Assembly: GCF_000423465.1 (NCBI RefSeq)
Contig: NZ_KE384021.1
Location: forward strand, 435,115 to 499,114
Direction: 5' to 3'
Source of the DNA: Propionicicella superfundia DSM 22317
GTDB taxonomy: Bacteria; Actinomycetota; Actinomycetes; Propionibacteriales; Propionibacteriaceae
Length of the DNA: 64,000 bases
Below, in pieces: positions 1 to 64,000 of the stretch; within the stretch, counting starts at the first letter, position 1; the number at the start of each line of letters is the position of its first letter. The translations under genes and the position numbers were made by a program. The notes beneath the pieces were generated by a model. The model searched no databases. It saw only the letters and a list, made by a program, of their open reading frames with translations, and had not been told where the DNA came from.

Positions 1-2
1 CG

Positions 3-560
3 CGCGAGGCGGGCGCGCTGTCGGTCCATGTCTCCACCGACCTCTCCGACCGGGCGTCGCTGCGCCAGGCTCTCGCCGACCAGCTCATCCGCGCCGATCT
101 CCTCATCACCGTCGGCGGCACGGAGCGCGGCGGGATCCTGCGCGACACGCTCGACGCGCGCGACGACCCGCTGTTCGCCGCGGTCGACATGCATCCCGGC
201 TCCGAGCACGGTTTCGCGATCCTCGACGGGACGGTCCCGGCCCTCCTTCTTCCCGCCGGGCTCGTGGCCGCCGCCGCCGGGTTCACCGCGTTCGCGGAAC
301 CGCTGCTGCGGCGGCTGCAGGGACTGCCGGACGACACCGGGCAGACCACCGCCGTCGCGCAACGGCTCCTCGCTCCCAGGGCGGCGGGGGAGACGACCTA
401 CGTGCCGGTTCGGGTGGACAACGGCCAGGCCGTCCGGGCCGGCGACCCGCACACCGAACTGCAGGCGCTGAAGGAGGCCGACGGGCTCGCGGTCGTCTCC
501 GAGCAGGTCGCCGCCGGCTCCGAGGTCACGGTGCTGCCGTGGCGCGCCGGGGAGCGATGA
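3..560 (+). CDS. moeA: Molybdopterin molybdotransferase / gephyrin-like protein (MoeA/Glp family), C-terminal part
   Basis: The gene enters from the left edge, so only the last 185 residues are visible. They contain the MoeA/MogA-type stretch ADLLITVGGTERGG and, later, a domain IV-like tail ending in VTVLPWRAGER. MoeA enzymes insert molybdate into adenylated molybdopterin. In Corynebacteriales a MoeA-like protein, Glp, instead works in cell division with a membrane receptor GlpR. The neighbours here (rimJ directly downstream, and a GlpR-like membrane protein at 4254) match the galU-glp-rimJ-glpR neighbourhood, so a division role is possible. The usual LPGNP segment reads LLLPAGL, which weakens the case for enzymatic MoeA. 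The family call is fairly sure; the choice between enzyme and scaffold is inference. Confidence 0.72.
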   Translation, partial: REAGALSVHVSTDLSDRASLRQALADQLIRADLLITVGGTERGGILRDTLDARDDPLFAAVDMHPGSEHGFAILDGTVPALLLPAGLVAAAAGFTAFAEPLLRRLQGLPDDTGQTTAVAQRLLAPRAAGETTYVPVRVDNGQAVRAGDPHTELQALKEADGLAVVSEQVAAGSEVTVLPWRAGER

Positions 561-567
561 CGGCGCG

Positions 568-1209
568 ATGAAATTCGAGGCACGGGACATTCCGACGCTG
601 GTCGAGGGGGATGTCGAGCTGCGGCCGGTGCGCTATCGCGACCACGCTGCCTGGGCCGAGGTGCGGCACCGCAACCGCGACTGGTGCGGCCCCTGGGATC
701 CGACGCCGCCGCCCGGCTCCAGCGACCAGCCTCGCGACTTCCTGACGATGGTGCGCGGGTTCCGCCAGCTTGCGCGGCTGGGGGAGACCGTCCCGTGGTT
801 CGTGTGGTACCGAGACGGCGCCGCCGATCCCGTGCTGGCCGGCCAGTTGACGGTGTCCGGCATCGCCTACGGCTCGGCCCGGTGGGCCAACCTGGGCTAC
901 TGGGTGGACGAGAGGTGGGCGGGTCGCGGCATCATCCCCCAGGCGGTCGCGATGGCCACCGACTACTGCTTCGACTGGTTGCGGCTGCATCGGCTGGAGA
1001 TCGCCATCCGCCCCGAGAACGCCAAGAGCCTGCGCGTCGTCGAGAAACTCGGCTACCGCTACGAAGGACGCCGGGAGAAGTACCTTCACATCGATGGCGA
1101 CTGGCGCGATCACGACGTGTTCGTCCTCAACGCCGGGGATTTCCCCGACGGGCTCGTCGCCGAGTACCGGCAGCGGCGTTGCGCGGCCCGCACGCTGCCA
1201 CCGGAGTGA
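568..1209 (+). CDS. rimJ: GNAT-family N-acetyltransferase, RimJ/RimL type
   Basis: A 213-residue GNAT protein of the RimJ/RimL class, which acetylates N-terminal amino groups of ribosomal and other proteins. The N-terminal ELRPVRYRDHAAW motif is the family's first strand and helix. The acetyl-CoA-binding region follows as GYWVDERWAGRGI and AVAMATDYCFDWLRLHRLE, and the C-terminal ENAKSLRVVEKLGY motif is classic for the family. The ATG lies 8 nt after the stop of the moeA/glp-like gene, so the two are probably co-transcribed. The same glp-rimJ pair is conserved in many actinobacteria. The substrate is not evident from sequence. Confidence 0.88.
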   Translation: MKFEARDIPTLVEGDVELRPVRYRDHAAWAEVRHRNRDWCGPWDPTPPPGSSDQPRDFLTMVRGFRQLARLGETVPWFVWYRDGAADPVLAGQLTVSGIAYGSARWANLGYWVDERWAGRGIIPQAVAMATDYCFDWLRLHRLEIAIRPENAKSLRVVEKLGYRYEGRREKYLHIDGDWRDHDVFVLNAGDFPDGLVAEYRQRRCAARTLPPE

Positions 1210-1277
1210 GGTCGTCGGCGGGCGCGTCCCGGCTCGCATCGTGGATGGACACGGTGGCGCAGACCGGGCGGCTCCAC

Positions 1278-1283
1278 TACCCT
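1278..1283 (+). promoter_or_regulatory. -10 element of the metY-metX leader transcript
   Basis: TACCCT matches TANNNT and ends 6 nt before an ATG at 1290, so the transcript should start at or beside that ATG (leaderless). It lies in the 279-bp gap upstream of metY. I saw no convincing -35 box. The assignment rests on spacing only. Confidence 0.5.
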
Positions 1284-1289
1284 TGCCGC

Positions 1290-1316
1290 ATGTCCAGCTG
1301 TCTGATGTGCCGCTAG
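1290..1316 (+). CDS. Leaderless Cys/Met leader peptide (MSSCLMCR) upstream of metY-metX
   Basis: An eight-codon open frame encodes MSSCLMCR and starts 6 nt after a -10-like TACCCT, which implies a leaderless mRNA. Two of eight codons are Cys and two, counting the start, are Met: the end products of the sulfur pathway encoded downstream. Cys-rich leaderless short ORFs act as cysteine-responsive attenuators of sulfur operons in mycobacteria, and similar short Cys-containing leader peptides precede sulfur genes in other actinobacteria. Between this ORF and metY (1317-1488) are GC-rich inverted repeats, for example GGCCCGAAGGCCC at about 1377 and CCCCGCGGGG at about 1421, that could form alternative structures. 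Translation is inferred, not proven. Confidence 0.55.
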   Translation: MSSCLMCR

Positions 1317-1488
1317 CGCACGTCCGGCTGTCTTCAACAGATCGCATCGTCTCAGACGCGAACCTGTAGCACCCGGCCCGAAGGCCCGCACGTGCGCCAC
1401 CACCGAACCCCCCGCGGGGCGATCGTGGGCTGCACGTACCCCTCGTTCTCGCGGGAAGCCATCCGCCAACCCGAGGAACGAGCAAGCA

Positions 1489-2838
1489 ATGACCAACGAG
1501 AATTGGAACTTCGAGACCCGCCAGATCCACGCCGGCCAGGTGCCGGACCCCTCGACAGGCGCACGCGCGCTGCCGATCTTCCAGACGACGTCCTACGTGT
1601 TCGACTCCGCCGAGCAGGCCGCTGCGCGGTTCGCGCTGAAGGAACTCGGCCCGATCTACACACGGATCGGGAACCCGACTCAGGAGGCGGTGGAGAACCG
1701 TCTCGCCTCGCTCGAAGGAGGCGTCGGCGCACTCCTGGTCGCGTCGGGACAGGCGGCGGGGTCCCTGGCGATCCTCAGCATCGCCGAGGCCGGGGACCAC
1801 ATCGTCTCCAGTGCGTCGCTGTACGGCGGCACCTACAACCTGTTCCACTACACGCTGCCGAAGCTGGGCATTCAGACGACCTTCGTGAACGACCCGCACG
1901 ACCCGCAGCAGTGGCGCGACGCCATCCGGCCCAACACCAAGCTGCTCTTCGGCGAGACGGTGCCGAACCCGAAGACCGACGTGCTCGACCTCGAGACGGT
2001 CGCGGGAATCGCGCACGAGTACGGCGTGCCGTTCGTCGTCGACAACACGGTGCCGACGCCGTACGTGCTGCGGCCCTTCGAGTGGGGTGTGGACATCGTC
2101 GTGCACTCCGCGACGAAGTACCTCGGCGGGCACGGCGCGGCGATCGGCGGCGTGATCGTCGACTCGGGCCGGTTCGACTTCGAGGCGTATCCGGAGCGGT
2201 TCCCGAACTTCAACACGCCGGACCCCAGCTATCACGGCCTCGTGTTCGGCCGGGATCTGGGCAAGAACGGCATCTTCGGCGTCAACCTGTCCTTCATCCT
2301 CAAGACCCGCGTCCAGTTGCTGCGTGATCTCGGCCCGGCGATCAGCCCGTTCAACACGTTCCTTCTCGCCCAGGGGCTGGAGACGCTGTCCCTGCGGATC
2401 GAGCGTCACCTGGACAACGCCCTGCGGGTCGCCCAGTACCTGGAGGGCCGCGACGACGTCGTCCGGGTGCACTATGCCTCGCTGCCGTCGAGCCCCTATC
2501 ACGCCAATGCGCTGAAGTACACGCCGCGGGGCTCCGGTGCCGTGGTGTCCTTCGAGCTTCCCGGCGGGGCGGAGGCGGGGAAGGCCTTCGTGTCGGCGCT
2601 CGAACTGCATTCCAACCTCGCCAACATCGGCGATGTGCGTTCGTTGGTGATCCACCCGGCGTCCACGACGCACAGCCAGTTGACCCCCGAGGAGCAGGCG
2701 CTGTCGGGCGTGACGCCGGGGCTGGTCCGCCTCGCCGTCGGCCTGGAGCACATCGACGACATCCTCGCCGATCTGCAACTGGGGTTCGATGCCGCGGCCC
2801 GGGTCGGAGCCCCGGCCGAGTCGGTCTCCGTGGCGTGA
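1489..2838 (+). CDS. metY: O-acetylhomoserine aminocarboxypropyltransferase (sulfhydrylase)
   Basis: A 449-residue PLP enzyme of the Cys/Met metabolism family. It makes homocysteine from O-acetylhomoserine and sulfide, the direct sulfhydrylation route to methionine. The N-terminus reads ETRQIHAGQVPDPSTGA, typical of MetY. The glycine-rich PLP phosphate-binding region is ASGQAAGSLAIL, and SATKYLGGHG holds the Schiff-base lysine. The length (about 430-450) fits MetY rather than the shorter MetB/MetC. The ATG is preceded by GAGGAACG. Its last codon overlaps metX by 4 nt, and metX makes its substrate, so the two form an operon behind the leader peptide at 1290. Confidence 0.93.
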   Translation: MTNENWNFETRQIHAGQVPDPSTGARALPIFQTTSYVFDSAEQAAARFALKELGPIYTRIGNPTQEAVENRLASLEGGVGALLVASGQAAGSLAILSIAEAGDHIVSSASLYGGTYNLFHYTLPKLGIQTTFVNDPHDPQQWRDAIRPNTKLLFGETVPNPKTDVLDLETVAGIAHEYGVPFVVDNTVPTPYVLRPFEWGVDIVVHSATKYLGGHGAAIGGVIVDSGRFDFEAYPERFPNFNTPDPSYHGLVFGRDLGKNGIFGVNLSFILKTRVQLLRDLGPAISPFNTFLLAQGLETLSLRIERHLDNALRVAQYLEGRDDVVRVHYASLPSSPYHANALKYTPRGSGAVVSFELPGGAEAGKAFVSALELHSNLANIGDVRSLVIHPASTTHSQLTPEEQALSGVTPGLVRLAVGLEHIDDILADLQLGFDAAARVGAPAESVSVA

Positions 2839-4112
2839 GGACGGACGCGACGATGAGCCCGGCCGCACCGTCCCCGTTCCCCGGCCACGCCCCATGGCCC
2901 GGGGGCGGCGTGGCCTCGTCCGCTGACGCGCCCGATGCGCGTCTGCCGTTGTCGCAGCGCCCTCCCGTGCCGGCGTCCGCGGCGTGGAGAGAGCACGATC
3001 CGGTGGGTCGGCGGCGCTTCGTGGAGGTCGGTCCGCTCCGGCTGGAGGCCGGTGGGTGGCTGCCGTCGGTCCGGCTGGCGTACGAGACGTGGGGCGTTCT
3101 CGACGACGCCGGCTCGAACGCCGTCCTCGTGCTGCACGCCCTGACCGGTGACTCCCACGTGACGGGTCCCGCTGAGCCCGGGCATCGAACGGCCGGCTGG
3201 TGGCCTTCGCTGGTCGGACGCGGCGCCCCGATCGACACCGACCGCTACTTCGTGGTGGCCCCCAACGTCCTGGGTGGTTGCCAAGGATCGACCGGTCCGT
3301 CGTCGCTCGCCCCGGACGGCCGCCCCTGGGGAGGGCGGTTCCCGGCGATCACCACCCGCGATCAGGTGGCGGCCGAACTCGCCCTGGCCGACGCGCTGGG
3401 GATCCGCCGCTGGGCGCTGGTGGCAGGGGGTTCGATGGGCGGGCACCGGGTGCTGGAGTGGGCCGTGACCGTGCCGGAGCGGGTCGGGTCGATCGCGGCG
3501 ATCGCGACCGCCGCCCAGACCTCCGGCGACCAGATCGCGTCGTTCCACGCCCAGCTTGCCGCGATTCAGGCCGACCCGGGCTTCCTGGGCGGAGACTATT
3601 ACGACCAGCCCGACGGTGCCGGGCCGCACGTCGGCCTGGGCATCGCCCGGCAGATCGCTCACCAGACCTATCGCTCCGCGAGGGAGCTCGACACGCGGTT
3701 CGGTCGTGCCCCGCAGGCAGGCGAGGAGCCGCTGCGCGGCGGGCGGTTCGCCGTCCAGTCCTATCTCGATCACCATGGCGACAAGCTCGCGCGGCGGTTC
3801 GATGCGAACTCCTATGTCGCCCTGACCCGCACCATGATCACCCACGACCTCGGCCGGGGCCGTGGCGGGGTGGATGCGGCGCTGGCCGGCGTCAGCGCAC
3901 CGGCCCTGGTCGTGGCCGTCGACTCCGACCGGCTGTTCCTGCCCGAGCAGGCCGAACTCGTCGCGCGTCGCATCCCCGCGGCGGATCCGGTGCGGTATGT
4001 GTCCTCGCCCTACGGGCACGACGCGTTCCTGATCGAGGACGAGCAGGTCGGCCGACTGGTGTCGGATTTCCTGGCAGGCCAGGACGGGGCACCCGGTCGT
4101 CCGGCCGGGTAG
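2835..4112 (+). CDS. metX: Homoserine O-acetyltransferase
   Basis: A 425-residue alpha/beta hydrolase that transfers the acetyl group of acetyl-CoA to homoserine, the committed step of methionine synthesis in this route. The nucleophile serine is in GGSMGGHR, the aspartate in VDSDRLFLP and the histidine in YGHDAFL near the C-terminus. The conserved NVLGGCQGSTGP segment and the arginine-containing FDANSYVALTR are also present. The GTG start overlaps the metY stop as GTGA, which indicates translational coupling. An ATG at 2853 is the alternative start. About 35 residues before the conserved LAYETWG core look like a poorly conserved extension. Confidence 0.93.
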   Translation: MRTDATMSPAAPSPFPGHAPWPGGGVASSADAPDARLPLSQRPPVPASAAWREHDPVGRRRFVEVGPLRLEAGGWLPSVRLAYETWGVLDDAGSNAVLVLHALTGDSHVTGPAEPGHRTAGWWPSLVGRGAPIDTDRYFVVAPNVLGGCQGSTGPSSLAPDGRPWGGRFPAITTRDQVAAELALADALGIRRWALVAGGSMGGHRVLEWAVTVPERVGSIAAIATAAQTSGDQIASFHAQLAAIQADPGFLGGDYYDQPDGAGPHVGLGIARQIAHQTYRSARELDTRFGRAPQAGEEPLRGGRFAVQSYLDHHGDKLARRFDANSYVALTRTMITHDLGRGRGGVDAALAGVSAPALVVAVDSDRLFLPEQAELVARRIPAADPVRYVSSPYGHDAFLIEDEQVGRLVSDFLAGQDGAPGRPAG

Positions 4113-4253
4113 ACGGTGGTTTGTGCCGCCTGACGGCCCGGGATGCGTCGCGGCCGGGCGTTGCTGGGGACAACCTGTCCATTCACCTTCCGTTTCCCGA
4201 CACTCCGACGGTGGTCGGGAGCGGGCGGGTGCGGTTCGGCCACACTGGCGTGC

Positions 4254-4976
4254 GTGGAGGGACTGATCTTCGGCGCGATCTGCGTGGCATGGCTGATCTA
4301 CCTCGTCCCCTGGTTTCTCTCCAGCCGGGGCCAGACCCCTGTGGACATCGAGCCCGTACCGGCCGATCTGTCGCGGTCGTCCATGACGATCGTGCGGGTG
4401 GGGGAGTCACTGGCCGATGCGACGCCCGGCGAGGCCACGGTGTCCACGCCGCTGACGAGGCGCGCTGCCAAGCGCGAGGCGCGCCGCATCAAGCAGACCG
4501 CTGCGATGCAGCGCCGCCGCCTGCTGCTCGGCCTGGTCGTGATGCTCGTCGTCGTAGGCGTCCTCGCGGGTTTCGGCGTCCTGCAGTGGACGTGGCTGGT
4601 CGCGCCGGGCGTCATGCTCGTGATGTTCTTCGTCGGATCCCCGATCAGCGTGAAGGTCGTGCGCCGTCGCGCCGACCGGCTGCTCGCGAGCGTCGACGAG
4701 GACAACGACGAGGAGACCGTCGCCGTCAAGGTGGTCGAGGTGTCTCCCGAGGACGATGTCGCGAGCGTCAGCCTCGCGCCGCCGGTCGCCAAGACCGGTT
4801 CGCTGTGGGAGCCGATCCCGGTCACCGCGCCGACCTACATGTCGCAGCCCCTGGCTGCCCGCACCGTGCGGACGCTCGATCTGAGCTCGCCGCTCGCCCC
4901 GCCCCGCTACGACGTGCCTGTGCCGCAGGACGCCGAGACGGACGGTGAGGAAGGCCTCCGGTCCACCGGCGCCTGA
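4254..4976 (+). CDS. Two-part membrane protein, possible GlpR-like receptor
   Basis: The protein has about 240 residues. One N-terminal membrane segment (LIFGAICVAWLIYLVPWFL) is followed by a basic Arg/Lys-rich linker (RRAAKREARRIKQ), a hydrophobic hairpin of two segments (LLLGLVVMLVVVGVLAGFG and WLVAPGVMLVMFFVG), and a long acidic, probably disordered C-terminal tail. The topology and the WLxxLVPxF motif at the first membrane exit resemble the membrane proteins beside glp-rimJ in Corynebacterium and Mycobacterium, where GlpR anchors Glp at the division site. metY-metX separates it from rimJ here. GTG 4254 is preferred over ATG 4143, because the extra N-terminus has no plausible membrane start and a CACACT box lies 7 nt before the GTG. 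The name is inference. Confidence 0.55.
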   Translation: MEGLIFGAICVAWLIYLVPWFLSSRGQTPVDIEPVPADLSRSSMTIVRVGESLADATPGEATVSTPLTRRAAKREARRIKQTAAMQRRRLLLGLVVMLVVVGVLAGFGVLQWTWLVAPGVMLVMFFVGSPISVKVVRRRADRLLASVDEDNDEETVAVKVVEVSPEDDVASVSLAPPVAKTGSLWEPIPVTAPTYMSQPLAARTVRTLDLSSPLAPPRYDVPVPQDAETDGEEGLRSTGA

Positions 4977-5031
4977 TCCGAGTTCCACCCGCCGACACCG
5001 AGGTGGTAGTGTGGCGACGCCGCAAGGCACT

Positions 5032-5104
5032 GGGGCTATGGCGCAGTTGGTAGCGCGTCTCGTTCGCAATGAGAAGGTCACGGGTTCGAATCCCGTTAGC
5101 TCCA
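5032..5104 (+). tRNA. tRNA-Ala, anticodon CGC
   Basis: A 73-nt cloverleaf. The acceptor stem GGGGCTA pairs with TAGCTCC (one G-U pair). The D arm is GCGCAGTTGGTAGCGC. The anticodon stem TCTCG/TGAGA encloses loop TTCGCAA, with CGC at the anticodon. The T arm contains GGTTCGAATCC. CCA is not encoded. This tRNA reads GCG codons. Its 3' half (5070-5102) is the integration target of the neighbouring island. Confidence 0.93.
5070..5102 (+). repeat. attL-like 33-bp direct repeat within tRNA-Ala
   Basis: Thirty-three bases covering half of the anticodon stem, the variable loop, the T arm and part of the acceptor stem are repeated exactly at 10632-10664. The flanks of the two copies differ immediately outside the repeat. 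This is the signature of site-specific integration into a tRNA 3' end. Confidence 0.85.
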
Positions 5105-5111
5105 CCCATGG

Positions 5112-5144
5112 AAAGCCTCCAACTCCTTGAGAGTTGGGGGCTTT
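5112..5144 (+). terminator. Terminator behind tRNA-Ala
   Basis: AAAGCCTCCAACTC and GAGTTGGGGGCTTT form a 14-bp stem (one T-G wobble) with a 5-nt loop, starting 8 nt after the tRNA. It lies inside the island, so it arrived with, or was rearranged by, the integration. Confidence 0.75.
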
Positions 5145-5410
5145 CGGCTTGCTCGGTGGCTGTTTTGGCGGGTTTTCGGGCTGTATTGCGTCGTTTCGGG
5201 CGTTTTTCGGGTGTTTCTGCCGCGGGTGACATCCTTGCGCATTGGGAACTAACGGGACAGTGGAACCCTTGATTCTGTAGGGCTTCTGATGGCGGTTCGG
5301 TGCTGTCGGAGTTCTGGCTGCCGAGCGGGTGGGCAGGCTGGGTGGGGCTCCGCGTCTGCGGGGCCTTTCTCGTGCCGGCCGGTGTGCCGGAGAAAGCCCT
5401 TCACCTCTCT

Positions 5411-7039
5411 ATGTCGCTGCTTGCCGTTGTCCCGTCCGTTCCTTCCTCCTTGTCTGTGGTCTCGTTCGATCACGCTGACGGGGCGTCTGCTTCTCCGGAG
5501 TTGGTGTTGCGGGCGGTGTCGTATCTGCGGGTGTCGACCCGGGAGCAGGCGGAGCGTGGAGGGGAGCGGGAGGGATTCTCGATCCCGGCGCAACGGCAAG
5601 CGAACAGGAAGACCGCCCACGGACTCGGCGCGTGGGTCGTGAAGGAGTTCGTCGACGCGGGCGAATCAGCGCGGTCTGCTGCGCGTCCGGCGTTGACGGA
5701 GATGCTCGAGTGGATCTGCACGAACCGGGTCGACATCGTGGTCGTGCACAAGCTCGACCGGCTCGCACGGAACCGTGCGGATGACGTGCAGATTACGCAG
5801 GCGATCGCCGATGCGGGTGCCCGGTTGGTGTCGAGTACGGAGGCGATTGATGAGTCGCCGTCGGGCAGGTTGGTGCATGGGATCATGGCGTCGATCGCGG
5901 AGTTCTACTCCCGTAACCTCGCCACCGAGGTCAGCAAGGGACTGCGGCAGAAGGCAATGAACGGCGGCACCCCGAACAAGGCCCCTGCCGGGTATCGGAA
6001 CGTGCGGACCTTCGATGCGCAGGGCCGTGAAGCGCGGATCATCGAAGTGGATGAGGAGCGGGCACAGATCATCCGGTGGGCGTTCACGACCTACGCGACG
6101 GGGGAGTGGAGCCTTGACCGTCTGGCCCGGGGCATGAGCCAGCTCGGCTTCACCCTCGCACCCAGGGCGGGGAAGCCGCCCCGGGCGTTGACGGTGAGTG
6201 TGTTGCAGCGGATGCTCCGAAACCCGTACTACTGCGGGATCGTCACCTACGTCGGTGTCGAGTACTCCGGCACGCACGAACCCCTCGTCGATCCTGCGCT
6301 GTGGCAGCGGGTGCAGGATGCGCTCACCGCGCGGCGGAACACCAGCACCCGCGACGTGCACACGCACTACCTCAAGGGGCTGCTCCGGTGCGGGGAGTGC
6401 GGGTCGTCGATGATGTACAACCGCACCCGCAACAATCACGGGACGCTGTACTTCTACTTCGTGTGCCTCGGCCGACACAGCGGCCGCACCTCCTGCACGT
6501 TGAAAGCGCAGCAAGTGCATCTGATCGAGAAGGCCGTACAGCAACTGATCCAACAGATCAGCCTCACCTCGAAGGAACGGCAGAGCGTAGAGGAGCAGCT
6601 CCTTGCCGAAGCCGATGCGGGCCTGCGCGAGGCGGATACCGGGTGTAGGGAGCTCCAGGCTCGCGAGCAGGAGCTGCGAGGGGAGCAGGAGCGTGTGCTC
6701 CGTGCCTACTACGCCGACGCGATCAGCACCGACATGCTGAAGCGTGAGCAGGACCGCATCCGCCGGGAACTCCTCGACATCGCACAGCAACTCACCGTCA
6801 TCGCACAGCAGACCCGGCACGTGACCTCACAGATCACAGAAGCGTTGGATCAGCTCGAGAACGTCGACCAACGCTTTGACATCGGCACCGAGCACGAGAA
6901 GCGCGCGCTCTGCCGCACCCTCTTCGACAAGATCGAGGTCCACGCCGACGCCGCGGCCACTGGAATTCAGCGTTCTCCATTCACGGGAGCCCCGGTGACT
7001 ATGTCTGAGGTCGGGCATGGTCTAGTCGCGGATCGATAG
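5411..7039 (+). CDS. Large serine recombinase (site-specific integrase)
   Basis: The reading frame is open from 5300. The recombinase core begins at VLRAVSYLRVSTREQ, whose serine is the expected nucleophile, followed by the family arginines in HKLDRLARNRADD and GRLVHGIMASIAEFYSR. A recombinase domain follows, with NPYYCGIVTYVGVEYSGTHEPLVD, and then a zinc ribbon with LRCGECGSSM paired with Cys residues in FVCLGRHSGRTSC. The C-terminus is a long Gln/Glu/Arg-rich coiled coil. The total of about 540-580 residues fits large serine integrases. ATG 5411 is a working start; an ATG at 5300 and starts nearer 5500 are also open. It sits next to the tRNA attachment site and probably mediated movement of the island or of an earlier element. 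Confidence 0.88.
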   Translation: MSLLAVVPSVPSSLSVVSFDHADGASASPELVLRAVSYLRVSTREQAERGGEREGFSIPAQRQANRKTAHGLGAWVVKEFVDAGESARSAARPALTEMLEWICTNRVDIVVVHKLDRLARNRADDVQITQAIADAGARLVSSTEAIDESPSGRLVHGIMASIAEFYSRNLATEVSKGLRQKAMNGGTPNKAPAGYRNVRTFDAQGREARIIEVDEERAQIIRWAFTTYATGEWSLDRLARGMSQLGFTLAPRAGKPPRALTVSVLQRMLRNPYYCGIVTYVGVEYSGTHEPLVDPALWQRVQDALTARRNTSTRDVHTHYLKGLLRCGECGSSMMYNRTRNNHGTLYFYFVCLGRHSGRTSCTLKAQQVHLIEKAVQQLIQQISLTSKERQSVEEQLLAEADAGLREADTGCRELQAREQELRGEQERVLRAYYADAISTDMLKREQDRIRRELLDIAQQLTVIAQQTRHVTSQITEALDQLENVDQRFDIGTEHEKRALCRTLFDKIEVHADAAATGIQRSPFTGAPVTMSEVGHGLVADR

Positions 7040-7237
7040 AAGCTCATCGGGATCCGGAGCTCCGGGAACCACAGATCTGTCTGCGCCGCCTTCCTCGGTA
7101 CGAACACGATCGCGCTCCGCGAGCGCCGTCGCGAACATGTTCACGTCCTCACACAATCACCGAGACCTGCCCCTGCGAAGCGACGACCCTTGTCCGGCGC
7201 ATGTAATAGGACGCACTGCCCGGAAGGAGAGGATCTC

Positions 7238-7375
7238 GTGCGCGCTTGGACCGGCGACGAAGGCGCTGGCGAGAGCGCGGCAGCTATCCTCAGTCTTGAG
7301 GCTGTAGGACCGGTGGACACAAGGCTCCTCAATCGTAGCGAGCCAGAGGGGGCGCCGAACAGCCGCAACATCTGA
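7238..7375 (+). CDS. Small hypothetical ORF ahead of the TIR gene
   Basis: A 45-codon frame starts at GTG 7238, 6-7 nt after a strong GGAAGGAGAGG ribosome-binding site, and ends 15 nt before the TIR gene. I recognise no family: the peptide is acidic, with no membrane segment. The good Shine-Dalgarno sequence and tight spacing to the next gene are the only support. It could be a leader or small partner of the defence-like cassette, or a chance frame. The rest of 7040-7390 shows nothing else I can name. Confidence 0.33.
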   Translation: MRAWTGDEGAGESAAAILSLEAVGPVDTRLLNRSEPEGAPNSRNI

Positions 7376-7390
7376 TCGAAAGGTGGACAC

Positions 7391-7939
7391 GTGGGCGTTC
7401 CCGTCTTCTTGAGTTACCCCAAGCCGCACACCAACGCGCAAGAGGTTTTCGTGCAACGCGTGAGCAAGGGTCTGCGTGATCGAGGACTGGATCCCAAGAC
7501 GCTGGGTGTGACCGAGTACGACATGGACGCGCCATTGACGGCAATCCGACGATTGATGCTCGAGTCCAATGGGTTGATCACAATCGCATTCAGACGGACT
7601 TACATCGACCAAGGCAATTCGCGGCAAGGAGCTGACATACCTGGGGTCGCGTCAACGCCAATATCCAGGGCTTGGCTCACGAGTCCTTACAGTCAAATTG
7701 AACCGGCGATGGCCTTCCAACTCGGGCTGCCGATCCTCATACTTCGGGAGTCGGGGGTGATCGCCGAAGGTCTGCTCGAGAAGGGCGTGGTGGGACTCTA
7801 TATGCCTGAGTTCACAGTCGACGCGGGCGGTACTGACTATCTCAATACGGATGAGTGGCGCTCAATCGTGGCCAAGTGGGAGCAGCAAGTGCGCAACGTG
7901 CGTGAGGCGAAGGGCAAGCCGCCAACGCTATTTGCGTAG
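7391..7939 (+). CDS. TIR-domain protein of the island cassette
   Basis: A 182-residue protein beginning GVPVFLSYPKPHTNAQE, the first strand and BB-region pattern of TIR-fold proteins. It continues with LMLESNGLITIAFRRTY (third strand) and YSQIEPAMAFQLGLPILIL, where the Glu matches the catalytic glutamate of NADase TIRs ahead of a hydrophobic strand. There is no second domain apart from a short helical tail. TIR proteins in bacteria cleave NAD+ or make cyclic-ADP-ribose-type signals in Thoeris and related immunity. The GTG start follows AGGTGG. Together with the TIR-like gene at 8370 and the membrane protein at 8747 it suggests a signalling-effector system. The fold call is fair; the activity is inference. 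Confidence 0.62.
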   Translation: MGVPVFLSYPKPHTNAQEVFVQRVSKGLRDRGLDPKTLGVTEYDMDAPLTAIRRLMLESNGLITIAFRRTYIDQGNSRQGADIPGVASTPISRAWLTSPYSQIEPAMAFQLGLPILILRESGVIAEGLLEKGVVGLYMPEFTVDAGGTDYLNTDEWRSIVAKWEQQVRNVREAKGKPPTLFA

Positions 7940-8369
7940 CCATGCGATACCTCCCGCGCGCTGGCCAGGGTTGCGCCAGGTCAGGGGCATCAGAACGCTT
8001 ATCCGTCTCCCCCATGGGGACGGCGCTACTGCTTGAGTTCATCGCTAGCAAGCGATGGTTCAGCTGCCACACTCCTCTTCGGGCGGTATATGGCTCGTGG
8101 ACGTAGCTGCGGACGATAGCTCGACTCTCGACTTACCGGGCACCTGGCGTTGCCGTGTTGCCTGGGCGGGGCGTCGATGTCCCCAATGCCCGGCGTGCGG
8201 CGCAGCTCGCGCAATTGTCCGGGGTGAGTTTGCCACTGGAGCCTGGGGACGTAGGCAGTGCTCCGGTTCAGAAACGTGCTGGCGAGGCGGCGCGCCCTGC
8301 GATGTCGAACACATCCGGCAGTATTGATGAGTCGGCGATACGCCGGGACGACTACCCAAGGGGGCATCA
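7940..8369. other. 430-bp gap between the two TIR-type genes
   Basis: I find no convincing gene. Short frames here lack ribosome-binding sites and recognisable motifs. An AAGGGGG ribosome-binding site for the next gene lies at its right end. The gap probably carries a separate promoter for the 8370-9522 operon, but I could not pick a clear -10 box. Confidence 0.5.
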
Positions 8370-8750
8370 ATGGCGAAGCGCGCGTTCATCAGCTTCGATT
8401 ACGACAACGACGCACGGTTGAAGGACTTGCTGCTGGGACAGGCCAAGAACCCGGACACGCCGTTCGAGATCGCCGACTGGTCAATCAAGATCGCGTCTCC
8501 GACTTGGAAGGCTGAGGCCCGGCGCCGCGTGAAGGCGGCAGGTCTGGTAATTGTCTTGTGCGGCCAGTACACCCGTGCCGCAGTGGGCGTCGCGGAGGAA
8601 CTGCTCATTGCGAAAGAGGAGGGCATCCCCTACTTTCTGCTCGCAGGATACAAAGTGGGCAGCACCAAGCCGACGAGCGCGAGCGTGAGCGACAAGCTGT
8701 ACACATGGACGTGGGACAACCTGAAGGCACTCGTGGGTGGTGCGCGTTGA
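8370..8750 (+). CDS. ThsB/MTH538-type TIR-like protein
   Basis: A 126-residue single-domain protein starting AKRAFISFDYDNDARLKDLL, followed by NPDTPFEIADWSIK, VIVLCGQYTRAAVGVAEEL and YFLLAGYK, the hallmark strands of the MTH538 TIR-like family (DUF1863). Thoeris ThsB-type proteins belong to this fold. There, ThsB senses infection and makes an NAD-derived signal that activates an effector. The Glu in VAEELLIAKEEG is the best candidate for the TIR glutamate. The ATG follows AAGGGGG. Its stop overlaps the RipA-type gene (TTGA), so the two are translationally coupled. The family is well supported; the defence role is by analogy. Confidence 0.78.
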   Translation: MAKRAFISFDYDNDARLKDLLLGQAKNPDTPFEIADWSIKIASPTWKAEARRRVKAAGLVIVLCGQYTRAAVGVAEELLIAKEEGIPYFLLAGYKVGSTKPTSASVSDKLYTWTWDNLKALVGGAR

Positions 8751-9241
8751 GCTGGCGCCTCAGGCGTCCCGCGAGTCCGTCGCCTGATCCCCGGGTGATG
8801 GAGATCTACAAGTTGACGGTCGAGATGGCCGACCGAACGTCGGCACGGCGCGCAGCCGCCAACGCGTTCTTCCTTATGGTGAACACGACGCTCGTCGCAG
8901 TGGTGGGTTTGCGCCGCGAAACCGACGGCTCCGCCCTGCTGCCGATTTCCGTCTGCGTTGCTGGGATCGTGGTCGCCGCATGCTGGTGGTTCCTTCTCCG
9001 GAACTACCGCAGGTTGAACGAGGCGAAGTTTGCGGTCATCAACCAGATCGAGGCTAACCACCTACCTGTACGACCATTCCTGGACGAATGGGCTGTGCTC
9101 AGCGGGGGTGACGCGGTGAAGGGGCGTCTGAAGAGGGTGAAGGCTGGACTGAGGCAGCTCGGCAATGTTGAGCGGGTCGTGCCAATCGTGTTCGGGTTGT
9201 TGTACGTCGCACTACTCGCAGGGAGGCTGCTGCCATGGTGA
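8747..9241 (+). CDS. RipA-family small membrane protein, candidate effector
   Basis: About 164 residues. After a short N-terminal region the protein reads YKLTVEMADRTSARRAAANAF, followed by two membrane segments (FLMVNTTLVAVVG and LLPISVCVAGIVVAACWWFLL), a charged RNYRRLNEAKFAVINQIEA helix, and a C-terminal hydrophobic segment. This is the layout of RipA-type octameric membrane proteins, which resemble SLATT-like membrane effectors. In a TIR cassette it is the natural candidate for a pore- or membrane-acting effector. TTG 8747 overlaps the TIR-like stop; ATG 8798 is the conservative alternative. The next gene overlaps its stop by 7 nt. Confidence 0.6.
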   Translation: MSWRLRRPASPSPDPRVMEIYKLTVEMADRTSARRAAANAFFLMVNTTLVAVVGLRRETDGSALLPISVCVAGIVVAACWWFLLRNYRRLNEAKFAVINQIEANHLPVRPFLDEWAVLSGGDAVKGRLKRVKAGLRQLGNVERVVPIVFGLLYVALLAGRLLPW

Positions 9242-9522
9242 GTTACCTAGCTATGGACGCTGCGCGCATACGTGCGGCTCTTCCGGAAGGCAGTTCAGTG
9301 CCGGATGATGCCAACGACCTGTTCCTGCTCTATGCAGTGCTCATGCGCGCTAAAGGCACCAAGGTCCAGGCAGAGGACGTCCACGATGCCTGGGCAGCTT
9401 GGATGCTCGGAGTGGACCCAACCCACGAATCGATCGTGCCCTTTGCGGATCTGGATCCCGCTACGCGCGCCGAAGACGGCCCGTTCCTGCTCGCGATCAG
9501 ACGAGCAGCTACCACGGACTAG
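9235..9522 (+). CDS. DUF7701-type small protein
   Basis: A 95-residue soluble protein with RIRAALPEGSSVPDDANDLF, LLYAVLMRAKGTKVQAEDVH, DAWAAWML and a PFADLDP segment. The pattern matches a small actinobacterial family I know as DUF7701, of unknown function. The ATG overlaps the RipA-type gene by 7 nt, so it is the last gene of a tightly coupled three-gene operon with the TIR-like and membrane genes. It could be an adaptor or a regulator of the module. The family label is from memory. Confidence 0.55.
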   Translation: MVSYLAMDAARIRAALPEGSSVPDDANDLFLLYAVLMRAKGTKVQAEDVHDAWAAWMLGVDPTHESIVPFADLDPATRAEDGPFLLAIRRAATTD

Positions 9523-9839
9523 TTATGCCAGCTCGCCCGCAAATGCCCTGCGAATCGATAGTCGGCAAGCGATGCCCTCGCTGGGCCCGCCTTCCGCTAT
9601 ACGAACCGAGGGCTGTCGACCAAGTGGGGGTGGCGATCGGTCTGCACGCTCGTGTGGCGACGGATGACCGGGCTGATCGCGACCATCGTCGAGTACGGTC
9701 AGAGGGCCAATGATCGCTCCTCTCAAGTGCTTTCGGCCTCACTACTCGGCCTCACCAACTCATCCCCCGTGAGAACGCGTGAGTGACTCGGCGAGGAACG
9801 CCAGATCGCTGCTGCGTCACGTTGCCAACACCACCGTTG
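9523..9839. other. Non-coding right end of the cargo
   Basis: About 315 bp between the DUF7701 gene and the IS21 remnant. Frames here are short and lack motifs or good ribosome-binding sites. I see no terminator with a clear stem. Base composition remains lower in GC than the chromosome. Confidence 0.4.
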
Positions 9840-10275
9840 GGCACCCGTGTCATCACCAGCACCGGCAGCATCGCCGCCTGCCCGAACCCGACTGGGATCC
9901 GCGGCTCCCGGAACCACAAACCCATCTGCGGCGCCTGCCCCGGCTCATGCACGATCCGGTCAGCCGGGTCGACACCGGCATACTCGGGCCGGATCTGCCG
10001 GATACGGTCCTTCAGAATCGCGATCGAGTGCTCCCACCCGATCCGCTCCGCGATCACCGTCGCCGGCATCCGCGCGGACAGCGTGAGGAGCTTGCGTACC
10101 TCGGGCTCGGCCGCGTCCACGAAGGACTGTTTCCCCGCCCGCCTATACCGCGCGGCGCGTCCGACGAAAACGCCGCCCGCACCGTGTTCGGCGCGACCCT
10201 GAGCCTCCTCGCGATCGCCTTGATCGGCACGCCCTCAGCGCGATGTATACGACGGATCTCCGCCCAATCTTCCAT
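9840..10275 (-). pseudogene. IS21-family transposase (IstA) remnant
   Basis: On the minus strand a start at 10275 gives MEDWAEIRRIHRAEG and a helix-turn-helix (IKAIARRLRVAPNTVRAAF) as in IstA. Near 10150 the frame shifts: the other frame continues with YRRAGKQSFVDAAEPEV, MPATVIAERIGWEHS and PVGFGQAAMLPVLVMT, which are the next conserved IstA blocks. The homology stops near 9840, so the catalytic core and istB are missing. A frameshift plus 3' truncation means it is dead. It sits close to the right att copy. Confidence 0.7.
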
Positions 10276-10343
10276 TGAGATCACGCTCCAAGAGTGGTCG
10301 GAGGGGGCCAAAAATCCCCGACGCCTGGGGGTCAGTATTCACG

Positions 10344-10454
10344 CGTCGTCGACACGAATACTCAATCGAGCTACACCGACGCCTTGCCAGAGGCTTCCGC
10401 AACCGGCACAACTACCGGCTCCGTATGCTCCTCGCCGCCGGCGACCTCACCCCC
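10344..10454 (+). pseudogene. Transposase C-terminal remnant, possibly ISL3-like
   Basis: In one plus frame the stretch RRLARGFRNRHNYRLRMLL resembles the C-terminal GFRN.xNYxxR.LL motif of ISL3-type transposases. Nothing upstream is homologous, and the frame becomes meaningless after it. It is a short scar next to the right att copy, called on one motif only. Confidence 0.35.
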
Positions 10455-10631
10455 ATGACCTCCACCGAATGTCCGAAGAGCCGCCAAAGCCGATCGAGAG
10501 CGTCGTCGCGATCAGCGCCTAGAACATCGCCCTCCCCGTGGCCGGGTTGGTCATGCGCCGCTTGCGCTGCCGGGTGCCTCGGGTGGTCCATCCGACCTCG
10601 ATCGCGACCACCCTGCCGGTGCCGTGCGGCC

Positions 10632-10664
10632 TGAGAAGGTCACGGGTTCGAATCCCGTTAGCTC
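10632..10664 (+). repeat. attR-like 33-bp direct repeat of the tRNA-Ala 3' half
   Basis: An exact copy of 5070-5102. No tRNA 5' half precedes it and the acceptor stem is incomplete, so it is not a second tRNA gene. It marks the right end of the element. Confidence 0.85.
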
Positions 10665-11014
10665 TGGTGTCTGTTTCTTGCCTCGGCACGGACATGGTTT
10701 GGCTGTAGGCGTTGTCCATGGCGACGATCTGTGCAGCAGTCCCGCTCCCGAGTGTCTGCACCGAGCTGGGCGGGAGTGGTGTCCGGCGTGATACTCAGTG
10801 TCGGCGGGACGAACCGCGGCTCAGGAAAGAGCTCGGCGGCTGCTTCGAGCATCAGGTCGGTTGCCTGCAACTCGGCGATCATTTCCGGCGAGAGTACGGC
10901 CTTCTGGTTGGCAGATGTGCGGTTGTCGTCACCCGGGTGTGGGGATGGCTCAGGCGCATCCTCAAGCAGGTACGGCCAGGGATGCTTGAACAGCTTGGCC
11001 AGCACCCGCAGGTT
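10658..11014 (-). pseudogene. Truncated gene fragment, weakly XRE/ImmA-like
   Basis: On the minus strand a frame runs out of the left end of the IS3 element and reads NLRVLAKLFKHPWPYLLEDA, then NRTSANQKAVLSPEMIAELQ. The order helix - PWxYLL - Asn/Arg - LSPE faintly resembles the linker of XRE-ImmA/IrrE (HigA-like) proteins. Its 5' end is cut by the IS and its 3' end runs into the att copy. A disrupted gene is likely; the family is a weak guess. Confidence 0.3.
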
Positions 11015-11036
11015 GAACCGCTCTGGGTTTGATGGG
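11015..11036 (+). repeat. Left terminal inverted repeat of the IS3 element
   Basis: Starts TGAACCGCTCTGGG. Its exact reverse complement is at 11909-11930. It sets the left end of the insertion sequence. Confidence 0.85.
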
Positions 11037-11067
11037 GGCTCCTGACTTTGGAAACGAGGATGGAGTC

Positions 11068-11400
11068 ATGGGAGCAAGGCAGGGGTCTGGTGGGTCGACG
11101 GGACGTCGGTATTCACCGGGGGAGAAGGCCGCCGCGGTCCGGGTGGTCAGGATGCTGCGCGCGGAGCTCGGGACCGATCACGGGGCGGTGCAGCGGGTCG
11201 CGGCGCAGCTCGGATACGGCGTTGAATCCGTCCGAAGCTGGGTCAAGCAAGCTGATGTCGATGACGGTCACGTCGCCGGGGTGACCACGGCGGAGGCGCG
11301 GTGGGTGCGGAAGGTCCGTGAGTTGCGGCGGGCCAACGAGATTCTGAAGAGAGCGGCGTCTTTCTTCGGGGCGGAGCTCGACCGCCAACACCGGAAGTAG
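11068..11400 (+). CDS. IS3-family OrfA (transposase helix-turn-helix subunit)
   Basis: A 110-residue protein with GRRYSPGEKAAAVRVVRML and a helix-turn-helix (VQRVAAQLGYGVESVRSWV), ending in the leucine-zipper-like EARWVRKVRELRRANEILKR. This is the complete OrfA layout of IS3 elements. ATG 11068 follows a GAGG-containing site. Its stop TAG shares a base with the GTG of orfB, the usual place for programmed frameshifting to OrfAB. It is intact but useless for transposition, as orfB is broken. Confidence 0.85.
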   Translation: MGARQGSGGSTGRRYSPGEKAAAVRVVRMLRAELGTDHGAVQRVAAQLGYGVESVRSWVKQADVDDGHVAGVTTAEARWVRKVRELRRANEILKRAASFFGAELDRQHRK

Positions 11401-11899
11401 TGGCGTTCATCGACGCGAACAAGACCGACGTCGTCGAGGGTCGCCTGCTCGGGGTCGAGCCCATCTGCTCTGTGTTGCAGGTAGCTCCGAGCACGTATTA
11501 CGCCGCGAAAGACCGTGCCCCGTCAGCACGGTCGATCAGTGACGCCGTCCTCACCCCTGCCCTTGTTTCTCTCTGGGGGGACAACTACCGCGTCTATGGG
11601 GTCCGGAAACTCTGGAAGGCGGCTCGCCGGGCGGGCATTGAGATCGGTCGGGACCAGACGGGCCGGCTCATGCGGGCGGCGAGTATCGAGGGAGCGATCC
11701 GGTCGAAGCGGGTGAAGACGACCAGGCCCGATCCGACCTCGGCGCGGCATCCTGATCTGGAACTGGCGACCCTCGGCTGGGTGCACTGCACAACACGCAG
11801 CGCCTGCACGGCTACCTCGGCGACGTCCCGCCTGCCGAGTTCGAGGAAGCGTTCCATGCTGACCAAACAGCAGCCGACCGGCTGCTGGGAATCAAATAG
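11400..11899 (+). pseudogene. IS3-family OrfB (DDE integrase), core deleted and frameshifted
   Basis: The N-terminal domain is intact: VLQVAPSTYYAAKDR, then NYRVYGVRKLWKAARR and IGRDQTGRLMRAASIEG. After residue 120 (ARHPDL, about 11759) the sequence jumps directly to ELATLGWVH, which in complete relatives lies near the C-terminus, so all three catalytic acidic residues are gone. Near 11786 one base is also missing, and the C-terminus (NTQRLHGYLGDVPPAEFEEA, ending GIK) is in another frame. It is therefore doubly inactivated. Confidence 0.85.
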
Positions 11900-11908
11900 C
11901 GCGAGTCT

Positions 11909-11930
11909 CCATCAAACCCAGAGCGGTTCA
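11909..11930 (-). repeat. Right terminal inverted repeat of the IS3 element
   Basis: Exact reverse complement of 11015-11036. It ends GCGGTTCA, the usual end of this IS group. Confidence 0.85.
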
Positions 11931-12011
11931 CTCCGCACCTTCGCCCACTACCGGGCCCGCATCCTGCTGGCCGCCTCCGGCGCCCGATCAACCAGACCAA
12001 ACCACGCTTGA
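11931..12011 (+). pseudogene. Transposase C-terminal scrap
   Basis: Directly after the IS3 end, one frame reads LRTFAHYRARILLAASG and then stops. This resembles the extreme C-terminus of ISL3-type transposases and differs from the similar scrap at 10344. It suggests the IS3 copy landed in, or recombined with, an older transposase gene. Only one motif supports it. Confidence 0.3.
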
Positions 12012-12074
12012 TTCCGAAGAGCCCCTTCGGTTCGCCCTGGAGTAGGGGCACTGGCCATGATCGCCACCTGAGGA

Positions 12075-12506
12075 TCAGCGGATCTTCGCGTCAGGCGCTC
12101 CGGGCATCTGTGGGGCCGGATTCCCTGGAGCGGTCTGCGGGTGTGCGTAGTGGTGGGCGACGATGCCGGGGAGTTGTTCGTAGATCGTTTCTATGAGTGC
12201 ACCGATGCGGTCGGCGATTGGCCTGCCGAGTTCGGTGAGCGCATATTCGACATGCGGCGGGATGGCCGACAGTTCGGTGCGGGAGATCAGGCCGTCAGCG
12301 TCGAGGCGCTGCAGGGTCTGCGACAGCATCCGGTCGCCGATTCCGGCCACCTGGCGGCGAATCTGCGTGAACCTGAGCGGCCCGTCCGCAAGTGAGACGA
12401 GCACCAGAGACCCCCACCGGCCGGTGGCATGTTCGAGGATTGCCCGCGACACGCAGTCGGGGTCATACACACTCATCTCTTGCGCCCGTTCGATGGCCTT
12501 GCTCAT
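12075..12506 (-). CDS. HxlR-family transcriptional regulator
   Basis: A 143-residue winged helix-turn-helix protein. CVSRAILEHATGRWGSLVL is the HxlR opening, with the conserved Cys. LRFTQIRRQVAGIGDRMLS and TLQRLDADGLISR form the recognition helix and wing, followed by PPHVEYALTELGRPI, near-invariant in the family. The C-terminal tail is Pro/Ala-rich. HxlR proteins often control a divergently transcribed redox enzyme, and here they face an NAD(P)-binding protein at 12621 across 114 bp that contain a palindrome. The Cys near residue 18 would allow thiol or aldehyde sensing, which is inference. Confidence 0.88.
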   Translation of the reverse strand: MSKAIERAQEMSVYDPDCVSRAILEHATGRWGSLVLVSLADGPLRFTQIRRQVAGIGDRMLSQTLQRLDADGLISRTELSAIPPHVEYALTELGRPIADRIGALIETIYEQLPGIVAHHYAHPQTAPGNPAPQMPGAPDAKIR

Positions 12507-12522
12507 GTCGATACACTATCAA

Positions 12523-12533
12523 CACCGACGGTG
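12523..12533. promoter_or_regulatory. Palindrome between hxlR-type gene and oxidoreductase
   Basis: CACCG-A-CGGTG lies 17 nt upstream of the HxlR start, in the divergent gap. It is a candidate HxlR operator. It is short and unproven. Confidence 0.35.
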
Positions 12534-12620
12534 CTTCTGAAAGGGAAGCGTCTGCTGGCGGCGGGCCGAGGAACTCCTGCCGGGAACGTGTTCGTGCTTA
12601 CGAGCGGGAAGGAAGATCGC

Positions 12621-13325
12621 ATGAGTGAACTCGTGGTTGGGGTCATCGGAAGCGGCAACATCGGCAAGGGCGTCGCGCAGTTGGCGACCGCAGCAGGCCT
12701 CGAGACGGTGGTGGCGAACTCGCGGGGGCCTGCCTCGCTGGTCGCGTTGATCGCCCAGTTGGGCGGACGTGCCACGGCGGACACGGTCGAGCGAGCGATC
12801 GAACGAGCCGATGTCGTGGTTCTCGCGATCCCGTTCGGTGCCGTTGGAGACCTTCCGGCAGGGGTGCTGGCGGGGAAGGTCGTCGTGGATGCCACCAACT
12901 ACTATCCCGGCCGTGATGGTCATGTGGCCGCCCTGGATGACGGGGGACTCACCTCGAGCGAGTACCTCGCCTCCCATCTGCCCGGGGTCCTGCTGGTGAA
13001 GGGCCTCAACAACATCGACTTCGTGCGCCTGCCCCAGTTGGGTCGTCCGGCAGGTTCGCCTGAGCGCACCGCTCTTCCGATCGCGGGCGACGGTCTCGAC
13101 GCGAAGGTGCGGGTGATCGAGTTCCTGGACGTGATCGGGTTCGATGCGTTGGACCTCGGTGGGCTGGCCGAGGGAAGACGGTCGCAGCCAGGCTCCCCGA
13201 TCTACGTCACCCCATACTCGCGGCCGGCAGATCCCGACGTCGAGGATCCGACGCAGCGCTTCCTGACTGCTGTTCCGGTTCCGGTGCCGCTCGCGCAGGC
13301 GCAGGCGCTCACCGTCAACGCCTGA
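12621..13325 (+). CDS. NAD(P)-binding oxidoreductase (F420-reductase-like Rossmann protein)
   Basis: A 234-residue protein with an N-terminal Rossmann motif (VGVIGSGNIGKGVAQLA) and ADVVVLAIPFGAVGDLP, then VVDATNYYPGRDGH and LVKGLNNIDF. These are landmarks of the family that includes NADPH-dependent F420 reductase (Fno) and related NADP oxidoreductases. The second half (VRVIEFLDVIGFDALDLG) ends the substrate-side domain. The ATG at 12621 follows GGGAAGGAAG. It is divergent from an HxlR regulator, the usual partner of such enzymes. The substrate is unknown. Detoxification or redox balancing is a plausible role. Confidence 0.8.
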   Translation: MSELVVGVIGSGNIGKGVAQLATAAGLETVVANSRGPASLVALIAQLGGRATADTVERAIERADVVVLAIPFGAVGDLPAGVLAGKVVVDATNYYPGRDGHVAALDDGGLTSSEYLASHLPGVLLVKGLNNIDFVRLPQLGRPAGSPERTALPIAGDGLDAKVRVIEFLDVIGFDALDLGGLAEGRRSQPGSPIYVTPYSRPADPDVEDPTQRFLTAVPVPVPLAQAQALTVNA

Positions 13326-13342
13326 TCACACGCAGCCCGTGG

Positions 13343-13379
13343 TGCTCCCGTCAGCCCCGTGAGAGGGCAGACGGGAGCA
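13343..13379. terminator. Bidirectional hairpin between convergent genes
   Basis: TGCTCCCGTC and GACGGGAGCA form a 10-bp stem around a 17-nt loop, between the ends of the oxidoreductase (plus) and the MFS gene (minus). No U-tract is present, as is common in high-GC terminators. Confidence 0.6.
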
Positions 13380-13507
13380 TCTCCGGCCTCCGGGTCCGAC
13401 GCGAGCGTCGTCGGTCGCTACGCCGAAGTGTCGGTGTCCTCGGCCGCCCGGGGCCGACAGGCCGGATCGAGGACACCTCGCGGCGGCGCGAACGGCTGGG
13501 CCGTCGT

Positions 13508-14944
13508 TCAGGCTCCCTCGGCAGAGCGGGGGGAGATCACCAGCACGGCTGCGATCGCGACCGCGGCAGCGATGCTGCAGACCCAGAATCCGGATGTGAA
13601 GGCCGAGTCGAGAGGTATGCCCTGCGTCGTCGTGTGAGCCGTGATGACCGCGGCGACAACCGCAGTCCCAGCGCTCCCACCGATGCTGCGGGCGATCGCG
13701 TTGACGCCCATGGCCTCCGCCGTGTGGTCGGCGGGTACTGCGGCGACGATCGCGCTGGACATGGCGGCGAGCACGAGTCCCATGCCGGCTCCGAACAGAA
13801 GCCCGCAGGCCATGAGCTGCCAGGCCTGGTCGTGGGCAATCGCCGGGATGAGGAACGCGACCGTGGTGACGACCGATCCGAGCAGGAGCGGCACGCGAGC
13901 ACCGAAGCGATCCGCGAGCAGCCCTGAGACCGGCCCCAGGGCGAGCATCATGACTGTGGAGGGCAGGAGGAACAGGCCCGCACCGGTCACCGTCTTGCCG
14001 AAGCCGAATCCGGTCGCCGCCGGCAGTTCGAGCAGGGTCGGGATCAGGATGAACATGCCGAACATCGCGAACCCGAAGATGAGGCCCACCAGATCGGTGG
14101 CCCAGACGTTGCGCTTGGCGAGCAACGGCAGATTCACGAGCGGGCTGGTCGTCCGTTGCTCGACCATGACGAAGCCGACGAGCGCGACAGCCGCAAGGGC
14201 GAGCAGAGCGAGTGTGGGGCCGGCGACCCATCCCCACTCCGGGCCCTTCGTGATGGCCAGCAGGAGCGCGACCAGCGTGACGGACAGCGTCGCCGCACCC
14301 GGCAGGTCGAGGTGGCTGTCACGGTCCTTCACCGGCGACTCCGGCACGCCGAGGACGACGCCGGCGAGGGCGACGACGACGAGGAGAAGGGGGAGCCAGA
14401 AGAGCCACTGCCACGACAGGTGGTCGACGATCGGGCCCGCGATCACGATGCCGAGGCCGCCTCCGATTCCCGTGATCGCCGACAGCAGACCGACCGAGAC
14501 GTTGACGCGTTCGGGCGGCAGCTCGTCTCGGACGATGCCGACGGAGAGCGGGAGGATCGCCCCGGCCGTGCCCTGCACCGCCCTGGCGAAGATCAGCACG
14601 GGCAGCGTGGTGGCTGCAGCGGCGAGCAGCGTGCCGACGGCGAGGACCGCGACGACGATGATGAGCACCCGGCGCTTGCCGGCGATGTCGCCCAGACGTC
14701 CGAGGACCGGCGTGAGGACTGCTGCCGCCAGGAGGTAGGCGGTCACCACCCAGCTCACGTCCGCAGAGGACGTGTGCAACTGTGCCGCGATGTCCGGCAG
14801 TGCCGGGGCCACCATCGACTGCAGCACCGCGAAGGCGAAGCCTCCGAGAGACAAGAACAGCACCACGACACCGGGATTCGCCCGGCCCATGGTTTCGGTT
14901 GGTGCAGGCGTATCACTGCCGGGCTTCGTGTGGGATCTGATCAT
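13508..14944 (-). CDS. MFS drug exporter, DHA2 (14-TM) family
   Basis: About 478 residues with many hydrophobic segments. The DHA2 motifs are present: DVSWVVTAYLLAAAVLTP (motif D1/B region), LGRLGDIAGKRRVL (motif A), and the motif C-like GLLSAITGIGGGLGIVIAGP. These proton antiporters expel drugs, dyes and biocides through the inner membrane. Starts upstream of 14956 would run through the operator at 14962-14981, so I take ATG 14944; 14956 and 14890 are alternatives. It is divergent from a TetR regulator, with operators in the gap, so it is probably derepressed by its substrate. Confidence 0.88.
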   Translation of the reverse strand: MIRSHTKPGSDTPAPTETMGRANPGVVVLFLSLGGFAFAVLQSMVAPALPDIAAQLHTSSADVSWVVTAYLLAAAVLTPVLGRLGDIAGKRRVLIIVVAVLAVGTLLAAAATTLPVLIFARAVQGTAGAILPLSVGIVRDELPPERVNVSVGLLSAITGIGGGLGIVIAGPIVDHLSWQWLFWLPLLLVVVALAGVVLGVPESPVKDRDSHLDLPGAATLSVTLVALLLAITKGPEWGWVAGPTLALLALAAVALVGFVMVEQRTTSPLVNLPLLAKRNVWATDLVGLIFGFAMFGMFILIPTLLELPAATGFGFGKTVTGAGLFLLPSTVMMLALGPVSGLLADRFGARVPLLLGSVVTTVAFLIPAIAHDQAWQLMACGLLFGAGMGLVLAAMSSAIVAAVPADHTAEAMGVNAIARSIGGSAGTAVVAAVITAHTTTQGIPLDSAFTSGFWVCSIAAAVAIAAVLVISPRSAEGA

Positions 14945-14961
14945 GGTGCCACGCATCCAGT

Positions 14962-14981
14962 AAGTAAACGAGTGATTACTT
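14962..14981. promoter_or_regulatory. TetR-type operator next to the MFS start
   Basis: AAGTAA and TTACTT are a perfect inverted repeat separated by 8 nt, ending 17 nt before the chosen MFS start. The half-site resembles that at 15015-15032. Confidence 0.6.
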
Positions 14982-15014
14982 GTGTAGTCTCGCACCGCCC
15001 ACGCGAGGAAGTCA

Positions 15015-15032
15015 ACAAGCGTTTACACTTGT
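15015..15032. promoter_or_regulatory. TetR-type operator next to the tetR start
   Basis: ACAAG and CTTGT flank 8 nt (CGTTTACA). The centre shares the GTTTAC/GTAAAC core with the operator at 14962. This site lies 34 nt before the TetR ATG, giving a two-operator, autoregulated divergent control region. Confidence 0.55.
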
Positions 15033-15066
15033 CTCGTCGGCGCTGAGCACAGGGAGGAACCAGACC

Positions 15067-15732
15067 ATGCCTTCGGAACCGGTGGAGACAGCCGCAACGG
15101 ACGCACCGCCCGGCGGCGAGACGCCGCCCCCGGGGACGCGGGACGCGATGCGCACGCGGCAACGGCTGCTCGACGTCGCCAGGCGCCGCTTCGCCGTCGA
15201 CGGCTACGCCGCGACCACGCTCCGGGCGATCACCGAGGAAGCCGGCGTCAATGTGGCCCTGGTCTCCCGCTACTTCGGCTCGAAGGAAGGACTGTTCACG
15301 GCGTGCCTCGAAGCGGCTGCCGAGGACATCAGAGCCCCGAGAGCCGCGCTGCAGGGGCAGGCCGGGGTCGCCGGCATCCTGGCGGCCGCACTGGCCCAGG
15401 TCCCCGGCTCGGCTTCCGGCCAGGAGATCGGATCGCTGCTGCCGCTGCTGATGCAGTCCTCGGGCGACGAAAATGCGGAGCGGGTGCGGATCGACCTGCT
15501 CAGCCGCTTCGCCGAGAGCATGGCTGCGGTCGCGGGATGGGACCCCTCGGCCCCCGACGACGAACTGCTCATGCGTACGCAACTCGTGATGTGCACCGGC
15601 ATCGGCCTGGCTCTCGCCCGCTCCTGGACTCCGGCCCTCGAACCGCTGTCCTCGGCCAGCCGCGATGCCCTCGTCCAGGCACTTGCGCAGATGATCGGTG
15701 CAGTCCTGCCGGAGCACGGGCAGCGCGGGTGA
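15067..15732 (+). CDS. TetR-family repressor of the adjacent MFS exporter
   Basis: A 221-residue protein. After a Pro-rich lead, the TetR DNA-binding domain reads RQRLLDVARRRFAVDGYAAT, TLRAITEEAGVNVALVSRYF and GSKEGLFTACLE. The rest is an all-alpha ligand domain. ATG 15067 follows GGGAGGAACC. It is divergent from a DHA2 exporter, with two related palindromes in the 122-bp gap, the standard plan of a drug-inducible efflux pair. The ligand is not predictable. Confidence 0.88.
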   Translation: MPSEPVETAATDAPPGGETPPPGTRDAMRTRQRLLDVARRRFAVDGYAATTLRAITEEAGVNVALVSRYFGSKEGLFTACLEAAAEDIRAPRAALQGQAGVAGILAAALAQVPGSASGQEIGSLLPLLMQSSGDENAERVRIDLLSRFAESMAAVAGWDPSAPDDELLMRTQLVMCTGIGLALARSWTPALEPLSSASRDALVQALAQMIGAVLPEHGQRG

Positions 15733-15909
15733 CTCACGCGGCTGCACCGGTCTGACGCGTGCGAACAACGCACCGCCGCCGTCTCGTTCGCCTCCTCCTC
15801 AGGCGACGCGACCAGATCGTCGAGGAGGTGATCGCGGGCGGTGCCATCGGAGGGTGGTTCGCGCCCGTTCGTCCGCCTGCGCGAGCCGCCGTACGTTAGG
15901 CTCCCCGTC

Positions 15910-17502
15910 GTGGGCAGCGCCGTGATGGCCAAGCCTGGTGATCGCATCAGGATGGTCGTGCAGAGCATCGAGACGGCCACCCAGCGAGTGATCGGGGTTG
16001 TGCTTCTGCTCACCGTCCTGCTGGTGGTGATCCGTCCTCGGGAACCCAACAACCCCACCAACCCGTTGATCGTCGTTGTCGGCCTGGCCCTGGCGTGCGC
16101 CGGATTCGTCTTCGCGGCGCGCCGGTTCGGGATCCGCCCGGCGCCCTGGTCGGCTAAGCGAGGGAACCGCCTCGGGTGGACGCTCTGCGGCGCGACGACC
16201 GCACTCGCGTGGCTGACGGCGTACACGTCGGTGTACGAGACGACCTGGGACTCGCGGCTTGTGCAGTTGGCCTCGGCGCTGCCGCCCGACGAGTTCAGCG
16301 AGTACTACGTCGCCTACTTCTCCCGGTACCCGAACAATTACGCGATGCTGGCCGTGGCTCGGATCGCTCGCGGGATGGGCGCCATCGGGCTGAACTACGA
16401 CGCCGCCTTCGCGCTGATCAATGCCGCGTGCTACCTGGCCGCCGCGGTCGCCATGTACATCGTCGTGCGGCAGATCCGCGGAGCGAAGGCGGGGGCGCTC
16501 TCCCTGGTTTTTCTCCTCGGGGTGCTCGGGCTGTCGCCGTGGATGTCGGTTCCGTACACGGACGTTCTGGCCATGTGGACGCCCATCGTCGCCCTCGCCC
16601 TGTTCCTTCCGGTCTTGCGCGGGCCCACCATCCGGGGTGTCGTCGGCGCGCTGGCCGGCGGAGCCGTCCTCGCGGTCGGCTTCGTGCTGAAGGTCACCCC
16701 GGTGGTCGGCATGGTGGCGGTCGTCGCCGTGGGGGTCCTCGCCTTCGCGTCGCCCGGCTCGCGACGGCGTCATGCCCGGCGGGCGGTGGCCACGTCACTG
16801 ATCGCGGCGGCACTCGGCTTCGGCGCCGGGTATGTCGGGTTCTCCGCGTGGGCGAGTTCGTCCGCGGACATGCCGCCGCTGACGCCGGGCGTGTCGAAGG
16901 TTCCGCTCTCCTACGTGGCCGATGGGATCCGCGAGCAGTACCGCGACGACGGCAGCGTCGTGTATGGCGGGTACGACAGGGTCGTCAACCTCGCGACCTG
17001 GGGTCGTCCCACCGACGAGCAGACCGAGACGTCCCGCGAGCTGATCGGCGAGCAGGTCTCCACGCGGGGGTTCGCGGGGATGGTGGGCTTCGCCATCGAC
17101 AAATGGACATTCAACTTCGGCGACGGGACATTCTGGGCTCGCGGGGAAGGCCAGGACATGGCCAAGCCGCTCCTGGCCTCGTTCCCGTGGCGGGCCGTCG
17201 GAGCCGCGAACGACCCGGCCGTCCCGCTGTGGGGCATCCACGTGCACCTTGCGGAGATTCTGTGGCTGTTCATCCTCACGGTGTCGGGAGCCGGGCTGCT
17301 GGTCTGTCCGCCTCGGAGGGACATCCTGCTCGCCGCCGTGACGCTGCTCGGGGCGGGACTGTTCATGCTCGTGTTCCAGGGCCGTTCGCGCTACCTCATC
17401 CCTCACCTGCCGGTCTTCTGCGCCGTGGCGGCCATCGGCGCCGCGACGGTGTGGCGGCGTCTCGCCCCGCGGCTGGGTCGCCGCGCGATCCTGCCGGGCT
17501 GA
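15910..17502 (+). CDS. Polytopic membrane protein, GT-C glycosyltransferase-like
   Basis: About 530 residues with ten or more membrane segments. After the second segment, TSVYETTWDSRLVQLASAL and FSRYPNN recall the acidic first extracytoplasmic loop and SRYPNN signature of GT-C enzymes that use polyprenyl-phosphate sugars. Near the C-terminus, VFQGRSRYLIPHLPVF matches the family's SRYL motif before the last segments. Such proteins glycosylate lipids, teichoic-like polymers or proteins on the outer membrane face. GTG 15910 is chosen because TAGGCT lies 7 nt upstream (leaderless geometry); ATG 15925 is the alternative. No partner sugar gene is adjacent, so the acceptor is unknown. Confidence 0.6.
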   Translation: MGSAVMAKPGDRIRMVVQSIETATQRVIGVVLLLTVLLVVIRPREPNNPTNPLIVVVGLALACAGFVFAARRFGIRPAPWSAKRGNRLGWTLCGATTALAWLTAYTSVYETTWDSRLVQLASALPPDEFSEYYVAYFSRYPNNYAMLAVARIARGMGAIGLNYDAAFALINAACYLAAAVAMYIVVRQIRGAKAGALSLVFLLGVLGLSPWMSVPYTDVLAMWTPIVALALFLPVLRGPTIRGVVGALAGGAVLAVGFVLKVTPVVGMVAVVAVGVLAFASPGSRRRHARRAVATSLIAAALGFGAGYVGFSAWASSSADMPPLTPGVSKVPLSYVADGIREQYRDDGSVVYGGYDRVVNLATWGRPTDEQTETSRELIGEQVSTRGFAGMVGFAIDKWTFNFGDGTFWARGEGQDMAKPLLASFPWRAVGAANDPAVPLWGIHVHLAEILWLFILTVSGAGLLVCPPRRDILLAAVTLLGAGLFMLVFQGRSRYLIPHLPVFCAVAAIGAATVWRRLAPRLGRRAILPG

Positions 17503-18121
17503 TCCTCGTAGATCGTTCGAGTTCTCCGTTCGAGTCTTCCGTTCGACGCGGTGTTCGTGATCAACCCGTCAGGACGCTCCTTCGCGATCGACGAGGACGA
17601 CGTGGGCGTGCGCCGCGCCGATCGCGGTTGGGGTGACCGCCAGGTTGTGCGGCATGAGAGCCGGTCTGTCGCCGTCACTGTGTCGTGACCGCCACGTTGT
17701 GCGGGTTGCCCGGTCCGGGCGGGACTCCGTATGCCGTGCAAACTGGCGGTCTCGGCTCCCGGCCCTGGTCTACCCCCTCGGTGTGCCTCACAACGTGGCG
17801 GTGAGCGCCGGATTGCCTGGTCCTCGCCCGGGCCTTCCTCTGCCCCGGGGCGGAGCCGGCGTCTTGAGCCTCTGGTATCGGACTTTCTCGTGATCGGCCG
17901 CGCTGACGCTTGATCGGGACGGGACGGTGTGAAACGGCGGGTGAGAAAGCGGGTGAGTCTCGCGTCATAGTTGCCGGCTGTGGGCGTCCTCCAAGTATCG
18001 GGGGGGAGCTGCATCGGGTCCGGGACTCGTCGCGCGTGACCGGGGGGCGTGCGCGACGGGACCGGTCCACGATGCAGGCCGTGGGCGAGCCTTCTCGCCC
18101 GCGCCGGGGGCATGCGACGCT
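17503..18121. other. Gene-poor stretch with inverted repeats
   Basis: About 620 bp without a supportable gene. Frames on both strands lack motifs and ribosome-binding sites. It holds three copies of a 14-bp sequence (listed separately) and ends at a terminator hairpin. It may be the remains of a lost gene or an untranslated RNA region; I cannot say which. Confidence 0.45.
17636..17802. repeat. Triple 14-bp repeat: two direct, one inverted
   Basis: ACCGCCACGTTGTG occurs at 17688-17701, with one mismatch in the same orientation at 17636-17649, and as a perfect reverse complement at 17789-17802. The spacing of about 52 and 101 nt leaves room for a long hairpin or paired protein sites. No gene or IS end is attached. 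Confidence 0.6.
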
Positions 18122-18149
18122 GCCCCCCTCCTGGTGACGGGAGGGGGGC
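18122..18149. terminator. Strong GC hairpin downstream of the DUF1304 gene
   Basis: CCCCCCTCC pairs with GGAGGGGGG around an 8-nt loop, extended by a G-C pair. It lies 42 nt beyond the stop of the minus-strand DUF1304 gene. Confidence 0.65.
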
Positions 18150-18190
18150 CGTTCGTCGTTCCTGGTGATCTGGGGCCGGGCGGCTGAGAC

Positions 18191-18580
18191 TCAGATCACG
18201 AGACCGACGGCCAGTGCGATCACGCCGAGAGCGGGGATCACGCCCTGCTTGAGCGCGGCAGCGGCCTTGTCCCGGCTCGACAGCAGCAGCACCAGGCTCG
18301 CCGCGACCATCGACCCTGCCCCCGTGAATACGAGAGTCGCCCCGGCGATGGGATGTCCGAGCGAGAACAGCACGATCCCGACGAGCACGGCGACGGCGAG
18401 GAACAGGTTGTAGAAGCCCTGATTGAAGGCCAGGTCCTTCGTCGCCTCCGCGGCCTGTGGTGAGGAGATCCCGAACACCGAGCGGGCGCGCTCGCCGGTC
18501 CAGGCGATCGATTCGAGGTAGAAGATGAAGACGTGCACGAGCGCCGCGATCCCGGCGAGCACGAGCCCTGCGATGACCAT
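18191..18580 (-). CDS. DUF1304 membrane protein
   Basis: A 129-residue protein with four hydrophobic segments. The DUF1304 features are the opening VLAGIAALVHVFIFYLESI, with a His and Glu in the first segment, and LAFNQGFYNLFLAVA in the second. The function of the family is unknown. The ATG at 18580 follows GAAGGG. It diverges from a TetR gene across about 100 bp containing a perfect 6+6 palindrome, so it is probably that regulator's target. Confidence 0.85.
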   Translation of the reverse strand: MVIAGLVLAGIAALVHVFIFYLESIAWTGERARSVFGISSPQAAEATKDLAFNQGFYNLFLAVAVLVGIVLFSLGHPIAGATLVFTGAGSMVAASLVLLLSSRDKAAAALKQGVIPALGVIALAVGLVI

Positions 18581-18635
18581 GACGGGGACCCTTCGATGTC
18601 GGCGGGCTCTGAGGCCCGGAAATTGTGTACTGTCC

Positions 18636-18655
18636 GATCCAATATATGCTGGATC
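18636..18655. promoter_or_regulatory. TetR-type operator between DUF1304 and tetR
   Basis: GATCCA and TGGATC form a perfect inverted repeat with an 8-nt AT-rich spacer, 56 nt before the DUF1304 start and 25 nt before the TetR start. Confidence 0.6.
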
Positions 18656-18679
18656 GATCGGATGCGGGAAGCGGTGGGC

Positions 18680-19270
18680 ATGGGCAGGACGCAGGGGTTC
18701 GACACCCGCACGGTGGTCCGTGCGGCGCGGGCGGTGTTCTGGGAGCGCGGCTACGAGGGCGCGTCGCTGCCCGAGCTGGAGCGGGCGACGGGTCTGAGCC
18801 GATCGAGCATCTACCACGCCTTCGGCTCCAAACGCGGGCTGTTCGACGCCGCCGTGGACAGCTATCTCGCCGAGGTCATCCGTCCTCGGCTGGAGCCGCT
18901 CCGTGCCGAGACCGTGGAGCGGGACGCCCTGATCGGCTATCTGAACGGCCTCGATGCTGCCCTGACGCGCGCAGGATCGCTTCCGGCGAGCAGCGGGTGT
19001 CTGTTGATCAACGCCGCTTCGGCCCCGATCGGACGCGACGACGCGGTCGCCCGGACCGTGGCGGGGTACCGCGAGGAGCTTCGTGTCGCAATCGGCCGGG
19101 GCGTGGCCGCGCTCCGTCCCGACCTCCCCCGCGCTGAGAGCGAGGTGCTGGCCGACGCCTGCACAGGTCTCGTGGTGGCCGCATTCGCGCTCGTCCGCGT
19201 CGCCCCCGGTCAGGCATCGCGTTCGCTGGCGACCGCGCGTGGCCTGCTCGCCCGGCCGGGCGAACGCTGA
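18680..19270 (+). CDS. TetR-family regulator
   Basis: A 196-residue protein. The DNA-binding domain is TVVRAARAVFWERGYEGASL, PELERATGLSRSSIYHAFGS, KRGLFDAAVDSY. The C-terminal part has the SGCLLINAASAP Cys/Asn motif seen in one TetR branch, followed by an alpha-helical dimer region. ATG 18680 is chosen because relatives begin MGRTQGFD; ATG 18662 is also in frame. It probably represses the divergent DUF1304 gene and itself through the palindrome at 18636-18655. The conserved Cys may sense electrophiles, which is inference. Confidence 0.87.
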   Translation: MGRTQGFDTRTVVRAARAVFWERGYEGASLPELERATGLSRSSIYHAFGSKRGLFDAAVDSYLAEVIRPRLEPLRAETVERDALIGYLNGLDAALTRAGSLPASSGCLLINAASAPIGRDDAVARTVAGYREELRVAIGRGVAALRPDLPRAESEVLADACTGLVVAAFALVRVAPGQASRSLATARGLLARPGER

Positions 19271-19300
19271 GGACGACCCGCGTCAGGTCACTGGCGACTG

Positions 19301-19321
19301 TATAGTCAGCGTGTGCTGACT
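19301..19321. promoter_or_regulatory. CmtR promoter and operator over the start codon
   Basis: TATAGT (19301-19306) ends 6 nt before the GTG of cmtR, implying a leaderless transcript. AGTCAGC-GTGT-GCTGACT (19304-19321) is a perfect 7+7 palindrome overlapping both the -10 box and the start codon, so a bound repressor would block initiation directly. Confidence 0.75.
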
Positions 19322-19684
19322 CTTGCGACGCGCCTCGACGTCATGAACAGGCTGGGCCGCGCGATGGCCGACCCGACCCGCTCGCGGATCCTGCTCGAAC
19401 TGATCGAAGCGCCGGGATACCCGGCGCGCCTGGCAGGAACGCTGGGCCTGACCCGCACGAACGTGTCGAACCATCTCGCCTGCCTGCGGGGATGCGGCCT
19501 CGTCGTGGCGACCCCCGAGGGTCGGCAGACGCGCTACGAGATCGCCGATCCGCACCTGGCGCAGGCGATCGAGCTGCTGGTACAGGCGGTGGTCGCCTAC
19601 GACGACAATGTGCCGTGCCTGGACGGCGGCGGCGAGGCGTCCTGCGGGTCTCGCGCCGCCACGGCCGTCGAGGAGGCGCGATGA
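19313..19684 (+). CDS. cmtR: ArsR/SmtB-type Cd(II)/Pb(II) repressor, CmtR-like
   Basis: A 123-residue winged-helix metal sensor. RLGRAMADPTRSRILLELIE and LGLTRTNVSNHLACLRGCGL contain the ArsR fold. The two Cys in CLRGC plus the Cys in NVPCLDG near the C-terminus reproduce the three-thiolate site of Mycobacterium CmtR, which releases DNA on binding Cd or Pb. It starts at GTG 19313 behind a leaderless promoter overlapped by a perfect palindrome. Its stop overlaps the downstream P1B ATPase (ATGA), so it autoregulates and controls the pump in one operon. A further Cys (EASCGS) follows the sensor Cys. Confidence 0.9.
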   Translation: MLTLATRLDVMNRLGRAMADPTRSRILLELIEAPGYPARLAGTLGLTRTNVSNHLACLRGCGLVVATPEGRQTRYEIADPHLAQAIELLVQAVVAYDDNVPCLDGGGEASCGSRAATAVEEAR

Positions 19685-21645
19685 GCGACGCGCCGGCCGC
19701 CGGGGACGACTGCTGCGGAGGCGCGCCGTCGCACCGGCCCGCCGTCGAGGACGATGCCGACGAGGCCGACGAGGTGCGTCCGCCGTGGTGGCGGGACACG
19801 GCCTTCCTGCCATCGGTGGTCTCAGGCGTGTTCCTGCTGGTGGGCTACGGGTTCGAGTGGTCGGGGCAGTCGGTCGCCGCCGTGGTCCTGCACGGGATCG
19901 CGCTGGTCGCCGGGGCGTACACGTTCGTGCCCGGCACCGTGCGACGCCTCGTCCGGGGCCGGATCGGCGTGGGGCTCCTGATGACCATCGCCGCGATCGG
20001 GGCCGTGTTGCTCGGCCATGTCGGTGAGGCAGCCGCGCTGGCGTTCCTGTTCTCGCTGTCCGAGACGCTGGAGGACCGCGCGATGGACCGGGCGAGAGAG
20101 GGCCTGCGGGCACTGCTGACGCTGATCCCCGAGACGGTGCGCGTATCGCGCCCGGGCGGCGATGCCACGATCCCCGCCGCCGACGTGCGGGCGGGCGACA
20201 TCCTGGTCGTGGGCGCCGGTGAGCGGGTGGCGACCGACGGTGTCGTGGTGAGCGGCCGTTCGAGCATCGACACCTCCGCGATCACCGGCGAGTCGATCCC
20301 GATCGAGGTCGCGCGCGGCGATGAGATCGCCGCCGGATCGGTGAACGGCTCGGGCACCCTGCGGATCGACGCGACCGCCGACGGCCGCGACAGCTCGCTC
20401 ACCCAGATCGTCGGGCTGGTGGAGCAGGCCCACGCCCGCAAGGGGGAGCGGGCCCGTCTGGCGGACCGGATCGCCCGTCCGCTCGTACCGGGGGTCCTGA
20501 TCGTCGCGGTTCTGGTCGCCCTGTTCGGCATCCTCACCGCAGACCCGTGGACATGGGTGGAGCGCTCCCTGGTCGTGCTCGTCGCCGCGTCCCCCTGCGC
20601 GCTGGCGATCTCGGTGCCCGTCACGGTGATCAGTGCCATCGGGGCGGCGTCGAAGCTCGGCGTGATCGTCAAGTCCGGCGAGGCGTTCGAGGAGCTGGGC
20701 ACCATCCGCGCCATCGCGCTGGACAAGACCGGCACGCTGACACGCAACGAGCCCACGGTCGTGGAGGTTCTCCCCGCCGAGGACGTCCCGCGCGCCCAGG
20801 TCCTCGCACTGGCCGCAGGGGTGGAGGGGTCGAGCGGTCATCCGCTCGCGGCGGCCATCCTCGCCGCTGCTCCCGGTGCGCCGCCGGGATCGGGAGTGAC
20901 CGAGGACGCCGGACGCGGGACCGTCGGCAGGGTGGGCGGGGTCGCCGTGCGCGTGGGCAGCGCGCGCTGGCTGGACCCCGGCGAGCTCGCCGCCGCGGCC
21001 GAGGCGATGGCCTCCCGGGGCATGACGGTGGTCGTGGTGGAGGCCGACGGACGCATCGCGGGGCTGATCGGCGTCCGCGACGAACTGCGGCCTGAGGCCG
21101 CCGAGACGGTGCGGCGTCTTCAGGAGCAGGGCATCGAGACGAGCATGCTCACCGGCGACAACGCCCGCACCGCGCATGCTCTGGCGCAGGAGGCCGGGAT
21201 CCCCACCGTCCATGCCGAGCAGTTGCCGGCCGGCAAGGCCGCGATCATCGAGACCATGGCCCGCACGCAGCCGACCGCGATGGTCGGCGACGGGATCAAC
21301 GACGCCCCGGCGCTCGCGACGGCGACCGTGGGGATCGCGATGGGTGCGACAGGGACCGCGGCGGCCGTGGAATCGGCCGACGTCGCCTTCACCGGGCACG
21401 ACCTGCGGCTCCTTCCCGGCGCGCTCGCGCACGCCCGTCGCGGCCGGCGGATCATGACCGCCAACATCGGCCTGGCGCTCGCGATCATCATCGTGCTGTT
21501 CCCGCTCGCCCTGTTCGGCGTCCTCGGCCTCGCCGGCGTCGTCCTGGTGCACGAGATCGCCGAGGTCGTCGTCATCCTCAACGGTGTCCGCGCGGCCCGC
21601 CTCCCGGCCGACCTCCTTCCCGGACGTCAGGGACACGGCGCCTGA
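19681..21645 (+). CDS. Heavy-metal P1B-type ATPase (SPC motif, CtpG-like)
   Basis: A 654-residue metal pump. It has no full N-terminal metal domain, only a CCGG dithiol near residue 11. The actuator shows TGES, the P-domain DKTGTLT, and the N- and hinge regions SSGHPLAAAI and GDGINDAPAL. The transport site in the sixth membrane segment is SPC (AASPCALAIS), not CPC, which with the C-terminal VLVHEIAEVVVILNG points to a P1B-4-like or Cd/Zn/Co pump rather than copper. Being coupled to cmtR it should export Cd/Pb or a related divalent metal, as CtpG does beside CmtR in mycobacteria. Confidence 0.87.
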   Translation: MSDAPAAGDDCCGGAPSHRPAVEDDADEADEVRPPWWRDTAFLPSVVSGVFLLVGYGFEWSGQSVAAVVLHGIALVAGAYTFVPGTVRRLVRGRIGVGLLMTIAAIGAVLLGHVGEAAALAFLFSLSETLEDRAMDRAREGLRALLTLIPETVRVSRPGGDATIPAADVRAGDILVVGAGERVATDGVVVSGRSSIDTSAITGESIPIEVARGDEIAAGSVNGSGTLRIDATADGRDSSLTQIVGLVEQAHARKGERARLADRIARPLVPGVLIVAVLVALFGILTADPWTWVERSLVVLVAASPCALAISVPVTVISAIGAASKLGVIVKSGEAFEELGTIRAIALDKTGTLTRNEPTVVEVLPAEDVPRAQVLALAAGVEGSSGHPLAAAILAAAPGAPPGSGVTEDAGRGTVGRVGGVAVRVGSARWLDPGELAAAAEAMASRGMTVVVVEADGRIAGLIGVRDELRPEAAETVRRLQEQGIETSMLTGDNARTAHALAQEAGIPTVHAEQLPAGKAAIIETMARTQPTAMVGDGINDAPALATATVGIAMGATGTAAAVESADVAFTGHDLRLLPGALAHARRGRRIMTANIGLALAIIIVLFPLALFGVLGLAGVVLVHEIAEVVVILNGVRAARLPADLLPGRQGHGA

Positions 21646-21659
21646 CCGGACGTCGCGGC

Positions 21660-22472
21660 TCAGAACGCCAGCACGGCGAAGAACGGCAGGATCGGCGTGA
21701 TCAGCCCGGTGCTCATCCAGAACATGCCGAGGTTCATCGCGGCGTCGCAGAGCGCCGCGAGACGATCCGTGACCGTGCCGGTGACGCGTTCCTCGTGACA
21801 TCCGTGGACGGCCGCCGCCGGATCGGGGTCCGGCGCCGCGGCGGCCGGGCGATGCTCGCCGTCGGGCGTGGCGCTGAGCGCCACGGATCCGGACGCGTGC
21901 GTCGACGCGGCCGCATGCTCCACCTCGCGGGAGTCGCCAGGCACGGATACGGCCGGTCGGAGGGCACGCCGCAGCCCGAGCACGCCGGCCGCCAGGAGGT
22001 AGGCCATGAACGGCAGGCCGACCAGGGCGAACGCCCACAGGATGCCGCCCGGCTGCCGGGCCGCGTCGCCCATGCCGCCGTGACCCATGCCGGACATGCC
22101 CGCCGCCATCACCGCCATCGCGGCGAGATGCCAGGTCATGGCACCGAACATGGCGGCGTGCCCGGTCAGGTGCATTCCGCCGCGCCGATCCGCGGCACGG
22201 AAGGCGCCGACGGCCATGACGACGAACCACGCGGTGGCCGCGACGAACACCGCCACGAGCGCGGGCAGCGGGACGACGCCCACGAGAGGCTTCCAGGTCC
22301 AGCCCGGCACCATCAGGAGCATCACGACCGCCATCAGCAGGTGGAGCAGATTCGAGACGCGCTGCTTCGCGACCTGCGGCCGGGCCGATTCGTAGACGCA
22401 CCACACCGTGCACCAGGCGAACAGCACCAGCAGGCCGACGAACTTCACCGGTGTCGCGTCGAACGTGAACAT
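21660..22472 (-). CDS. DUF5134 membrane protein, Met/His-rich, probable copper link
   Basis: A 270-residue protein with about five membrane segments. The DUF5134 core (LLHLLMAVVMLLMVPGW and HLTGHAAMFGAMTWHLAAMA) is followed by a Met/Gly/His-rich loop (AAGMSGMGHGGMGD), a soluble His/Cys-containing region (VHGCHEE) and two last segments. Met- and His-rich loops suit Cu(I)/Cu(II) binding. The gene is downstream of, and in the same direction as, the SigC-like gene, and beside copper genes, so a role in copper handling is inferred. The ATG follows GGAGACGGAGG. Its stop lies 15 nt from the end of the P1B ATPase, with no room for a long terminator. Confidence 0.7.
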   Translation of the reverse strand: MFTFDATPVKFVGLLVLFAWCTVWCVYESARPQVAKQRVSNLLHLLMAVVMLLMVPGWTWKPLVGVVPLPALVAVFVAATAWFVVMAVGAFRAADRRGGMHLTGHAAMFGAMTWHLAAMAVMAAGMSGMGHGGMGDAARQPGGILWAFALVGLPFMAYLLAAGVLGLRRALRPAVSVPGDSREVEHAAASTHASGSVALSATPDGEHRPAAAAPDPDPAAAVHGCHEERVTGTVTDRLAALCDAAMNLGMFWMSTGLITPILPFFAVLAF

Positions 22473-22573
22473 GGATCCTCCGTCTCCCGATGGCGCGGCG
22501 CCTCGGGCCTACCACAGAAGTCGTCCGGCGGGGCCGGAGAGTTCCCGGGAATCGCCGGTCGCTCGTCGCGGGA

Positions 22574-23122
22574 TCAGCGACGGGACGCGGGTGCGTCCTG
22601 CCGCGCGAGGGCCTCCACCAGGTCGGCGCGGGCTCGCGCGACCCGCGACCTCACCGTTCCGACGGCGCATGCGCAGATCTCCGCGGTCTCCGCGTAGGTG
22701 AACCCCATCAACTGGGTCAGCACCAGTGCCTCCCGCCGCTCCGGCCCGAGCAGGCCGAGCAGAGCCGCCGCGCCGTGACCGTTCGAAGGATCGGCGTGCT
22801 CGGCGACGAGCTCATCGAGAGACCCGTCGACGGCGACCAGCCGAGGACGGGCACGGTCGTGGCGGATCCGGTCCACGACGGCGCGCCGCGCGATGGCCAG
22901 CAGCCAGGCACGGGCGCTCGACCGCCCCTCGAACGCGGGAAGAGCGGTCAGCACGCGCAGGAACGTCTCCTGGGTGAGGTCGTCGGCAGCGGCGACACCT
23001 GCGAGGTGTGCGACGAAGCGCCAGACGTCCGCCTGTGTCGCCCGGATGAACTCCGCCAGCGCGGCCCTGTCGCCGCCGGCGGCCGCGAGGGCGAGCGCGG
23101 TGACGGCATCAGCGGTGGCCAT
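22574..23122 (-). CDS. sigC: ECF sigma factor, SigC-like
   Basis: A 182-residue ECF sigma factor. Region 2 is IRATQADVWRFVAHLAG plus DDLTQETFLRVLTALPAF and SSARAWLLAIARRAVVDRI. Region 4 is LGPERREALVLTQLMGFTYA with an ICACAVGTVRSRVARARADL helix-turn-helix. The ATQADVWRFVA and DHIRH-like patterns match mycobacterial SigC, which activates copper-acquisition genes. A leaderless promoter (TAAGGT, 6 nt before ATG) faces the divergent zinc-finger gene. The neighbours are DUF5134, CopA and CopD-CtaG, consistent with copper control. Confidence 0.85.
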   Translation of the reverse strand: MATADAVTALALAAAGGDRAALAEFIRATQADVWRFVAHLAGVAAADDLTQETFLRVLTALPAFEGRSSARAWLLAIARRAVVDRIRHDRARPRLVAVDGSLDELVAEHADPSNGHGAAALLGLLGPERREALVLTQLMGFTYAETAEICACAVGTVRSRVARARADLVEALARQDAPASRR

Positions 23123-23128
23123 GCGGTC

Positions 23129-23151
23129 ACCTTAGTGTCCCGTCGTATGCT
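23129..23151. promoter_or_regulatory. Overlapping divergent leaderless promoters of sigC and the zinc-finger gene
   Basis: In a 35-bp gap, TAAGGT (minus, 23134-23129) is 6 nt from the sigC ATG and TATGCT (plus, 23146-23151) is 6 nt from the opposite ATG. Each -35 region would fall across the other's start, so the promoters should exclude one another. Confidence 0.6.
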
Positions 23152-23157
23152 GCCGGA

Positions 23158-23463
23158 ATGGACTTTCCGGCCGGCGAGCAGGTGTGGCGCGCGGCACTGT
23201 CGGCGCTCCTGGACGGCGAGGAGCCGCAGGTGCCCCTCGCCGGTATCGCCGCCCACCTGGACGACTGCGACGACTGCTCGGTGTGGCTCGACCGGGCGAC
23301 CACGGTGAACTCGGGGCTCCGGATGCTCCCGCTCCTGCAGGCCGACCTGGGCGAGCGCGTGGTGAACGTCGTCGATGTCCGCCTGTGCGGCTGCCGCACA
23401 GGTGATCCGTGCCTGTGTTCGGACTGCCAGTGCGGTCCGCACTGCACCTGCCACCGGACCTGA
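23158..23463 (+). CDS. Zinc-finger (anti-sigma-like) protein with metallothionein-like Cys tail
   Basis: A 101-residue protein without a membrane segment. Residues 33-40 hold H-x3-C-x2-C (HLDDCDDC), the core of zinc-binding anti-sigma (zf-HC2) domains. Residues 77-99 carry eight Cys in C-x-C-x5-C-x-C-x2-C-x-C-x3-C-x-C plus a final His, like small bacterial Cu(I) metallothioneins. It is divergent from the SigC-like gene and convergent on copA, with only 4 bp between stops. I infer a soluble anti-sigma factor that senses Cu(I) with its tail, or a metallothionein with a SigC-docking domain. Confidence 0.65.
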   Translation: MDFPAGEQVWRAALSALLDGEEPQVPLAGIAAHLDDCDDCSVWLDRATTVNSGLRMLPLLQADLGERVVNVVDVRLCGCRTGDPCLCSDCQCGPHCTCHRT

Positions 23464-23467
23464 CAGG

Positions 23468-25777
23468 TCAGTTGCCGCGACCCGGGTCGGCCGCCTGGGG
23501 TCGGCGGGGCCGGGCAGGTTCGAAGCGGCGCAGCCGCATCGAGTTGGTGACCACGAAGATGCTGGAGAGCGACATCGCCAGACCGGCGATGAGCGGGTTC
23601 AACTGGCCGAACGCCGCGAGCGGGATCGCGGCCACGTTGTAGCCGAAGGCCCACACCAGGTTCCCGCGGATCGTCCGGAGGGTGCGCCGCGCCAGCGCGA
23701 TCGCGTCCGGGACCACGTCCAGGCTGCGCCGCACGAGGATGATGTCGGCCGACTTCAACGCCACGTCGGTTCCGCTGACGACCGCCATCCCGAGATTGGC
23801 GGTTGCCAGGGCGGCCGCGTCGTTGATCCCGTCGCCGACCATGGCCACGGAGCGTCCGTCGGCCTGCAGCCGTTCGATGACCGCCGCCTTCTCGGTGGGC
23901 AGCACCTCGGCGATCACCTCGTCCACCCCGACCTGTGCGCCGACCGTCTCGGCGGCGTGCTGCCGGTCGCCGGTGAGCAGCACGGTGCGCAGGCCCATGT
24001 CGCGAAGCCGTGCGACCGCGCCGGCGGCGGAATCCTTGATCGCATCGGCGACCTCGAACCCGCCCGTCAGCGTGCCGTCGACGGCGAGCAGCACGGCGGT
24101 CGTCCCGGCCTCGGCGGCCCGGTCGAGGAACTCCTGGGCCTCGGCCGGCACCGCGACCCCCTCGGCGTCCATCAGTTCGCGCGTGCCGATGACCACGTCG
24201 CTGACCCCGCCGGCGGATGCCGACACGCGTCCCCGGACGCCGAACCCCGGCAGCGCGGTGACGTCGGTCGCCGCAGGTGTGGCCACCTCCTGAGCGCCGG
24301 CCACCACCGCCCGGGCGATCGGGTGCTCGGAATAGCCCTCGACGGCGGACGCGATGCCCAGGGCGTCTCGGGAATCGGCCTGTCCGAAGCCGCGGACGTC
24401 GATCAGGGACATCCGGCCGGTGGTCAAGGTGCCGGTCTTGTCGAGCACGACGGTGTCGATCGCCCCGGACGCCTCCAGGGCGTCGGGCCCCTTGACCAGG
24501 ATGCCGAGCTGCCCGCCCCTGCCGACGCCGACCAGCAGCGCCGTCGGCGTGGCCAGGCCGAGCGCGCACGGGCAGGCGATGATGAGCACGGACATGGCGG
24601 CGCTGACGGCGTCGCGGACATCCCCGCCGAAGGCCAGCCACGCCACGAGGGTGAGCAGCGCGATCACCAGCACGGCCGGGACGAACACCGCCACCACTTT
24701 GTCGACGAGCGTCTGCACCGCGGCCTTGCGCGCCTGCGCCTGCTCGGCCAGCACGGCGAGCTGGGCGAGCTGGGTATGGGCGCCGACGCGCTCGGCCTCG
24801 ACGATGAGCGCACCCGTCGTGTTGGTGGTGCCGCCGAGGACCCGGTCGCCGACGGCCACCTCCGCAGGCACCGATTCCCCCGTCATCGCGGACGTGTCGA
24901 TCGCCGACGCTCCCACGAGCACGCGCCCGTCGGTGGCGATCCGCTCGCCCGGTCGCACCACGAAACGCTCTCCGACCTGGAGGGTGCCGATCGGCACCAC
25001 CTGCTCGGCGCCGTCGCGGATCACTCGCACCGTGGTGGGCGCCAGTCCACCGATCGCGCTGAGGACGCCGCGAGCCGAGCGCTTCGAACGCGCCTCCACA
25101 TACCGTCCGGCGAGCAGGAACGTGGTGATCGCCGCCGCGGCCTCCAGATACAGCGAGTCGGCGCCGGCGGGCGCCGCGCCGTAGCCGATCCAGTACGTGC
25201 TCTCCTGCGACACGCCCAGCAGCGTGGCCACCACCGACCAGGTGAAGGCCGCGAGGACGCCGAGCGAGACCAGCGTGTCCATGCTGGTGCCGCCGTGCCG
25301 CAGGTTCCGCCACGCTGCGCGGTGGAACGGCCACGCGCACCAGAACACCACCGGGATCGCACCGGCGATCAGGACCCACGGCCATCCCGGGAAGCGGAGC
25401 TGCGGCGCGAGCGCGAGCACGATCGCGGCGTCTCCGAGCGGGACGGTGATGAGGGCGGCCACGATCAGCCTGTTCCGCAGCAGCCGCACCCGATCGCTGT
25501 AGCCGTCCGGTTCCTCGCCCTCGACGACCGGGCTGGCGTCATACCCGGCGGCCCGCACGGTGGCGATCAGGTCGGGAGCCCGCTCGGCAGGCGCACCGAG
25601 GACGACCGCGCGCTCGGTCGCGTAGTTCACGGTCGCGCGGACCCCGTCGAGGCGGTTCAGCTTGCGCTCGATCCTGCTGGCGCACGCCGCGCAGGTCATA
25701 CCGGAGATGTCGAGTTCGACCCGCTGCTCCAGTGGATCGCCGGTCTCGGCGGTCGTCCTGATCTCCGCCTGGCTCAT
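23468..25777 (-). CDS. copA: Copper-translocating P1B-1 ATPase
   Basis: A 769-residue Cu(I) exporter. The N-terminal heavy-metal domain has GMTCAAC at about residue 26, followed by eight membrane segments, TGES in the actuator, CPC in segment six (IIACPCALGLATP), DKTGTLT, a SEHPIARA histidine loop, and GDGINDAAAL. CPC together with the Asn/Tyr/Met/Ser residues of the last segments defines the copper subfamily. Its ATG overlaps the upstream copD-ctaG stop by 4 nt (ATGA), so the two are co-translated. Length and motifs are complete. Confidence 0.93.
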   Translation of the reverse strand: MSQAEIRTTAETGDPLEQRVELDISGMTCAACASRIERKLNRLDGVRATVNYATERAVVLGAPAERAPDLIATVRAAGYDASPVVEGEEPDGYSDRVRLLRNRLIVAALITVPLGDAAIVLALAPQLRFPGWPWVLIAGAIPVVFWCAWPFHRAAWRNLRHGGTSMDTLVSLGVLAAFTWSVVATLLGVSQESTYWIGYGAAPAGADSLYLEAAAAITTFLLAGRYVEARSKRSARGVLSAIGGLAPTTVRVIRDGAEQVVPIGTLQVGERFVVRPGERIATDGRVLVGASAIDTSAMTGESVPAEVAVGDRVLGGTTNTTGALIVEAERVGAHTQLAQLAVLAEQAQARKAAVQTLVDKVVAVFVPAVLVIALLTLVAWLAFGGDVRDAVSAAMSVLIIACPCALGLATPTALLVGVGRGGQLGILVKGPDALEASGAIDTVVLDKTGTLTTGRMSLIDVRGFGQADSRDALGIASAVEGYSEHPIARAVVAGAQEVATPAATDVTALPGFGVRGRVSASAGGVSDVVIGTRELMDAEGVAVPAEAQEFLDRAAEAGTTAVLLAVDGTLTGGFEVADAIKDSAAGAVARLRDMGLRTVLLTGDRQHAAETVGAQVGVDEVIAEVLPTEKAAVIERLQADGRSVAMVGDGINDAAALATANLGMAVVSGTDVALKSADIILVRRSLDVVPDAIALARRTLRTIRGNLVWAFGYNVAAIPLAAFGQLNPLIAGLAMSLSSIFVVTNSMRLRRFEPARPRRPQAADPGRGN

Positions 25778-27801
25778 CCCGTTTCCCCCTCCGGTCGGCG
25801 CTCGCGCTGGTCACGGGCGGCGAGTTCGGCGAGCATGTCGTTGTACGCGGCGAGTTCGTCCTCGCCCCCGGCGTCGATCAGCTTGTCGGCCTTCGCCGCC
25901 GCGGAGGTGTCGCTGCGGAACCACTGGGCGGCCAGCACGATCACCGCGAGGAACGCGGGGATCTCACCGGTGAACCACGTGATCTGACCGGCGATGTTCT
26001 GGTCGCTCAGCAGGTCGCCCACCCACTCGACGGAGAGCGCCCGGTAGAAGCTCTCGCCGATCAGCGAACGCGACATCATGATGCCGACGGCGAAGATCGC
26101 ATGGAACGGCATGACGCTCAGCAGCAGGGCGAACTTCACCAGGTACGGCAGCCTGCCATGCCGCTCCGGCGCCACGATCATGCTGAAGAAGGCGAACCCG
26201 GCCGCCATGAAGTGCAAGAGCATGAGCTGGTGCGCCCAGTGGTATTTCATCAGCCAGCCGAACAGCGGCGAGAAATAGACCACGAAGAGGGAACCCACGT
26301 AGACCACCCACACGACGGGAGGACTGAGGACGACGCGGACCAGGCGGTTCTCTGCGAGCCCGGCCAGCCACTGCCGGGGCCCCGGCAGGTCGTCGGGGCC
26401 GGGCTGCCGGGACGCGGCGTCCGCCAGGCCGAACGGCGCGCCGAGGACACACAGCACCGGCACCATCATGTTGATGGTCATGTGCACCAGCATGTGCCAG
26501 CTATAGACGGCGGTGGAGTACATCCACAGACCGCTCACCGCGAGGTAGAGCGTCAGTCCCCAACCGCCGACCCAGGACAACAGACGGGGCACCGGCCATC
26601 GCCCGCCTGCGCGGTGCACGCGGATCATCCCCCACACGTAGACGCCGATCGCCCCCAGCGACAGCGCGACCCACAGCAGGTTCGGACGTCCCAGCCCGGC
26701 CAGGCGCTCGACGGTCGCGGGTACGTCCACCTCGTAGCCGAGATAGTTCACCTGGATCGACTGCGCCAGGGCGAAGCGGGGTGGCGGGATGTGGGCGGCG
26801 GCGGTGAGACACGCCATCAGCCCGATGAGAGCGACGAGGTCCCGGACAACCCCCGCGACGAGCCGGTCCAGGTCGGTGGCGCGCCTGCGGGACGCCTGTC
26901 GCCAGAGCCAGTTGACCAGGAGCAGGATCGACACGACGAGGCCGGCGAGGATGGGCAGACCGGCAGGGACGACGAACAATGACGAGCCGGCCAGTTGCTG
27001 CCACGCGACGACGCCGTACCCCGCGAGCGAGATCGCCACGAGCACGCCCGCCGCGCGGTGGTACCGGCGGACGGCGGCGTCGATCGCCGGGCTGCCGGCG
27101 GCGGCAGCCGCGACGACGGCCACCGCGCCGCTGGTGAGGAGCAGCGTCGCGATCGTCGCGATCGTCGCGGCATCTGTCGCCCAGTCGTGATCGAGGCCGA
27201 CCGAGACGTTGCCGGTCGTGGCCACGAACACGCTCGCCGCGGCCCCGGCGAGCCAGCAGACGAGGAAGGCGGGGACCCGCGTCGCGCGGTAGCAGGTGAT
27301 GGCCGTGCCGGCCGCGGCGACCGCCGCGGTCAGCCAGGCCAGGGCGCTGGGTGTGGTGGTGAGGAAGGTCCACCAGGCATCAGGGCGGAACGCGGAGCCG
27401 AGCGGCGTCCCGTTCACGAACGTCGGGTTGGCGAAGGTCATCAGCACCGCCGCGACGAACCAGACCTGCGACACCCGCCCCGTCCACCGCGCCAGGCGGC
27501 GGCCGGTCTCGGTGAGACTCGTCCCGTCGCCGACCGGGGTGAACGCGAAGACGGCCGCCAGCCCGCCCAACGCGGCCGCGCCGGTGAGCCGGGCGATCAG
27601 ATCGCCCAGAACGCTCACGACGCCGGTCACATCGTCGGCGGTGGGACGTCCGGGCAGCGGTGGCAGCGCCGTCAGCAAAGTGCCGACCGCGAGTGCGGAC
27701 GCGACCGCGACGCCGGTGGCCAGCCAGAGCATCCAGGTCCCGGAGGGCGACGGGTACCTTCCCGGCGCACGCACGTCGAGTCGATGCGCCATTCGTGTCA
27801 C
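25774..27801 (-). CDS. CopD-CtaG fusion: copper-resistance / cytochrome oxidase assembly protein
   Basis: A 675-residue polytopic membrane protein. The first half has CopD-like segments (TWVFLTTTPS-type loops, WQQLAGSSLFVVPAGLP), and the second half, from about residue 390, matches CtaG/caa3 assembly factors: MYSTAVYSWHMLVHMTINMM, HWAHQLMLLHFMAAGF and MIVAPERHGRLPYLVKF. Actinobacteria often carry this fusion. It probably moves or delivers copper across the membrane, feeding oxidase maturation, with CopA exporting excess. The start at 27801 follows GCGAGAGG; an ATG three codons in is also usable. Confidence 0.85.
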   Translation of the reverse strand: MTRMAHRLDVRAPGRYPSPSGTWMLWLATGVAVASALAVGTLLTALPPLPGRPTADDVTGVVSVLGDLIARLTGAAALGGLAAVFAFTPVGDGTSLTETGRRLARWTGRVSQVWFVAAVLMTFANPTFVNGTPLGSAFRPDAWWTFLTTTPSALAWLTAAVAAAGTAITCYRATRVPAFLVCWLAGAAASVFVATTGNVSVGLDHDWATDAATIATIATLLLTSGAVAVVAAAAAGSPAIDAAVRRYHRAAGVLVAISLAGYGVVAWQQLAGSSLFVVPAGLPILAGLVVSILLLVNWLWRQASRRRATDLDRLVAGVVRDLVALIGLMACLTAAAHIPPPRFALAQSIQVNYLGYEVDVPATVERLAGLGRPNLLWVALSLGAIGVYVWGMIRVHRAGGRWPVPRLLSWVGGWGLTLYLAVSGLWMYSTAVYSWHMLVHMTINMMVPVLCVLGAPFGLADAASRQPGPDDLPGPRQWLAGLAENRLVRVVLSPPVVWVVYVGSLFVVYFSPLFGWLMKYHWAHQLMLLHFMAAGFAFFSMIVAPERHGRLPYLVKFALLLSVMPFHAIFAVGIMMSRSLIGESFYRALSVEWVGDLLSDQNIAGQITWFTGEIPAFLAVIVLAAQWFRSDTSAAAKADKLIDAGGEDELAAYNDMLAELAARDQRERRPEGETG

Positions 27802-27877
27802 CCTCTCGCCTGGCCGACCGGATCAACTGCGGCGTGAGTCTACTCACCGCAGGGCGGGTTGCCACCGCCGGCGAGGG

Positions 27878-28432
27878 TCAGGCGAGGAGCCGGGCGGCCT
27901 GCTCGCAGGCCCCGTAGACGATCTCGTACTGCTGGTCGATCAACGGCGCCGTCTGGGCGGTCTTGCGGACCTTGACCCGGCCGTGTGCCAGGTAGGCGGC
28001 GAGCCAGCCCAGCAGGCCGATCGCGCCCAGCGGGATCGACAGCAGCCACAGGCCGGCCTCGATGGCGAACACGGAGCCCGCCAGGAAGGCCGAGCCGGCG
28101 ATGCCGATGCCGAGCGCCACGCCCGTCGCCGTGGCGGTCCGGGACTTCTCGAGTGCCCGGATGCAGGCCAGGGCGTTCTCGGCCGTGCGTTGCAGTTCGT
28201 TGATCAGCGGCCGGTTCCGGACGCGGCGGTCACGCTTGAGCTTCAAGGCGACGGCGTTCACGTTGGGCACGGTGGTGGTGGCGTTCTCGACGATCCAGCC
28301 GAAGCTGCGGTAGGTGTCCTCGTACAGCGGCTCCAGATCGCGATCGGCGGTCACCGTCGCGTACTCGTAGCCGATGTAGTCGGGGTACAGCGGGAAGTCG
28401 GTCGGCCGCCCTCCGGGTGGCACCTCGGCCAT
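27878..28432 (-). CDS. Conserved two-TM protein, first of a tandem paralogous pair
   Basis: The protein has 184 residues. A soluble N-terminus reads DYIGYEYATVTADRDLEPLY, EDTYRSFGWIVE and VALKLKRDRRVRNRPLINELQR. Two membrane segments follow (GVALGIGIAGSAFLAGSVFAI, shown only in part here, and LLSIPLGAIGLLGWLAAY), then HGRVKVRKTAQTAPLIDQQYE. The downstream-strand neighbour at 28461 is about half identical throughout, so this is a recent tandem duplication. I know no named family. The pair is downstream of a promoter shared with the response-regulator regulon proposed here, which suggests an envelope function. ATG 28432 follows GGAGGCG. Confidence 0.7.
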   Translation of the reverse strand: MAEVPPGGRPTDFPLYPDYIGYEYATVTADRDLEPLYEDTYRSFGWIVENATTTVPNVNAVALKLKRDRRVRNRPLINELQRTAENALACIRALEKSRTATATGVALGIGIAGSAFLAGSVFAIEAGLWLLSIPLGAIGLLGWLAAYLAHGRVKVRKTAQTAPLIDQQYEIVYGACEQAARLLA

Positions 28433-28460
28433 GGTCTGTTCGCCTCCTGGAATCGGGGCG

Positions 28461-28985
28461 TCAGGCGGCGAGCAGCCGACCGGCCCGCTCGCCGGTCTCG
28501 TAGACCGTCTCGTACTCGCGGTCGATGAGGGGCGTGACCTGGGCGGTCTTGTTCTCCTTCACCTTGCCGTGAGCGAAGTAGCCGGCAGCCCACCCGGCCA
28601 GCCCGACGATGCCCAGCGGAATGCCGAGCACCCACAGGTTGGCGGTGATCGCGAAGACCGACCCGGCCAGGAAGGCCGATCCGACGAGGCCCAGCGTGAT
28701 GGCGGCCGCCATCGGCGCGGTCGACGTGGAGCGCTCCAGACGTGCGATCGTGGCGAGGGCGTGCTCGGCCGTGCGCTGCAGCTCCAGCACCGCGGTGCGG
28801 TTGGGGATGCGGCGGTCGCGCTTGAGCTTCAGGGTGACGGTGCTCACGTTGGGGACGCCGACGCCGTAGCCCTCGACGGTCCAGCCGAAGTTGCGGTAGG
28901 TGTCCTTGTAGAGCAGCTCGAGCTGACGGTCGGCCTGAACGGTCAGGTACTCGTAGGCGACGAAGTCGGTGGTGGTGTCTGTCAT
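28461..28985 (-). CDS. Conserved two-TM protein, second of the tandem pair (promoter-proximal)
   Basis: The protein has 174 residues: FVAYEYLTVQADRQLELLYK, DTYRNFGWTVEGYGVGVPN, VTLKLKRDRRIPNRTAVLEL, then two membrane segments and HGKVKENKTAQVTPLIDREY. Block by block it parallels the gene at 27878, which it precedes in transcription by 28 bp. ATG 28985 follows GAGGAGGACC. About 100 nt upstream sit the two palindromes (29059-29096) also found ahead of the small membrane genes and the MFS gene, so it probably belongs to the adjacent two-component regulon. The function is unknown. Confidence 0.7.
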   Translation of the reverse strand: MTDTTTDFVAYEYLTVQADRQLELLYKDTYRNFGWTVEGYGVGVPNVSTVTLKLKRDRRIPNRTAVLELQRTAEHALATIARLERSTSTAPMAAAITLGLVGSAFLAGSVFAITANLWVLGIPLGIVGLAGWAAGYFAHGKVKENKTAQVTPLIDREYETVYETGERAGRLLAA

Positions 28986-29058
28986 GGCTGGTCCTCCTCG
29001 TGCGGTGCCCCGTTGTGGGGATGATCCGATCCTGTCTGCCGGCGGCGTCGGAGGAATC

Positions 29059-29096
29059 GTCCGCGCGGACGGTCTTGGCCTACTGCGTTCGGAGTA
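29059..29096 (-). promoter_or_regulatory. Paired-palindrome regulatory site 1
   Basis: GTCCGCGCGGAC (29059-29070) and TACTGCGTTCGGAGTA (29081-29096) lie about 75-110 nt upstream of the 28985 start and 36-73 nt before the histidine kinase start. Both motifs recur in the same order at 31475-31510 and 33156-33191. Confidence 0.7.
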
Positions 29097-29131
29097 CGTC
29101 GGACCTGCGCACGGGTGGGAGCATTGAGCGC

Positions 29132-30310
29132 ATGGCGACGGCACCGGGCTCTGCGTGGACGGCGCGCGCCCCGCTGTGGGTGCGCGCCTCGCGCGTGCTC
29201 GAGATCGTCACCCTCGTCGTGATCGGGCTGGCCGTCGGGGTGGAGGCGTCGCTGGCCGTGATCGCCCGCAATCCGGCCGGACTCGTGGCGGCCGGCACGA
29301 TCGCGGCCGGCACGGTGATCGGCTACCGGTTCCAGCCGTACGTGGGGCTGGCGCTGGTGGCGGCATCTCCGCTGGTGGCGGTGTTCGTGGGGTGGCTGCC
29401 GATCCACAACTGGTCGATGGCCTGTTTCGCCGTGCTGCTGCTCACACTGCGTGGGCTGCCGGGGGTGATCGGCGGTGTGGTCACGGGGCTGGCGAGCTTC
29501 GCCGCTGTCGGCTGGCACGGCGGTGGCCTGTCCGTGAACGACAATCCGGAGGCGTGGATCGCCGTCGCGGCCGTGCTGATGTGCGCCGCGATCGGAAGCG
29601 CTATCCGGGGCCAGCGCCGATACCTGGCCGAACTGGAGCAGCGCACCCGGGACGCGATCGTCACCCGTGAGGCGGCGGTCGAGCGCAGCGTCGCCGAGGA
29701 GCGGGTCAGGATCGCCCGCGATCTGCACGACAGCGTCGGCCACAAGATCGCGGTGGTGAGCATGCACCTCGGTGCCGCGGAGGTGCACCTGCCCACCGAC
29801 GCCGCAGCGGTTGCCGTCGACCTCGCCGAGGCGCGCGCCGGAGTGCAGTCCGTCCTGCGGGAGACGCAGGAGATCCTGCGGGTGCTTCGCGTGGGCGTCG
29901 AGCCCGACAGCGTCACCCCGACTCCGGAGCACAGCCGGATCCCGGATCTCCTGGCGTCCTTCCAGACGGCGGGGCTGGAGGTCGACGCCCGGTTCACGGG
30001 ACTGGAGCGGTCGTTGGGGCAGACCACGAGCGCCGCCGCGTACAGGATCACGCAGGAGGCGCTCACCAACGCGGAGAAGCACGGCACGGGGCCGGTGTCG
30101 CTGCGTGTCGACGTCACGCCTGCGCAGGTGACGATCGAGGTGGTGAACCTGCGCGGGGCCGCCGGCGCCGGCACGTCGGGCGGCGGCAACGGGCTCGTCG
30201 GCATGCGTGAGCGGGCCGCGTCCGCCGGCGGCCGGATCGAGGTCCGGTCGGACGACAGACTGTTCTCGGTGCGTGCCTGGCTGCCCGTCGAGGAGGAGGA
30301 GAATCGATGA
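29132..30310 (+). CDS. Sensor histidine kinase, NarL-partner (HisKA_3) type
   Basis: A 392-residue kinase with about five membrane segments in the first 165 residues and little extracytoplasmic loop, so it probably senses within or at the membrane. The phosphorylation helix is RIARDLHDSVGHKIAVVSMH, with the His. The ATPase domain has QEALTNAEKHG (N box) and GGGNGLVGMRERAASAGG (G box), ending FSVRAWLPVEE. ATG 29132 follows GGTGGGAGC. It overlaps the response regulator by 4 nt (ATGA). The surrounding genes resemble envelope-stress or antibiotic-response sets, which fits an intramembrane sensor. Confidence 0.9.
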   Translation: MATAPGSAWTARAPLWVRASRVLEIVTLVVIGLAVGVEASLAVIARNPAGLVAAGTIAAGTVIGYRFQPYVGLALVAASPLVAVFVGWLPIHNWSMACFAVLLLTLRGLPGVIGGVVTGLASFAAVGWHGGGLSVNDNPEAWIAVAAVLMCAAIGSAIRGQRRYLAELEQRTRDAIVTREAAVERSVAEERVRIARDLHDSVGHKIAVVSMHLGAAEVHLPTDAAAVAVDLAEARAGVQSVLRETQEILRVLRVGVEPDSVTPTPEHSRIPDLLASFQTAGLEVDARFTGLERSLGQTTSAAAYRITQEALTNAEKHGTGPVSLRVDVTPAQVTIEVVNLRGAAGAGTSGGGNGLVGMRERAASAGGRIEVRSDDRLFSVRAWLPVEEEENR

Positions 30311-30966
30311 TCCGAGTGCTGATCGTGGACGACCAGGAGATGATCCGCACCGGGTTGCGGACCATCGTGGACGCTCACCCCGACCTGGAGGTCGTGGGGG
30401 AGACCGGGGACGCCCTGGCGGCGATCCGGGAGTTGGACGCCATGGCTCCTGACGTCGTGCTGATGGACATCCGGATGCCCGGCATCGACGGCGTGGAGGC
30501 GACGCGGCGGATCCGTCGCTCCTATCCGCCCGAGAAGCTGCGGATCCTCGTGCTGACCACGTTCGACCAGGACGAGTTCGTGCTCGCCGCGGTGCGGGCG
30601 GGGGCAGACGGGTTCTTCAGCAAGGGGGCCAGTCCGGCCGAGCTGACCGCGGGGATCGTGCGGGTCGCCGGAGGGGGCCGGGCGCTGTCGGCCACGGCCG
30701 TGGACGCTCTGGTGGACCATGTCGCCGAGGACAAGGGAGCCCCGTCCGACCCGGCGGTGGCGGCCAGGTTCGAGGCGCTCACCCCGCGAGAGCTGGAGAT
30801 CGTCCGGGCGATCGTGACCGGGCTGGACAACACCCAGATCGCCGCCGATCTGTACCTGTCCCCGCTGACGGTGAAGACGCACGCCAACCGGGCGATGATG
30901 AAGGTCGGCGCCCGGGACCGGGCGCAACTGGTGTCGTTCGCCGTGCTGGCCGGGATCCATCCCTGA
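30307..30966 (+). CDS. Response regulator, NarL/FixJ (LuxR-HTH) type
   Basis: A 219-residue regulator. The receiver has the acidic pair VDDQEM, the phospho-acceptor Asp in DVVLMDIRMPGIDGVEATRR, Thr in LTTFDQDEFV and the Lys in FFSKGASPAEL. The C-terminal LuxR helix-turn-helix is LTPRELEIVRAIVTGLDNTQ, IAADLYLSPLTVKTHANRAM. It is coupled to the kinase (ATGA). NarL-type proteins bind inverted half-sites as dimers, so the repeated palindromes at 29081, 31495 and 33176 are natural targets. Confidence 0.93.
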   Translation: MIRVLIVDDQEMIRTGLRTIVDAHPDLEVVGETGDALAAIRELDAMAPDVVLMDIRMPGIDGVEATRRIRRSYPPEKLRILVLTTFDQDEFVLAAVRAGADGFFSKGASPAELTAGIVRVAGGGRALSATAVDALVDHVAEDKGAPSDPAVAARFEALTPRELEIVRAIVTGLDNTQIAADLYLSPLTVKTHANRAMMKVGARDRAQLVSFAVLAGIHP

Positions 30967-30970
30967 TCTC

Positions 30971-31032
30971 CGCCGAACGCTCCCGAACTGCCGGAAATCC
31001 GGCCGAATCCGGCTATTTCGGAGCGCTCGCCG
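30971..31032. repeat. Intergenic palindromic element, copy 1 (possible terminator)
   Basis: Begins CGCCGAACGCTCCCGAACTG just after the response-regulator stop and folds back on CGGAGCGCTCGCCG, with mismatches. It is a diverged version of the near-perfect hairpin at 42241-42298. It is placed as a transcription terminator for the two-component operon. Confidence 0.65.
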
Positions 31033-31113
31033 CGTCGTGGGGACGTGGCCGAAGCGCGATCTGCCGCCCCGTTGACGGGACGGCCGATCACGCTGCGGTG
31101 CGGTTCGTGAAGG

Positions 31114-31212
31114 TCAGCCCTTGCGCTTGACGATGACACGTCCGATGACGATGGCGAGAATGATGACGACGACGATGATCGCGATGGTCCAGCCGATTGC
31201 GGTGGTGCTCAT
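31114..31212 (-). CDS. Small single-TM protein, 32 residues
   Basis: ATG 31212, after GGAGAAGAAA, encodes 32 residues: a short polar start, one long hydrophobic helix (IAIIVVVIILAIVIGRVIV) and a positive tail ending KRKG. It follows the 35-residue membrane gene by 76 bp on the same strand. The positive C-terminus predicts it stays cytoplasmic, with the N-terminus outside. No family is recognised. The strong ribosome-binding site, codon bias and position below a shared regulatory site support a real gene. A role as a stress-induced membrane micropeptide is inferred. Confidence 0.6.
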   Translation of the reverse strand: MSTTAIGWTIAIIVVVIILAIVIGRVIVKRKG

Positions 31213-31288
31213 TTTCTTCTCCGATCTGTATGAAACTGCGGACTGTCTTCTATGGACGATGTGATGCCCTGCGCGCCCCGGTGGACGG

Positions 31289-31396
31289 TCAGGCGGCGAA
31301 GGTCTCGGACGTCCTCTTGTGCGCCACGACGGCAACGATCGCGGCGATCACGCCGGTCGCGGCGATCGCAGAGATCACTTTCGAGCGTGTGGACAT
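31289..31396 (-). CDS. Small single-TM protein, 35 residues
   Basis: ATG 31396, behind a strong GAAAGGAG site, encodes 35 residues: MSTRSKV, one hydrophobic helix (ISAIAATGVIAAIVAVVA) and a short polar tail HKRTSETFAA. It is the first gene after regulatory site 2 (31475-31510), about 100 nt upstream, and is followed by another micro-membrane gene. I recognise no family. Small Ala/Val/Ile-rich helices of this kind often modulate sensor kinases or envelope proteins, so feedback on the nearby kinase is possible. Confidence 0.62.
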   Translation of the reverse strand: MSTRSKVISAIAATGVIAAIVAVVAHKRTSETFAA

Positions 31397-31474
31397 TGCG
31401 TTCTCCTTTCTCGTGAAGAGCGTCTGGCGACGTCCAGCACGAATAGCCTCGCAATTCGGGGTCGAGATGACGTC

Positions 31475-31510
31475 GTCCGGACGGATCGACCGAGTACCGC
31501 GTTCGCAGTA
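31475..31510 (-). promoter_or_regulatory. Paired-palindrome regulatory site 2
   Basis: GTCCGGAC (31475-31482, followed by GGAT) and TACCGCGTTCGCAGTA (31495-31510) lie 79-114 nt upstream of the 35-residue membrane gene. Order, orientation and spacing are as in sites 1 and 3. Confidence 0.7.
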
Positions 31511-31617
31511 ACGCGATGTACTTCGCGTGCAGGTTCGCCGAGCGCGTGCGTCGTTGCGCCCAGGAGATGGTGATTTCGCGGGTGCGGTCTCTTCACCGAC
31601 GGGTCCCCGGAGTCGTC

Positions 31618-33066
31618 TCAGCCGCGGCCGGTGAGGACCGGTTCGGTCGTGACGGGCGGCGGGGTCCCGGCGCTCCGGGAGCGCCGCGGAAGGGCGATGG
31701 CGAGAATGGCGGCCCCGAGGCCCGCTCCCGCACTGATCAGCATCACCAGATGCAGCCCCCCGAGTGAGGGCACCGTGTACCCGGCGACGCTGGAGCTGAG
31801 CCCGGCGAGCAGACTGCCGATGACGGCGCCCGCGGTGCTCGTGCCGATGGCGCGGGCCAAGGTGTTCACGCCGTTCGCCGACGCGGTCTCGCGGGGCGGG
31901 ACGGCGTCCATGATGACCAGCGGGATGGCGGCGTAGGCCATGCCGAGGCCGGCATTGCACGCCACGACGACCGCGAGGATCCCCCAGGTGGTCGCCATCA
32001 GGGGGACGGCGGACGCGAACCCGGTCGCGCTCACGACGGCTCCGAGCACGATCGTCACCTTCGGTCCGTAGCGGGCCGACAGACGCGCGGACCGGGGGGC
32101 GACGGCCAGCATGGCGAGCCCGCCGGGCGCGAGCCACAACGCCATCGCGACCATCGACTGGCCGAGCCCGTAGCCCGTGGCGGCGGGGAGTTGCAGGATC
32201 TGCGGGACGACATAGGACAGGGCATAGGTGCTGAAGGAGATCAGCAGAGATGCGATGTTGGTGAGTGCGATGCGCCGGTCCGCGAGACCACGCACGTTGA
32301 TCAGTGGCTGATCGGTGCGCACCTGGCGGATGCTGAACAGGGCGAGCGCCAGGAAGGCCAGCCACAGCAACCCGAGCGTCAGGCTGGACGTCCAGCCCCA
32401 CTCGGCTCCTCGGGAGATCCCCAGGAGCAGGCACACCAGACCGAAGGAGAGCCACCCGGCGCCCAGGCCGTCGAAGCGGGCGGTGCGCTGCGGCGGGAGC
32501 CCGGCGGGCACGCAACGCCAGACGAGCACGAGGGCCGTCAGAGCGAGCCCGGCGAAGGTCCAGAACATCACCCGCCAGGAGGTCGTCTGCCCGACGACCG
32601 CCGCGAACGGAAGCCCCAGCGCCCCGCCGATGCCCATCGACGCGCTCATCGTCGCGACCGCCGAGCCGACCCGCTCGGCGGGGACGATCTCGCGCAGCAG
32701 GCTGATCCCGAGCGGGACGACGCCCATGCCGAGCCCCTGGAGGCTGCGTCCGAGGATCATGGGCAGCAGGGACGACGAGAGTGCGCAGACCACGGTGCCG
32801 GCGATCAGCGGCAGCAGGCTCGCCATCAGGACGGGGCGCTTGCCCCAGATGTCGCCGAGCCGGCCGGCGAGCGGGACGGCCACGGCGGCGGCGAGCAGGG
32901 TGGCCGTGATCACCCAGGAGGTGTCGGCGGGCGTGGCTCCCAGAATGCTCGGCAGTTGGCCGATGAGCGGTACGACAAGGGTTTGGATACCCGTCGCGAT
33001 CACTCCGGTGAGCGCGAGGATCGCGACGATCACGCCCGGGTGGGCCGCGAGTCTGCTGTCGGTCAT
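31618..33066 (-). CDS. MFS exporter, DHA2 family
   Basis: A 482-residue multidrug-type transporter with 14 likely membrane segments. Motifs are DTSWVITATLLAAAVAVPLA, LAGRLGDIWGKRPVLMA (motif A) and the motif C-like SASMGIGGALGLPFAAVVG. ATG 33066 follows GAAAGGACGTC. Its upstream region has the same paired palindromes as the other two leftward units, so I infer it is induced by the two-component system and exports the compound, or damage product, that the kinase detects. A GTG-started membrane gene diverges at 33281. Confidence 0.88.
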   Translation of the reverse strand: MTDSRLAAHPGVIVAILALTGVIATGIQTLVVPLIGQLPSILGATPADTSWVITATLLAAAVAVPLAGRLGDIWGKRPVLMASLLPLIAGTVVCALSSSLLPMILGRSLQGLGMGVVPLGISLLREIVPAERVGSAVATMSASMGIGGALGLPFAAVVGQTTSWRVMFWTFAGLALTALVLVWRCVPAGLPPQRTARFDGLGAGWLSFGLVCLLLGISRGAEWGWTSSLTLGLLWLAFLALALFSIRQVRTDQPLINVRGLADRRIALTNIASLLISFSTYALSYVVPQILQLPAATGYGLGQSMVAMALWLAPGGLAMLAVAPRSARLSARYGPKVTIVLGAVVSATGFASAVPLMATTWGILAVVVACNAGLGMAYAAIPLVIMDAVPPRETASANGVNTLARAIGTSTAGAVIGSLLAGLSSSVAGYTVPSLGGLHLVMLISAGAGLGAAILAIALPRRSRSAGTPPPVTTEPVLTGRG

Positions 33067-33155
33067 GACGTCCTTTCGACTGTGGATGGGCGGTGCAGAC
33101 ACCGTCGGCTGCCCCTGCCTTGTGGATCCTCGTCGGTGAGGGCCGGCGGTGAATC

Positions 33156-33191
33156 GTCCGGGCGGACCGTCCGTGTACGGCGTTCGCAGTA
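33156..33191 (-). promoter_or_regulatory. Paired-palindrome regulatory site 3
   Basis: GTCCGGGCGGAC (33156-33167) and TACGGCGTTCGCAGTA (33176-33191) lie 90-125 nt upstream of the MFS start. A further perfect palindrome, CGAACCGGTTCG (33195-33206), adjoins it on the side of the divergent gene. Confidence 0.7.
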
Positions 33192-33280
33192 GGTCGAACC
33201 GGTTCGCACGGACGATTCGGAGCGCGTCGTCGCCCGGAAGACTGCCGGTGTCGACACACACCAGGCGGAGGAGGGCCACC

Positions 33281-34276
33281 GTGTCCCAGGCGATCCGAAC
33301 CGTGAGCGAGCAGGAACTGTCGCCGGAACGCGCGCGGGTCGGGGTCGCACCCGTCCCGCACACCGTGCCCCGGGTCACCCGCAGACTCGGCGTGGACTGG
33401 CGAGACCTGCGTGAGCGCAGCGTGTTCTTCGCGATGTGGTCGATCGGTGGCAGCGTGGCCATGGCGGCCTGGAAGATCGGCGCCGCGGTACTCGTCGGCG
33501 GATCCCTGTTCTGGCTGAGCAACGCCGCGTTCAGCGTCGGGATTGCGGTTGCCAAGTCCCTCGCGGTCGTCGCCCATCGGCAGGGACGCACCGGGAAGGT
33601 CCGCGGCCCGGCGAACCGGGTGCGCGCGCAGCACCGCATCTACCGGACGGCCGGCGCCGCCGTGTGCGTGCTGGCCGCGCTGTACGTCGTGAGCTGCCTG
33701 ACGATGGTCTTCGGCGGCGGCGCATCCGAGAGCTACGACACCTACAGCGGGATCGCCATCGCCACCCTCACCTTCACCGAGCTCGGGATGGCCATCGCCG
33801 GAGTGGTCTCGGCGCGGCGGAACTCCGACGTCGTCGTCGAGGTCATCAAACTGGCCAACCTCGCCGGGGCGCTGATCCTCCTGGCACTGACCCAGACGGC
33901 CCTGATGTCGTTCAGTTCCGAGGACGGCGCACCGGCTCACCTCACGGGGGTGGCGGGTGTCTTCTTCGGCTCAGGGGCCTGTGTCATCGGCGTGTACATG
34001 CTGGTCCGGCCGCTGCCCTGCACGGTCGGCGAGGTGAGCGCCGCGCGGGGCGGCATCCGCCGGCGGAACCGGGGCGGCGTCCGCGGGAGGATCGCGGATC
34101 GGGTTCGCGGACGTGGTGTCGGCCTGGCTGCGCTCGGCGGATCGCGGGACTCCCGCGGAGCCCTCGGCCGCGTGTTCCGGCCCGATCCGGGGCTGCCGGC
34201 CCCGGAGCTCACCCCACCGCGATGCCGAGGGCGGCGGCGATCGCCGGAGCGAGATCGAGGAGCTGGTCCGGCGTGA
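33281..34276 (+). CDS. Hypothetical membrane protein with basic tail
   Basis: The protein has about 331 residues. After a 45-residue soluble start come six hydrophobic segments (for example FFAMWSIGGSVAMAAWKIGA and ALILLALTQTALMSF), then an Arg/Gly/Pro-rich C-terminus of about 90 residues that looks disordered. I know no family. GTG 33281 follows GGAGGAGGG; an ATG at 33149 would run across regulatory site 3 and is less likely. Its last 68 nt overlap the convergent pentapeptide-repeat gene, so the true tail may be shorter or the overlap real. It is divergent from the MFS exporter and may share its control. Confidence 0.55.
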   Translation: MSQAIRTVSEQELSPERARVGVAPVPHTVPRVTRRLGVDWRDLRERSVFFAMWSIGGSVAMAAWKIGAAVLVGGSLFWLSNAAFSVGIAVAKSLAVVAHRQGRTGKVRGPANRVRAQHRIYRTAGAAVCVLAALYVVSCLTMVFGGGASESYDTYSGIAIATLTFTELGMAIAGVVSARRNSDVVVEVIKLANLAGALILLALTQTALMSFSSEDGAPAHLTGVAGVFFGSGACVIGVYMLVRPLPCTVGEVSAARGGIRRRNRGGVRGRIADRVRGRGVGLAALGGSRDSRGALGRVFRPDPGLPAPELTPPRCRGRRRSPERDRGAGPA

Positions 34277-34883
34277 TGGTCGCACCGCGGAGCCCGGCGG
34301 GCTCTGCGATATCGGCCAGTCGTGCCCCTCGCAGGTCGACGTCGGCGAGCGAGGAGCCGGTGACGTCGAGGCGCGCGATCCGGCAGCCGGCGAAGGACAC
34401 ACGGGTCGCCGTCGACCGCAGAAGATCGAGCTCGTCGATGACGCAGTCGGTGAATGCGACGTCGGTCAACGCGGAGTCGCGCAGGTTGACGTAGCCCAGC
34501 CGACAACCGGTGAGCCGCACGGATCGCCAGGACGCCCCGTAGAGTTCCGCCGACCCGATGCGGCTGCCCCGGATCTCGACGCCGCGCCACTCGGACTCCG
34601 CAGCGGCGAGCGACAGCACGTCGACACCGTCGAGGATCGAGTCGGTGAGCACGGCGCTCCGCGCCGCCCAGCCCTCGGCGCGCAGACGGGTCAGCCGCGA
34701 GGAGTCCAGATGCCGGCGATGATCCCAGACGAGCGCGTCCAGCGACGCACCGTCAGCCTCCACCGACTCGAGATCGGTGTCCCCGTGTCGGAGGGCATCG
34801 ACGTCCACCGCCGCGAGCGCGCCGAGACGGATCGGGCGCAGGCGGGGTGGGCGGGGACCATCGTGCGGCGTGCGTACGACCAT
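34209..34883 (-). CDS. Pentapeptide-repeat protein
   Basis: A 224-residue protein. Through the middle and C-terminal part it follows the A(D/N)LxX five-residue rhythm: VLTDSILDGVDVLSLAAAES, GSAELYGASWRSVRLTGCRL, VNLRDSALTDVAFTDCVIDE, LDVTGSSLADVDLRGARLAD. Such right-handed beta-helices include DNA mimics that protect gyrase from quinolones, and many of unknown role. ATG 34883 is chosen because TAGTGT lies 7 nt upstream on the minus strand (leaderless). It converges with, and overlaps, the membrane gene at 33281. Confidence 0.85.
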   Translation of the reverse strand: MVVRTPHDGPRPPRLRPIRLGALAAVDVDALRHGDTDLESVEADGASLDALVWDHRRHLDSSRLTRLRAEGWAARSAVLTDSILDGVDVLSLAAAESEWRGVEIRGSRIGSAELYGASWRSVRLTGCRLGYVNLRDSALTDVAFTDCVIDELDLLRSTATRVSFAGCRIARLDVTGSSLADVDLRGARLADIAEPAGLRGATITPDQLLDLAPAIAAALGIAVG

Positions 34884-35136
34884 GACGATGACACTAGCGA
34901 CGGGCTCCGACACGAACTCCGCTGCCTGGCTCTGCGCCGTTCGCGGGGCTCGCCCTCGTGGCGCGCAGGAGCGTCTGCGCTCCTCTCGGCCACCGCCTCA
35001 TGTCCCCGCGCGAGCGTCCCTACCGGCGAGACGTCGGGGTGTCCGGTTGTGCGGTGAGGCTATCCTTAGCGCGGCACCACACGAGGTCGCCGCGTCTCGG
35101 GGGGAACGCGGCGGCCGTGCCAGGCCCGGCGCAGGC

Positions 35137-35472
35137 TCAGGCGCCACGGGGCGCGTACATGATGACCGCGACGCCGGCGAGGCACAGGATCGCGCCGATG
35201 ACGTCGAACCGATCGGGGCGGAATCCGTCCACGGCCATCCCCCAGAGGAGTGACCCCGCGACGAACACCCCGCCGTAGGCGGCGAGGATGCGTCCGAAGT
35301 GCGCGTCGGGCTGCAGCGTCGCGACGAACCCGTACACCCCCAGCACGGCGACGCCCGCTCCGATCCACACCCATCCCTTGTGTTCGCGGACCCCCTGCCA
35401 GACGAGCCAGGCGCCGCCGATCTCGCAGATCGCGGCGGCGACGAACAAGACGATCGACTTCAGCGTGGTCAT
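35137..35472 (-). CDS. YnfA/UPF0060 family small membrane protein
   Basis: A 111-residue protein with four membrane segments. [40 protein letters not shown] and [22 protein letters not shown] (shown here by its first residues) are near-diagnostic of YnfA. The family resembles small multidrug-resistance transporters, and some members export biocides, though the role is unsettled. ATG 35472 is used. It is upstream of nothing obviously linked, and lies between a pentapeptide-repeat gene and a TetR gene. Confidence 0.9.
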
Positions 35473-35561
35473 GGGGCATCGTCCCAGGCCCGCGCGAGAA
35501 CGAGTCGGGGTCGCCGCGGGGTGGACGGGCGGGCCTCGCGGCGCCGTTCGCGGAGGGACGA

Positions 35562-36320
35562 TCAGGCGGTCGTGTCCGGCTCGGCGGCGAGAAGCCGGAC
35601 GGCCAGGCGGCGGCTCGTCTCGGCGGCATCGGCATCGGCGAGGATCGGGATCACGAACGGGATGTAGGTGCGGATCGCGATGAGACCCGCCGCGGTGTCG
35701 CGGTCGTGCGATCCCGGGCTGTCGGGGGCGGCGGCCACGAGCCGCGCCATGCTGTCGATCCCGGGGCCGAAGAGCCCCGCGATGCGCTCGCGGACCTCGG
35801 GGTGGCGCGCCGCGTACAAGGAGATCTCGACGGCGAGCAACTGCGACTCGTGGGCCGCCGGATCGTCCGTGGCCTCGCCGAGCGCCGCGGCGGTCGGCCC
35901 GTCGGCGAGCCACCGCTCGTTCTCGGACGCGAGTTCCTCGGCGACGGCGAGCAGCAGGTCCTCCTTGCCGGCGAAGTTCGCGTAGACCGCACCTTTGGTG
36001 AAGCCGGCGTCGGCGGCGACGTCGCCCAGGCTGGCCGCCTCGTAGCCGCGCTCGGCGAACAGCTTCCTGGCCGAAGCCAGAAGCCTCTCGCGTGTGCGGC
36101 GTGACGCCGCCCGTGTGGCGCCGCGACCGGAGCGACCGAGCTTCGTGGACGCGTCCGCGAGCTCCCGCGACGCAGCCCGCAGCGAGCCGGCCACCTGCGT
36201 GTTCACGTCCTGCCCGAGTTCGGAGAGGTTCTGGGTGACCGACCTTGTCAGGGCGCTGACCGCCTCGGCCAGCGCGCGGGTCGCCGTGCCGATGTCGTCG
36301 CCGTCGTGGGCCTTCGCCAT
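35562..36320 (-). CDS. TetR-family regulator with extended N-terminus
   Basis: A 252-residue protein. A helical N-terminal extension of about 80 residues ([20 protein letters not shown] and onwards) precedes the TetR domain: [64 protein letters not shown] box 6 nt before ATG 36320 suggests a leaderless start. It diverges from an ABC export pair, and the gap has two overlapping palindromes built on GGTAT/ATACC, so it most likely represses that transporter and itself. The extension is unusual for the family and may add oligomer contacts. Confidence 0.85.
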
Positions 36321-36357
36321 GAGGGCAGCGTACTGCCAGGACATGTAGATTCCATCT

Positions 36358-36381
36358 GGTATGTTCCATACCGGTTGGTAT
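36358..36381. promoter_or_regulatory. Overlapping TetR operators
   Basis: GGTATG-TTC-CATACC (36358-36372) overlaps ATACC-GGTT-GGTAT (36368-36381). The tandem GGTAT half-sites suit two TetR dimers and lie between the divergent tetR and ABC genes. Confidence 0.7.
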
Positions 36382-36407
36382 TGGTCTCGTCTGGCATGGA
36401 GGATGCG

Positions 36408-37346
36408 ATGGACGATGTGCTGCAGGTCACCGGGCTGCGCAAGGGATTCCGTTCCCGAGGCGGTGCGGTTCAGGCGAACGGCGGGATCGATCTGACCGTC
36501 ACGGCCGGACAGGTCGTGGGACTGCTGGGGCACAACGGCGCCGGGAAGTCGACCCTGGTCAACCAGGTCGTCGGGCTGCTCCGGCCCGATGCGGGTGAGA
36601 TTCTCCTCGCCGGCGTCGACGCGATCGCCCGCCCCGAGCAGGCACGCCGCCTTGCGAGCGTCCAGGCACAGGCGAACGTGCCGATCACCGGCCTCACCCC
36701 GCGGGTCGCGGTCGAGCTCGTCGGACGGATTCGCGGCGGCCGACGCCCCGAGGTGGCATCGCGCGCAGCGGCGCTGCTCGGGGCACTCGACCTCGAGGAA
36801 TGGATCGACACACCGTCCGAGAAAGTGTCCGGCGGCGTGGCCCGGCTCACGGCGTTCGCGATGGCGGCCGTCGTCCCGGGCCGACTGGTGGTCCTCGACG
36901 AACCGACCAACGACGTCGACCCTGTGCGGCGACGGCTCCTCTGGGGCCAGATCCGGGCCCTCGCCGACGCCGGGGCCGCGGTCCTCCTCGTCACCCACAA
37001 CGTCCGCGAGGCCGAGCAGGTCGTCGACCGCCTGGCGATCCTCGACCACGGCGTGGTGCTGGCATCGGGAACCCCCGGTGCGCTCACGCACGGACTGGGC
37101 GACACACTGGCGCTGGAGGTCGAGACCGCTCCCGGGGCCCGGCTCGGCTGGCCTGCGGGTCTCGTGGTCGCGCAGCGAACCCGCACGCGCTCGGTCGCGA
37201 CCGTCCCGGCCGAGCGTGCCGGCGAGGCGATCGCGTGGGCCGCCCGCGAGCGGGCGGAGCGCAGCATCGAGGCGTTCTCCCTCACGCAGCGCTCCCTGGA
37301 GGACGTCTACGTCGAGCTGGTCGACCACGAGGAGTCCGCAGCATGA
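36408..37346 (+). CDS. ABC exporter ATP-binding protein
   Basis: A 312-residue ATPase. Walker A is GHNGAGKST. The signature is degenerate (VSGGVARL, where LSGGQ is usual). Walker B is [14 protein letters not shown], and the H-loop is [13 protein letters not shown]-terminal extension ending [15 protein letters not shown] is typical of DrrA/NatA-like ABC-2 exporters. ATG 36408 follows GGAGG at 5 nt; 36396 is also in frame. It overlaps the permease by 4 nt. The control region upstream carries TetR operators. Confidence 0.9.
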
Positions 37347-38146
37347 CCGCCCTCGCTCGTGAGACCGGGGTCGGCGGTTCCGGGCGTCGCCCGGAGGCGT
37401 TCTCGCGTGGTGCCGAACACATGCGTCAGCTCGGCCTGATGGTCCAGTGGCAGGTGCGGCGCAGCGGCCAGTACCTGCCCCTGCTCGTCGTGGTGCAGGT
37501 GATGCTGGCCGTCGCGACGGTCGTCGGCTACGGGCTGCTGGCCGGAAACCCCGACCGCATCGCGGGGCTGTACCTCGCGACCGGCGCCCCCACGATCACC
37601 CTGATCACCGTGGGACTCGTGATGACCCCGCAGACGGTGCTCCAGTCCAAGACCGAAGGAAGCCTCGACTGGCTGCGGACGCTGCCCGCGCCGCGCGAGG
37701 TCTTCTTGCTGGCGGACCTGGTGATGTGGACGCTCATCGCGCTGCCCGGGACCGTCGTCGGTGTCGTCGTCGGGGCGCTCACCTTCGGCGTGACGCTTTC
37801 CCCGACCTGGTGGCTGGTGCCATCGATCCTTCTCGTCTCGCTCGTCTCGGCCTCGCTCGGCTACGCCATCGGGACCCTGCTGCCGCCCACCGTGGCGCAA
37901 CTGATCTCCCAGGTGCTCGTCTTCACCGTGATGCTGTTCACCCCGATCAGCTATCCGTCCGAGCGCCTGCCGGGGTGGGCGCGGATCCTGCACGAGTGGC
38001 TGCCGCTCGAACCGATGGCACAGGCCGTCCGTGCCGGTCTGGCGCCGCAGGAGTTCTCCATCGCGCCGCGGTCGTGGATCGTGCTGATCGTGTGGTGCGC
38101 GATCTCGGTGCTGGGCGCGGGCCTGGCCCTGCGGCGCCGGGGCTGA
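37343..38146 (+). CDS. ABC-2 type permease
   Basis: A 267-residue membrane protein with six segments, for example YLPLLVVVQVMLAVATVVGY and LVFTVMLFTPISYPSERLPG. The latter loop (TPISYPSERLP) is common in ABC-2 permeases. It starts inside the ATPase stop (ATGA) and forms the membrane half of the exporter under TetR control. The N-terminal soluble helix QLGLMVQWQVRRSGQYL is the coupling region. The substrate is unknown; drug- or lipid-like compounds are usual. Confidence 0.88.
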   Translation: MTALARETGVGGSGRRPEAFSRGAEHMRQLGLMVQWQVRRSGQYLPLLVVVQVMLAVATVVGYGLLAGNPDRIAGLYLATGAPTITLITVGLVMTPQTVLQSKTEGSLDWLRTLPAPREVFLLADLVMWTLIALPGTVVGVVVGALTFGVTLSPTWWLVPSILLVSLVSASLGYAIGTLLPPTVAQLISQVLVFTVMLFTPISYPSERLPGWARILHEWLPLEPMAQAVRAGLAPQEFSIAPRSWIVLIVWCAISVLGAGLALRRRG

Positions 38147-38167
38147 CGAGACCCGTCGCCGAGCGCG

Positions 38168-38827
38168 TCAGAACGCCGTGACGTCGCGCGAGGCGCGCTG
38201 CGGCCGGGTGAGCGTGCGTATGAGCGCCGCCTCCCCGTGGCGGCGCACCGACAGCATGGCGAGCAGCCGCAGCACGGCGTCGATCGTCTCGGCGCCGAAG
38301 GCCGGCGTGGGCAGCCCGACGCTGACGGCGAGATCGTCGGCGTGGACGACCATCTCCATCAGGCGCGTGACGATGAAGTCGTCGGTCGCCAGCCACCAGC
38401 CCTGTCGCGGCAGGAACACCGTCGCCGGTGCCCCGGGCAGGACGCCGGCGAGGCGGGCCCGCGCTTCGGAGAGGGCGTGCACGGCCGCCGCGTGGCCTGA
38501 CGCCGCCTCCGCGTTGGCGGCATCGCGGATCGAGGTGTTGGGCGCCTCGTCCAGGTCGGCGTTGGCCCACGCCGCCCGCGCGTAGTGCTCGGCGAGGCCG
38601 ACCGTCCCGGCGCCGGCGCCCGCATCGGGATCGCCCGCCAGCCGGTCGGCGACGGTGGCGGGCTGCTGGACGAGATGGCGGGTGAGGCCCCCGACCGTCA
38701 TTCCCTCGCAGCTCGAATCCCGTTCCCAAGAGCGCTCGATCTGTGGGCGTGCGACCAGTTCGCCGACGCGGTCGACGGCCGGCAGCAGCAGGTTCCGGTC
38801 GAGCCGACCGGCGAATCCGAGGGTCAT
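38168..38827 (-). CDS. DinB/maleylpyruvate isomerase-type mycothiol-dependent protein
   Basis: A 219-residue four-helix protein of the mycothiol-dependent maleylpyruvate isomerase/DinB superfamily. Metal-ligand His residues are in VGGLTRHLVQQPATVADRLA and in RLMEMVVHADDLAVSVGLP, the two family landmarks. Such proteins act on or transfer thiols using mycothiol, the actinobacterial cofactor. The substrate is open. A TAGACT box 6 nt before the ATG suggests a leaderless start. It stands alone between the ABC pair and a divergent methyltransferase. Confidence 0.82.
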   Translation of the reverse strand: MTLGFAGRLDRNLLLPAVDRVGELVARPQIERSWERDSSCEGMTVGGLTRHLVQQPATVADRLAGDPDAGAGAGTVGLAEHYARAAWANADLDEAPNTSIRDAANAEAASGHAAAVHALSEARARLAGVLPGAPATVFLPRQGWWLATDDFIVTRLMEMVVHADDLAVSVGLPTPAFGAETIDAVLRLLAMLSVRRHGEAALIRTLTRPQRASRDVTAF

Positions 38828-38927
38828 GGCGCGAGTCTAGGACGGTGCCGGGTCTCCGGCGATCCGCTGCCCGACGTCCGTGGCATCTCCACAGGTACGC
38901 TGGCCGTGTCCTCCTGAGAGGTGGCGG

Positions 38928-39524
38928 ATGAGGCGCGACGAGAGGTGGAACCACAACATCCACTATCACGCGGTGATCCTCGGTGCGCTGCCGCGGAACG
39001 CCCGGACCGCTCTCGATGTCGGCACAGGGAACGAACTGTTGGCAACCGAGCTCCACCGGCGCATCCCGCACGTCACGGGATTGGACGTCGACGCGGATGT
39101 CCTCGCTCTCGCCCACGCCGAGGATCCTGGGGTGACCTGGATCCGCGGCGACATCCTCACCTACCCGTTCCCGCGGGCGTCGTTCGATGTCGTCGCCTCG
39201 GTCGCGGCCCTTCACCACCTGGCCGACCCGGCGACGGCCCTGCGGCGCTTCGCCGAGCTTGTCCGGCCCGGCGGTGTCGTCGCTGTGGTCGGAATGGCCC
39301 GCAGCACGCGTCCCGTCGATTGGGCCCACGATGTCGCCGGGGTGGTCGGACACCGGGTGCTCAGCGTCGGGCGCACCGCCTGGGAGCATTCCGCGCCGAC
39401 CGTCCGGCCGCCCCACAGCTACGCCGAGGTGCGGGCCGCGGCGCGGCACGCGCTGCCGGGATGCCGCTGGAGACGGCTCGCCATGTGGAGGTACGTGGTG
39501 CTGTGGAACAGGCCCGAGGGATAG
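38928..39524 (+). CDS. Class I SAM-dependent methyltransferase
   Basis: A 198-residue enzyme. Motif I is TALDVGTGNELLA, motif II is GLDVDADVLALAHA, and the post-motif is FPRASFDVVASVAALHHLAD. Together these make the SAM-binding fold. The C-terminal half is short and lacks a recognisable substrate motif. ATG 38928 follows GAGAGGTGGCGG. Motif I has Asn where many relatives have Gly (GTGN). It is divergent from the DinB-like gene and precedes an SDR gene by 125 bp. The substrate is unknown. Confidence 0.85.
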   Translation: MRRDERWNHNIHYHAVILGALPRNARTALDVGTGNELLATELHRRIPHVTGLDVDADVLALAHAEDPGVTWIRGDILTYPFPRASFDVVASVAALHHLADPATALRRFAELVRPGGVVAVVGMARSTRPVDWAHDVAGVVGHRVLSVGRTAWEHSAPTVRPPHSYAEVRAAARHALPGCRWRRLAMWRYVVLWNRPEG

Positions 39525-39649
39525 CGCGTGGACGGAATCGGCCGTCCGGTCCGGACCTGTTGCGTACCATCGGACGTGGACACGTGCACCCGGAACAAGG
39601 AACCTCGTTGTCGTGGGCCGTTCCTCCGGGGCAGCAACCGGAAGGATCC

Positions 39650-40480
39650 ATGAGCGAAGATCGGGTCGTCGTCTTGACCGGAGCCACCGACGGACTGGGC
39701 CGTGCGCTGGCACACCGGCTCGCGGGGCGCGCCGGCACCCTCCTCATCCTGCACGGCCGCAACCCGAGTCGCCTCGCCGCGGTGGAGAGCGAACTGGCCG
39801 AGCATCGCGCCCGGATCGTCACCGTCGTGGCCGATCTGTCGGAGATGGTGCAGGTCCACCACCTGGCCGACGACATCACGACCGTCACCGACCGGGTCAA
39901 CGTCCTCGTCAACAACGCCGGTGTGGGGTTCGGAGAGCCCGACGGAACCGACCGGCGCCTCACCGCGGACGGCAACGAGCTGCGGTTCGCCGTGAACCAC
40001 CTCGCCCCGTTCGCCCTCACCCGCGATCTGGTGCCGCTGCTCCGGGCAGGTGCACCCGCGCGCGTCGTCAACGTGGCGTCGATCGGACAGGCCGAGGTCG
40101 ACCTCGACGATCCGACCCTGGCCCACGGGTACGACGGCTGGCAGGCGTACCGCCGTTCGAAGCTCGCGATGATCGCGGCGGGATTCGCCCTGGCCGAGGA
40201 ACTGCCGGCCGACCAGGTGACCGTCAACAGCGTCCACCCCGCGACGTTCATGCCCACGAAGATGGTCCTGCACGCCGGGCAGGAGGCCGAGGAGTCCCTC
40301 GAGACCGGCGTCGCGTCGGTGATGCGGCTCGTGGACGACCCGGCGCTGGAGGGCGTGACCGGCCGCTTCTTCAACCGCCAGGCGGAGGCGCAGGCGCGAC
40401 CCGCGGCGTACGACCCCGACTACCGCGGGCGCCTCGTGCGCCTGAGCGAGGAGCTCACCCGCCGCGGAACCCGTCCGTAA
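39650..40480 (+). CDS. Short-chain dehydrogenase/reductase
   Basis: A 276-residue SDR. The cofactor motif is VLTGATDGLGRALA, then NVLVNNAGVGF. The catalytic Ser is in VNVASIGQAE and the Tyr/Lys pair in AYRRSKLAMI, followed by TVNSVHPATFMPT. A long central insertion around 95-125 resembles retinol-dehydrogenase-like SDRs, which act on lipids or steroids. The basic residues after strand two (HGRNPSR) suggest NADP. ATG 39650 follows GGAAGGA. No pathway context is visible. Confidence 0.9.
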   Translation: MSEDRVVVLTGATDGLGRALAHRLAGRAGTLLILHGRNPSRLAAVESELAEHRARIVTVVADLSEMVQVHHLADDITTVTDRVNVLVNNAGVGFGEPDGTDRRLTADGNELRFAVNHLAPFALTRDLVPLLRAGAPARVVNVASIGQAEVDLDDPTLAHGYDGWQAYRRSKLAMIAAGFALAEELPADQVTVNSVHPATFMPTKMVLHAGQEAEESLETGVASVMRLVDDPALEGVTGRFFNRQAEAQARPAAYDPDYRGRLVRLSEELTRRGTRP

Positions 40481-40503
40481 CACCCGGGCGTTAGCCTGAC
40501 CGC

Positions 40504-40605
40504 ATGCTCATGACCCGGTGGTTCCCGCTCGCCATGCCGCGCGCGACGGAGTCGGGCCTGAACACTCTCGCCGACGACCCTGCGGAGCCCCCTTCGGCGC
40601 CATGA
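40504..40605 (+). CDS. Leaderless 33-codon ORF coupled to the LysE-family gene
   Basis: ATG 40504 lies 6 nt after TAGCCT (40492-40497), the leaderless geometry seen at many genes here. Thirty-three codons with strongly G/C third positions (start MLMTRWFPLAMPRATE, Pro-rich end) stop at TGA 40603-40605, overlapping the transporter ATG as ATGA. Translation of this ORF would therefore deliver ribosomes to the next start, which has no Shine-Dalgarno sequence of its own. No family is known. It may be a true small protein or a translational leader. Confidence 0.5.
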   Translation: MLMTRWFPLAMPRATESGLNTLADDPAEPPSAP

Positions 40606-41219
40606 CCGGGGCGTTCCTCGGCGGCTGTGTCGCCGGGCTGGCGGTCGCCGTGCCGGTGGGTGCGGTCGCGACGTTCATCATCCTTCTGTCGGCGCGTCAC
40701 GGGTGGCGAGTGGGCGCGGCAGCCGGGCTGGGCGCCGCGACGGCCGATGGCGTGTACGCCGTGGTCGCGGTTCTCGCCGGAGGCGTCGTTGCGCCGCTGG
40801 TGGAACAGGCCGGTCCCGCGCTGCGATGGGCCTCGGCGGTCCTCCTCGCCGGCATCGGCGCGACGATGGTGTGGCGCGGGCTGCGCACCGGTCCGGTGGC
40901 GTCGTCCGGTCCGCAGGACACGACGTCGCCGTTGCGTGCCTATCTGACGGTGCTGGGGATCACGGCCGTGAACCCCGTGACCGTGGTCTACTTCGCCGCC
41001 CTCGTCGTCGGTTCGCCGTTCGGCGAGATCGCCTCCGTGCCGGCCCGCGTCGCCTTCGTGACCGGCGCGTTCGCGGCGTCGGCCGTGTGGCAGATCGCTT
41101 TCGCCACCGGCGGATCGGCCTTGGGCCGCGTCGTGGCGTCGCCGCGGGGCCGGCGGGGGACGACCGTCCTGGGCGGCGCGATCGTCCTGGCGCTCGCCGT
41201 CCGGACGGTCCTCTTCTGA
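40602..41219 (+). CDS. LysE/RhtB-family amino-acid exporter
   Basis: A 205-residue protein with six membrane segments. VAGLAVAVPVGAVATFIILL carries the family's conserved P-x-G near the start. GWRVGAAAGLGAATADGVYA and GITAVNPVTVVYFAAL, with the NP motif of segment four, complete the signature. Family members export amino acids or analogues by proton antiport. The start overlaps a 33-codon leaderless ORF (ATGA), suggesting coupled translation. Specificity cannot be read from the sequence. Confidence 0.85.
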   Translation: MTGAFLGGCVAGLAVAVPVGAVATFIILLSARHGWRVGAAAGLGAATADGVYAVVAVLAGGVVAPLVEQAGPALRWASAVLLAGIGATMVWRGLRTGPVASSGPQDTTSPLRAYLTVLGITAVNPVTVVYFAALVVGSPFGEIASVPARVAFVTGAFAASAVWQIAFATGGSALGRVVASPRGRRGTTVLGGAIVLALAVRTVLF

Positions 41220-41353
41220 ATCACGGGCTCGCCGGACGCGAGCGGCGGGCGACGGACCCGCCGTGGGGCCGGGCATCCGGCATCCGGCGTCGGGGGGAGA
41301 GCGAATGCGGGGCGCCGAGGTAGATTCGGCGCCTCACGTGGGGAGGGAACACA

Positions 41354-42208
41354 ATGGTCACGCGCACTCTTCGCATCGGCGGCGAGTTCGTCCACGTCGC
41401 GCAGGCAGCGACCCCGGCGATCTTCATCCTGCAACCTCCGACGGCCCGGTACCTGTCGGGCGAGACCTGGTACACCGCGCCCGGCATCGACCTCCACGAG
41501 TACCGCGACCTGTTCGGCAACCGGTGTCACCGCACGGTGCTTCCGGCCGGCGAGTCCGTCGTGGCGTACTACGCCGTCGCCGACGTCCCCGACGACCTCG
41601 ACGAGGCGGACCTCTCCGCCCCGCAACTGCCCCCGGAGTCGATCCCCGAGGACCTCCTCGTGTACACGATGCCCAGCCGGTACGCCCAGTCGGACGTCCT
41701 CAGTCAGGAGGCGTGGGCCCTCTTCGGTCACCTGCCGGCGACATACGAGCGGCCGCGCGCGATCAGCGAGTTCGTCCATGCCCACCTCACCTATTCGACC
41801 GGGAGCACCGGGTCGTGGTGGACGGCCGTGGACGCCTTCAACAACCGCTACGGCGTGTGCCGCGACTTCGCGCATCTCATGGTCGCGCTGTGCCGGGCGC
41901 TGAACCTGCCCGCGCGGTACGTGACCGGGATGCTGCCCGATCTCGACGTCGTCCCCAACCCGGCGCCGATGGACTATCACGCGTGGTGCGAGGTGTACCT
42001 GGGGGATCGGTGGTGGACGTTCGACCCGCGTCACGATGCCCGGCGCAAGGGGCGGGTCCCCGTCGCCTACGGCCGGGACGCGGTGGACGTGGCGTTGTGC
42101 TCCACGTTCGGCTCTCCGTGGCTCAAGCGGATGACGGTCTTCTGCGAGGAGCTGGCCGGCGACCTCGCGGGGACGCCCTGGCCGCCGGTGCGGCGTCCCG
42201 CGGGCTGA
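41354..42208 (+). CDS. Transglutaminase-like cysteine-protease-fold protein
   Basis: A 284-residue protein. An N-terminal beta domain is followed by a transglutaminase-like core with the triad in order: Cys in NRYGVCRDFAHLMVALCRAL, His in MDYHAWCEVYLGDRWW, Asp in WTFDPRHDARRKG. No signal peptide or membrane segment is seen, so it acts in the cytoplasm. Relatives are often annotated as protease- or amidase-like and sit with circularly permuted ATP-grasp genes, which are absent here. ATG 41354 follows GGGAGGGAACACA. Confidence 0.88.
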   Translation: MVTRTLRIGGEFVHVAQAATPAIFILQPPTARYLSGETWYTAPGIDLHEYRDLFGNRCHRTVLPAGESVVAYYAVADVPDDLDEADLSAPQLPPESIPEDLLVYTMPSRYAQSDVLSQEAWALFGHLPATYERPRAISEFVHAHLTYSTGSTGSWWTAVDAFNNRYGVCRDFAHLMVALCRALNLPARYVTGMLPDLDVVPNPAPMDYHAWCEVYLGDRWWTFDPRHDARRKGRVPVAYGRDAVDVALCSTFGSPWLKRMTVFCEELAGDLAGTPWPPVRRPAG

Positions 42209-42240
42209 GACATCCCCGCGCCGAGGGCCCGAAACCCCCG

Positions 42241-42298
42241 CCGAACGCTCCCAAACTGCCGGAAAAGCGGCGAATTCCGGCAGTTTGGGAGCGCTCGG
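42241..42298. repeat. Intergenic palindromic element, copy 2 (24-bp stem)
   Basis: Two 24-nt arms (42241-42264 and 42275-42298) pair with a single mismatch around a 10-nt loop. The left arm starts CCGAACGCTCCC and the right ends GAGCGCTCGG. A diverged copy is at 30971-31032, also just after a gene end. It probably works as a terminator and may be a dispersed REP-like repeat. Confidence 0.85.
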
Positions 42299-42421
42299 CG
42301 GAGGCGGGGTGGGGGAAAGCGAGCGTTCGGTACGCGCCTGCCCGCGGTCGGGCAGGTCCCGGTGAAGGGCCTCAGCGGTGGGACATCGCGGGTCACGGCG
42401 AAAAGCGGGGGTAGCGTTGCT

Positions 42422-42447
42422 AACCTACGGTTCCGTAAGGGTAGGTT
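42422..42447. promoter_or_regulatory. Nested palindromes before the acyl-CoA synthetase
   Basis: AACCTAC and GTAGGTT are 7-nt inverted arms around 12 nt that contain ACGGTTCCGT, itself palindromic. The CTACGGTTCCGTAAGG core resembles operators of TetR-type fatty-acid regulators in mycobacteria. The cognate repressor is not next to it, so control is probably in trans. Confidence 0.65.
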
Positions 42448-42468
42448 CACGGAACGGGAGGGAGACCG

Positions 42469-44142
42469 ATGAGCAAGGCCACCGAGGCGATCCGCGAGGC
42501 CCGCGACCTGCTGCTGGCGCACCGTGGCGAGGCGGCCGTGGCTGCGGCCGACTTCCGGTGGCCCGACATCAGCGGCCCCTTCAACTGGGCCATCGACTGG
42601 TTCGACGCCATCGGCCGGGGTCGCGACACCCTGGCCCTGTGGATCAGGGAGACCGACGGCACCGACTCCACCTACACCTACGGCGAACTGGTCGACCGCT
42701 CCGACGCGGCGGCCGAATGGCTGCGCGGCGTCGGAGTGGGCATCGGCGACGTCGTCATGCTCATGCTCGGCAACCAGGTCGAGCTGTGGGTCGCGCAACT
42801 GGCCGTCATGAAGATCGGCGCGGTGATCCTGCCGACGACCGAAGCGCTCCCACCGGCCGACATCGCCGACCGGATCGCGCGCGCGAACGTCCGGGCCGTC
42901 ATCGCCAACCCCCGTGACGCCGACAAGTTCGCCAGCGTCGCCGGGGACTTCATCCGCATCACGACCGGCCACGAGCCCGCCGGCTGGCGCTCGTTCACCG
43001 AGGCGCGCGAGGTCGCCCCCGTGCCGCAGGCGATCGCGACCGACGCCTCCGACCCCGTCCTGGCGTATTTCACGTCCGGCACCACCAAGGATCCCAAGCT
43101 CGTCTTCCACACCCAGCTCTCGTACCCCGTCGGGCACCTCACGACGATGTACTTCATCGGCGTCCGGCCCGGTGACGTACACCTCAACATCAGCTCCCCC
43201 GGCTGGGGCAAGCACGCATGGAGCAGCTTCTTCTCCCCGTGGCTGGCCGAGGCGACCGTCTTCGTGTACAACTACCGCCGGTTCGACGCGGCGGACCTCA
43301 TCGCGCAACTGGAGAACGCCCACATCGCCTGTTTCTGCGCCCCGCCGACCGTCTGGCGGATGATGCTGCTCGCCAATCTGGGGTCGCGTCCGGCCGGCCT
43401 GCGCGAGATCGTCGGCGCCGGGGAGCCGCTGAACCCCGAGGTCATCAAACGCGTACAGGACGCATGGGGGCTCACGATCCGCGACGGGTACGGCCAGACC
43501 GAGACGACCTGCATCGTCGGGAACGCCCCTGGTGAGATCGTGAAGCCGGGCTCGATGGGGCGGCGGATGCCGGGGACCGACCTGGTCGTCATCGATCCCG
43601 ACACGAAGCGGCCGGACGCTCACGGCGAGGTGTGCCTCCCGGTCGACCCGTGGCCGTTCAACCTCATGTCCGGATACGCCGATGCCGCCCAGGTGCGGCA
43701 GGCGATCCACGGCGGGTACTACCACACCGGGGATCTCGTGTCGCAGGACGAGGACGGCTACCTCACCTATGTCGGACGCACCGACGACGTCTTCAAGGCG
43801 TCCGACTACAAGGTGTCGCCCTTCGAGCTGGAGAGCGTCCTGCTGGAGCACCCTGCCGTGGCCGAGGCCGCCGTCGTCCCCGCGGCCGACCCGGTGCGCC
43901 TCGCCGTGCCGAAGGCATACGTCCACCTCGCGCCGGGATGGGAACCGAGCCGCGACACGGCGCTGACGATCCTGCGATACGCGAAGGAGAACCTCGCTCC
44001 GTACCTGCGTGTGCGCCGGCTGGAGTTCGCGGAGCTGCCGAAGACGATCTCGGGCAAGATCCGCCGCGTCGCGCTGCGCTTCCAGGAAGGGCGCGACGAG
44101 TTCCGGTACGAGGACTTCACGGAGCTGGCGACCCGTCGCTGA
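42469..44142 (+). CDS. AMP-forming acyl-CoA synthetase (medium-chain / acetyl-type)
   Basis: A 557-residue ANL enzyme that activates a carboxylate to acyl-AMP and then acyl-CoA. The P-loop is AYFTSGTTKDPKLV, then RDGYGQTETTCIVGN, GYYHTGDLVSQDEDGYL, GRTDDVFKASDYKVSPFE (hinge) and the C-terminal catalytic Lys in KTISGKIRRVALR. The order and the KHAWSSFFSPW region fit medium-chain/benzoate-type synthetases rather than AcsA. ATG 42469 follows GGGAGGGA. A nested palindrome 20-45 nt upstream suggests TetR-type control by fatty acyl compounds. It is probably monocistronic. Confidence 0.9.
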   Translation: MSKATEAIREARDLLLAHRGEAAVAAADFRWPDISGPFNWAIDWFDAIGRGRDTLALWIRETDGTDSTYTYGELVDRSDAAAEWLRGVGVGIGDVVMLMLGNQVELWVAQLAVMKIGAVILPTTEALPPADIADRIARANVRAVIANPRDADKFASVAGDFIRITTGHEPAGWRSFTEAREVAPVPQAIATDASDPVLAYFTSGTTKDPKLVFHTQLSYPVGHLTTMYFIGVRPGDVHLNISSPGWGKHAWSSFFSPWLAEATVFVYNYRRFDAADLIAQLENAHIACFCAPPTVWRMMLLANLGSRPAGLREIVGAGEPLNPEVIKRVQDAWGLTIRDGYGQTETTCIVGNAPGEIVKPGSMGRRMPGTDLVVIDPDTKRPDAHGEVCLPVDPWPFNLMSGYADAAQVRQAIHGGYYHTGDLVSQDEDGYLTYVGRTDDVFKASDYKVSPFELESVLLEHPAVAEAAVVPAADPVRLAVPKAYVHLAPGWEPSRDTALTILRYAKENLAPYLRVRRLEFAELPKTISGKIRRVALRFQEGRDEFRYEDFTELATRR

Positions 44143-44258
44143 TCCGCCCGGCAGCGCCGCCCCGGGCGCCGCGATCGCCGCTCGCGTTGACGAAGAGGTG
44201 CTCGCCGAGCCGCGCGGACGGTGGGTGAACCGGCACCGGGAGGGGCAAGATTGTCGCC

Positions 44259-45698
44259 ATGAGCGAATCGGTGGGAGCGTCCCCTCAGCACAGCGGCGCC
44301 TCGGCGACCATGCGCGGCCGCCAGGTCGTGATCGTCGGGGGAGGGCCCGCCGGCTATGAGGCGGCCCTCGTCGCTCGCCAGCTCGCCTCGGAGGTGACCC
44401 TCGTCGAGCGCCAGGGCGTGGGCGGTGCCGCCGTCCTCACCGACGTGGTCCCGTCGAAGACGCTCATCGCCACCGCCGAATGGCGGTCGGTGATCGAGAG
44501 TGCCGACGAGCTGGGCGTCCATCTGGACGGCGCGACCGCGCTGCCGGTCGACCTCGGCGAGGTCAACGCCCGCGTCCGCGGGCTGGCCGCGCAGCAGTCC
44601 GCCGACATCCGCGCGCGCCTGGAACGCGAGGGTGTTCGCGTCTTCGACGGCGCCGGCCGGATCGTGACGGCGGGCGTCGTCCAGGCGACGGCCGCCGACG
44701 GCGCCGAGTCCGAACTGGACGCCGACGTGATCCTGGTCGCGACGGGCGCGTCTCCGCGCGTCCTGTCCTCGGCGCGGCCCGATGGGGAGCGCATCCTCAC
44801 ATGGACGCAGCTCTACTCCCTGACGGAGCTGCCCGAACGCCTGATCGTCGTCGGCTCGGGCGTGACCGGCGCCGAGTTCGCGGGCGCGTTCGGGGCGCTC
44901 GGATGCGACGTCGTCCTCATCTCCAGCAGGGACCGGGTTCTGCCCGGCGAGGATCCCGATGCCGCGGCACTGATCGAGGAGGCGTTCCGGCGCCGCGGGA
45001 TGCGGGTCCTGTCCCGGTCGCGCGCCGCCGCCGCCGAGCGCCGCGGCGACAGTGTCGTCGTCACCCTCGAGGACGGCCGCGAGGTGACGGGCTCGCACTG
45101 CCTGATGGCCGTGGGGGGCGTCCCGAACTCGGCCGGGCTGGGGCTGGAGGAGGCCGGGGTCGCGCTGACCCGGTCCGGCCACGTCCAGGTCGATCGGGTC
45201 TCGCGGACGACGGTGCCCCAGATCTATGCCGCCGGCGACGTGACCGGCGTGCTGCCTCTCGCGTCGGTCGCGGCGACTCAGGGCCGGATCGCGATGTGGC
45301 ATGCCCTCGGCGATGCCGTCGCGCCGCTGGACACCCGCAACGTGCCCGCGAACGTGTTCACCGCACCCGAGATCGCGACCGTCGGCATCAGCGCGGCGGC
45401 CGCCGCCGAGCACGGCGCACGGGCGACGACGGTCCCGCTGGCGCGCAACGCCCGGGCGAAGATGCAGGGAATCCACGAGGGGTTCATCAAGATCATCGCC
45501 CGCGACGGCGACGGGACCGTCCTGGGCGGGGTCGTCGTCGGGCCGCGGGCCAGCGAGTTCATCCACGTCCTGACTCTCGCGGTGACCACCCGCGTCACGG
45601 TCGACCAACTCGCCAGCGCCATGACGATCTATCCGTCGCTGTCGGGCTCGATGGCCGAGGCCGCCCGGCAGTTGCACGCGGCCCCGTCGCAGCGCTGA
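44259..45698 (+). CDS. lpdA: FAD-dependent pyridine nucleotide oxidoreductase, LpdA-like NAD(P)H quinone reductase
   Basis: A 479-residue flavoprotein with the lipoamide-dehydrogenase fold. FAD binding is VVIVGGGPAGYEAALVARQL, NAD(P) binding is LIVVGSGVTGAEFAGAFGAL, and the second FAD motif is PQIYAAGDVTGVLPLA. The redox CxxxxC pair is absent: the region reads GVGGAAVLTDVVPSKTLI. This matches Mycobacterium LpdA, which reduces quinones rather than disulfides, and the C-terminal interface lacks the HxxxxE His-Glu pair. ATG 44259 lies 6 nt after AAGATT, again possibly leaderless. Confidence 0.85.
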   Translation: MSESVGASPQHSGASATMRGRQVVIVGGGPAGYEAALVARQLASEVTLVERQGVGGAAVLTDVVPSKTLIATAEWRSVIESADELGVHLDGATALPVDLGEVNARVRGLAAQQSADIRARLEREGVRVFDGAGRIVTAGVVQATAADGAESELDADVILVATGASPRVLSSARPDGERILTWTQLYSLTELPERLIVVGSGVTGAEFAGAFGALGCDVVLISSRDRVLPGEDPDAAALIEEAFRRRGMRVLSRSRAAAAERRGDSVVVTLEDGREVTGSHCLMAVGGVPNSAGLGLEEAGVALTRSGHVQVDRVSRTTVPQIYAAGDVTGVLPLASVAATQGRIAMWHALGDAVAPLDTRNVPANVFTAPEIATVGISAAAAAEHGARATTVPLARNARAKMQGIHEGFIKIIARDGDGTVLGGVVVGPRASEFIHVLTLAVTTRVTVDQLASAMTIYPSLSGSMAEAARQLHAAPSQR

Positions 45699-45851
45699 CC
45701 GACCGACGTCCCCGGCCTTCCCGCCGCGGCCGGCCGGGCGAGGCTCGGGGGCTGCCCGGAGTCGTCCCCCAGCCCGCCCGGATGCCCGGAGCGGCGGCGG
45801 ATGCTGTGAGTACCCTGGGGCCCAGATTCGACCCGAGAGGAAGCCACGCCG

Positions 45852-46763
45852 ATGACTGCTGGGTCCCTGAGCCCGCTCGCCGCCCGCACCGAGGACCTGC
45901 GCAAGGTATACGGCCATGGTGAGGCGGCGGTCGTCGCGCTCGCCGGCGTGACCCTCGGGTTCGAGCGCGGCAAGTTCACCGCCGTGATGGGGGCGTCCGG
46001 CTCGGGGAAGTCGACGCTCATGCACTGCGTCGCCGGCCTCGACAATCCCACGGGTGGCGCCGTGTTCATCGGCGACACGGAGATCGGCCGGTTGAAGGAC
46101 AAGCAGCTCACGCTGCTGCGCCGTGAGCGCATCGGCTTCGTCTTCCAGTCGTTCAACCTCATCCCGACGCTGACGGCCGACGAGAACATCCTGCTGCCGC
46201 TCTCCATCGCGGGGCGCAAACCCGACCCCGAGTGGTACGACCTCATCATCGACACGGTGGGCCTGCGGGACAGGCTCACCCACAAACCGAGCGAGTTGTC
46301 CGGAGGCCAGCAGCAGCGGGTGGCCTGCGCCCGCGCGCTGATGAGCAAGCCCGACATCGTGTTCGCCGACGAGCCCACCGGCAACCTCGATTCGCGCTCC
46401 GGCGCCGAGGTGCTGGCATTCCTGCGCCGCAGCGTGGACGATTTCGGACAGACGATCGTCATGGTCACGCACGACCCCGTGGGTGCCGCCTACACCGACC
46501 GGGTCGTGTTCCTCGCCGACGGCGAGGTCGTCGACGAACTGCGCAGCCCGTCCCGTGAGGACGTCCTGCGGGCGATGGGCCGGCTCGAGCCGGCCGGCGG
46601 GCGGACGGCACGCCCGGCCACGCCACCCGGGGGCCGCGTCCTGCTTCCCGGTGACGTGGCGCCCGCGCACAGCGAGGCGGCGTTGCTGCCCGGCTCATCC
46701 GAACTCGCCGTCCCACCGTCCGAGGGGACGCCCCAGGAGGCGCGCCGCGTGGTGGAGGACTGA
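45852..46763 (+). CDS. MacB/LolD-type ABC ATP-binding protein
   Basis: A 303-residue ATPase. Walker A is GASGSGKST, the Q-loop is IGFVFQSFNLIPTLTADEN, the signature LSGGQQQR, Walker B VFADEPTGNLDSRSG and the H-loop MVTHDPVGAA. About 70 extra C-terminal residues, Pro/Ala-rich, are unusual and probably disordered. ATG 45852 follows GAGGAAGCC. It shares a base with the FtsX-type permease start (TGATG). MacB-class proteins do not pump by alternating access but transmit ATP energy mechanically to exported peptides, lipids or drugs. Confidence 0.92.
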   Translation: MTAGSLSPLAARTEDLRKVYGHGEAAVVALAGVTLGFERGKFTAVMGASGSGKSTLMHCVAGLDNPTGGAVFIGDTEIGRLKDKQLTLLRRERIGFVFQSFNLIPTLTADENILLPLSIAGRKPDPEWYDLIIDTVGLRDRLTHKPSELSGGQQQRVACARALMSKPDIVFADEPTGNLDSRSGAEVLAFLRRSVDDFGQTIVMVTHDPVGAAYTDRVVFLADGEVVDELRSPSREDVLRAMGRLEPAGGRTARPATPPGGRVLLPGDVAPAHSEAALLPGSSELAVPPSEGTPQEARRVVED

Positions 46764-49312
46764 TGCTCCGGGCCAGTTGGAAGTCGCTGCTCGGACACAA
46801 GCTGCGGATGCTGATGAGCGCATTCGCCATCGTCCTCGGCGTCGCGTTCGTGGCCGGGTCCCTGCTGTTCACCGACATGCTCTCCGCGTCGCTGAACGGG
46901 CTGCTCAAGGGCACTGTCGCCGACGTGAACGTGGGCCTCAAGGGCCAGTACGACGACGCGACCATGACCGACCTCGACTCGGCCCGCGTCGAGGTGACGC
47001 CTGCCGTCCTGGAGCGGATCCGCGACGTCCCGGGGGTGGCGGCGGCGTACGGGAACAACGTCGGCACGACGCTGTACCCGCTCAGCAAGTCGGGCCAGCT
47101 CATCTCGTCGCCCGGGGCGCCCACGATCACGTCGAACTACATCAAGGCTCCCGCGGCGGGCGGGCAGCAGGGCCTCGTCATCAAGTCGGGGCACGCCCCC
47201 GGAGACGGTGAGGTCATGCTCGACCCCACGGCGCTGGAGCGTGGCGGCTACAAGGTCGGCGACATCATGGCCGCCGTGGACGTGCTGACGGGCAAGCCGG
47301 TCCCGTTCAAGATCGTCGGCACCGCGACGTGGGGATCCGGGACGACGTTCGGCGCGACCTACATGTTCGTCAGCGACGAGACGTCCAAGCAGCTTTTCAC
47401 CGGCGGCAAGGACGCCTACCTGACGGCCTGGGTGGTCGCCGACCGGCGGGCCGACGTCGAGCAGGTCACCGCTGATGTCGGCAAGGTGCTTCCGTCCGGT
47501 CTGGAGGCGTTGAGCGCCGACACGGTCACCGAGAAGACCCAGGAGACGCTCAACCAGGGCCTGTCGTTCGTGAACACGTTCCTGCTCGTGTTCGCGGCGA
47601 TCGCGCTCATCGTCGCCACGTTCCTCATCGTCAACACGTTCTCGATCATCGTCGCCCAACGCGGCCGGGAGCTTGCGCTGCTGCGCGCGATGGGCGCCTC
47701 GCGTGCCCAGGTGCGGGTCTCCGTCCTGTTCGAGGCGGCGATCATCGGCCTCGGCGGGGCCACCGCGGGGATCGGCTTCGGCTGGCTCCTCGCCACCGGC
47801 ATCAACGGGCTCATGGCCTATGTCGGCGTCGACCTGGGGGGTGCCCTGCCCGGGTTGAGCCCCACGGCCGTGATCGCGTCGTACGCCGTGGGCCTGCTCG
47901 TCACGCTCGGGGCGGCGTACGTCCCCGCGGCGCGGGCCTCGAAGGTGCCGCCGATCGCGGCGATGACGGGGGAGTACATGACGGGCACCCAGGGGCTCGG
48001 CAGGCGGACGATCCTGTCGGTCGTCATGATCGCGGCCGGTGCGGTCGCGATGGCAGGCGGGTTGTTCGGCTGGTTCCCCGAGGCGCTGGCCTGCGTCGGT
48101 GTCGGCGCCCTGCTGATCCTGCTCGGCGTCGCCGGTGCCGGCCCGCTGCTGGGCCGACCGGTGACCTGGGTGCTCGGCCGGGTCTACGGGCTGGCGTTCG
48201 GATCGGTCGGACGGCTGGCGGAGCTCAATGCGGCGCGGAACCCGCGCCGCACGGCCGCGACGGCGTCCGCCCTGATGATCGGGCTCGCGCTCGTGGTGAC
48301 GATGGCGATCCTCGGCCAGACGTCCAAGACCAGCGTCGCGAGCATCGTGGCGACCGGCTTCCGCGGCGACCTGACGGTCTCGTCGCTCGCCGCGCAGATG
48401 GCTCCCTCCGTGGGCGACAGGATCGAGAAGGTCGATGGTGTCGCCGACCTGTACCGCACCCGTCGGGCGGCTGCGCGCGTCGGTTCCGACAACGCGAACA
48501 TCCTCGCCATGGATGCGGCGGCGTTCGGGCGGACGTCGGAGATGACGATGCAGTCCGGCGAGCTGACCGATGCGGTCGACACGGTCGTCGTCAAGGACAC
48601 CTGGGCCACCGAGCACGGGTACACGACCGGCTCCACGATCACCGCGACGATCCGCGACAAGGACGTGCCGCTGAGGGTGACGGGCATCTTCTCCGCGCCG
48701 CAGAACTCGGGTGTGCCGGGGATGATCAGCAACCTCGGCACCCTGGAGCGGGCCGGGGTTCCGGAGATGGACACGGAATACGTCCTGTACGTCTCGCCGG
48801 GCCAGAGCGTGGACGATGTGCGGCAGCGGGTGGCCGACGCCGTGTCGGATCAGCCGCTGATCAGCGTGAACGATGTCGCCAGCATCACCCAGCAGGCCAC
48901 CTCGGCCATCGACCAGTTGCTGGCCGTCATCTATGCCCTGCTCGCCCTCGCGATCATCATCGCCGTCCTCGGCATCGTCAACACGCTGGCACTGTCGGTG
49001 ATCGAGCGGACGCGGGAGATCGGGCTGTTGCGCGCGATCGGGCTCACCCGTGGCCAGCTTCGGCGCATGGTGACGCTGGAGTCGGTGGTGGTGGCGCTCC
49101 TCGGTGCGTTCCTCGGCGTGGGCATGGGGCTGGTGTTCGGCGTGGCCCTGCAGCGTCCGCTCGCCGACCAGGGTCTCGACAAGCTGGACATCCCGTGGCC
49201 GCTGCTCGGCCTGTTCCTCGTCGTATCGGTGCTCGTCGGCATCCTCGCGGCGGTGTGGCCGGCCCGGCGGGCGGCGCAACTCGACGTGTTGCAGGCGATC
49301 GCCACCGAGTGA
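46763..49312 (+). CDS. FtsX-like (MacB-type) ABC permease, duplicated form
   Basis: An 849-residue permease. It has an N-terminal membrane anchor (MLMSAFAIVLGVAFVAGSLL), a periplasmic domain, FtsX helices at about 265-390 (IVATFLIVNTFSIIVAQRGR, ELALLRAMGASRAQVRVSVL), a further pair near 430, a second external domain at 480-700, and a last FtsX block (IIAVLGIVNTLALSVIERTR, EIGLLRAIGLTRGQLRRMV). The repeated NTFSIIVAQRGRELALLRA / NTLALSVIERTREIGLLRA segments show internal duplication. It pairs with the ATPase just upstream. The substrate is unknown; lipoproteins or antimicrobials are usual. Confidence 0.92.
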   Translation: MLRASWKSLLGHKLRMLMSAFAIVLGVAFVAGSLLFTDMLSASLNGLLKGTVADVNVGLKGQYDDATMTDLDSARVEVTPAVLERIRDVPGVAAAYGNNVGTTLYPLSKSGQLISSPGAPTITSNYIKAPAAGGQQGLVIKSGHAPGDGEVMLDPTALERGGYKVGDIMAAVDVLTGKPVPFKIVGTATWGSGTTFGATYMFVSDETSKQLFTGGKDAYLTAWVVADRRADVEQVTADVGKVLPSGLEALSADTVTEKTQETLNQGLSFVNTFLLVFAAIALIVATFLIVNTFSIIVAQRGRELALLRAMGASRAQVRVSVLFEAAIIGLGGATAGIGFGWLLATGINGLMAYVGVDLGGALPGLSPTAVIASYAVGLLVTLGAAYVPAARASKVPPIAAMTGEYMTGTQGLGRRTILSVVMIAAGAVAMAGGLFGWFPEALACVGVGALLILLGVAGAGPLLGRPVTWVLGRVYGLAFGSVGRLAELNAARNPRRTAATASALMIGLALVVTMAILGQTSKTSVASIVATGFRGDLTVSSLAAQMAPSVGDRIEKVDGVADLYRTRRAAARVGSDNANILAMDAAAFGRTSEMTMQSGELTDAVDTVVVKDTWATEHGYTTGSTITATIRDKDVPLRVTGIFSAPQNSGVPGMISNLGTLERAGVPEMDTEYVLYVSPGQSVDDVRQRVADAVSDQPLISVNDVASITQQATSAIDQLLAVIYALLALAIIIAVLGIVNTLALSVIERTREIGLLRAIGLTRGQLRRMVTLESVVVALLGAFLGVGMGLVFGVALQRPLADQGLDKLDIPWPLLGLFLVVSVLVGILAAVWPARRAAQLDVLQAIATE

Positions 49313-49390
49313 CGTTGGCGTCGCTGGGCAAGGTCCACACGCAGGCTCGGTGAGAGTGGTCTGCTCACGTCGCACCACCCGCCATGGAGG

Positions 49391-49915
49391 TCATTTCAGC
49401 CCCAACTGTGATGCCAGAGCGCCAAGCCCGAACGAGCCCTCACGGCTCGCGCCAGCGACGTCGCCGTCGACGGGAAACACGCCCTGCGTGGGTGATACGA
49501 GCCCGGCCGGCCGGTCATCGTGTGTCGTCAAGAACACGACATAGCGTTTCCCGACGGCCAGATCGATCGTCTCGGCGGTGCCGTTGTCCGGGATCGCTGC
49601 GAGTTCGATCCGCGACGGAATCCCGGCTTGGATCGACTTCAGGACATCGGCGGTGTACACGGTCATGCGACTCGTCTCGATCACGGCCGATCTGGATTCG
49701 GTGACCTCGACCAGCGCCACCGCATCCGATTCTCTCAGCAGAGAATCCACGTCGCTGTAGTAGGGCGAATCGGCTGCGATCCGTCCGCCGGTCGAAATGG
49801 TCGTCATCGCGGGTGAGGCCTGTGAGGAGCATCCGATCAGGAGGAGGGGGATGGCGGCGGCAACCACAGGCGTCGCGAGTCTCCTATTGCGTGTGGGGGG
49901 TCGTGAGTGCTTCAT
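49391..49915 (-). CDS. Secreted lipoprotein, hypothetical
   Basis: A 174-residue protein. A basic start (KHSRPPTRNRR) and a hydrophobic stretch (VVAAAIPLLLIGCSS) end in a lipobox (LIGC), so it should be lipidated and exported. The mature part has ADSPYYSDVDSLLRESDAVA, SRMTVYTADVLKSIQAG and KRYVVFLTTHDDRPAG. The pattern resembles small secreted beta-proteins that sit in membranes or bind metals, but I know no named family. ATG 49915 is used. It converges on the ABC permease, 78 bp apart. Confidence 0.65.
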   Translation of the reverse strand: MKHSRPPTRNRRLATPVVAAAIPLLLIGCSSQASPAMTTISTGGRIAADSPYYSDVDSLLRESDAVALVEVTESRSAVIETSRMTVYTADVLKSIQAGIPSRIELAAIPDNGTAETIDLAVGKRYVVFLTTHDDRPAGLVSPTQGVFPVDGDVAGASREGSFGLGALASQLGLK

Positions 49916-50144
49916 GGCGGTTCTCTCGGCTGGGGTGCTCCTGATGTTGCGCTGCATCTCGCGTTGCGCACGCCTGAGTGTCTTCCGCGAGATGTGTGTC
50001 GGATTGTGTGACGTGCGGAGCTGTCGGCCCAAGTCCCCGCTCGGGTGACCTGTGTCGCTCGACCATCGGAGGCCTGCCGCGTGCGCCACCGGTATCGGAA
50101 GCAGCGAGAGCCTGGTTCCGCCGCGTGTCGGCTGGGAGTGGCCG

Positions 50145-51035
50145 TCAGGGGGACGGCGCGGGCTCGACGTGGACGAAGGTCGTCGTCTCGGGCAGCACCT
50201 CGTCCACGGCCGACTCGATCGCGTCGGCGAGGTCGTGGCTGCGCCGCACCGTCCACTGGCCGGGGACGAGGATCGTCACGTTGACGAACCGCTGCCGGCC
50301 CGACTCGCGGGTCTGGACGTTCGCGACCTCGACGCCGTTGTCGGTGGCGAGACGGTCGAGCGTGTCGCGGACGAGGGCGACCTCCTCGGGGGGCAGCGTG
50401 GCATCCAGGAGGCCGACGATCGACCGTCGTACCAGTCTGTATCCCGTGAACAGGATGTTCACGGCGACGGCGATGGCGATGAGCGGGTCGAGGATCTGCC
50501 AGCCGGTGAGGACGATCAGCCCGACGGCCGCCAGGACGCCGGCCGACGTCCACACGTCGGTCATGAGGTGCTTGCCGTCGGCGACGAGCGTGATGGACCG
50601 GTGTCGCCGGCCCGCGCGGATCAGCAGCAGGCCCGTGCCGAGGTTGAGCAGGCTGGCGACCGTCGACAGCAGCAGGCCGAGGCCGGGCTGTTCGAGCTCG
50701 GCCGGGTTGACGATGCGGTCGACGGCCGAGACGACGATCAGGACGGCGGCGACGAAGATCATCGCCCCCTCGACCCCCGCCGACACGTATTCGGCCTTGC
50801 CGTGCCCGAAGTCGTGGTTGTGGTCGGCGGGTCGCGCCGCCAGCCGCAGCGCCCACAGCGCCACGAGCGCGGCGACGAGGTTGACGGTCGATTCGAGAGC
50901 GTCCGACGCCAGGCCCACCGACCCGGTGATCCACGCCGCGACCGCCTTCAGGGTGAGCGTGGCCACGGCGGTGGCGATCGAGAGCCAGATGTAGCGCTCC
51001 AGGATCGTCTGTGTCCGGTCGCGTTGAGTGACCAC
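50145..51035 (-). CDS. Cation diffusion facilitator (CDF) metal exporter
   Basis: A 296-residue divalent-cation/proton antiporter. Six membrane segments include VGLASDALESTVNLVAALVA (Asp of segment two) and DGKHLMTDVWTSAGVLAAVG, where HxxxD is the transport site of segment five. HNHDFGHGKAEY is the cytoplasmic His-rich loop. The C-terminal ferredoxin-like domain reads DNGVEVANVQTRESGRQRFV with HVEPAPSP at the end. HxxxD fits Zn/Cd or Mn export. GTG 51035 follows AAGGAGCG. It stands immediately after the NUDIX gene (11-bp gap, same strand). Confidence 0.9.
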   Translation of the reverse strand: MVTQRDRTQTILERYIWLSIATAVATLTLKAVAAWITGSVGLASDALESTVNLVAALVALWALRLAARPADHNHDFGHGKAEYVSAGVEGAMIFVAAVLIVVSAVDRIVNPAELEQPGLGLLLSTVASLLNLGTGLLLIRAGRRHRSITLVADGKHLMTDVWTSAGVLAAVGLIVLTGWQILDPLIAIAVAVNILFTGYRLVRRSIVGLLDATLPPEEVALVRDTLDRLATDNGVEVANVQTRESGRQRFVNVTILVPGQWTVRRSHDLADAIESAVDEVLPETTTFVHVEPAPSP

Positions 51036-51046
51036 GACGCTCCTTG

Positions 51047-51637
51047 TCAGACCAACGGTGGTGGTGCCTCGGGAGAGATGGGGACTGTCGATTCTTCCAC
51101 ATCCGGCAGCGCCACCGGGCCGTCCGGTCGTTCGGGGACGTCGGCCAGCGCGAGCAGGTACGGCAGGTTCGCGGGCCAGATCTCATCCGCGGCCGTCGTC
51201 AGTTCGGCGATCGGCCACCACCGGTTCCCGACGAGGGTGAGCTGTTCGCCCTCGGTGTGACCGGCGGTGGAGATCGGGAACGGTGCCGCGACGCCCACGC
51301 CGAAGAACGTCTCGTGCTGGATCGTGATCTGGTCGGAGTATCCGTGCCGGACGACGCGGCGGGCGACCGGCCCGCGCAGCGCGGCGGCGTCCACCTCGAG
51401 CCCGGTCTCCTCGGCGAGTTCCCGGACGGCGGCGGCGATGTCGGTCTCGCCGGGCTCGACCCCGCCGCCCGGCGTCGTCCACCAGGTCGTTCCGGGCAGG
51501 CCGGGATCGGAGTCGTGGAACAGCAGGACGCTGTCAGGGGAACGGAGCAGGATCCGGACGGCCCGGCGAGACTTCACCCGCCGGAGTGCAGGGTCGACGG
51601 CCTTGCCGCGTGTGCGGAACGGTTCCGGTCCGGTCAT
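51047..51637 (-). CDS. NUDIX hydrolase
   Basis: A 196-residue protein with the NUDIX box GGGVEPGETDIAAAVRELAEETGLEV, given here as G-x5-E-x7-REL-x-EETG, spanning about residues 56-81. NUDIX enzymes hydrolyse nucleoside diphosphate-linked compounds. WWTTPGGG before the box and WWPIAELT after the fold are typical. ATG 51637 overlaps the stop of the upstream toxin/phosphoesterase chimera (ATGA), so before the insertion it was presumably coupled to the intact phosphoesterase. The substrate is unknown. Confidence 0.87.
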   Translation of the reverse strand: MTGPEPFRTRGKAVDPALRRVKSRRAVRILLRSPDSVLLFHDSDPGLPGTTWWTTPGGGVEPGETDIAAAVRELAEETGLEVDAAALRGPVARRVVRHGYSDQITIQHETFFGVGVAAPFPISTAGHTEGEQLTLVGNRWWPIAELTTAADEIWPANLPYLLALADVPERPDGPVALPDVEESTVPISPEAPPPLV

Positions 51638-51996
51638 GCCGGGTTCACCTCCAGGACGACGATCTCGGGCGGGTTCCACACCCGCGGCGCGGGGGCCGTC
51701 ACCAGACCGCGGGAGATGATCAGCCGCGTGTCGCCGACGGCGTACTCGCCGCCGGACCAGGTGGGCAGCCAGCCCTGGTTCGGCGCCCACAGGCCAGCCT
51801 GTCCGAACGGGAGTCGCACCTGTCCGCCGTGGGTGTGGCCCGAGGCGACGATGTCGGGATGCGCGGCGCGGACGTACTGCTCGATCCGCTCGGGCCGGTG
51901 GGCGAGCAGCAGGGTGAACAGAGGGCTCGCCGCCGCTGTCGCCTGTACCTGGGCGGCGAACTCCTCCTCGCCGACCTCGGGGTCGTCCACGCCGGG
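51634..51996 (-). pseudogene. Metallophosphoesterase C-terminal fragment (3' half of a split gene)
   Basis: About 120 residues holding the GHTHGG metal motif and the NPPEIVVLEV end of YkuE-type phosphoesterases, now translated only as the tail of the toxin. With 53227-53610 it lacks the middle of the protein, including the GNHE metal motif, so insertion was accompanied by loss of roughly 50-60 codons. The gene cannot work. Confidence 0.75.
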
Positions 51997-52686
51997 CCAT
52001 GGCTGTCGGCGGCGGTAGTCGAAGAGCCGGACGCACGTCGTGGCCACCTGCCCCAAGTTGAGGCATTCGCCCTTGTCGAGCAGTTGGAGGTCGACTAGAT
52101 CGCGGGCGCGTTCGCTTCGCTCGCCGGACACGGCGTGGAGCTTCTGGGCGACCTGATGGTCGGAGCGCATGACCGGGACCGGCTTCGGTGCTTCGAGCCC
52201 GACCTCGGTGAAGAGTTCGGCGAGGTCGGCAGCCAGTTGGTATTCGGGCTCGTCGGCATCGCCGATCTCGTTGTGGCCCAGCTCGAACTTCACCGTGCAC
52301 CACGGCCTGCCTCGGTAGTCGAGCTTCACCTCGAAGGGCTGCATAACGTACGCCGTCGGCACGGCCGGCGGGCGAGGCGCAGGTTTCTCGACCAGCCTGC
52401 CTGTGAATCCTGCCCATCCGGACGCGAGCGATTTCTCGAAGTCGCTGCGGAAGGCAGCAAGCGACTGGACCCGCGCAGCGTCGAGGTCTTGGGTGAACCG
52501 AGTGCCGCGCCCGTATCTGAGCGCCATTGCGCTGCCGCCCTTGATCGCGCCCTCGGGAAGCATCTGTCCGACCACGACCAACGCCATGCCGATCCGACGC
52601 CGCAACTCCAGGCCGTCGCTGCCTTCTAGGTTGCGTATGCGCTGCTCCAAGGAGCGCACATTCGTCGGGGCACCCGAGTAACTCAC
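51634..52686 (-). CDS. Chimera: AbiEii-type nucleotidyltransferase toxin fused to a metallophosphoesterase C-terminus
   Basis: A 350-residue frame. Residues 1 to about 230 are an AbiEii toxin: KGGSAMALRYGRGTRFTQDL DA (nucleotidyltransferase GGxA...R.T.D.D), KFELGHNEIGDADEPEYQLA, QVAQKLHAVSGERSERARDL. From about GVDDPEVGEEEF it becomes the C-terminal half of a YkuE-like metallophosphoesterase (TLLLAHRPERI, DIVASGHTHGGQVRLP, TRLIISRGLVTAPAPRVWNP), whose N-terminal half is at 53227. GTG 52686 overlaps the AbiEi stop (GTGA). AbiEii transfers nucleotides to tRNA or other targets. The toxin looks intact; its tail is foreign. Confidence 0.82.
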   Translation of the reverse strand: MSYSGAPTNVRSLEQRIRNLEGSDGLELRRRIGMALVVVGQMLPEGAIKGGSAMALRYGRGTRFTQDLDAARVQSLAAFRSDFEKSLASGWAGFTGRLVEKPAPRPPAVPTAYVMQPFEVKLDYRGRPWCTVKFELGHNEIGDADEPEYQLAADLAELFTEVGLEAPKPVPVMRSDHQVAQKLHAVSGERSERARDLVDLQLLDKGECLNLGQVATTCVRLFDYRRRQPWPGVDDPEVGEEEFAAQVQATAAASPLFTLLLAHRPERIEQYVRAAHPDIVASGHTHGGQVRLPFGQAGLWAPNQGWLPTWSGGEYAVGDTRLIISRGLVTAPAPRVWNPPEIVVLEVNPA

Positions 52687-53225
52687 GACCGAAGCCCTTT
52701 CCTGACCTGCTGCCACTCGGCCGTGGTCAACAGACCCTCGCTGCGCGCCTGCTTGGCAGCGTCCTGCAACCGTTCTCGCTCGATGCGACCGCGGCATTCG
52801 AGGATGGCCTCCGCGACAGGCTGGGCTGCCAGCCCCGCGTAGACCGTCGTGCGCGCACCTTCCTTGACCTGAGTCAGTTCGACGAACGGCGGCAGCTTCG
52901 GGCGAGCACGGCGGGGCACCGACACCTTGATCTTCCGAGGGTTCACATCGGCAAGCCCGAACAGCGCCAGCACCGACTCGCCGTGCAGGTAAGCGCCTTC
53001 CCCGGACCGCAAGAGAGCCTCGGCGAACTGGTCGTACGCGGTCGGCGGGACGTCCGGAACTCGATAGAGACCGTAGGCAACATTCACGAGCCCGCCGCGA
53101 GCGGCCAGCTTCGGCAACTCCACCGTCGGCACGCCCGCCTCCGCTGCCCTCTTCGTCGTGACGTAGCCGTAGTGATCGAGCGCAATCTCGCGCACGATCT
53201 CCCTGTACTTCACCTCGGCGGACAT
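52683..53225 (-). CDS. AbiEi-family antitoxin
   Basis: A 180-residue protein. IALDHYGYVTTKRAAEAGVP forms the winged helix-turn-helix of AbiEi, followed by LAARGGLVNVAYGLYRVPDV, LHGESVLALFGLADVNPRKI and the antitoxin domain KIKVSVPRRARPKLP. Type IV AbiE antitoxins repress their own promoter and neutralise the nucleotidyltransferase toxin without binding it. ATG 53225 begins just beside a 34-bp palindrome (53226-53259), the likely operator. It is coupled to the toxin by GTGA. The base composition is a little lower in GC than that of its neighbours, in line with horizontal arrival. Confidence 0.88.
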   Translation of the reverse strand: MSAEVKYREIVREIALDHYGYVTTKRAAEAGVPTVELPKLAARGGLVNVAYGLYRVPDVPPTAYDQFAEALLRSGEGAYLHGESVLALFGLADVNPRKIKVSVPRRARPKLPPFVELTQVKEGARTTVYAGLAAQPVAEAILECRGRIERERLQDAAKQARSEGLLTTAEWQQVRKGLRS

Positions 53226-53259
53226 GTCACAACCATACCGAAAACGGTAGTGTTGTGAC
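53226..53259. promoter_or_regulatory. AbiEi operator/promoter palindrome
   Basis: GTCACAAC and GTTGTGAC (perfect 8-nt arms) enclose a second inverted repeat TACCG-AAAA-CGGTA, directly before the AbiEi start. AbiEi proteins bind paired inverted repeats to autoregulate, so this fits. Confidence 0.75.
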
Positions 53260-53610
53260 AGGCCAGCCCTCTCTTATGGACTGCCCGGCGACGGCCGTCA
53301 CGAACGTCCGGGCGCCGTCGCGGGGAGTCACATCGTCGTAGATGTCGCCGCCGAGGAGGACGGCGTCAGGACGCTGGGGGGCGACGGCCGCCAGCACCCG
53401 CTGCTGTCCGGGGCCGAACTGCTCGCTGTGCAGGTCTGTCAGCAGCATCAGCCGCACCGGCGAGGCGACCTTCGGCGTGGCGACCGCGTAGTGCCGGGGA
53501 GTCAGCCGGGCGTCGAGGGCGCTGAGGAGGAGCGCCGCGATCCCGAGGAGGACGGCGGCCACGACGAGCACACCGCGCCGCGGTCCGTCAGAACGGCGCG
53601 CGGCCACCAC
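53227..53610 (-). pseudogene. Metallophosphoesterase N-terminal fragment (5' half of a split gene)
   Basis: A membrane anchor (GVLVVAAVLLGIAALLLSAL) is followed by RLMLLTDLHSEQFG (D-x-H) and VLLGGDIYDDVTPRDG (GGD), the first two metal motifs of YkuE-like phosphoesterases. After FVTAVAG it turns into sequence of the AbiE insertion and stops. The rest, without the GNHE motif, is at 51634-51996. ATG 53610 overlaps the gene at 53588. Confidence 0.75.
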
Positions 53611-54448
53611 TCGCGCCGTTCAGGGAGCGGTAGACGAAGACGGCGCACAGGGGCAGGGTCACCCACGAGGCGACGAGCGCCCACACGCCGAGCGACATCC
53701 ACCATCCGCCGAAATCGTCGGTCGTCAGCAAAGAGATCAGCGCGACGGTGGCGAGCACCGCCACGCCGCCCGTGAAGGTGTTGCGGATCGCCGGCTGACC
53801 ATGGCGGACGCGGAACGAGAACGCGAACGCGACGAGGTACGTCATGAGCGACACCACGGGCAGGACACACCCGAAGGCGAGCCCGAGCGCCACGCCGGGC
53901 GTGAGGGCGTCCCAGACCTGGCGGACCCCGATCCGGCCGGCGGGCGGCGGATACCCGGGCGCCGGCATGGGACCGCCAGCGCCCTGTGCCTGGCCCGGCG
54001 GCGGGAACGCCGTCGCCGTCGCGGGCGGAGCCGACGGTTCACCGGGTGTCACCGCCGGTGCCGACGGCGTGGGTGCCGCCGCGGCCGGCCGGTGCCCCGA
54101 GGTGATGATGGGACGCGTGGGGTCGAACCCGGACGTCGTCACCGAACCGGGCTGCTGCAGCATCGACGAGTGGGCCGCTCCCCACGCCGAGGACTCCTGG
54201 GTGAGGGTCATGGCCGCGACAGCGAAGGGGACCGTGGCGTCGCGGGACGCGGCGGGCGCCGGGACGAGCGAGGCGAGGGCCGGTGTGGGCCGGTCGGGCT
54301 GTGTGAAGTCGTGAGGTCGTTCGGCCGGCGCGCCGACGGCGGGGGACGACGGGGGCGCAGGCGCGGGGAGTTCCGCCACGCGCGGGGCGGTGAACGCCGC
54401 GGGTCGCTGCGTCGGCGCGTACTCCGGCCCGTCCTCCCAGCTTGCCAT
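53588..54448 (-). CDS. Proline-rich membrane protein (DUF4190-like)
   Basis: A 286-residue protein. Residues 1 to about 170 are low-complexity Pro/Ala/Thr-rich sequence, with PAPAPPSSPA and MPAPGYPPPAG. Three membrane segments follow (GLAFGCVLPVVSLMTYLVAF, GVAVLATVALISLLTTDDFG, and SLGVWALVASWVTLPLCAVF). The arrangement resembles DUF4190-type proteins, whose soluble Pro-rich tail faces the cytoplasm. A TAGCAT box 6 nt before ATG 54448 suggests a leaderless start. It was probably co-transcribed with the now-broken phosphoesterase, whose ATG lies inside its 3' end. No function is known. Confidence 0.6.
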   Translation of the reverse strand: MASWEDGPEYAPTQRPAAFTAPRVAELPAPAPPSSPAVGAPAERPHDFTQPDRPTPALASLVPAPAASRDATVPFAVAAMTLTQESSAWGAAHSSMLQQPGSVTTSGFDPTRPIITSGHRPAAAAPTPSAPAVTPGEPSAPPATATAFPPPGQAQGAGGPMPAPGYPPPAGRIGVRQVWDALTPGVALGLAFGCVLPVVSLMTYLVAFAFSFRVRHGQPAIRNTFTGGVAVLATVALISLLTTDDFGGWWMSLGVWALVASWVTLPLCAVFVYRSLNGASGGRAPF

Positions 54449-54548
54449 GACGCCATGCTATCCGAGCGGACGGATGCCGCTGATTGGGCGCCCGCGCAGG
54501 TTGCCTCCCGGCTAGGCTGAGGGGAAGTTCTGAAGAGGAGTCGATTCG

Positions 54549-54935
54549 ATGCCGATCGGCAAGGTGCGTTACTACGACGCGGAGAAGGGGTTCGGGTTCC
54601 TGACCCGTGACGACGGTGGTGAGGACGTCTTCGTCCGTGCCAGTGCCCTGCCTACCGGCGTGGCGACGCTGCGGCGGGGCCAGCGGGTCGAGTTCGGGGT
54701 CGTCGCGGGCCGCAAGGGGGACCAGGCGTTGTCCGTGCGGGTGCTGGAGGCGCCGCCGTCGCTGTCGAAGGCGTCCCGCAAGTCCCCCGAGACGATGGTC
54801 GTGATCATCGAGGACCTCATCAAGCTGCTCGACGGGCTCGAGACCGGGTACCGGCGCGGTCGGCACCCCGATCCCAAGGTCGCGCCGAAGATCGCCTCGA
54901 TGCTGCGCGGCGTCGCCGACGAGCTCGAGTTGTGA
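54549..54935 (+). CDS. Cold-shock-domain protein with C-terminal extension
   Basis: A 128-residue protein. The cold-shock domain has KGFGFLTRD (RNP1) and EDVFVRASAL (RNP2) within residues 1-65, followed by about 60 residues (SPETMVVIIEDLIKLLDGLE and PKVAPKIASMLRGVADELEL). This longer form is typical of actinobacteria, for example CspB near DUF3027 in Mycobacterium. It binds single-stranded RNA and DNA to ease translation. ATG 54549 follows AAGAGGAG, and TAGGCT (54513-54518) is a likely -10 box. DUF3027 follows, as in mycobacteria. Confidence 0.92.
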   Translation: MPIGKVRYYDAEKGFGFLTRDDGGEDVFVRASALPTGVATLRRGQRVEFGVVAGRKGDQALSVRVLEAPPSLSKASRKSPETMVVIIEDLIKLLDGLETGYRRGRHPDPKVAPKIASMLRGVADELEL

Positions 54936-55002
54936 TCGGACGCTCCGTGCGCGACGGTGGCCCGTGCGGTCCGCTCCTCCGCGACGTGCGAGAATGGCGC
55001 TC

Positions 55003-55770
55003 ATGGTTGCTCCCGTGATGGACCAGGCATGTGCCGACGCGGTCGACCTCGCTCGCGAGGCGGCCGTGCGCCGCGCCGACGTGTTCGGCGTGGCCGAGCA
55101 TCTGGGCGCGACCGCCGAGGGGACGCGTGTCGCCACCCACTACTTCGCCTGCGATCACCCCGGGTACCCGGGGTGGAGGTGGGCCGTGACGGTCGCCCGC
55201 GCCTCCCGCGCGCGGCAGGTCACCGTCGACGAGGTCACGCTCGTGCCGGGCGACGGTGCGCTTCTCGCGCCGCGCTGGGTGCCGTGGGAGGAACGCGTCC
55301 GGCCGGGCGACATGACGCCCGGCTTCATCCTGCCCACCGATCCTTCCGATCCGCGCCTGGAGCCGGGTTTCACCGGGGGCGAACTCGCCGCCGACGAGGA
55401 TCCCGTCGACTGGTCGTTCACCCGCGGCGTCGCCGCCGAGCTCGGGTTGGGCCGTGAACGCGTCCTGTCGGCCGACGGACGCGACCTGGCGGTCGGGCGG
55501 TGGCTCGCCGGCGACGGCGGGCCCGTGAACGAGCTGAGCGAGACGGCGCCCGCGCACTGTCACACGTGCGGGTACCTCGTCGCCCTCAGCGGAAGCCTGG
55601 GGCGGCTGTTCGGCGTCTGCGCGAACGAGTACTCGGCGAGCGACGGCAAGGCCGTGAGCCGCGACCACGGCTGCGGAGGGCACTCGGACGTGACGCCTCC
55701 CGCGTCCCCCGAGCGAACCGCGCCGCCGGTCTGGGACACGATCTCGGTCGACACGTCCCTGTTCTCCTGA
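55003..55770 (+). CDS. DUF3027 protein
   Basis: About 255 residues. Conserved pieces are THYFACDHPGYPGWRWAVTV, EVTLVPGDGALLAPRWVPWE and CHTCGYLVALSGSLGRLFGV, then CANEYSASDG and DHGCGGHSD, a set of Cys/His that could hold a zinc ion. The family is an actinobacterial conserved protein of unknown function, regularly next to the cold-shock gene. Starts at 54994, 55003 and 55018 are possible; a GAGAAT box 7 nt before 55003 favours that one. It may act in RNA metabolism, judged only by its neighbour. Confidence 0.85.
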   Translation: MVAPVMDQACADAVDLAREAAVRRADVFGVAEHLGATAEGTRVATHYFACDHPGYPGWRWAVTVARASRARQVTVDEVTLVPGDGALLAPRWVPWEERVRPGDMTPGFILPTDPSDPRLEPGFTGGELAADEDPVDWSFTRGVAAELGLGRERVLSADGRDLAVGRWLAGDGGPVNELSETAPAHCHTCGYLVALSGSLGRLFGVCANEYSASDGKAVSRDHGCGGHSDVTPPASPERTAPPVWDTISVDTSLFS

Positions 55771-55779
55771 ACCCCGGCC

Positions 55780-56037
55780 TCACTCGCCCGCGTTCCGGCG
55801 GGCGCGGCGCAGGCGCCGGATGAGGCAGTACGCCAGGAACGCGACCCCGATGCCGGTGCCGGTGAGCGCCACCCACAGCCACCACTGATGGCCGGTGCGT
55901 TCCAGCGTCTCCGCGTCGACCGCCAGGACCACGGCCGCGACCGCGAACACGACCGTTCCGGCGATGGCCACATTCAGCCCATCCTCGTCCAGCGCCTTGA
56001 CCGGGGCCTGCACGAGCAGTGGTTCGGGACGCGCCAT
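55780..56037 (-). CDS. DUF2530 small membrane protein
   Basis: An 85-residue protein with two membrane segments: VAIAGTVVFAVAAVVLAVDA, then WWLWVALTGTGIGVAFLAYC. The tail is basic (RRLRRARRNAGE). The first is preceded by the family's VQAPVKALDEDGLNVA motif. DUF2530 has no known function. ATG 56037 is preferred over 56046, because TACAGT lies 7 nt upstream (leaderless). It is divergent from the purine permease; the two promoters lie within about 30 bp of each other. Confidence 0.8.
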   Translation of the reverse strand: MARPEPLLVQAPVKALDEDGLNVAIAGTVVFAVAAVVLAVDAETLERTGHQWWLWVALTGTGIGVAFLAYCLIRRLRRARRNAGE

Positions 56038-56069
56038 GGTGAACACTGTACGACCACTAGGCTGCCCGC

Positions 56070-57590
56070 ATGGTTACCAAGTCTCCGAAGGCGGCTCCCA
56101 AGCCGCCTCCTCCAGCACCCGGTTTCCTGGAGAGTTGGTTCGGGATCGCACAGCGGGGATCGACCATCGGCCGTGAGGTACGTGGCGGTCTTGTGACCCT
56201 GTTCACGATGGTCTACATCGTGGCCCTGAACCCCCTCATCATCGGAACCACAGCAGACAAGGACGGCAATCTCGTCAGCGGGCTTCCCCTGAACGACGCG
56301 ACGGGTGCCGTCATCCAGGACAACGTCGACACGACGAAGATCATGGTCGCGGCTGCGACCGCCCTCATCGCCGGACTGATGACCATCCTCATGGGTGTCG
56401 TCGGCCGGTTCCCGATCGGCATCGCGACCGGCCTCGGCCTCAATGCCGTGCTCGCGTACGTCATCGCTCCGCGGATCACCTGGGCGCAGGCCATGGGCCT
56501 GGTCGTCTGGGAAGGCATCCTGATCACGATCCTCGTGCTCACCGGATTCAGACAGATGGTGTTCCGGGCCGTGCCCGCGCATCTACGGACCGGCATCTCC
56601 GTCGGTATCGGCCTGTTCATAGCCCTGGTGGGCCTCGTCGACGCCGGCTTCGTGCGCAAGGCGTCCGGCACCCCGCTCGAACTGGGCGTCAACGGCAGCC
56701 TCATGGGGTGGCCGCTGGCCGTGTTCGTCATCGGCCTGCTGCTGCTGGTCGTGCTCTACGTGAAGCGGGTCAAGGGGGCGATGCTCATCGCGATCGTGTC
56801 GGGCTCGGTTCTCGCCGTCGTCCTGCAGGCGTTCCTGCATCTGCCCGGCCAGTCGGAGGACAGCCTGGGCTGGAGCCTGGCCATTCCGTCGTTGCCGCAG
56901 GCGAGCGACTTCGTCGTGCCCAACCTCGGGCTGATCGGCCGCGTCGACATGCTCGGTGGTTTCACCGGCGGCCCGACCGTCGTCCTCGGCCTCGTGCTGC
57001 TGGTGTTCTCCCTCATGCTCGCCGACTTCTTCGACACGATGGGCACCGTCGTGGCTGTGGGCGCGGAGGGCAATCTGCTGGACGCCGACGGGAATCCGCC
57101 GCGCGTGGGTCAGATCCTGCTCGTCGACTCCATCGCCGCCGCAGCCGGCGGCCTGGGGTCCGTGTCGTCGAACACGTCCTACATCGAATCCGCCGCGGGT
57201 GTCGGGGAGGGTGCACGGACCGGTCTGGCGTCGGTCGTCACCGGTGTCGGGTTCATCCTCGCCCTGTTCCTGTCGCCGCTGGTCCAGATGGTCCCGTCGG
57301 AGGCGGCGGCGCCCGCCCTGGTCTTCGTCGGCTTCTTGATGATGAGCGCGGTCAAGGACGTCGACTGGCAGGATCCCGAGATCGGCATCCCGACGTTCGC
57401 GACGATCATCCTCATGCCGTTCGCCTATTCGATCACGGCGGGCATCGGCGCGGGGTTCCTGCTGCACGTGTTCATCAAGCTCGTGACCGGCAAGGGCAGG
57501 CAGGTGCACTGGCTGCTGTACGTGGTCGCGGTGCTCTTCCTCATCTACTTCGGGCAGGGTCTGCTGATGAGCCTGATCCCGTCGTCGTGA
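56070..57590 (+). CDS. NCS2-family purine permease (adenine/guanine/hypoxanthine, AzgA-like)
   Basis: A 506-residue transporter with about twelve membrane segments. Conserved blocks are REVRGGLVTLFTMVYIVALN, GLGLNAVLAYVI, ADFFDTMGTVVAVG (metal/substrate motif with the Asp-Thr pair), LGSVSSNTSYIESAAGVGEG and FATIILMPFAYSITAGIGAG. These match AzgA-type members rather than the UraA/xanthine branch. It imports nucleobases by proton symport. TAGGCT ends 6 nt before ATG 56070 (leaderless). A strong double hairpin follows the stop. Confidence 0.9.
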   Translation: MVTKSPKAAPKPPPPAPGFLESWFGIAQRGSTIGREVRGGLVTLFTMVYIVALNPLIIGTTADKDGNLVSGLPLNDATGAVIQDNVDTTKIMVAAATALIAGLMTILMGVVGRFPIGIATGLGLNAVLAYVIAPRITWAQAMGLVVWEGILITILVLTGFRQMVFRAVPAHLRTGISVGIGLFIALVGLVDAGFVRKASGTPLELGVNGSLMGWPLAVFVIGLLLLVVLYVKRVKGAMLIAIVSGSVLAVVLQAFLHLPGQSEDSLGWSLAIPSLPQASDFVVPNLGLIGRVDMLGGFTGGPTVVLGLVLLVFSLMLADFFDTMGTVVAVGAEGNLLDADGNPPRVGQILLVDSIAAAAGGLGSVSSNTSYIESAAGVGEGARTGLASVVTGVGFILALFLSPLVQMVPSEAAAPALVFVGFLMMSAVKDVDWQDPEIGIPTFATIILMPFAYSITAGIGAGFLLHVFIKLVTGKGRQVHWLLYVVAVLFLIYFGQGLLMSLIPSS

Positions 57591-57615
57591 GGCACGGGGA
57601 CGATCTCTGACCGAT

Positions 57616-57650
57616 ATCGCCGGGACGGGCCGCACGGCCCTCCCGGCGAT
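57616..57650. terminator. Cruciform terminator after the purine permease
   Basis: ATCGCCGGGA pairs with TCCCGGCGAT (10 bp), and inside them GGGCCG pairs with CGGCCC. The permease stops 25 nt upstream. It is the strongest hairpin in this stretch. Confidence 0.8.
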
Positions 57651-57701
57651 GTGCGTCGTGCGGCCCGTTCGCGGTCACCGGCGCGCACGAACGGAGACGG
57701 C

Positions 57702-57739
57702 ACAAGGCCGGATCGGCGAGTCCGTCGATCCGGCCTTGT
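57702..57739. terminator. 14-bp hairpin terminator below the G1PDH-type gene
   Basis: ACAAGGCCGGATCG and CGATCCGGCCTTGT form a perfect 14-bp stem with a 10-nt loop, 20 nt past the stop of the minus-strand gene at 57759. It closes the leftward carbohydrate arm. Confidence 0.8.
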
Positions 57740-57758
57740 CGGCTCTGTGGCGTCGTGC

Positions 57759-59111
57759 CTAGTCGCCCTGGGAGCCCCAGTATCCGTCGGCGGCGAACAG
57801 CTCGTCGAGGCACTCGTCGAAGATGCCCGTCTCGTAGGCGAAGTCGAGAACGGTGTACCGGTTCCGGATGGTCTGGGCCGCGAGGTAGGCGGCGCGCATG
57901 TCGGCCAGCGTGAGGCCCACATCGCGCGGATGCGTCGGCGCGGCGAGCACCCGGAGCTGGTCGGCGAACTCGGAGGCGGGCTGCAACTGCTCCCGCAGCT
58001 CCTGCGACAGGGTCGGCCACACCTCCTTGGCCAGGTTCAGCCGTGCGCGCATGGCCTCGGCGTCGACGTGCTTCGCGAGGCTCTGGGCGACCGCCTCGTC
58101 CACGAGGTCGGGGTGCGGGAAGACGCTGCGGACGTACGCCTCGCGCTCCTGCTCCGTCGGCCAGGATGCCAGCCGGGCCTCGACATCCAAGGTGCTGAGG
58201 TCGCGGGCGAGGATCCGCTCGTACAGTGCCGCGATGGCGACCGTGCCGAGGCCGACCTTGAGCCCGTGCGACAGCGGCGGGTCCCAGTCGCCGCCCAGGT
58301 GCAGCATCTCCCAGTAGTGCGACATGATGTGCTCGGCGCCCGAGCCGACCCGCGACGAGTTGTAGGCCTGGATCGTGAGTCCGGACAGGATGAGCGCCTG
58401 CCCGAGCTCCGCGGTCGCGTCGGGGTCGCCTGCTGCGACCTCGCCGGCACGCGCGAGCGCGTGGCGGAACGGCTCCTGCAGGAACGGCCAGAGCGTCCAG
58501 TCGATGGCCTCGATGCCGAGGCGATCGGCGATCAGCCAGCACGCGCCGGACGGGATCTTGCCCAAGAGGTCGCCGTAGCCGCTGGCGCGCATGATGGCGG
58601 GGGCCGAACCGAGCACCTCCGAGTCGGCCACGAGGGCGATCGGCGCGTCGCACGGAAGATTCTTCTTGTACCCGTTGACGGTGATCGGCGCGCCGGACGC
58701 CACGTAGCCGTCCATCGAGGACGCCGTCGCGACGACCATGTAGCGGCGTCCCAGAAGCGACGAGGCGCGCTTCACGAGATCGTTGATCGTGCCGGATCCG
58801 ACCGCGATGGCCGCGACGTCGAGCGGCTCGAGGAAGGCTTTCACCAACTCGACGTTCTCGGCCGTCGCCTGCACGCGCGTCGGGTTGCCCGGCACGCGGA
58901 GCGCGTCGAGCACCGGGCGGCCGGTGGCACGAAGGGCGGCGTCGACGCGCTCCCCGGCCACCCCCCACGTGATGTCGTCGGCGACGACGACCACGGCCGC
59001 GTCCCCGAAGTGGGTGGTGACGACCTCGGCCAGATGGGTGAGGGCATCAGGCCCGATCACCACCTGTTTTGTCAGTGTCGCCAGTGGAAGAGCGGCATCG
59101 ATCACGCTCAC
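57759..59111 (-). CDS. sn-Glycerol-1-phosphate dehydrogenase-type enzyme (AraM/EgsA family)
   Basis: A 450-residue iron/nickel-type alcohol dehydrogenase of the DHQ-synthase fold. The NAD(P) site is VAAIAVGSGTINDLVKRASS; the family motifs are VVATASSMDGYVASGAPI and MRASGYGDLLGK. The metal-binding His residues are in GSGAEHIMSHYWEML. In Bacillus AraM is a Ni-dependent glycerol-1-phosphate dehydrogenase, but this one is about 50 residues longer, with an extended C-terminus. It is third in the leftward arm after the RuBisCO-like and FGGY kinase genes, each separated by a hairpin. The true substrate may be another polyol phosphate. GTG 59111 follows GAAGGAAC. Confidence 0.83.
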   Translation of the reverse strand: MSVIDAALPLATLTKQVVIGPDALTHLAEVVTTHFGDAAVVVVADDITWGVAGERVDAALRATGRPVLDALRVPGNPTRVQATAENVELVKAFLEPLDVAAIAVGSGTINDLVKRASSLLGRRYMVVATASSMDGYVASGAPITVNGYKKNLPCDAPIALVADSEVLGSAPAIMRASGYGDLLGKIPSGACWLIADRLGIEAIDWTLWPFLQEPFRHALARAGEVAAGDPDATAELGQALILSGLTIQAYNSSRVGSGAEHIMSHYWEMLHLGGDWDPPLSHGLKVGLGTVAIAALYERILARDLSTLDVEARLASWPTEQEREAYVRSVFPHPDLVDEAVAQSLAKHVDAEAMRARLNLAKEVWPTLSQELREQLQPASEFADQLRVLAAPTHPRDVGLTLADMRAAYLAAQTIRNRYTVLDFAYETGIFDECLDELFAADGYWGSQGD

Positions 59112-59167
59112 GGTTCGTTCCTTCTCTGCGTTCGGTTACTTGTTTCGCCTGTGTTGTCTTCGTGGAA

Positions 59168-59200
59168 GGGGGCCGTGGGCACCTGCTGCCCACGGCCCCC
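59168..59200. terminator. 14-bp hairpin between the kinase and dehydrogenase genes
   Basis: GGGGGCCGTGGGCA and TGCCCACGGCCCCC pair perfectly around CCTGC, 8 nt after the minus-strand kinase stop. It should stop or attenuate read-through into the dehydrogenase gene. Confidence 0.8.
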
Positions 59201-59207
59201 GCTCGGC

Positions 59208-60710
59208 TCAGATCTCCTGGCCGATCTTCTTCGTCCAGCCCATCGTGAGCTCCCGAGCCTCACGCCAGCCGTGGTAGTGCGCATCGGCCCAGTCCTTGGA
59301 CTGCTGCGGCTCGAAGACCCGCTCGGCCTGCCACTGGGAGGCCAGGTGGTCGAGCGACTCGAAGATGCCGGTCGTCAGGCCGGAGAGCAGCATCGTGCCG
59401 AAGACCGTCGCCTCGGAGATCCGCGGCCGCACGACCGGGATCTGGAGGATGTCGGCCTGCAACTGGCACAGCAGGTTGTTCTTCACGGCGCCACCGTCGA
59501 CCCGCAGCTCGGGGATGGCGTGAAGACCGCTGGCCAGGAAGGCGTCCACGAGGTCGCGCGTCTGGTACGCCATCGACTCGACCGCGGCGCGGATGATGTG
59601 CAGGCGCGTGGTCGCGTTGCTGATGCCGGCGATGACCGCACGGGCGTAGGGATCCCACGCCGGGGCGCCGAGACCGGTGAAGGCGGGCACGAGGTACACG
59701 CCGCCGGTGTCGGGAACCTGGCCCGCGTACCACTCCGAGTCGGGAGCGGCGTGGATCAGGTTGAGGTCGTCGCGCAGCCACTGCATGGTCTTGCCCATGG
59801 CGAAGAGGACGCCTTCGATCTCGTACGTCTTCTGGCCCTGCACCTTCCATGCGACGGACGCCGTCAGGCCGTCCACGCGGGCGACCTCGGCGCCGACGTT
59901 GATGTCGAACACGCCGGCGGTGCCGTACGTCATCTTGCACTGACCCGGCGAGTACGCCGCCTGGCCGAACAGGCCTGCCTGCTGGTCGCCCAGCACCGAC
60001 GCGATGGGCACGGGCGAGCCGAAGGACGCCTCGATGTCGCCGAAGATCGAGTCGGACGGGACGATGTCGGCGAGGAGATGCCGCGGGATGCCGTAGGCCT
60101 CGAGCAGCTCGGCGTCCCAGTCGAGGTCCTCCATGCTCATCATCATCGTGCGGGCACCGTTGCTCACATCGGTGACGAAGGACTTGCGGCCGGTGAGGTT
60201 CCAGATGAGCCACGTGTCGATCGTGCCGGCGAGGAGCTCGCCCTTCTCGGCACGCTCGCGGGCGCCCTCGACGTTGTCGAGGATCCAGGCGATCTTGGAG
60301 GCCGAGTAGTAGGCGTCGGGGATCAGGCCGGTGCTCTCCTCGATCTTGTCGGCGAGGCCCTTCTCGACCCACTTCTCGACGACGGGCGTGCTCTGGCGGG
60401 AGGCCCACACGATCGCGTTGTAGATCGGGCGGCCGGTGTCCTTCTCCCACACCAGCGCGGTCTCGCGCTGGTTCGTGATGGCGACCGCGGTGAGATCGGC
60501 GGGCGTCAGCTTCGCCTGCCGCAGGGCGGCACGCATCGTCTCGTACTGAACGGTGAGGATTTCCATCGGATCGTGTTCGATCCACCCCGGCCGCGGGTAG
60601 TGCTGCGTGAGCTCGCCGGCAGCGAGCCCCAGGACGTTGCTGTTCTCGTCGATGATGAACGTGCGGGCGCCGGTCGTGCCCTCGTCGATGCCGAGGATGT
60701 ACTTAGCCAT
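59208..60710 (-). CDS. glpK: FGGY carbohydrate kinase, glycerol-kinase type
   Basis: A 500-residue kinase. GIDEGTTGARTFIID and GTAGVFDINVG are the phosphate motifs. The glycerol contacts of E. coli GlpK have counterparts: NQRET (Arg/Glu near 82-83), VWASRQST (Trp, near 102; the second Arg of the usual CRRT is Gln), YYSASKIAWIL (Tyr) and SVLGDQQAGLFGQ (Asp). It therefore phosphorylates glycerol or a similar short polyol. Its company (RuBisCO-like protein, dehydrogenase, TPI-like, aldolase) suggests a dedicated catabolic paralogue. ATG 60710 follows AAAGG. Specificity is not proven. Confidence 0.85.
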   Translation of the reverse strand: MAKYILGIDEGTTGARTFIIDENSNVLGLAAGELTQHYPRPGWIEHDPMEILTVQYETMRAALRQAKLTPADLTAVAITNQRETALVWEKDTGRPIYNAIVWASRQSTPVVEKWVEKGLADKIEESTGLIPDAYYSASKIAWILDNVEGARERAEKGELLAGTIDTWLIWNLTGRKSFVTDVSNGARTMMMSMEDLDWDAELLEAYGIPRHLLADIVPSDSIFGDIEASFGSPVPIASVLGDQQAGLFGQAAYSPGQCKMTYGTAGVFDINVGAEVARVDGLTASVAWKVQGQKTYEIEGVLFAMGKTMQWLRDDLNLIHAAPDSEWYAGQVPDTGGVYLVPAFTGLGAPAWDPYARAVIAGISNATTRLHIIRAAVESMAYQTRDLVDAFLASGLHAIPELRVDGGAVKNNLLCQLQADILQIPVVRPRISEATVFGTMLLSGLTTGIFESLDHLASQWQAERVFEPQQSKDWADAHYHGWREARELTMGWTKKIGQEI

Positions 60711-60833
60711 GTGTTTGCCTTTCAACGGTGAAAGTGGCCGGTCTTCGAATATGGACGGGGCCTGGTGCGTGGAACCCGTCCGGTGGTGCTGGGGGGACTA
60801 GTCGTGTCGGTCGTCGTGCATCGTTCGACCGCA

Positions 60834-60855
60834 CCCGGGACGTCACGGTCCCGGG
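60834..60855. terminator. Hairpin between the RuBisCO-like and kinase genes
   Basis: CCCGGGAC and GTCCCGGG pair around a 6-nt loop, 20 nt beyond the stop of the RuBisCO-like gene on the minus strand. Confidence 0.65.
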
Positions 60856-60874
60856 CTGACGGACGGGCTGCCCG

Positions 60875-62149
60875 CTAGTCCTGCACCCCCCACAGATCGA
60901 TGGCAGCCCCGAGTTCGGCGTATTGCCGTGCCGCCTCGCGGAGGTCCCTCCCTTCCTGAACGGCGGCGATGGCCTGGTGGAAGGCGCGGACGCCTGCGGC
61001 CGGGCCTTGGGGATGGCCCGCGATGGAGCCACCCGCTCCCAGGACGATGTCAGCGCCGAGATCGTCCAGGTAGCGCTTCAAGGTGCCGGGGTGAACCCCG
61101 CCACCGATGACCGGCATGGCCGGCTTCAGCCCCGGGCGAGGTGTGGAGATCGCCCGGGTGGTCTGGAGGTACGCGAGCCGACGCAGGGGGTAGCCGCCGA
61201 ACGGTGTCGTCACGAGGACGAGGTCGCACCCGGCGAGCCGCGGGAACAGGCCGGTGGCCAGCGCTGCCGTGGTCCCCGAATCGGGACCCTCGAAGTACAC
61301 GGCCGAACCGGCGAAGTGCCCGAGGACGGGCACGCCGATCTCGGCGGCGAGCTCCTGCACCGTGCCGTACCCGACGGTCGCGTACGTCACCATGACGGCG
61401 CGTGCGCCCGCATCGACCGCACGCCTCGCGTTGTCGCGGACCCGGCTCGGGTTGTCGGTCACGTTGCAGATGTAGATCGTCTCGTGACCGGTCTCCTCGA
61501 AGGCCTGCCGGGCTGCGGTCGTGTAGGCCTTGACCCGGTCGGCGATGGGCGAGAACGGCGGGTTGCCGAGCAGCTCGTCGTCCTTGATGAGATCGATGCC
61601 GCCGAGGGCCACCTCGCGGAAGATCGCCGCGCCCGCCTCGGGCGACAACCCGGTGCACGGCTTGATCATGTTCAGAAGGAGGGGACGGTCGTGCACCCCC
61701 ACCAGGTCGCGAACGCCCGCCATGCCGAACCGCGGCCCGCCGAACTGCTCGGCGTAGCCGTCGGGGAACTGGAGGTCGACGAGCTTGGCCGTCACGGACG
61801 TGGAGGCGTCGTTGCCCAGCAGTGTGGTGAACAGCATCGGGAAGTTCGCCCCGAAGTTCACGGTCGGCAGTGCGATGGTGAGCAGGTAGCCGAGGCGCTG
61901 CGGCGGCTCAGGGCCGTCGACGTCGATCGGCGGTACCTGCGTGATGGAGACGACACGTCCACTGTGTCGCTCTCGCATCTCGTCGGTGACGCCGGGCACC
62001 TCCACCCAGGTGCCGATGGTCTGGCCGATCGCGAACGCACGGGCCTTGGCCGTGACGTCGACGGACGCGTCCAGTTCGAGGTAGTAGGTTGCAAGCAGGA
62101 AGTCCTCGTGGCGAATCGCCTCGATGGACACGTGCACGTCGAACACCAT
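60875..62149 (-). CDS. RuBisCO-like protein (form IV)
   Basis: A 424-residue RuBisCO-superfamily protein. It retains the K175-type lysine (NMIKPCTGL, Lys163), the carbamylated-lysine metal site GGIDLIKDDE (Lys189, Asp191, Glu192) and the phosphate loops VIGGGVHPG and LGAGGSIAGHP. The loop 6 lysine that RuBisCO needs for CO2 fixation is missing (LVTTPFGGYP), and KPK is KPC. It thus binds Mg2+ and a sugar phosphate for an enolisation, decarboxylation or isomerisation, as RuBisCO-like proteins in D-apionate and methylthioribulose pathways do. ATG 62149 follows AAGGGCGG. It heads the leftward arm. Confidence 0.88.
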   Translation of the reverse strand: MVFDVHVSIEAIRHEDFLLATYYLELDASVDVTAKARAFAIGQTIGTWVEVPGVTDEMRERHSGRVVSITQVPPIDVDGPEPPQRLGYLLTIALPTVNFGANFPMLFTTLLGNDASTSVTAKLVDLQFPDGYAEQFGGPRFGMAGVRDLVGVHDRPLLLNMIKPCTGLSPEAGAAIFREVALGGIDLIKDDELLGNPPFSPIADRVKAYTTAARQAFEETGHETIYICNVTDNPSRVRDNARRAVDAGARAVMVTYATVGYGTVQELAAEIGVPVLGHFAGSAVYFEGPDSGTTAALATGLFPRLAGCDLVLVTTPFGGYPLRRLAYLQTTRAISTPRPGLKPAMPVIGGGVHPGTLKRYLDDLGADIVLGAGGSIAGHPQGPAAGVRAFHQAIAAVQEGRDLREAARQYAELGAAIDLWGVQD

Positions 62150-62170
62150 ATTGCCGCCCTTGGTAATGGT

Positions 62171-62188
62171 CTGTACATGACCATACAG
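62171..62188. promoter_or_regulatory. Operator palindrome between the two arms of the carbohydrate cluster
   Basis: CTGTA and TACAG are inverted arms around CATGACCA; TGGT/ACCA (62167 and 62180) gives a second, overlapping pair. The position between divergent genes and the form suggest a GntR- or DeoR-type repressor. No regulator gene is visible in the window. Confidence 0.55.
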
Positions 62189-62231
62189 GTAGGGTGTGGC
62201 CAGTCAAGTGCTCATGGGAGAGACTTTGCAT

Positions 62232-63020
62232 ATGTTGCCAAAGCAGCTGATCGGGTGTAGTTCGAAGAGCTATTTCTCACTCGCGGACGCGCGTCGTTGG
62301 GCGGAGGTCGCCCGGCCCAGGATTCTGGAGGACGGCGGTGACGGCGTCTACCTGTGCGTTCCGTACCCGCTCGTCCCGCTGTTCACCGACGCGTTCGCCG
62401 GTACCGCCGCCGAGGTGGGCGTCCAGGACGTGTCGCAGTACGGCTTCGGCGCGTACACCGGTGAGGTCAGCGCGGGCCTGTTGGCCGAGATGGGCGTCCG
62501 CTACGTCATGCTCGGCCACCCGGAGCGCAAGCGGTACCTGCGTGAGACCGATCAGATGATCGCCAAGAAGACCATGCAGGCCGTGAACGCCGGCATCGTG
62601 CCCGTCCTCATCGTGGGCGAGCCGTCGCCCGACGACGATTCGCGCCCCATCATCCAGCACCAGTGCGAGTCGGCGCTGGGCGGCCTGCCGTCGGGCGCCG
62701 AGGTGCTCATCGCGTACGAGCCGGTGTGGGCCATCGGACAGCCCGAGCCCGCGCCTCCGTCCCACATCGTGAGGGTGGTCTCGATCCTGCGCGACGTCTT
62801 GTCCCGATTCGACGCCGACACGCGCATCGTCTACGGCGGCAGCGCCGCGGTCGGCACGTTCAGCGACATCGCGGCCGCCGCCGACGACCCGGCAGGGGTC
62901 CCCGACGGGATCTTCCTCGGGCGCAGCGGCCTCGATCCTCACGGCTTCCTCGCCACCCTCGCCGAAGTCCGCGCCGCCACGAGCAGCGCAGCCGCGAGCA
63001 GCGCCGCCACAAGCAGCTAG
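62232..63020 (+). CDS. Triose-phosphate isomerase homologue with altered active-site loops
   Basis: A 262-residue TIM barrel. The catalytic His is in MLGHPERKRYL (His96) and the Glu in AYEPVWAIG (Glu163), with Lys12 in CSSKSYF. But the usual GNWKMN reads GCSSKS, GHSERR reads GHPERK, and the flexible loop that grips the phosphate (GTGK) reads QPEP. A C-terminal Ala/Ser tail is disordered. The changes suggest isomerisation of a larger or different phosphate, as with tetrulose-phosphate isomerases in tetritol pathways. ATG 62232 follows GGGAGAG. It leads the rightward arm. Confidence 0.83.
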   Translation: MLPKQLIGCSSKSYFSLADARRWAEVARPRILEDGGDGVYLCVPYPLVPLFTDAFAGTAAEVGVQDVSQYGFGAYTGEVSAGLLAEMGVRYVMLGHPERKRYLRETDQMIAKKTMQAVNAGIVPVLIVGEPSPDDDSRPIIQHQCESALGGLPSGAEVLIAYEPVWAIGQPEPAPPSHIVRVVSILRDVLSRFDADTRIVYGGSAAVGTFSDIAAAADDPAGVPDGIFLGRSGLDPHGFLATLAEVRAATSSAAASSAATSS

Positions 63021-63030
63021 GAGTCACGAA

Positions 63031-63888
63031 ATGCCTGTCGCCAACACCCTCGAACTCGTCCGCGCCGCCCAGGCCGGCGGGTATGCGATCCCTGCGGTCA
63101 ACATCGTCGACGAACTCTCCATGCGTGCGGTCGTCGAGGCGGCCGAGGAGGCGCGGTCCGCGATCATCCTGCAGACGTCCGTCAAGACCGTGAAGGCGTC
63201 GGGGGCCGAGCCCCTGTCCTTCCTCGCGAGCCACCTCGCCGATCGGTCCAGCGTGCCGGTCGCCCTGCACCTGGACCACTGCCCCGACCGGGCGGTCATC
63301 ACGACCGCCATCGAGGGCGGATGGTCGTCAGTGCTGTTCGACGCGTCGGACCGGCCCCTCGACGCGGCCCGTGCCGAGACGGCGGAGGTGTGCGCCGAGG
63401 CGCACGCCGCCGGAGTCACGGTCGAGTCCGAGATCGAGAACATCGTCGGGGTCGAGGACGGCGTCGGCAGCGACGAGCTCACCCATTCGTACTCCGTCCC
63501 GACGCTGCTCGAGGTGGCGCAGGAGACGGGCACGGACCTGCTCGCGCCGCAACTGGGCACGGCTCACGGGCTGTACAAGGCGGATCCGGTCCTGCGCTTC
63601 GACCGGGTGCGCGAGATCCGTGCTCTGAGCGACATCCCGGTCGTCCTCCACGGAGGCACCGGCCTGTCGCCGGCCGACTTCGGCGAGTTCATCGCCGCCG
63701 GCGTCGGCAAGATCAACATCTCGACCGCGCTCAAGCTGGCGTACATGAAGGCGTGCAAGGCCCACCTCGAAGAGGCCGAGCGCGTCGGCAAGTGGGAGCC
63801 GGTGAAGATGTTCGACCAGGTCAAGCTCGCCCTCGTGACCGAGATCGGCGCCCACATCGCGCTGTTCGGCTCGGGCGGGAAGATCTGA
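63031..63888 (+). CDS. Class II fructose-bisphosphate / ketose-bisphosphate aldolase
   Basis: A 285-residue zinc aldolase. Zn ligands are in VALHLDHCPD and VVLHGGTGLSP, with ESEIENIVGVEDG and QLGTAHGLYK between them and VGKINISTALK at the phosphate. The small size and GatY/KbaY-like pattern fit enzymes that cleave ketose-1-phosphates or 1,6-bisphosphates to dihydroxyacetone phosphate plus an aldehyde. The usual DHH or DHHES after HLDH is CPDRA. It follows the TPI homologue by 10 bp, with AGGAGTC before ATG 63031. It probably forms the cleavage step of the cluster. Confidence 0.88.
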   Translation: MPVANTLELVRAAQAGGYAIPAVNIVDELSMRAVVEAAEEARSAIILQTSVKTVKASGAEPLSFLASHLADRSSVPVALHLDHCPDRAVITTAIEGGWSSVLFDASDRPLDAARAETAEVCAEAHAAGVTVESEIENIVGVEDGVGSDELTHSYSVPTLLEVAQETGTDLLAPQLGTAHGLYKADPVLRFDRVREIRALSDIPVVLHGGTGLSPADFGEFIAAGVGKINISTALKLAYMKACKAHLEEAERVGKWEPVKMFDQVKLALVTEIGAHIALFGSGGKI

Positions 63889-63890
63889 AC

Positions 63891-64000
63891 GTGGGGAAGG
63901 CGCTGCTCCTGGATTGCGACGGCGTCCTCGCCGACACCGAGGAGTTCGGACACCTCGTGGCCTTCAACCAGGTGTTCGACGAGTTCGGATACCCGTTCCG
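63891..64000 (+). CDS. HAD-family sugar phosphatase, CbbY-like, N-terminal part
   Basis: The first 36 codons before the right edge read ALLLDCDGVLADTEEFGHLV AFN in essence: the DxDGxxxDTE motif of CbbY-type HAD phosphatases, followed by the cap helix with VFDEFGYPFR. CbbY proteins dephosphorylate misfire sugar bisphosphates such as xylulose-1,5-bisphosphate around RuBisCO. Its association here with a RuBisCO-like gene is therefore suggestive. GTG 63891 begins 2 nt after the aldolase stop, so it is translationally linked. The rest is outside the window. Confidence 0.75.
   Translation, partial: MGKALLLDCDGVLADTEEFGHLVAFNQVFDEFGYPF

Follow-up and report, generated by a model that had tools for sequence, protein, structure and literature searches.

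Paired palindromes as probable operators of a NarL-type two-component system and of membrane-protein genes in Propionicicella superfundia

A two-component regulator of the NarL type in Propionicicella superfundia DSM 22317 very probably controls, via paired palindromes, its own operon together with an exporter and a number of small membrane proteins, and the sequence evidence extends to relatives. The sequence, positions and spacing of the palindromes were read directly from a 64,000-nucleotide stretch of contig NZ_KE384021.1 (the window), as were their conservation and genome-wide rarity from the genomes compared. It is highly likely that the palindromes serve as operators of the regulator encoded at 30307–30966, with autoactivation through a single site and activation of effector genes through a strong and a weak site.

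Gene cluster and primary palindrome

In the kinase, the HisKA_3 profile scored above the cut-off (57.3 bits), and HATPase_c was just under it (24.6 vs. 26.4 bits); in the regulator, both Response_reg (94.8 bits) and GerE (58.8 bits) exceeded their cut-offs. The pair thus has the composition of a NarL/FixJ (LuxR-HTH) system, namely, a receiver domain joined to a GerE/LuxR helix-turn-helix, with a HisKA_3 partner. Among NCBIfam models, MadR and MctR matched the regulator best; however, the scores, 132.8 and 136.6 bits, lay under the cut-offs of 300, and by the curated threshold it is a member of neither. No relevant publication on MadR or MadRS was found among the matches listed in the literature search.

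The remaining genes of the cluster encode membrane proteins (Table 1). The DUFa–DUFb pair had no match in Pfam, NCBIfam or PADLOC, and no defence system was recognised by PADLOC in DUFa, DUFb, the MFS exporter or the first 306 residues of TMr. The fold of DUFb was predicted with fair confidence (pLDDT 81, pTM 0.60), and at an E-value of 0.001 or better the model had no match in the PDB; at E 0.001, DUFb was likewise not matched on plasmids. Homologues of TMr were found in loci L139 (51%) and L093 (35%), and the L139 orthologue of the MFS gene, 70% identical, adjoins the same double site. No known RNA element was detected between 27500 and 35000 at the Rfam gathering threshold.

Table 1. Genes, palindromes and predicted promoter hexamers of the cluster (window positions)
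Feature	Position	Strand	Remarks
DUFa	27878–28432	-	DUFb paralogue; next to DUFb, same direction
DUFb	28461–28985	-	174-aa membrane protein, no family match
Predicted -10 CAGGAT, DUFb–DUFa promoter	29029–29034	-	30 nt from secondary-box centre
Site A secondary, TCGTCCG-CG-CGGACGG	29057–29072		Centre 24 bp from primary
Site A primary, TACTGCGTTCGGAGTA	29081–29096		Between DUFb (left) and kinase (right); position kept in many orthologous loci
Predicted -10 GAGCAT, kinase promoter	29119–29124	+	22 nt past primary; start codon 7 nt beyond
Sensor histidine kinase, HisKA_3	29132–30310	+	About five hydrophobic N-terminal segments (hydropathy)
NarL/LuxR-type response regulator	30307–30966	+	Response_reg and GerE
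m1	31114–31212	-	32-aa single-span membrane micro-protein
m2	31289–31396	-	35-aa single-span membrane micro-protein; homologue behind same tandem site in L092
Predicted -10 GAGGCT, micro-protein unit	31445–31450	-	Fixed position relative to secondary box
Site B secondary, TCGTCCG-GA-CGGATCG	31473–31488		Centre 22 bp from primary
Site B primary, TACCGCGTTCGCAGTA	31495–31510		Motif match
MFS exporter	31618–33066	-	Profile resembles DHA2/EmrB, score under the cut-off of that family
Predicted -10 GAGGAT, MFS promoter	33126–33131	-	Fixed position relative to secondary box
Site C left secondary	33154–33169		MFS side; centre 22 bp from primary
Site C primary, TACGGCGTTCGCAGTA	33176–33191		Between divergent genes
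Site C right secondary, CGGTTCGCACGGACGA	33200–33215		Rightward-gene side; missed in the earlier note
Predicted -10 AAGACT, rightward promoter	33238–33243	+	Fixed position relative to secondary box
TMr	33281–34276	+	Multi-span membrane protein, no family match; first 306 residues searched

The earlier note on this DNA had described two palindromes occurring together three times in a phase of 22–24 bp, which was borne out by three exact primary sites with centre spacings of 24, 22 and 22 bp. The primary palindrome is a 7-2-7 inverted repeat, TACTGCG-NN-CGCAGTA; at sites A, B and C and in relatives, its sequence has the form of NarL-type dimer sites, that is, of heptamers inverted around 2 bp. 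The sequence TACNNCGAACGCNGTA had three exact matches in the whole 3.62-Mb genome, all within the 4.1-kb cluster (reversed control, 0; about 0.05 expected genome-wide from base composition alone), and so is not scattered at random through the genome. The signal is confined to the exact cluster, since with up to two mismatches the counts over the whole genome were near the control level (21 forward and 29 reverse vs. 18 and 24). Across 23 kinase-bearing genomes, TACTGCGNNCGCAGTA with up to two mismatches was rarer than its reversed control (10 vs. 24 in the genome of P. superfundia itself, for example), and the count of the half-degenerate motif pattern in the family was near that of its control; such loose counts, at or below the reversed controls, were given no weight.

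Promoter layout and the secondary box

Two promoter classes, a kinase type and an effector type, appear to be distinguishable by sequence. In the kinase promoter, one strong site is centred near -42, and the transcript is deduced from the predicted -10 hexamer to be almost leaderless; in effector promoters, the strong site lies near -64 to -66 and a weak site near -42 relative to the deduced starts. In kinase-facing flanks, the pattern xAxxxT occurred at exactly +22 in 11 of 12 cases, compared with at most 3 of 12 for every other offset from 15 to 34. Behind the secondary box, a -10-like hexamer was found at a fixed position; of the 42 flanks, 36 have A as its second base and 34 have T as its sixth. 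The secondary palindromes of A, B and C lie 71, 76 and 87 nt from the start codons, respectively. Three leftward units do lie behind the sites, as had been claimed, but not these alone: site A also faces the kinase (35 nt to its start), and site C is bidirectional, its right-hand secondary box facing the rightward membrane gene.

The GTCCG-type palindrome is best read, from its bases and placement, as a weaker second copy of the primary site at a fixed promoter place; the two shared palindromes of the earlier note are both present, yet they would be strong and weak copies of one motif and not two different ones. The form GTCCG-NN-CGGAC holds at site A, whereas the secondary box of site B is GTCCGGAC, without the two-base gap, in which a 7-2-7 register with the right arm CGGACGA is still readable. 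It should be noted that GTCCGNNCGGAC by itself is not special, because an exact copy is present within the kinase gene (30242). To evaluate the effector geometry, a box was trained exclusively on the four flanks of the window, and 60 flanks in 20 other loci were scored: of the 32 strong box matches obtained, 19 lay at offsets of 14–18 (14 of them at 17), vs. 85 of 970 strong matches at random places.

A less probable but still serious reading is that this box is a promoter element whose right arm, CGGACGATTC, reaches the -35 region, its palindromy in the window being incidental. The right arm is indeed better conserved than the left (at its end, G in 42 and A in 39 of 42 flanks), and overall palindromy is moderate, with a mean of 3.0 of 7 pairs vs. 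1.9 at random and 2.7 when the left arm was slid by one base; where a flank had no given offset, one was picked by match to CGGACGAT, which biases these values towards the box columns. Since palindromy is only moderate, the clear part of the box in many relatives is the right arm alone, beside a possible -35 element. Against this, the T, C and G found at half-site positions 4, 6 and 7 of TACTGCG recur in the left arm (29, 37 and 28 of 42 flanks, respectively), and 5–6 of 7 arm pairs are formed in the boxes of A and C-left and at the DUF sites of L091 and L092 (4 in B and C-right). Moreover, no such element was seen in the inspected kinase-facing flanks, where the strong site fills the same place.

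Extent of the probable regulon and conservation in relatives

The regulon, as delimited by its sites, is larger than first described, with the kinase, the rightward membrane gene and a remote fourth unit added. A fourth tandem site is located elsewhere in the genome (C1:619511), ahead of a micro-protein and a third DUF copy; the idea of a two-component regulon is supported, but not that of a strictly local one. The composite TCGTCYGN{15,17}TACN10GTA, drawn up after the remote copy had been seen so as to include it, had five genome matches (A, B, C-left, C-right and C1:619511) and none in the reversed control. In genome G051, homologues of the MFS (70%) and TMr (51%) proteins are encoded on a different contig from the kinase and share the same bidirectional double site; one more DUF copy in this genome has a site as well.

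In many orthologous kinase/regulator pairs of related genera, the palindrome is kept just upstream. When a site was required to match 11 or more of the 14 consensus positions and to lie no more than 250 nt upstream, it was found in 15 of 29 kinase loci, the window's own counted, compared with 6% of random 280-nt stretches (site-bearing loci were among those sampled for this control). About half of the loci keeping the two-component system thus keep the site by a strict count, and the idea passed the test of absence from relatives that the earlier note had named. Among loci whose kinases are at least 40% identical, the proportion was 10 of 15 (window counted); L094 and L095 are close sisters and not independent. 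Of the 14 loci without an upstream site of at least 11 matches, some carry degenerate sites or sites ahead of a preceding gene, and others carry none. The DUF family was found in 10 of 197 genomes, 9 of which also had the kinase, while the contig of the tenth, G180, stops just beyond a kinase-type promoter; in the class-wide sample, DUFb was present in 1 of 296 genomes, the window's own.

A palindrome by itself does not name its binder, and these sites might belong to a transcription factor other than the regulator, such as a TetR- or MarR-type repressor whose gene lies elsewhere, with the two-component system as only one of its targets. Genomes G172 and G173, which have a palindrome of the same form and no recognisable kinase in the fetched region, would agree with this. 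We consider it unlikely, as across genera it is the kinase–regulator pair that is found repeatedly beside the site, the paralogous NarL-type systems of G000, G035 and G051 have similar palindromes of their own on their flanks, and both the 7-2-7 arrangement and the T(X)4C(X)4G(X)4A pattern fit proteins of the NarL/LiaR type, as described in the available parts of PMC4549865 and PMC7191749. The recognition helix N[RH].M.K of the regulators contrasts with AAAQ.K in two distant homologues; this contrast is weak support, because N[RH].M.K is common to loci with and without detected sites (L104, for example).

Proposed mechanism and relation to known regulators

According to the reading of the palindromes as operators of the NarL-type regulator, a phosphorylated regulator dimer would bind the strong palindrome. 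At the kinase–regulator promoter, the single strong site at about -42 would occupy a class II activator position, for which reason the system would activate its own operon, with a transcript beginning only a few bases from the start codon. In the effector promoters, a dimer at about -64 to -66 would cooperatively recruit a second one to the weaker TCGTCCG-type copy at about -42, where this second dimer could contact RNA polymerase; therefore, effector expression would call for a higher level of phosphorylated regulator than autoregulation does. The putative effectors are all membrane proteins: the DUF pair, the two micro-proteins, the MFS exporter with the divergent multi-span protein, and the remote micro-protein with the third DUF copy.

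A centre at about -42, upstream of the -10 element, is a usual position for an activator site. The promoter-nearest boxes are centred there, upstream of the predicted -10, which makes it improbable that the sites are repressor operators by which the regulator switches the genes off, although NarL is described as repressing as well as activating (PMC4549865, available part). A promoter of an alternative (ECF) sigma factor, GAAC ... CGTC, readable by eye as GAAC-N15/17-CGTCC in copies A and B, was rejected as very improbable because the copies differ in spacing, the central bases are variable among relatives, and a distinct -10-like hexamer lies at a fixed downstream position.

LiaFSR and VraSR systems respond to cell-wall antibiotics; their operons include a LiaF/VraT-type gene, and their kinase is a two-segment protein with a HAMP domain. 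Among the nine neighbouring proteins scanned, no family match to a LiaF/VraT-type gene was found, and the kinase, with about five hydrophobic segments instead of the two-segment form, had no Pfam match to HAMP at E 0.1. Paired sites at fixed promoter distances have a precedent in VraR and other regulators of cell-wall stress. As far as the available text of PMC6612188 describes it, the vraSR promoter of Staphylococcus aureus has a site R1 at -50 to -75 and a less conserved R2 at -46 to -26, bound by phosphorylated VraR; the likeness lies in a NarL-family regulator with a conserved outer and a less conserved inner site. In the present system, by contrast, it is the effector promoters that show the tandem layout, with just one strong site, near -42, at the kinase promoter, and both the kinase and the regulon genes differ. 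The primary sites A, B and C fit the LiaR motif T(X)4C(X)4G(X)4A of Bacillus subtilis and relatives, for which a primary and a weaker, phosphorylation-dependent secondary site are described; however, the half-site here is TACTGCG, compared with the published LiaR sequence ATAcGACtcccgGTCtTAT (PMC7191749, available part). NarL of Escherichia coli shares the 7-2-7 arrangement of two heptamers inverted around 2 bp, and the engineered site TACCCCTAAAGGGGTA has the TAC...GTA ends in common, whereas the heptamer core differs and no nitrate respiration gene is among the targets seen (PMC4549865, available part). For AbrB1/B2 of Streptomyces, no site sequence for comparison was found in the available part of PMC7581861. 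Precedents in VraR, LiaR and NarL were found, and no published description of the present regulon was among the matches listed.

The likeliest role of the system is membrane defence against a toxic compound or envelope damage, and its stimulus would, as a best guess, be membrane or toxic-compound stress. We lean slightly towards a stress regulon of actinobacteria, so far undescribed, with a two-tier promoter code, in which a strong site at -42 would mark the sensor operon and a strong site at about -65 with a weak one at -42 the effectors, controlling an unmatched DUF pair and micro-proteins that may form one membrane-protection machine. If true, the regulon would be readable from sequence alone across genera, even after gene relocation. 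The promoter layout would thus let the targets of one regulator be predicted over several genera, and a family of membrane proteins and micro-proteins, none of them usably annotated, would be tied to a testable stress circuit.

Paired palindromes in the genome of P. superfundia

Exact matches to the primary palindrome TACNNCGAACGCNGTA in the 3.62 Mb genome were found only at 29081, 31495 and 33176, all within the cluster (window G+C content of 70%), with none for the reversed control; the motif is therefore not randomly distributed genome-wide. When up to two mismatches were allowed, the whole-genome counts were near those of the control, so the signal resides in the cluster of exact copies. 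In each copy, one pair breaks the symmetry when the site is read as TACTGCG-NN-CGCAGTA. The earlier note had described three primary palindromes, each accompanied by a second, gapped palindrome at 22–24 bp; this pairing was borne out, the second palindrome lying to the left of every primary copy at this distance, but the two-base gap was missing in copy B. An exact GTCCGNNCGGAC was also present within the kinase gene (30242–30253), with no partner palindrome there; this copy is likely due to chance, and the second motif therefore carries meaning only where the primary one accompanies it.

The kinase contained HisKA_3, and its HATPase_c match was just below the cut-off (24.6 vs. 26.4 bits); the domains of the regulator were Response_reg and GerE. 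The closest kinase match in the named genome collection (76% identity) belonged to a Propionicimonas metagenome-assembled genome, on a contig identical to G156:C86.

Genes of the cluster, in order, and its primary palindromes (window coordinates)
Feature	Coordinates	Direction	Description
DUFa, DUFb		leftward	membrane proteins
Kinase	29132..30310	rightward (+)	histidine kinase
Regulator	30307..30966	rightward (+)	response regulator
m1 and m2		leftward	micro-proteins, 32 and 35 aa
MFS		leftward	exporter
TMr	33281..34276	rightward (+)	multi-span
Site A	29081-29096		primary palindrome
Site B	31495-31510		primary palindrome
Site C	33176-33191		primary palindrome, double site

Sites in relatives and the candidate binding protein

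The kinase was found in 23 of the 197 family genomes (protein search, E-value of 1e-30 or better). Twenty-nine kinase loci were compared, namely, 28 from this search (including paralogues that share a genome) and L059. At least 11 of the 14 consensus positions were present within 250 nt upstream in 15 of them (window included), compared with 6% of 280-nt segments drawn at random from the fetched loci, a control inflated by the sites that these loci themselves contain. Thus, the expectation that relatives keeping the two-component system also keep the motif held for these loci and not for the rest at that threshold. In L059 (Antribacter soli, outside the family), TCCCGCGCCCGCAGTA was located 36 bp upstream of the kinase, and a further site preceded an MMPL-like exporter (this label, as well as the ABC-type, DUF4342-like and dehydrogenase-like labels below, was assigned from sequence, not by family search).

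Of the 23 kinase-positive genomes, 9 contained the form TACTSCGNNCGSAGTA, as did three genomes outside this group (tally over 198 genomes, the kinase search covering 197). In one of these three, G035, a NarL-type system was located between the two copies, while no such system was found in the fetched regions of G172 and G173 despite a palindrome of this form. In two related genomes, TACTCCG-NN-CGGAGTA was observed directly upstream of the same gene (L111, 7699; L112, 7608) with no such kinase nearby, and represents either the site of another factor or chance. Looser palindrome patterns were overall not above the reversed controls.

The regulator would be the natural candidate for the palindrome-binding protein, since the site tracks the kinase–regulator pair and paralogous NarL-type systems have similar flanking palindromes. 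In the window's own genome, perfect TACCGCG-NN-CGCGGTA palindromes flanked a second NarL-type kinase–regulator pair in L113 (G000:C16:1-12000) at 2529–2544 and 4485–4500, an MFS gene and an ABC transporter lying on opposite sides; the arrangement in the related genome G051 (L118) was the same, with one palindrome imperfect. In the distant homologues L060 and L061, no site above 9 was found in the weight-matrix scan, and the recognition helix of their regulators was unlike that of the others. Because loci lacking detected sites, L104 for example, share the common helix, this contrast gives weak support to binding by the regulator.

Promoter geometry and known systems

Twelve kinase-facing flanks were selected for a clear site near the start, the weak sites of L072 and L104 being excluded. 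A hexamer of the form NANNNT started exactly 22 nt past the palindrome in 11 of the 12, any other offset from 15 to 34 occurring in three at most, and ATG or GTG was present 33–35 nt past the palindrome, also in 11. From these distances, the palindrome centre would lie at about −42 of the kinase promoter, and the transcript is predicted to start no more than 1–2 bases from the start codon. The left-side flank of L092 11392, which faces no kinase and has no hexamer, was not counted in this set; located beside the DUF site of G051, it resembles a degenerate second copy of the kinase promoter together with the first codons.

For the effector promoters, the training set of a nine-base box consisted solely of the four window flanks, and matches scoring 6 or more were taken as strong. 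Strong matches were obtained in 32 of 60 site flanks from 20 other loci, with the best match at offset 14–18 in 19 of the 32 (14 at exactly 17), compared with 970 strong matches at 6000 random places, 85 of which had this offset; the flanks are not fully independent, as L094 and L095 are sister loci. In these two loci (527–568 and 7231–7272, respectively), two primary palindromes 26 bp apart separated divergent genes, and a secondary box lay on the outer side of each, an arrangement denser than the window operator. In 42 gene-facing flanks chosen by downstream gene (the window contributing 4, the paralogous system of the same genome 2 and other genomes 36), the hexamer was 30 nt from the box centre when the offset was set by the box alone (A at 2 in 36, T at 6 in 34). 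This equals the kinase-side distance (8 + 22 nt), so the box occupies the place that the strong site has in the kinase promoter. The left arm of the box matched TACTGCG at half-site positions 4, 6 and 7 (T in 29, C in 37 and G in 28 of 42), and the palindromy of the whole box was moderate (3.0 of 7 pairs vs. 1.9 at random; 2.7 if slid by one base).

NarL dimers favour inverted heptamers with a 2-bp separation (PMC4549865). LiaR sites match T(X)4C(X)4G(X)4A, and phosphorylation gives LiaR access to a secondary site of lower strength (PMC7191749). VraR binds the conserved site R1 (−50 to −75), and its phosphorylated form also binds R2 (−46 to −26), which is less conserved (PMC6612188). The effector promoters appear to share the two-site layout described for VraR. 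A LiaF-like protein was not found among the nine neighbours scanned, nor was a HAMP domain matched, and by these features the system is not a LiaFSR member. Taken together with the layout, this suggests a system working by analogy like VraR/LiaR, yet a separate one of the NarL family.

Extent of the regulon and its putative function

The third DUF copy of the genome was found behind a similar tandem site, and the composite TCGTCYGN{15,17}TACN10GTA was written so as to include it. Five matches were obtained in this genome (A, B, site C toward MFS, site C toward TMr, and C1:619511) and none for the reversed control. Given the remote C1:619511 site and the match on the TMr side of site C, the regulon would not be strictly local, nor would its sites serve leftward genes alone, as in the earlier note. 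The remote site faced a 29-aa m1-like micro-protein and the third DUF copy, with an ABC transporter on its other side; in L137, where these divergent units lie at 4453–5365 and 5706–7459, two imperfect palindromes with secondary boxes were observed between them.

Across the 197 genomes, the composite matched in 22: 21 matches were found in 8 of the 23 kinase-positive genomes, and one each in 14 of the 174 others, which looks like background. Six matches in G051 included the DUF pair, the m2 unit and a further DUF locus. A match there at paired short-chain-dehydrogenase-like genes (L117, 5438–7421; full tandem site) suggests that the regulon extends into metabolism in some relatives. A bidirectional double site was also found in G051 between MFS (70% identical to that of the window) and a TMr homologue (51%), on a contig other than that of the kinase; this retention of the site where the target lies elsewhere is the strongest single argument for a regulon.

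The DUF family comprised 15 aligned members. DUFa and DUFb had no match in Pfam, NCBIfam or PADLOC; the predicted fold of DUFb was a small beta-alpha domain followed by two long helices, with no PDB match at an E-value of 0.001. DUFb was detected in 10 of the 197 family genomes, nine of them kinase-positive; in the tenth (G180), a site adjoined the DUF gene, and the contig ended just beyond a kinase-type promoter. Among 296 genomes of the class sample, it was found in one, the window's own. Genes behind the sites in relatives included MMPL-like and ABC-type exporters and DUF4342-like and dehydrogenase-like genes. The combination of export and small membrane proteins suggests that the system may protect the membrane from a toxic compound.
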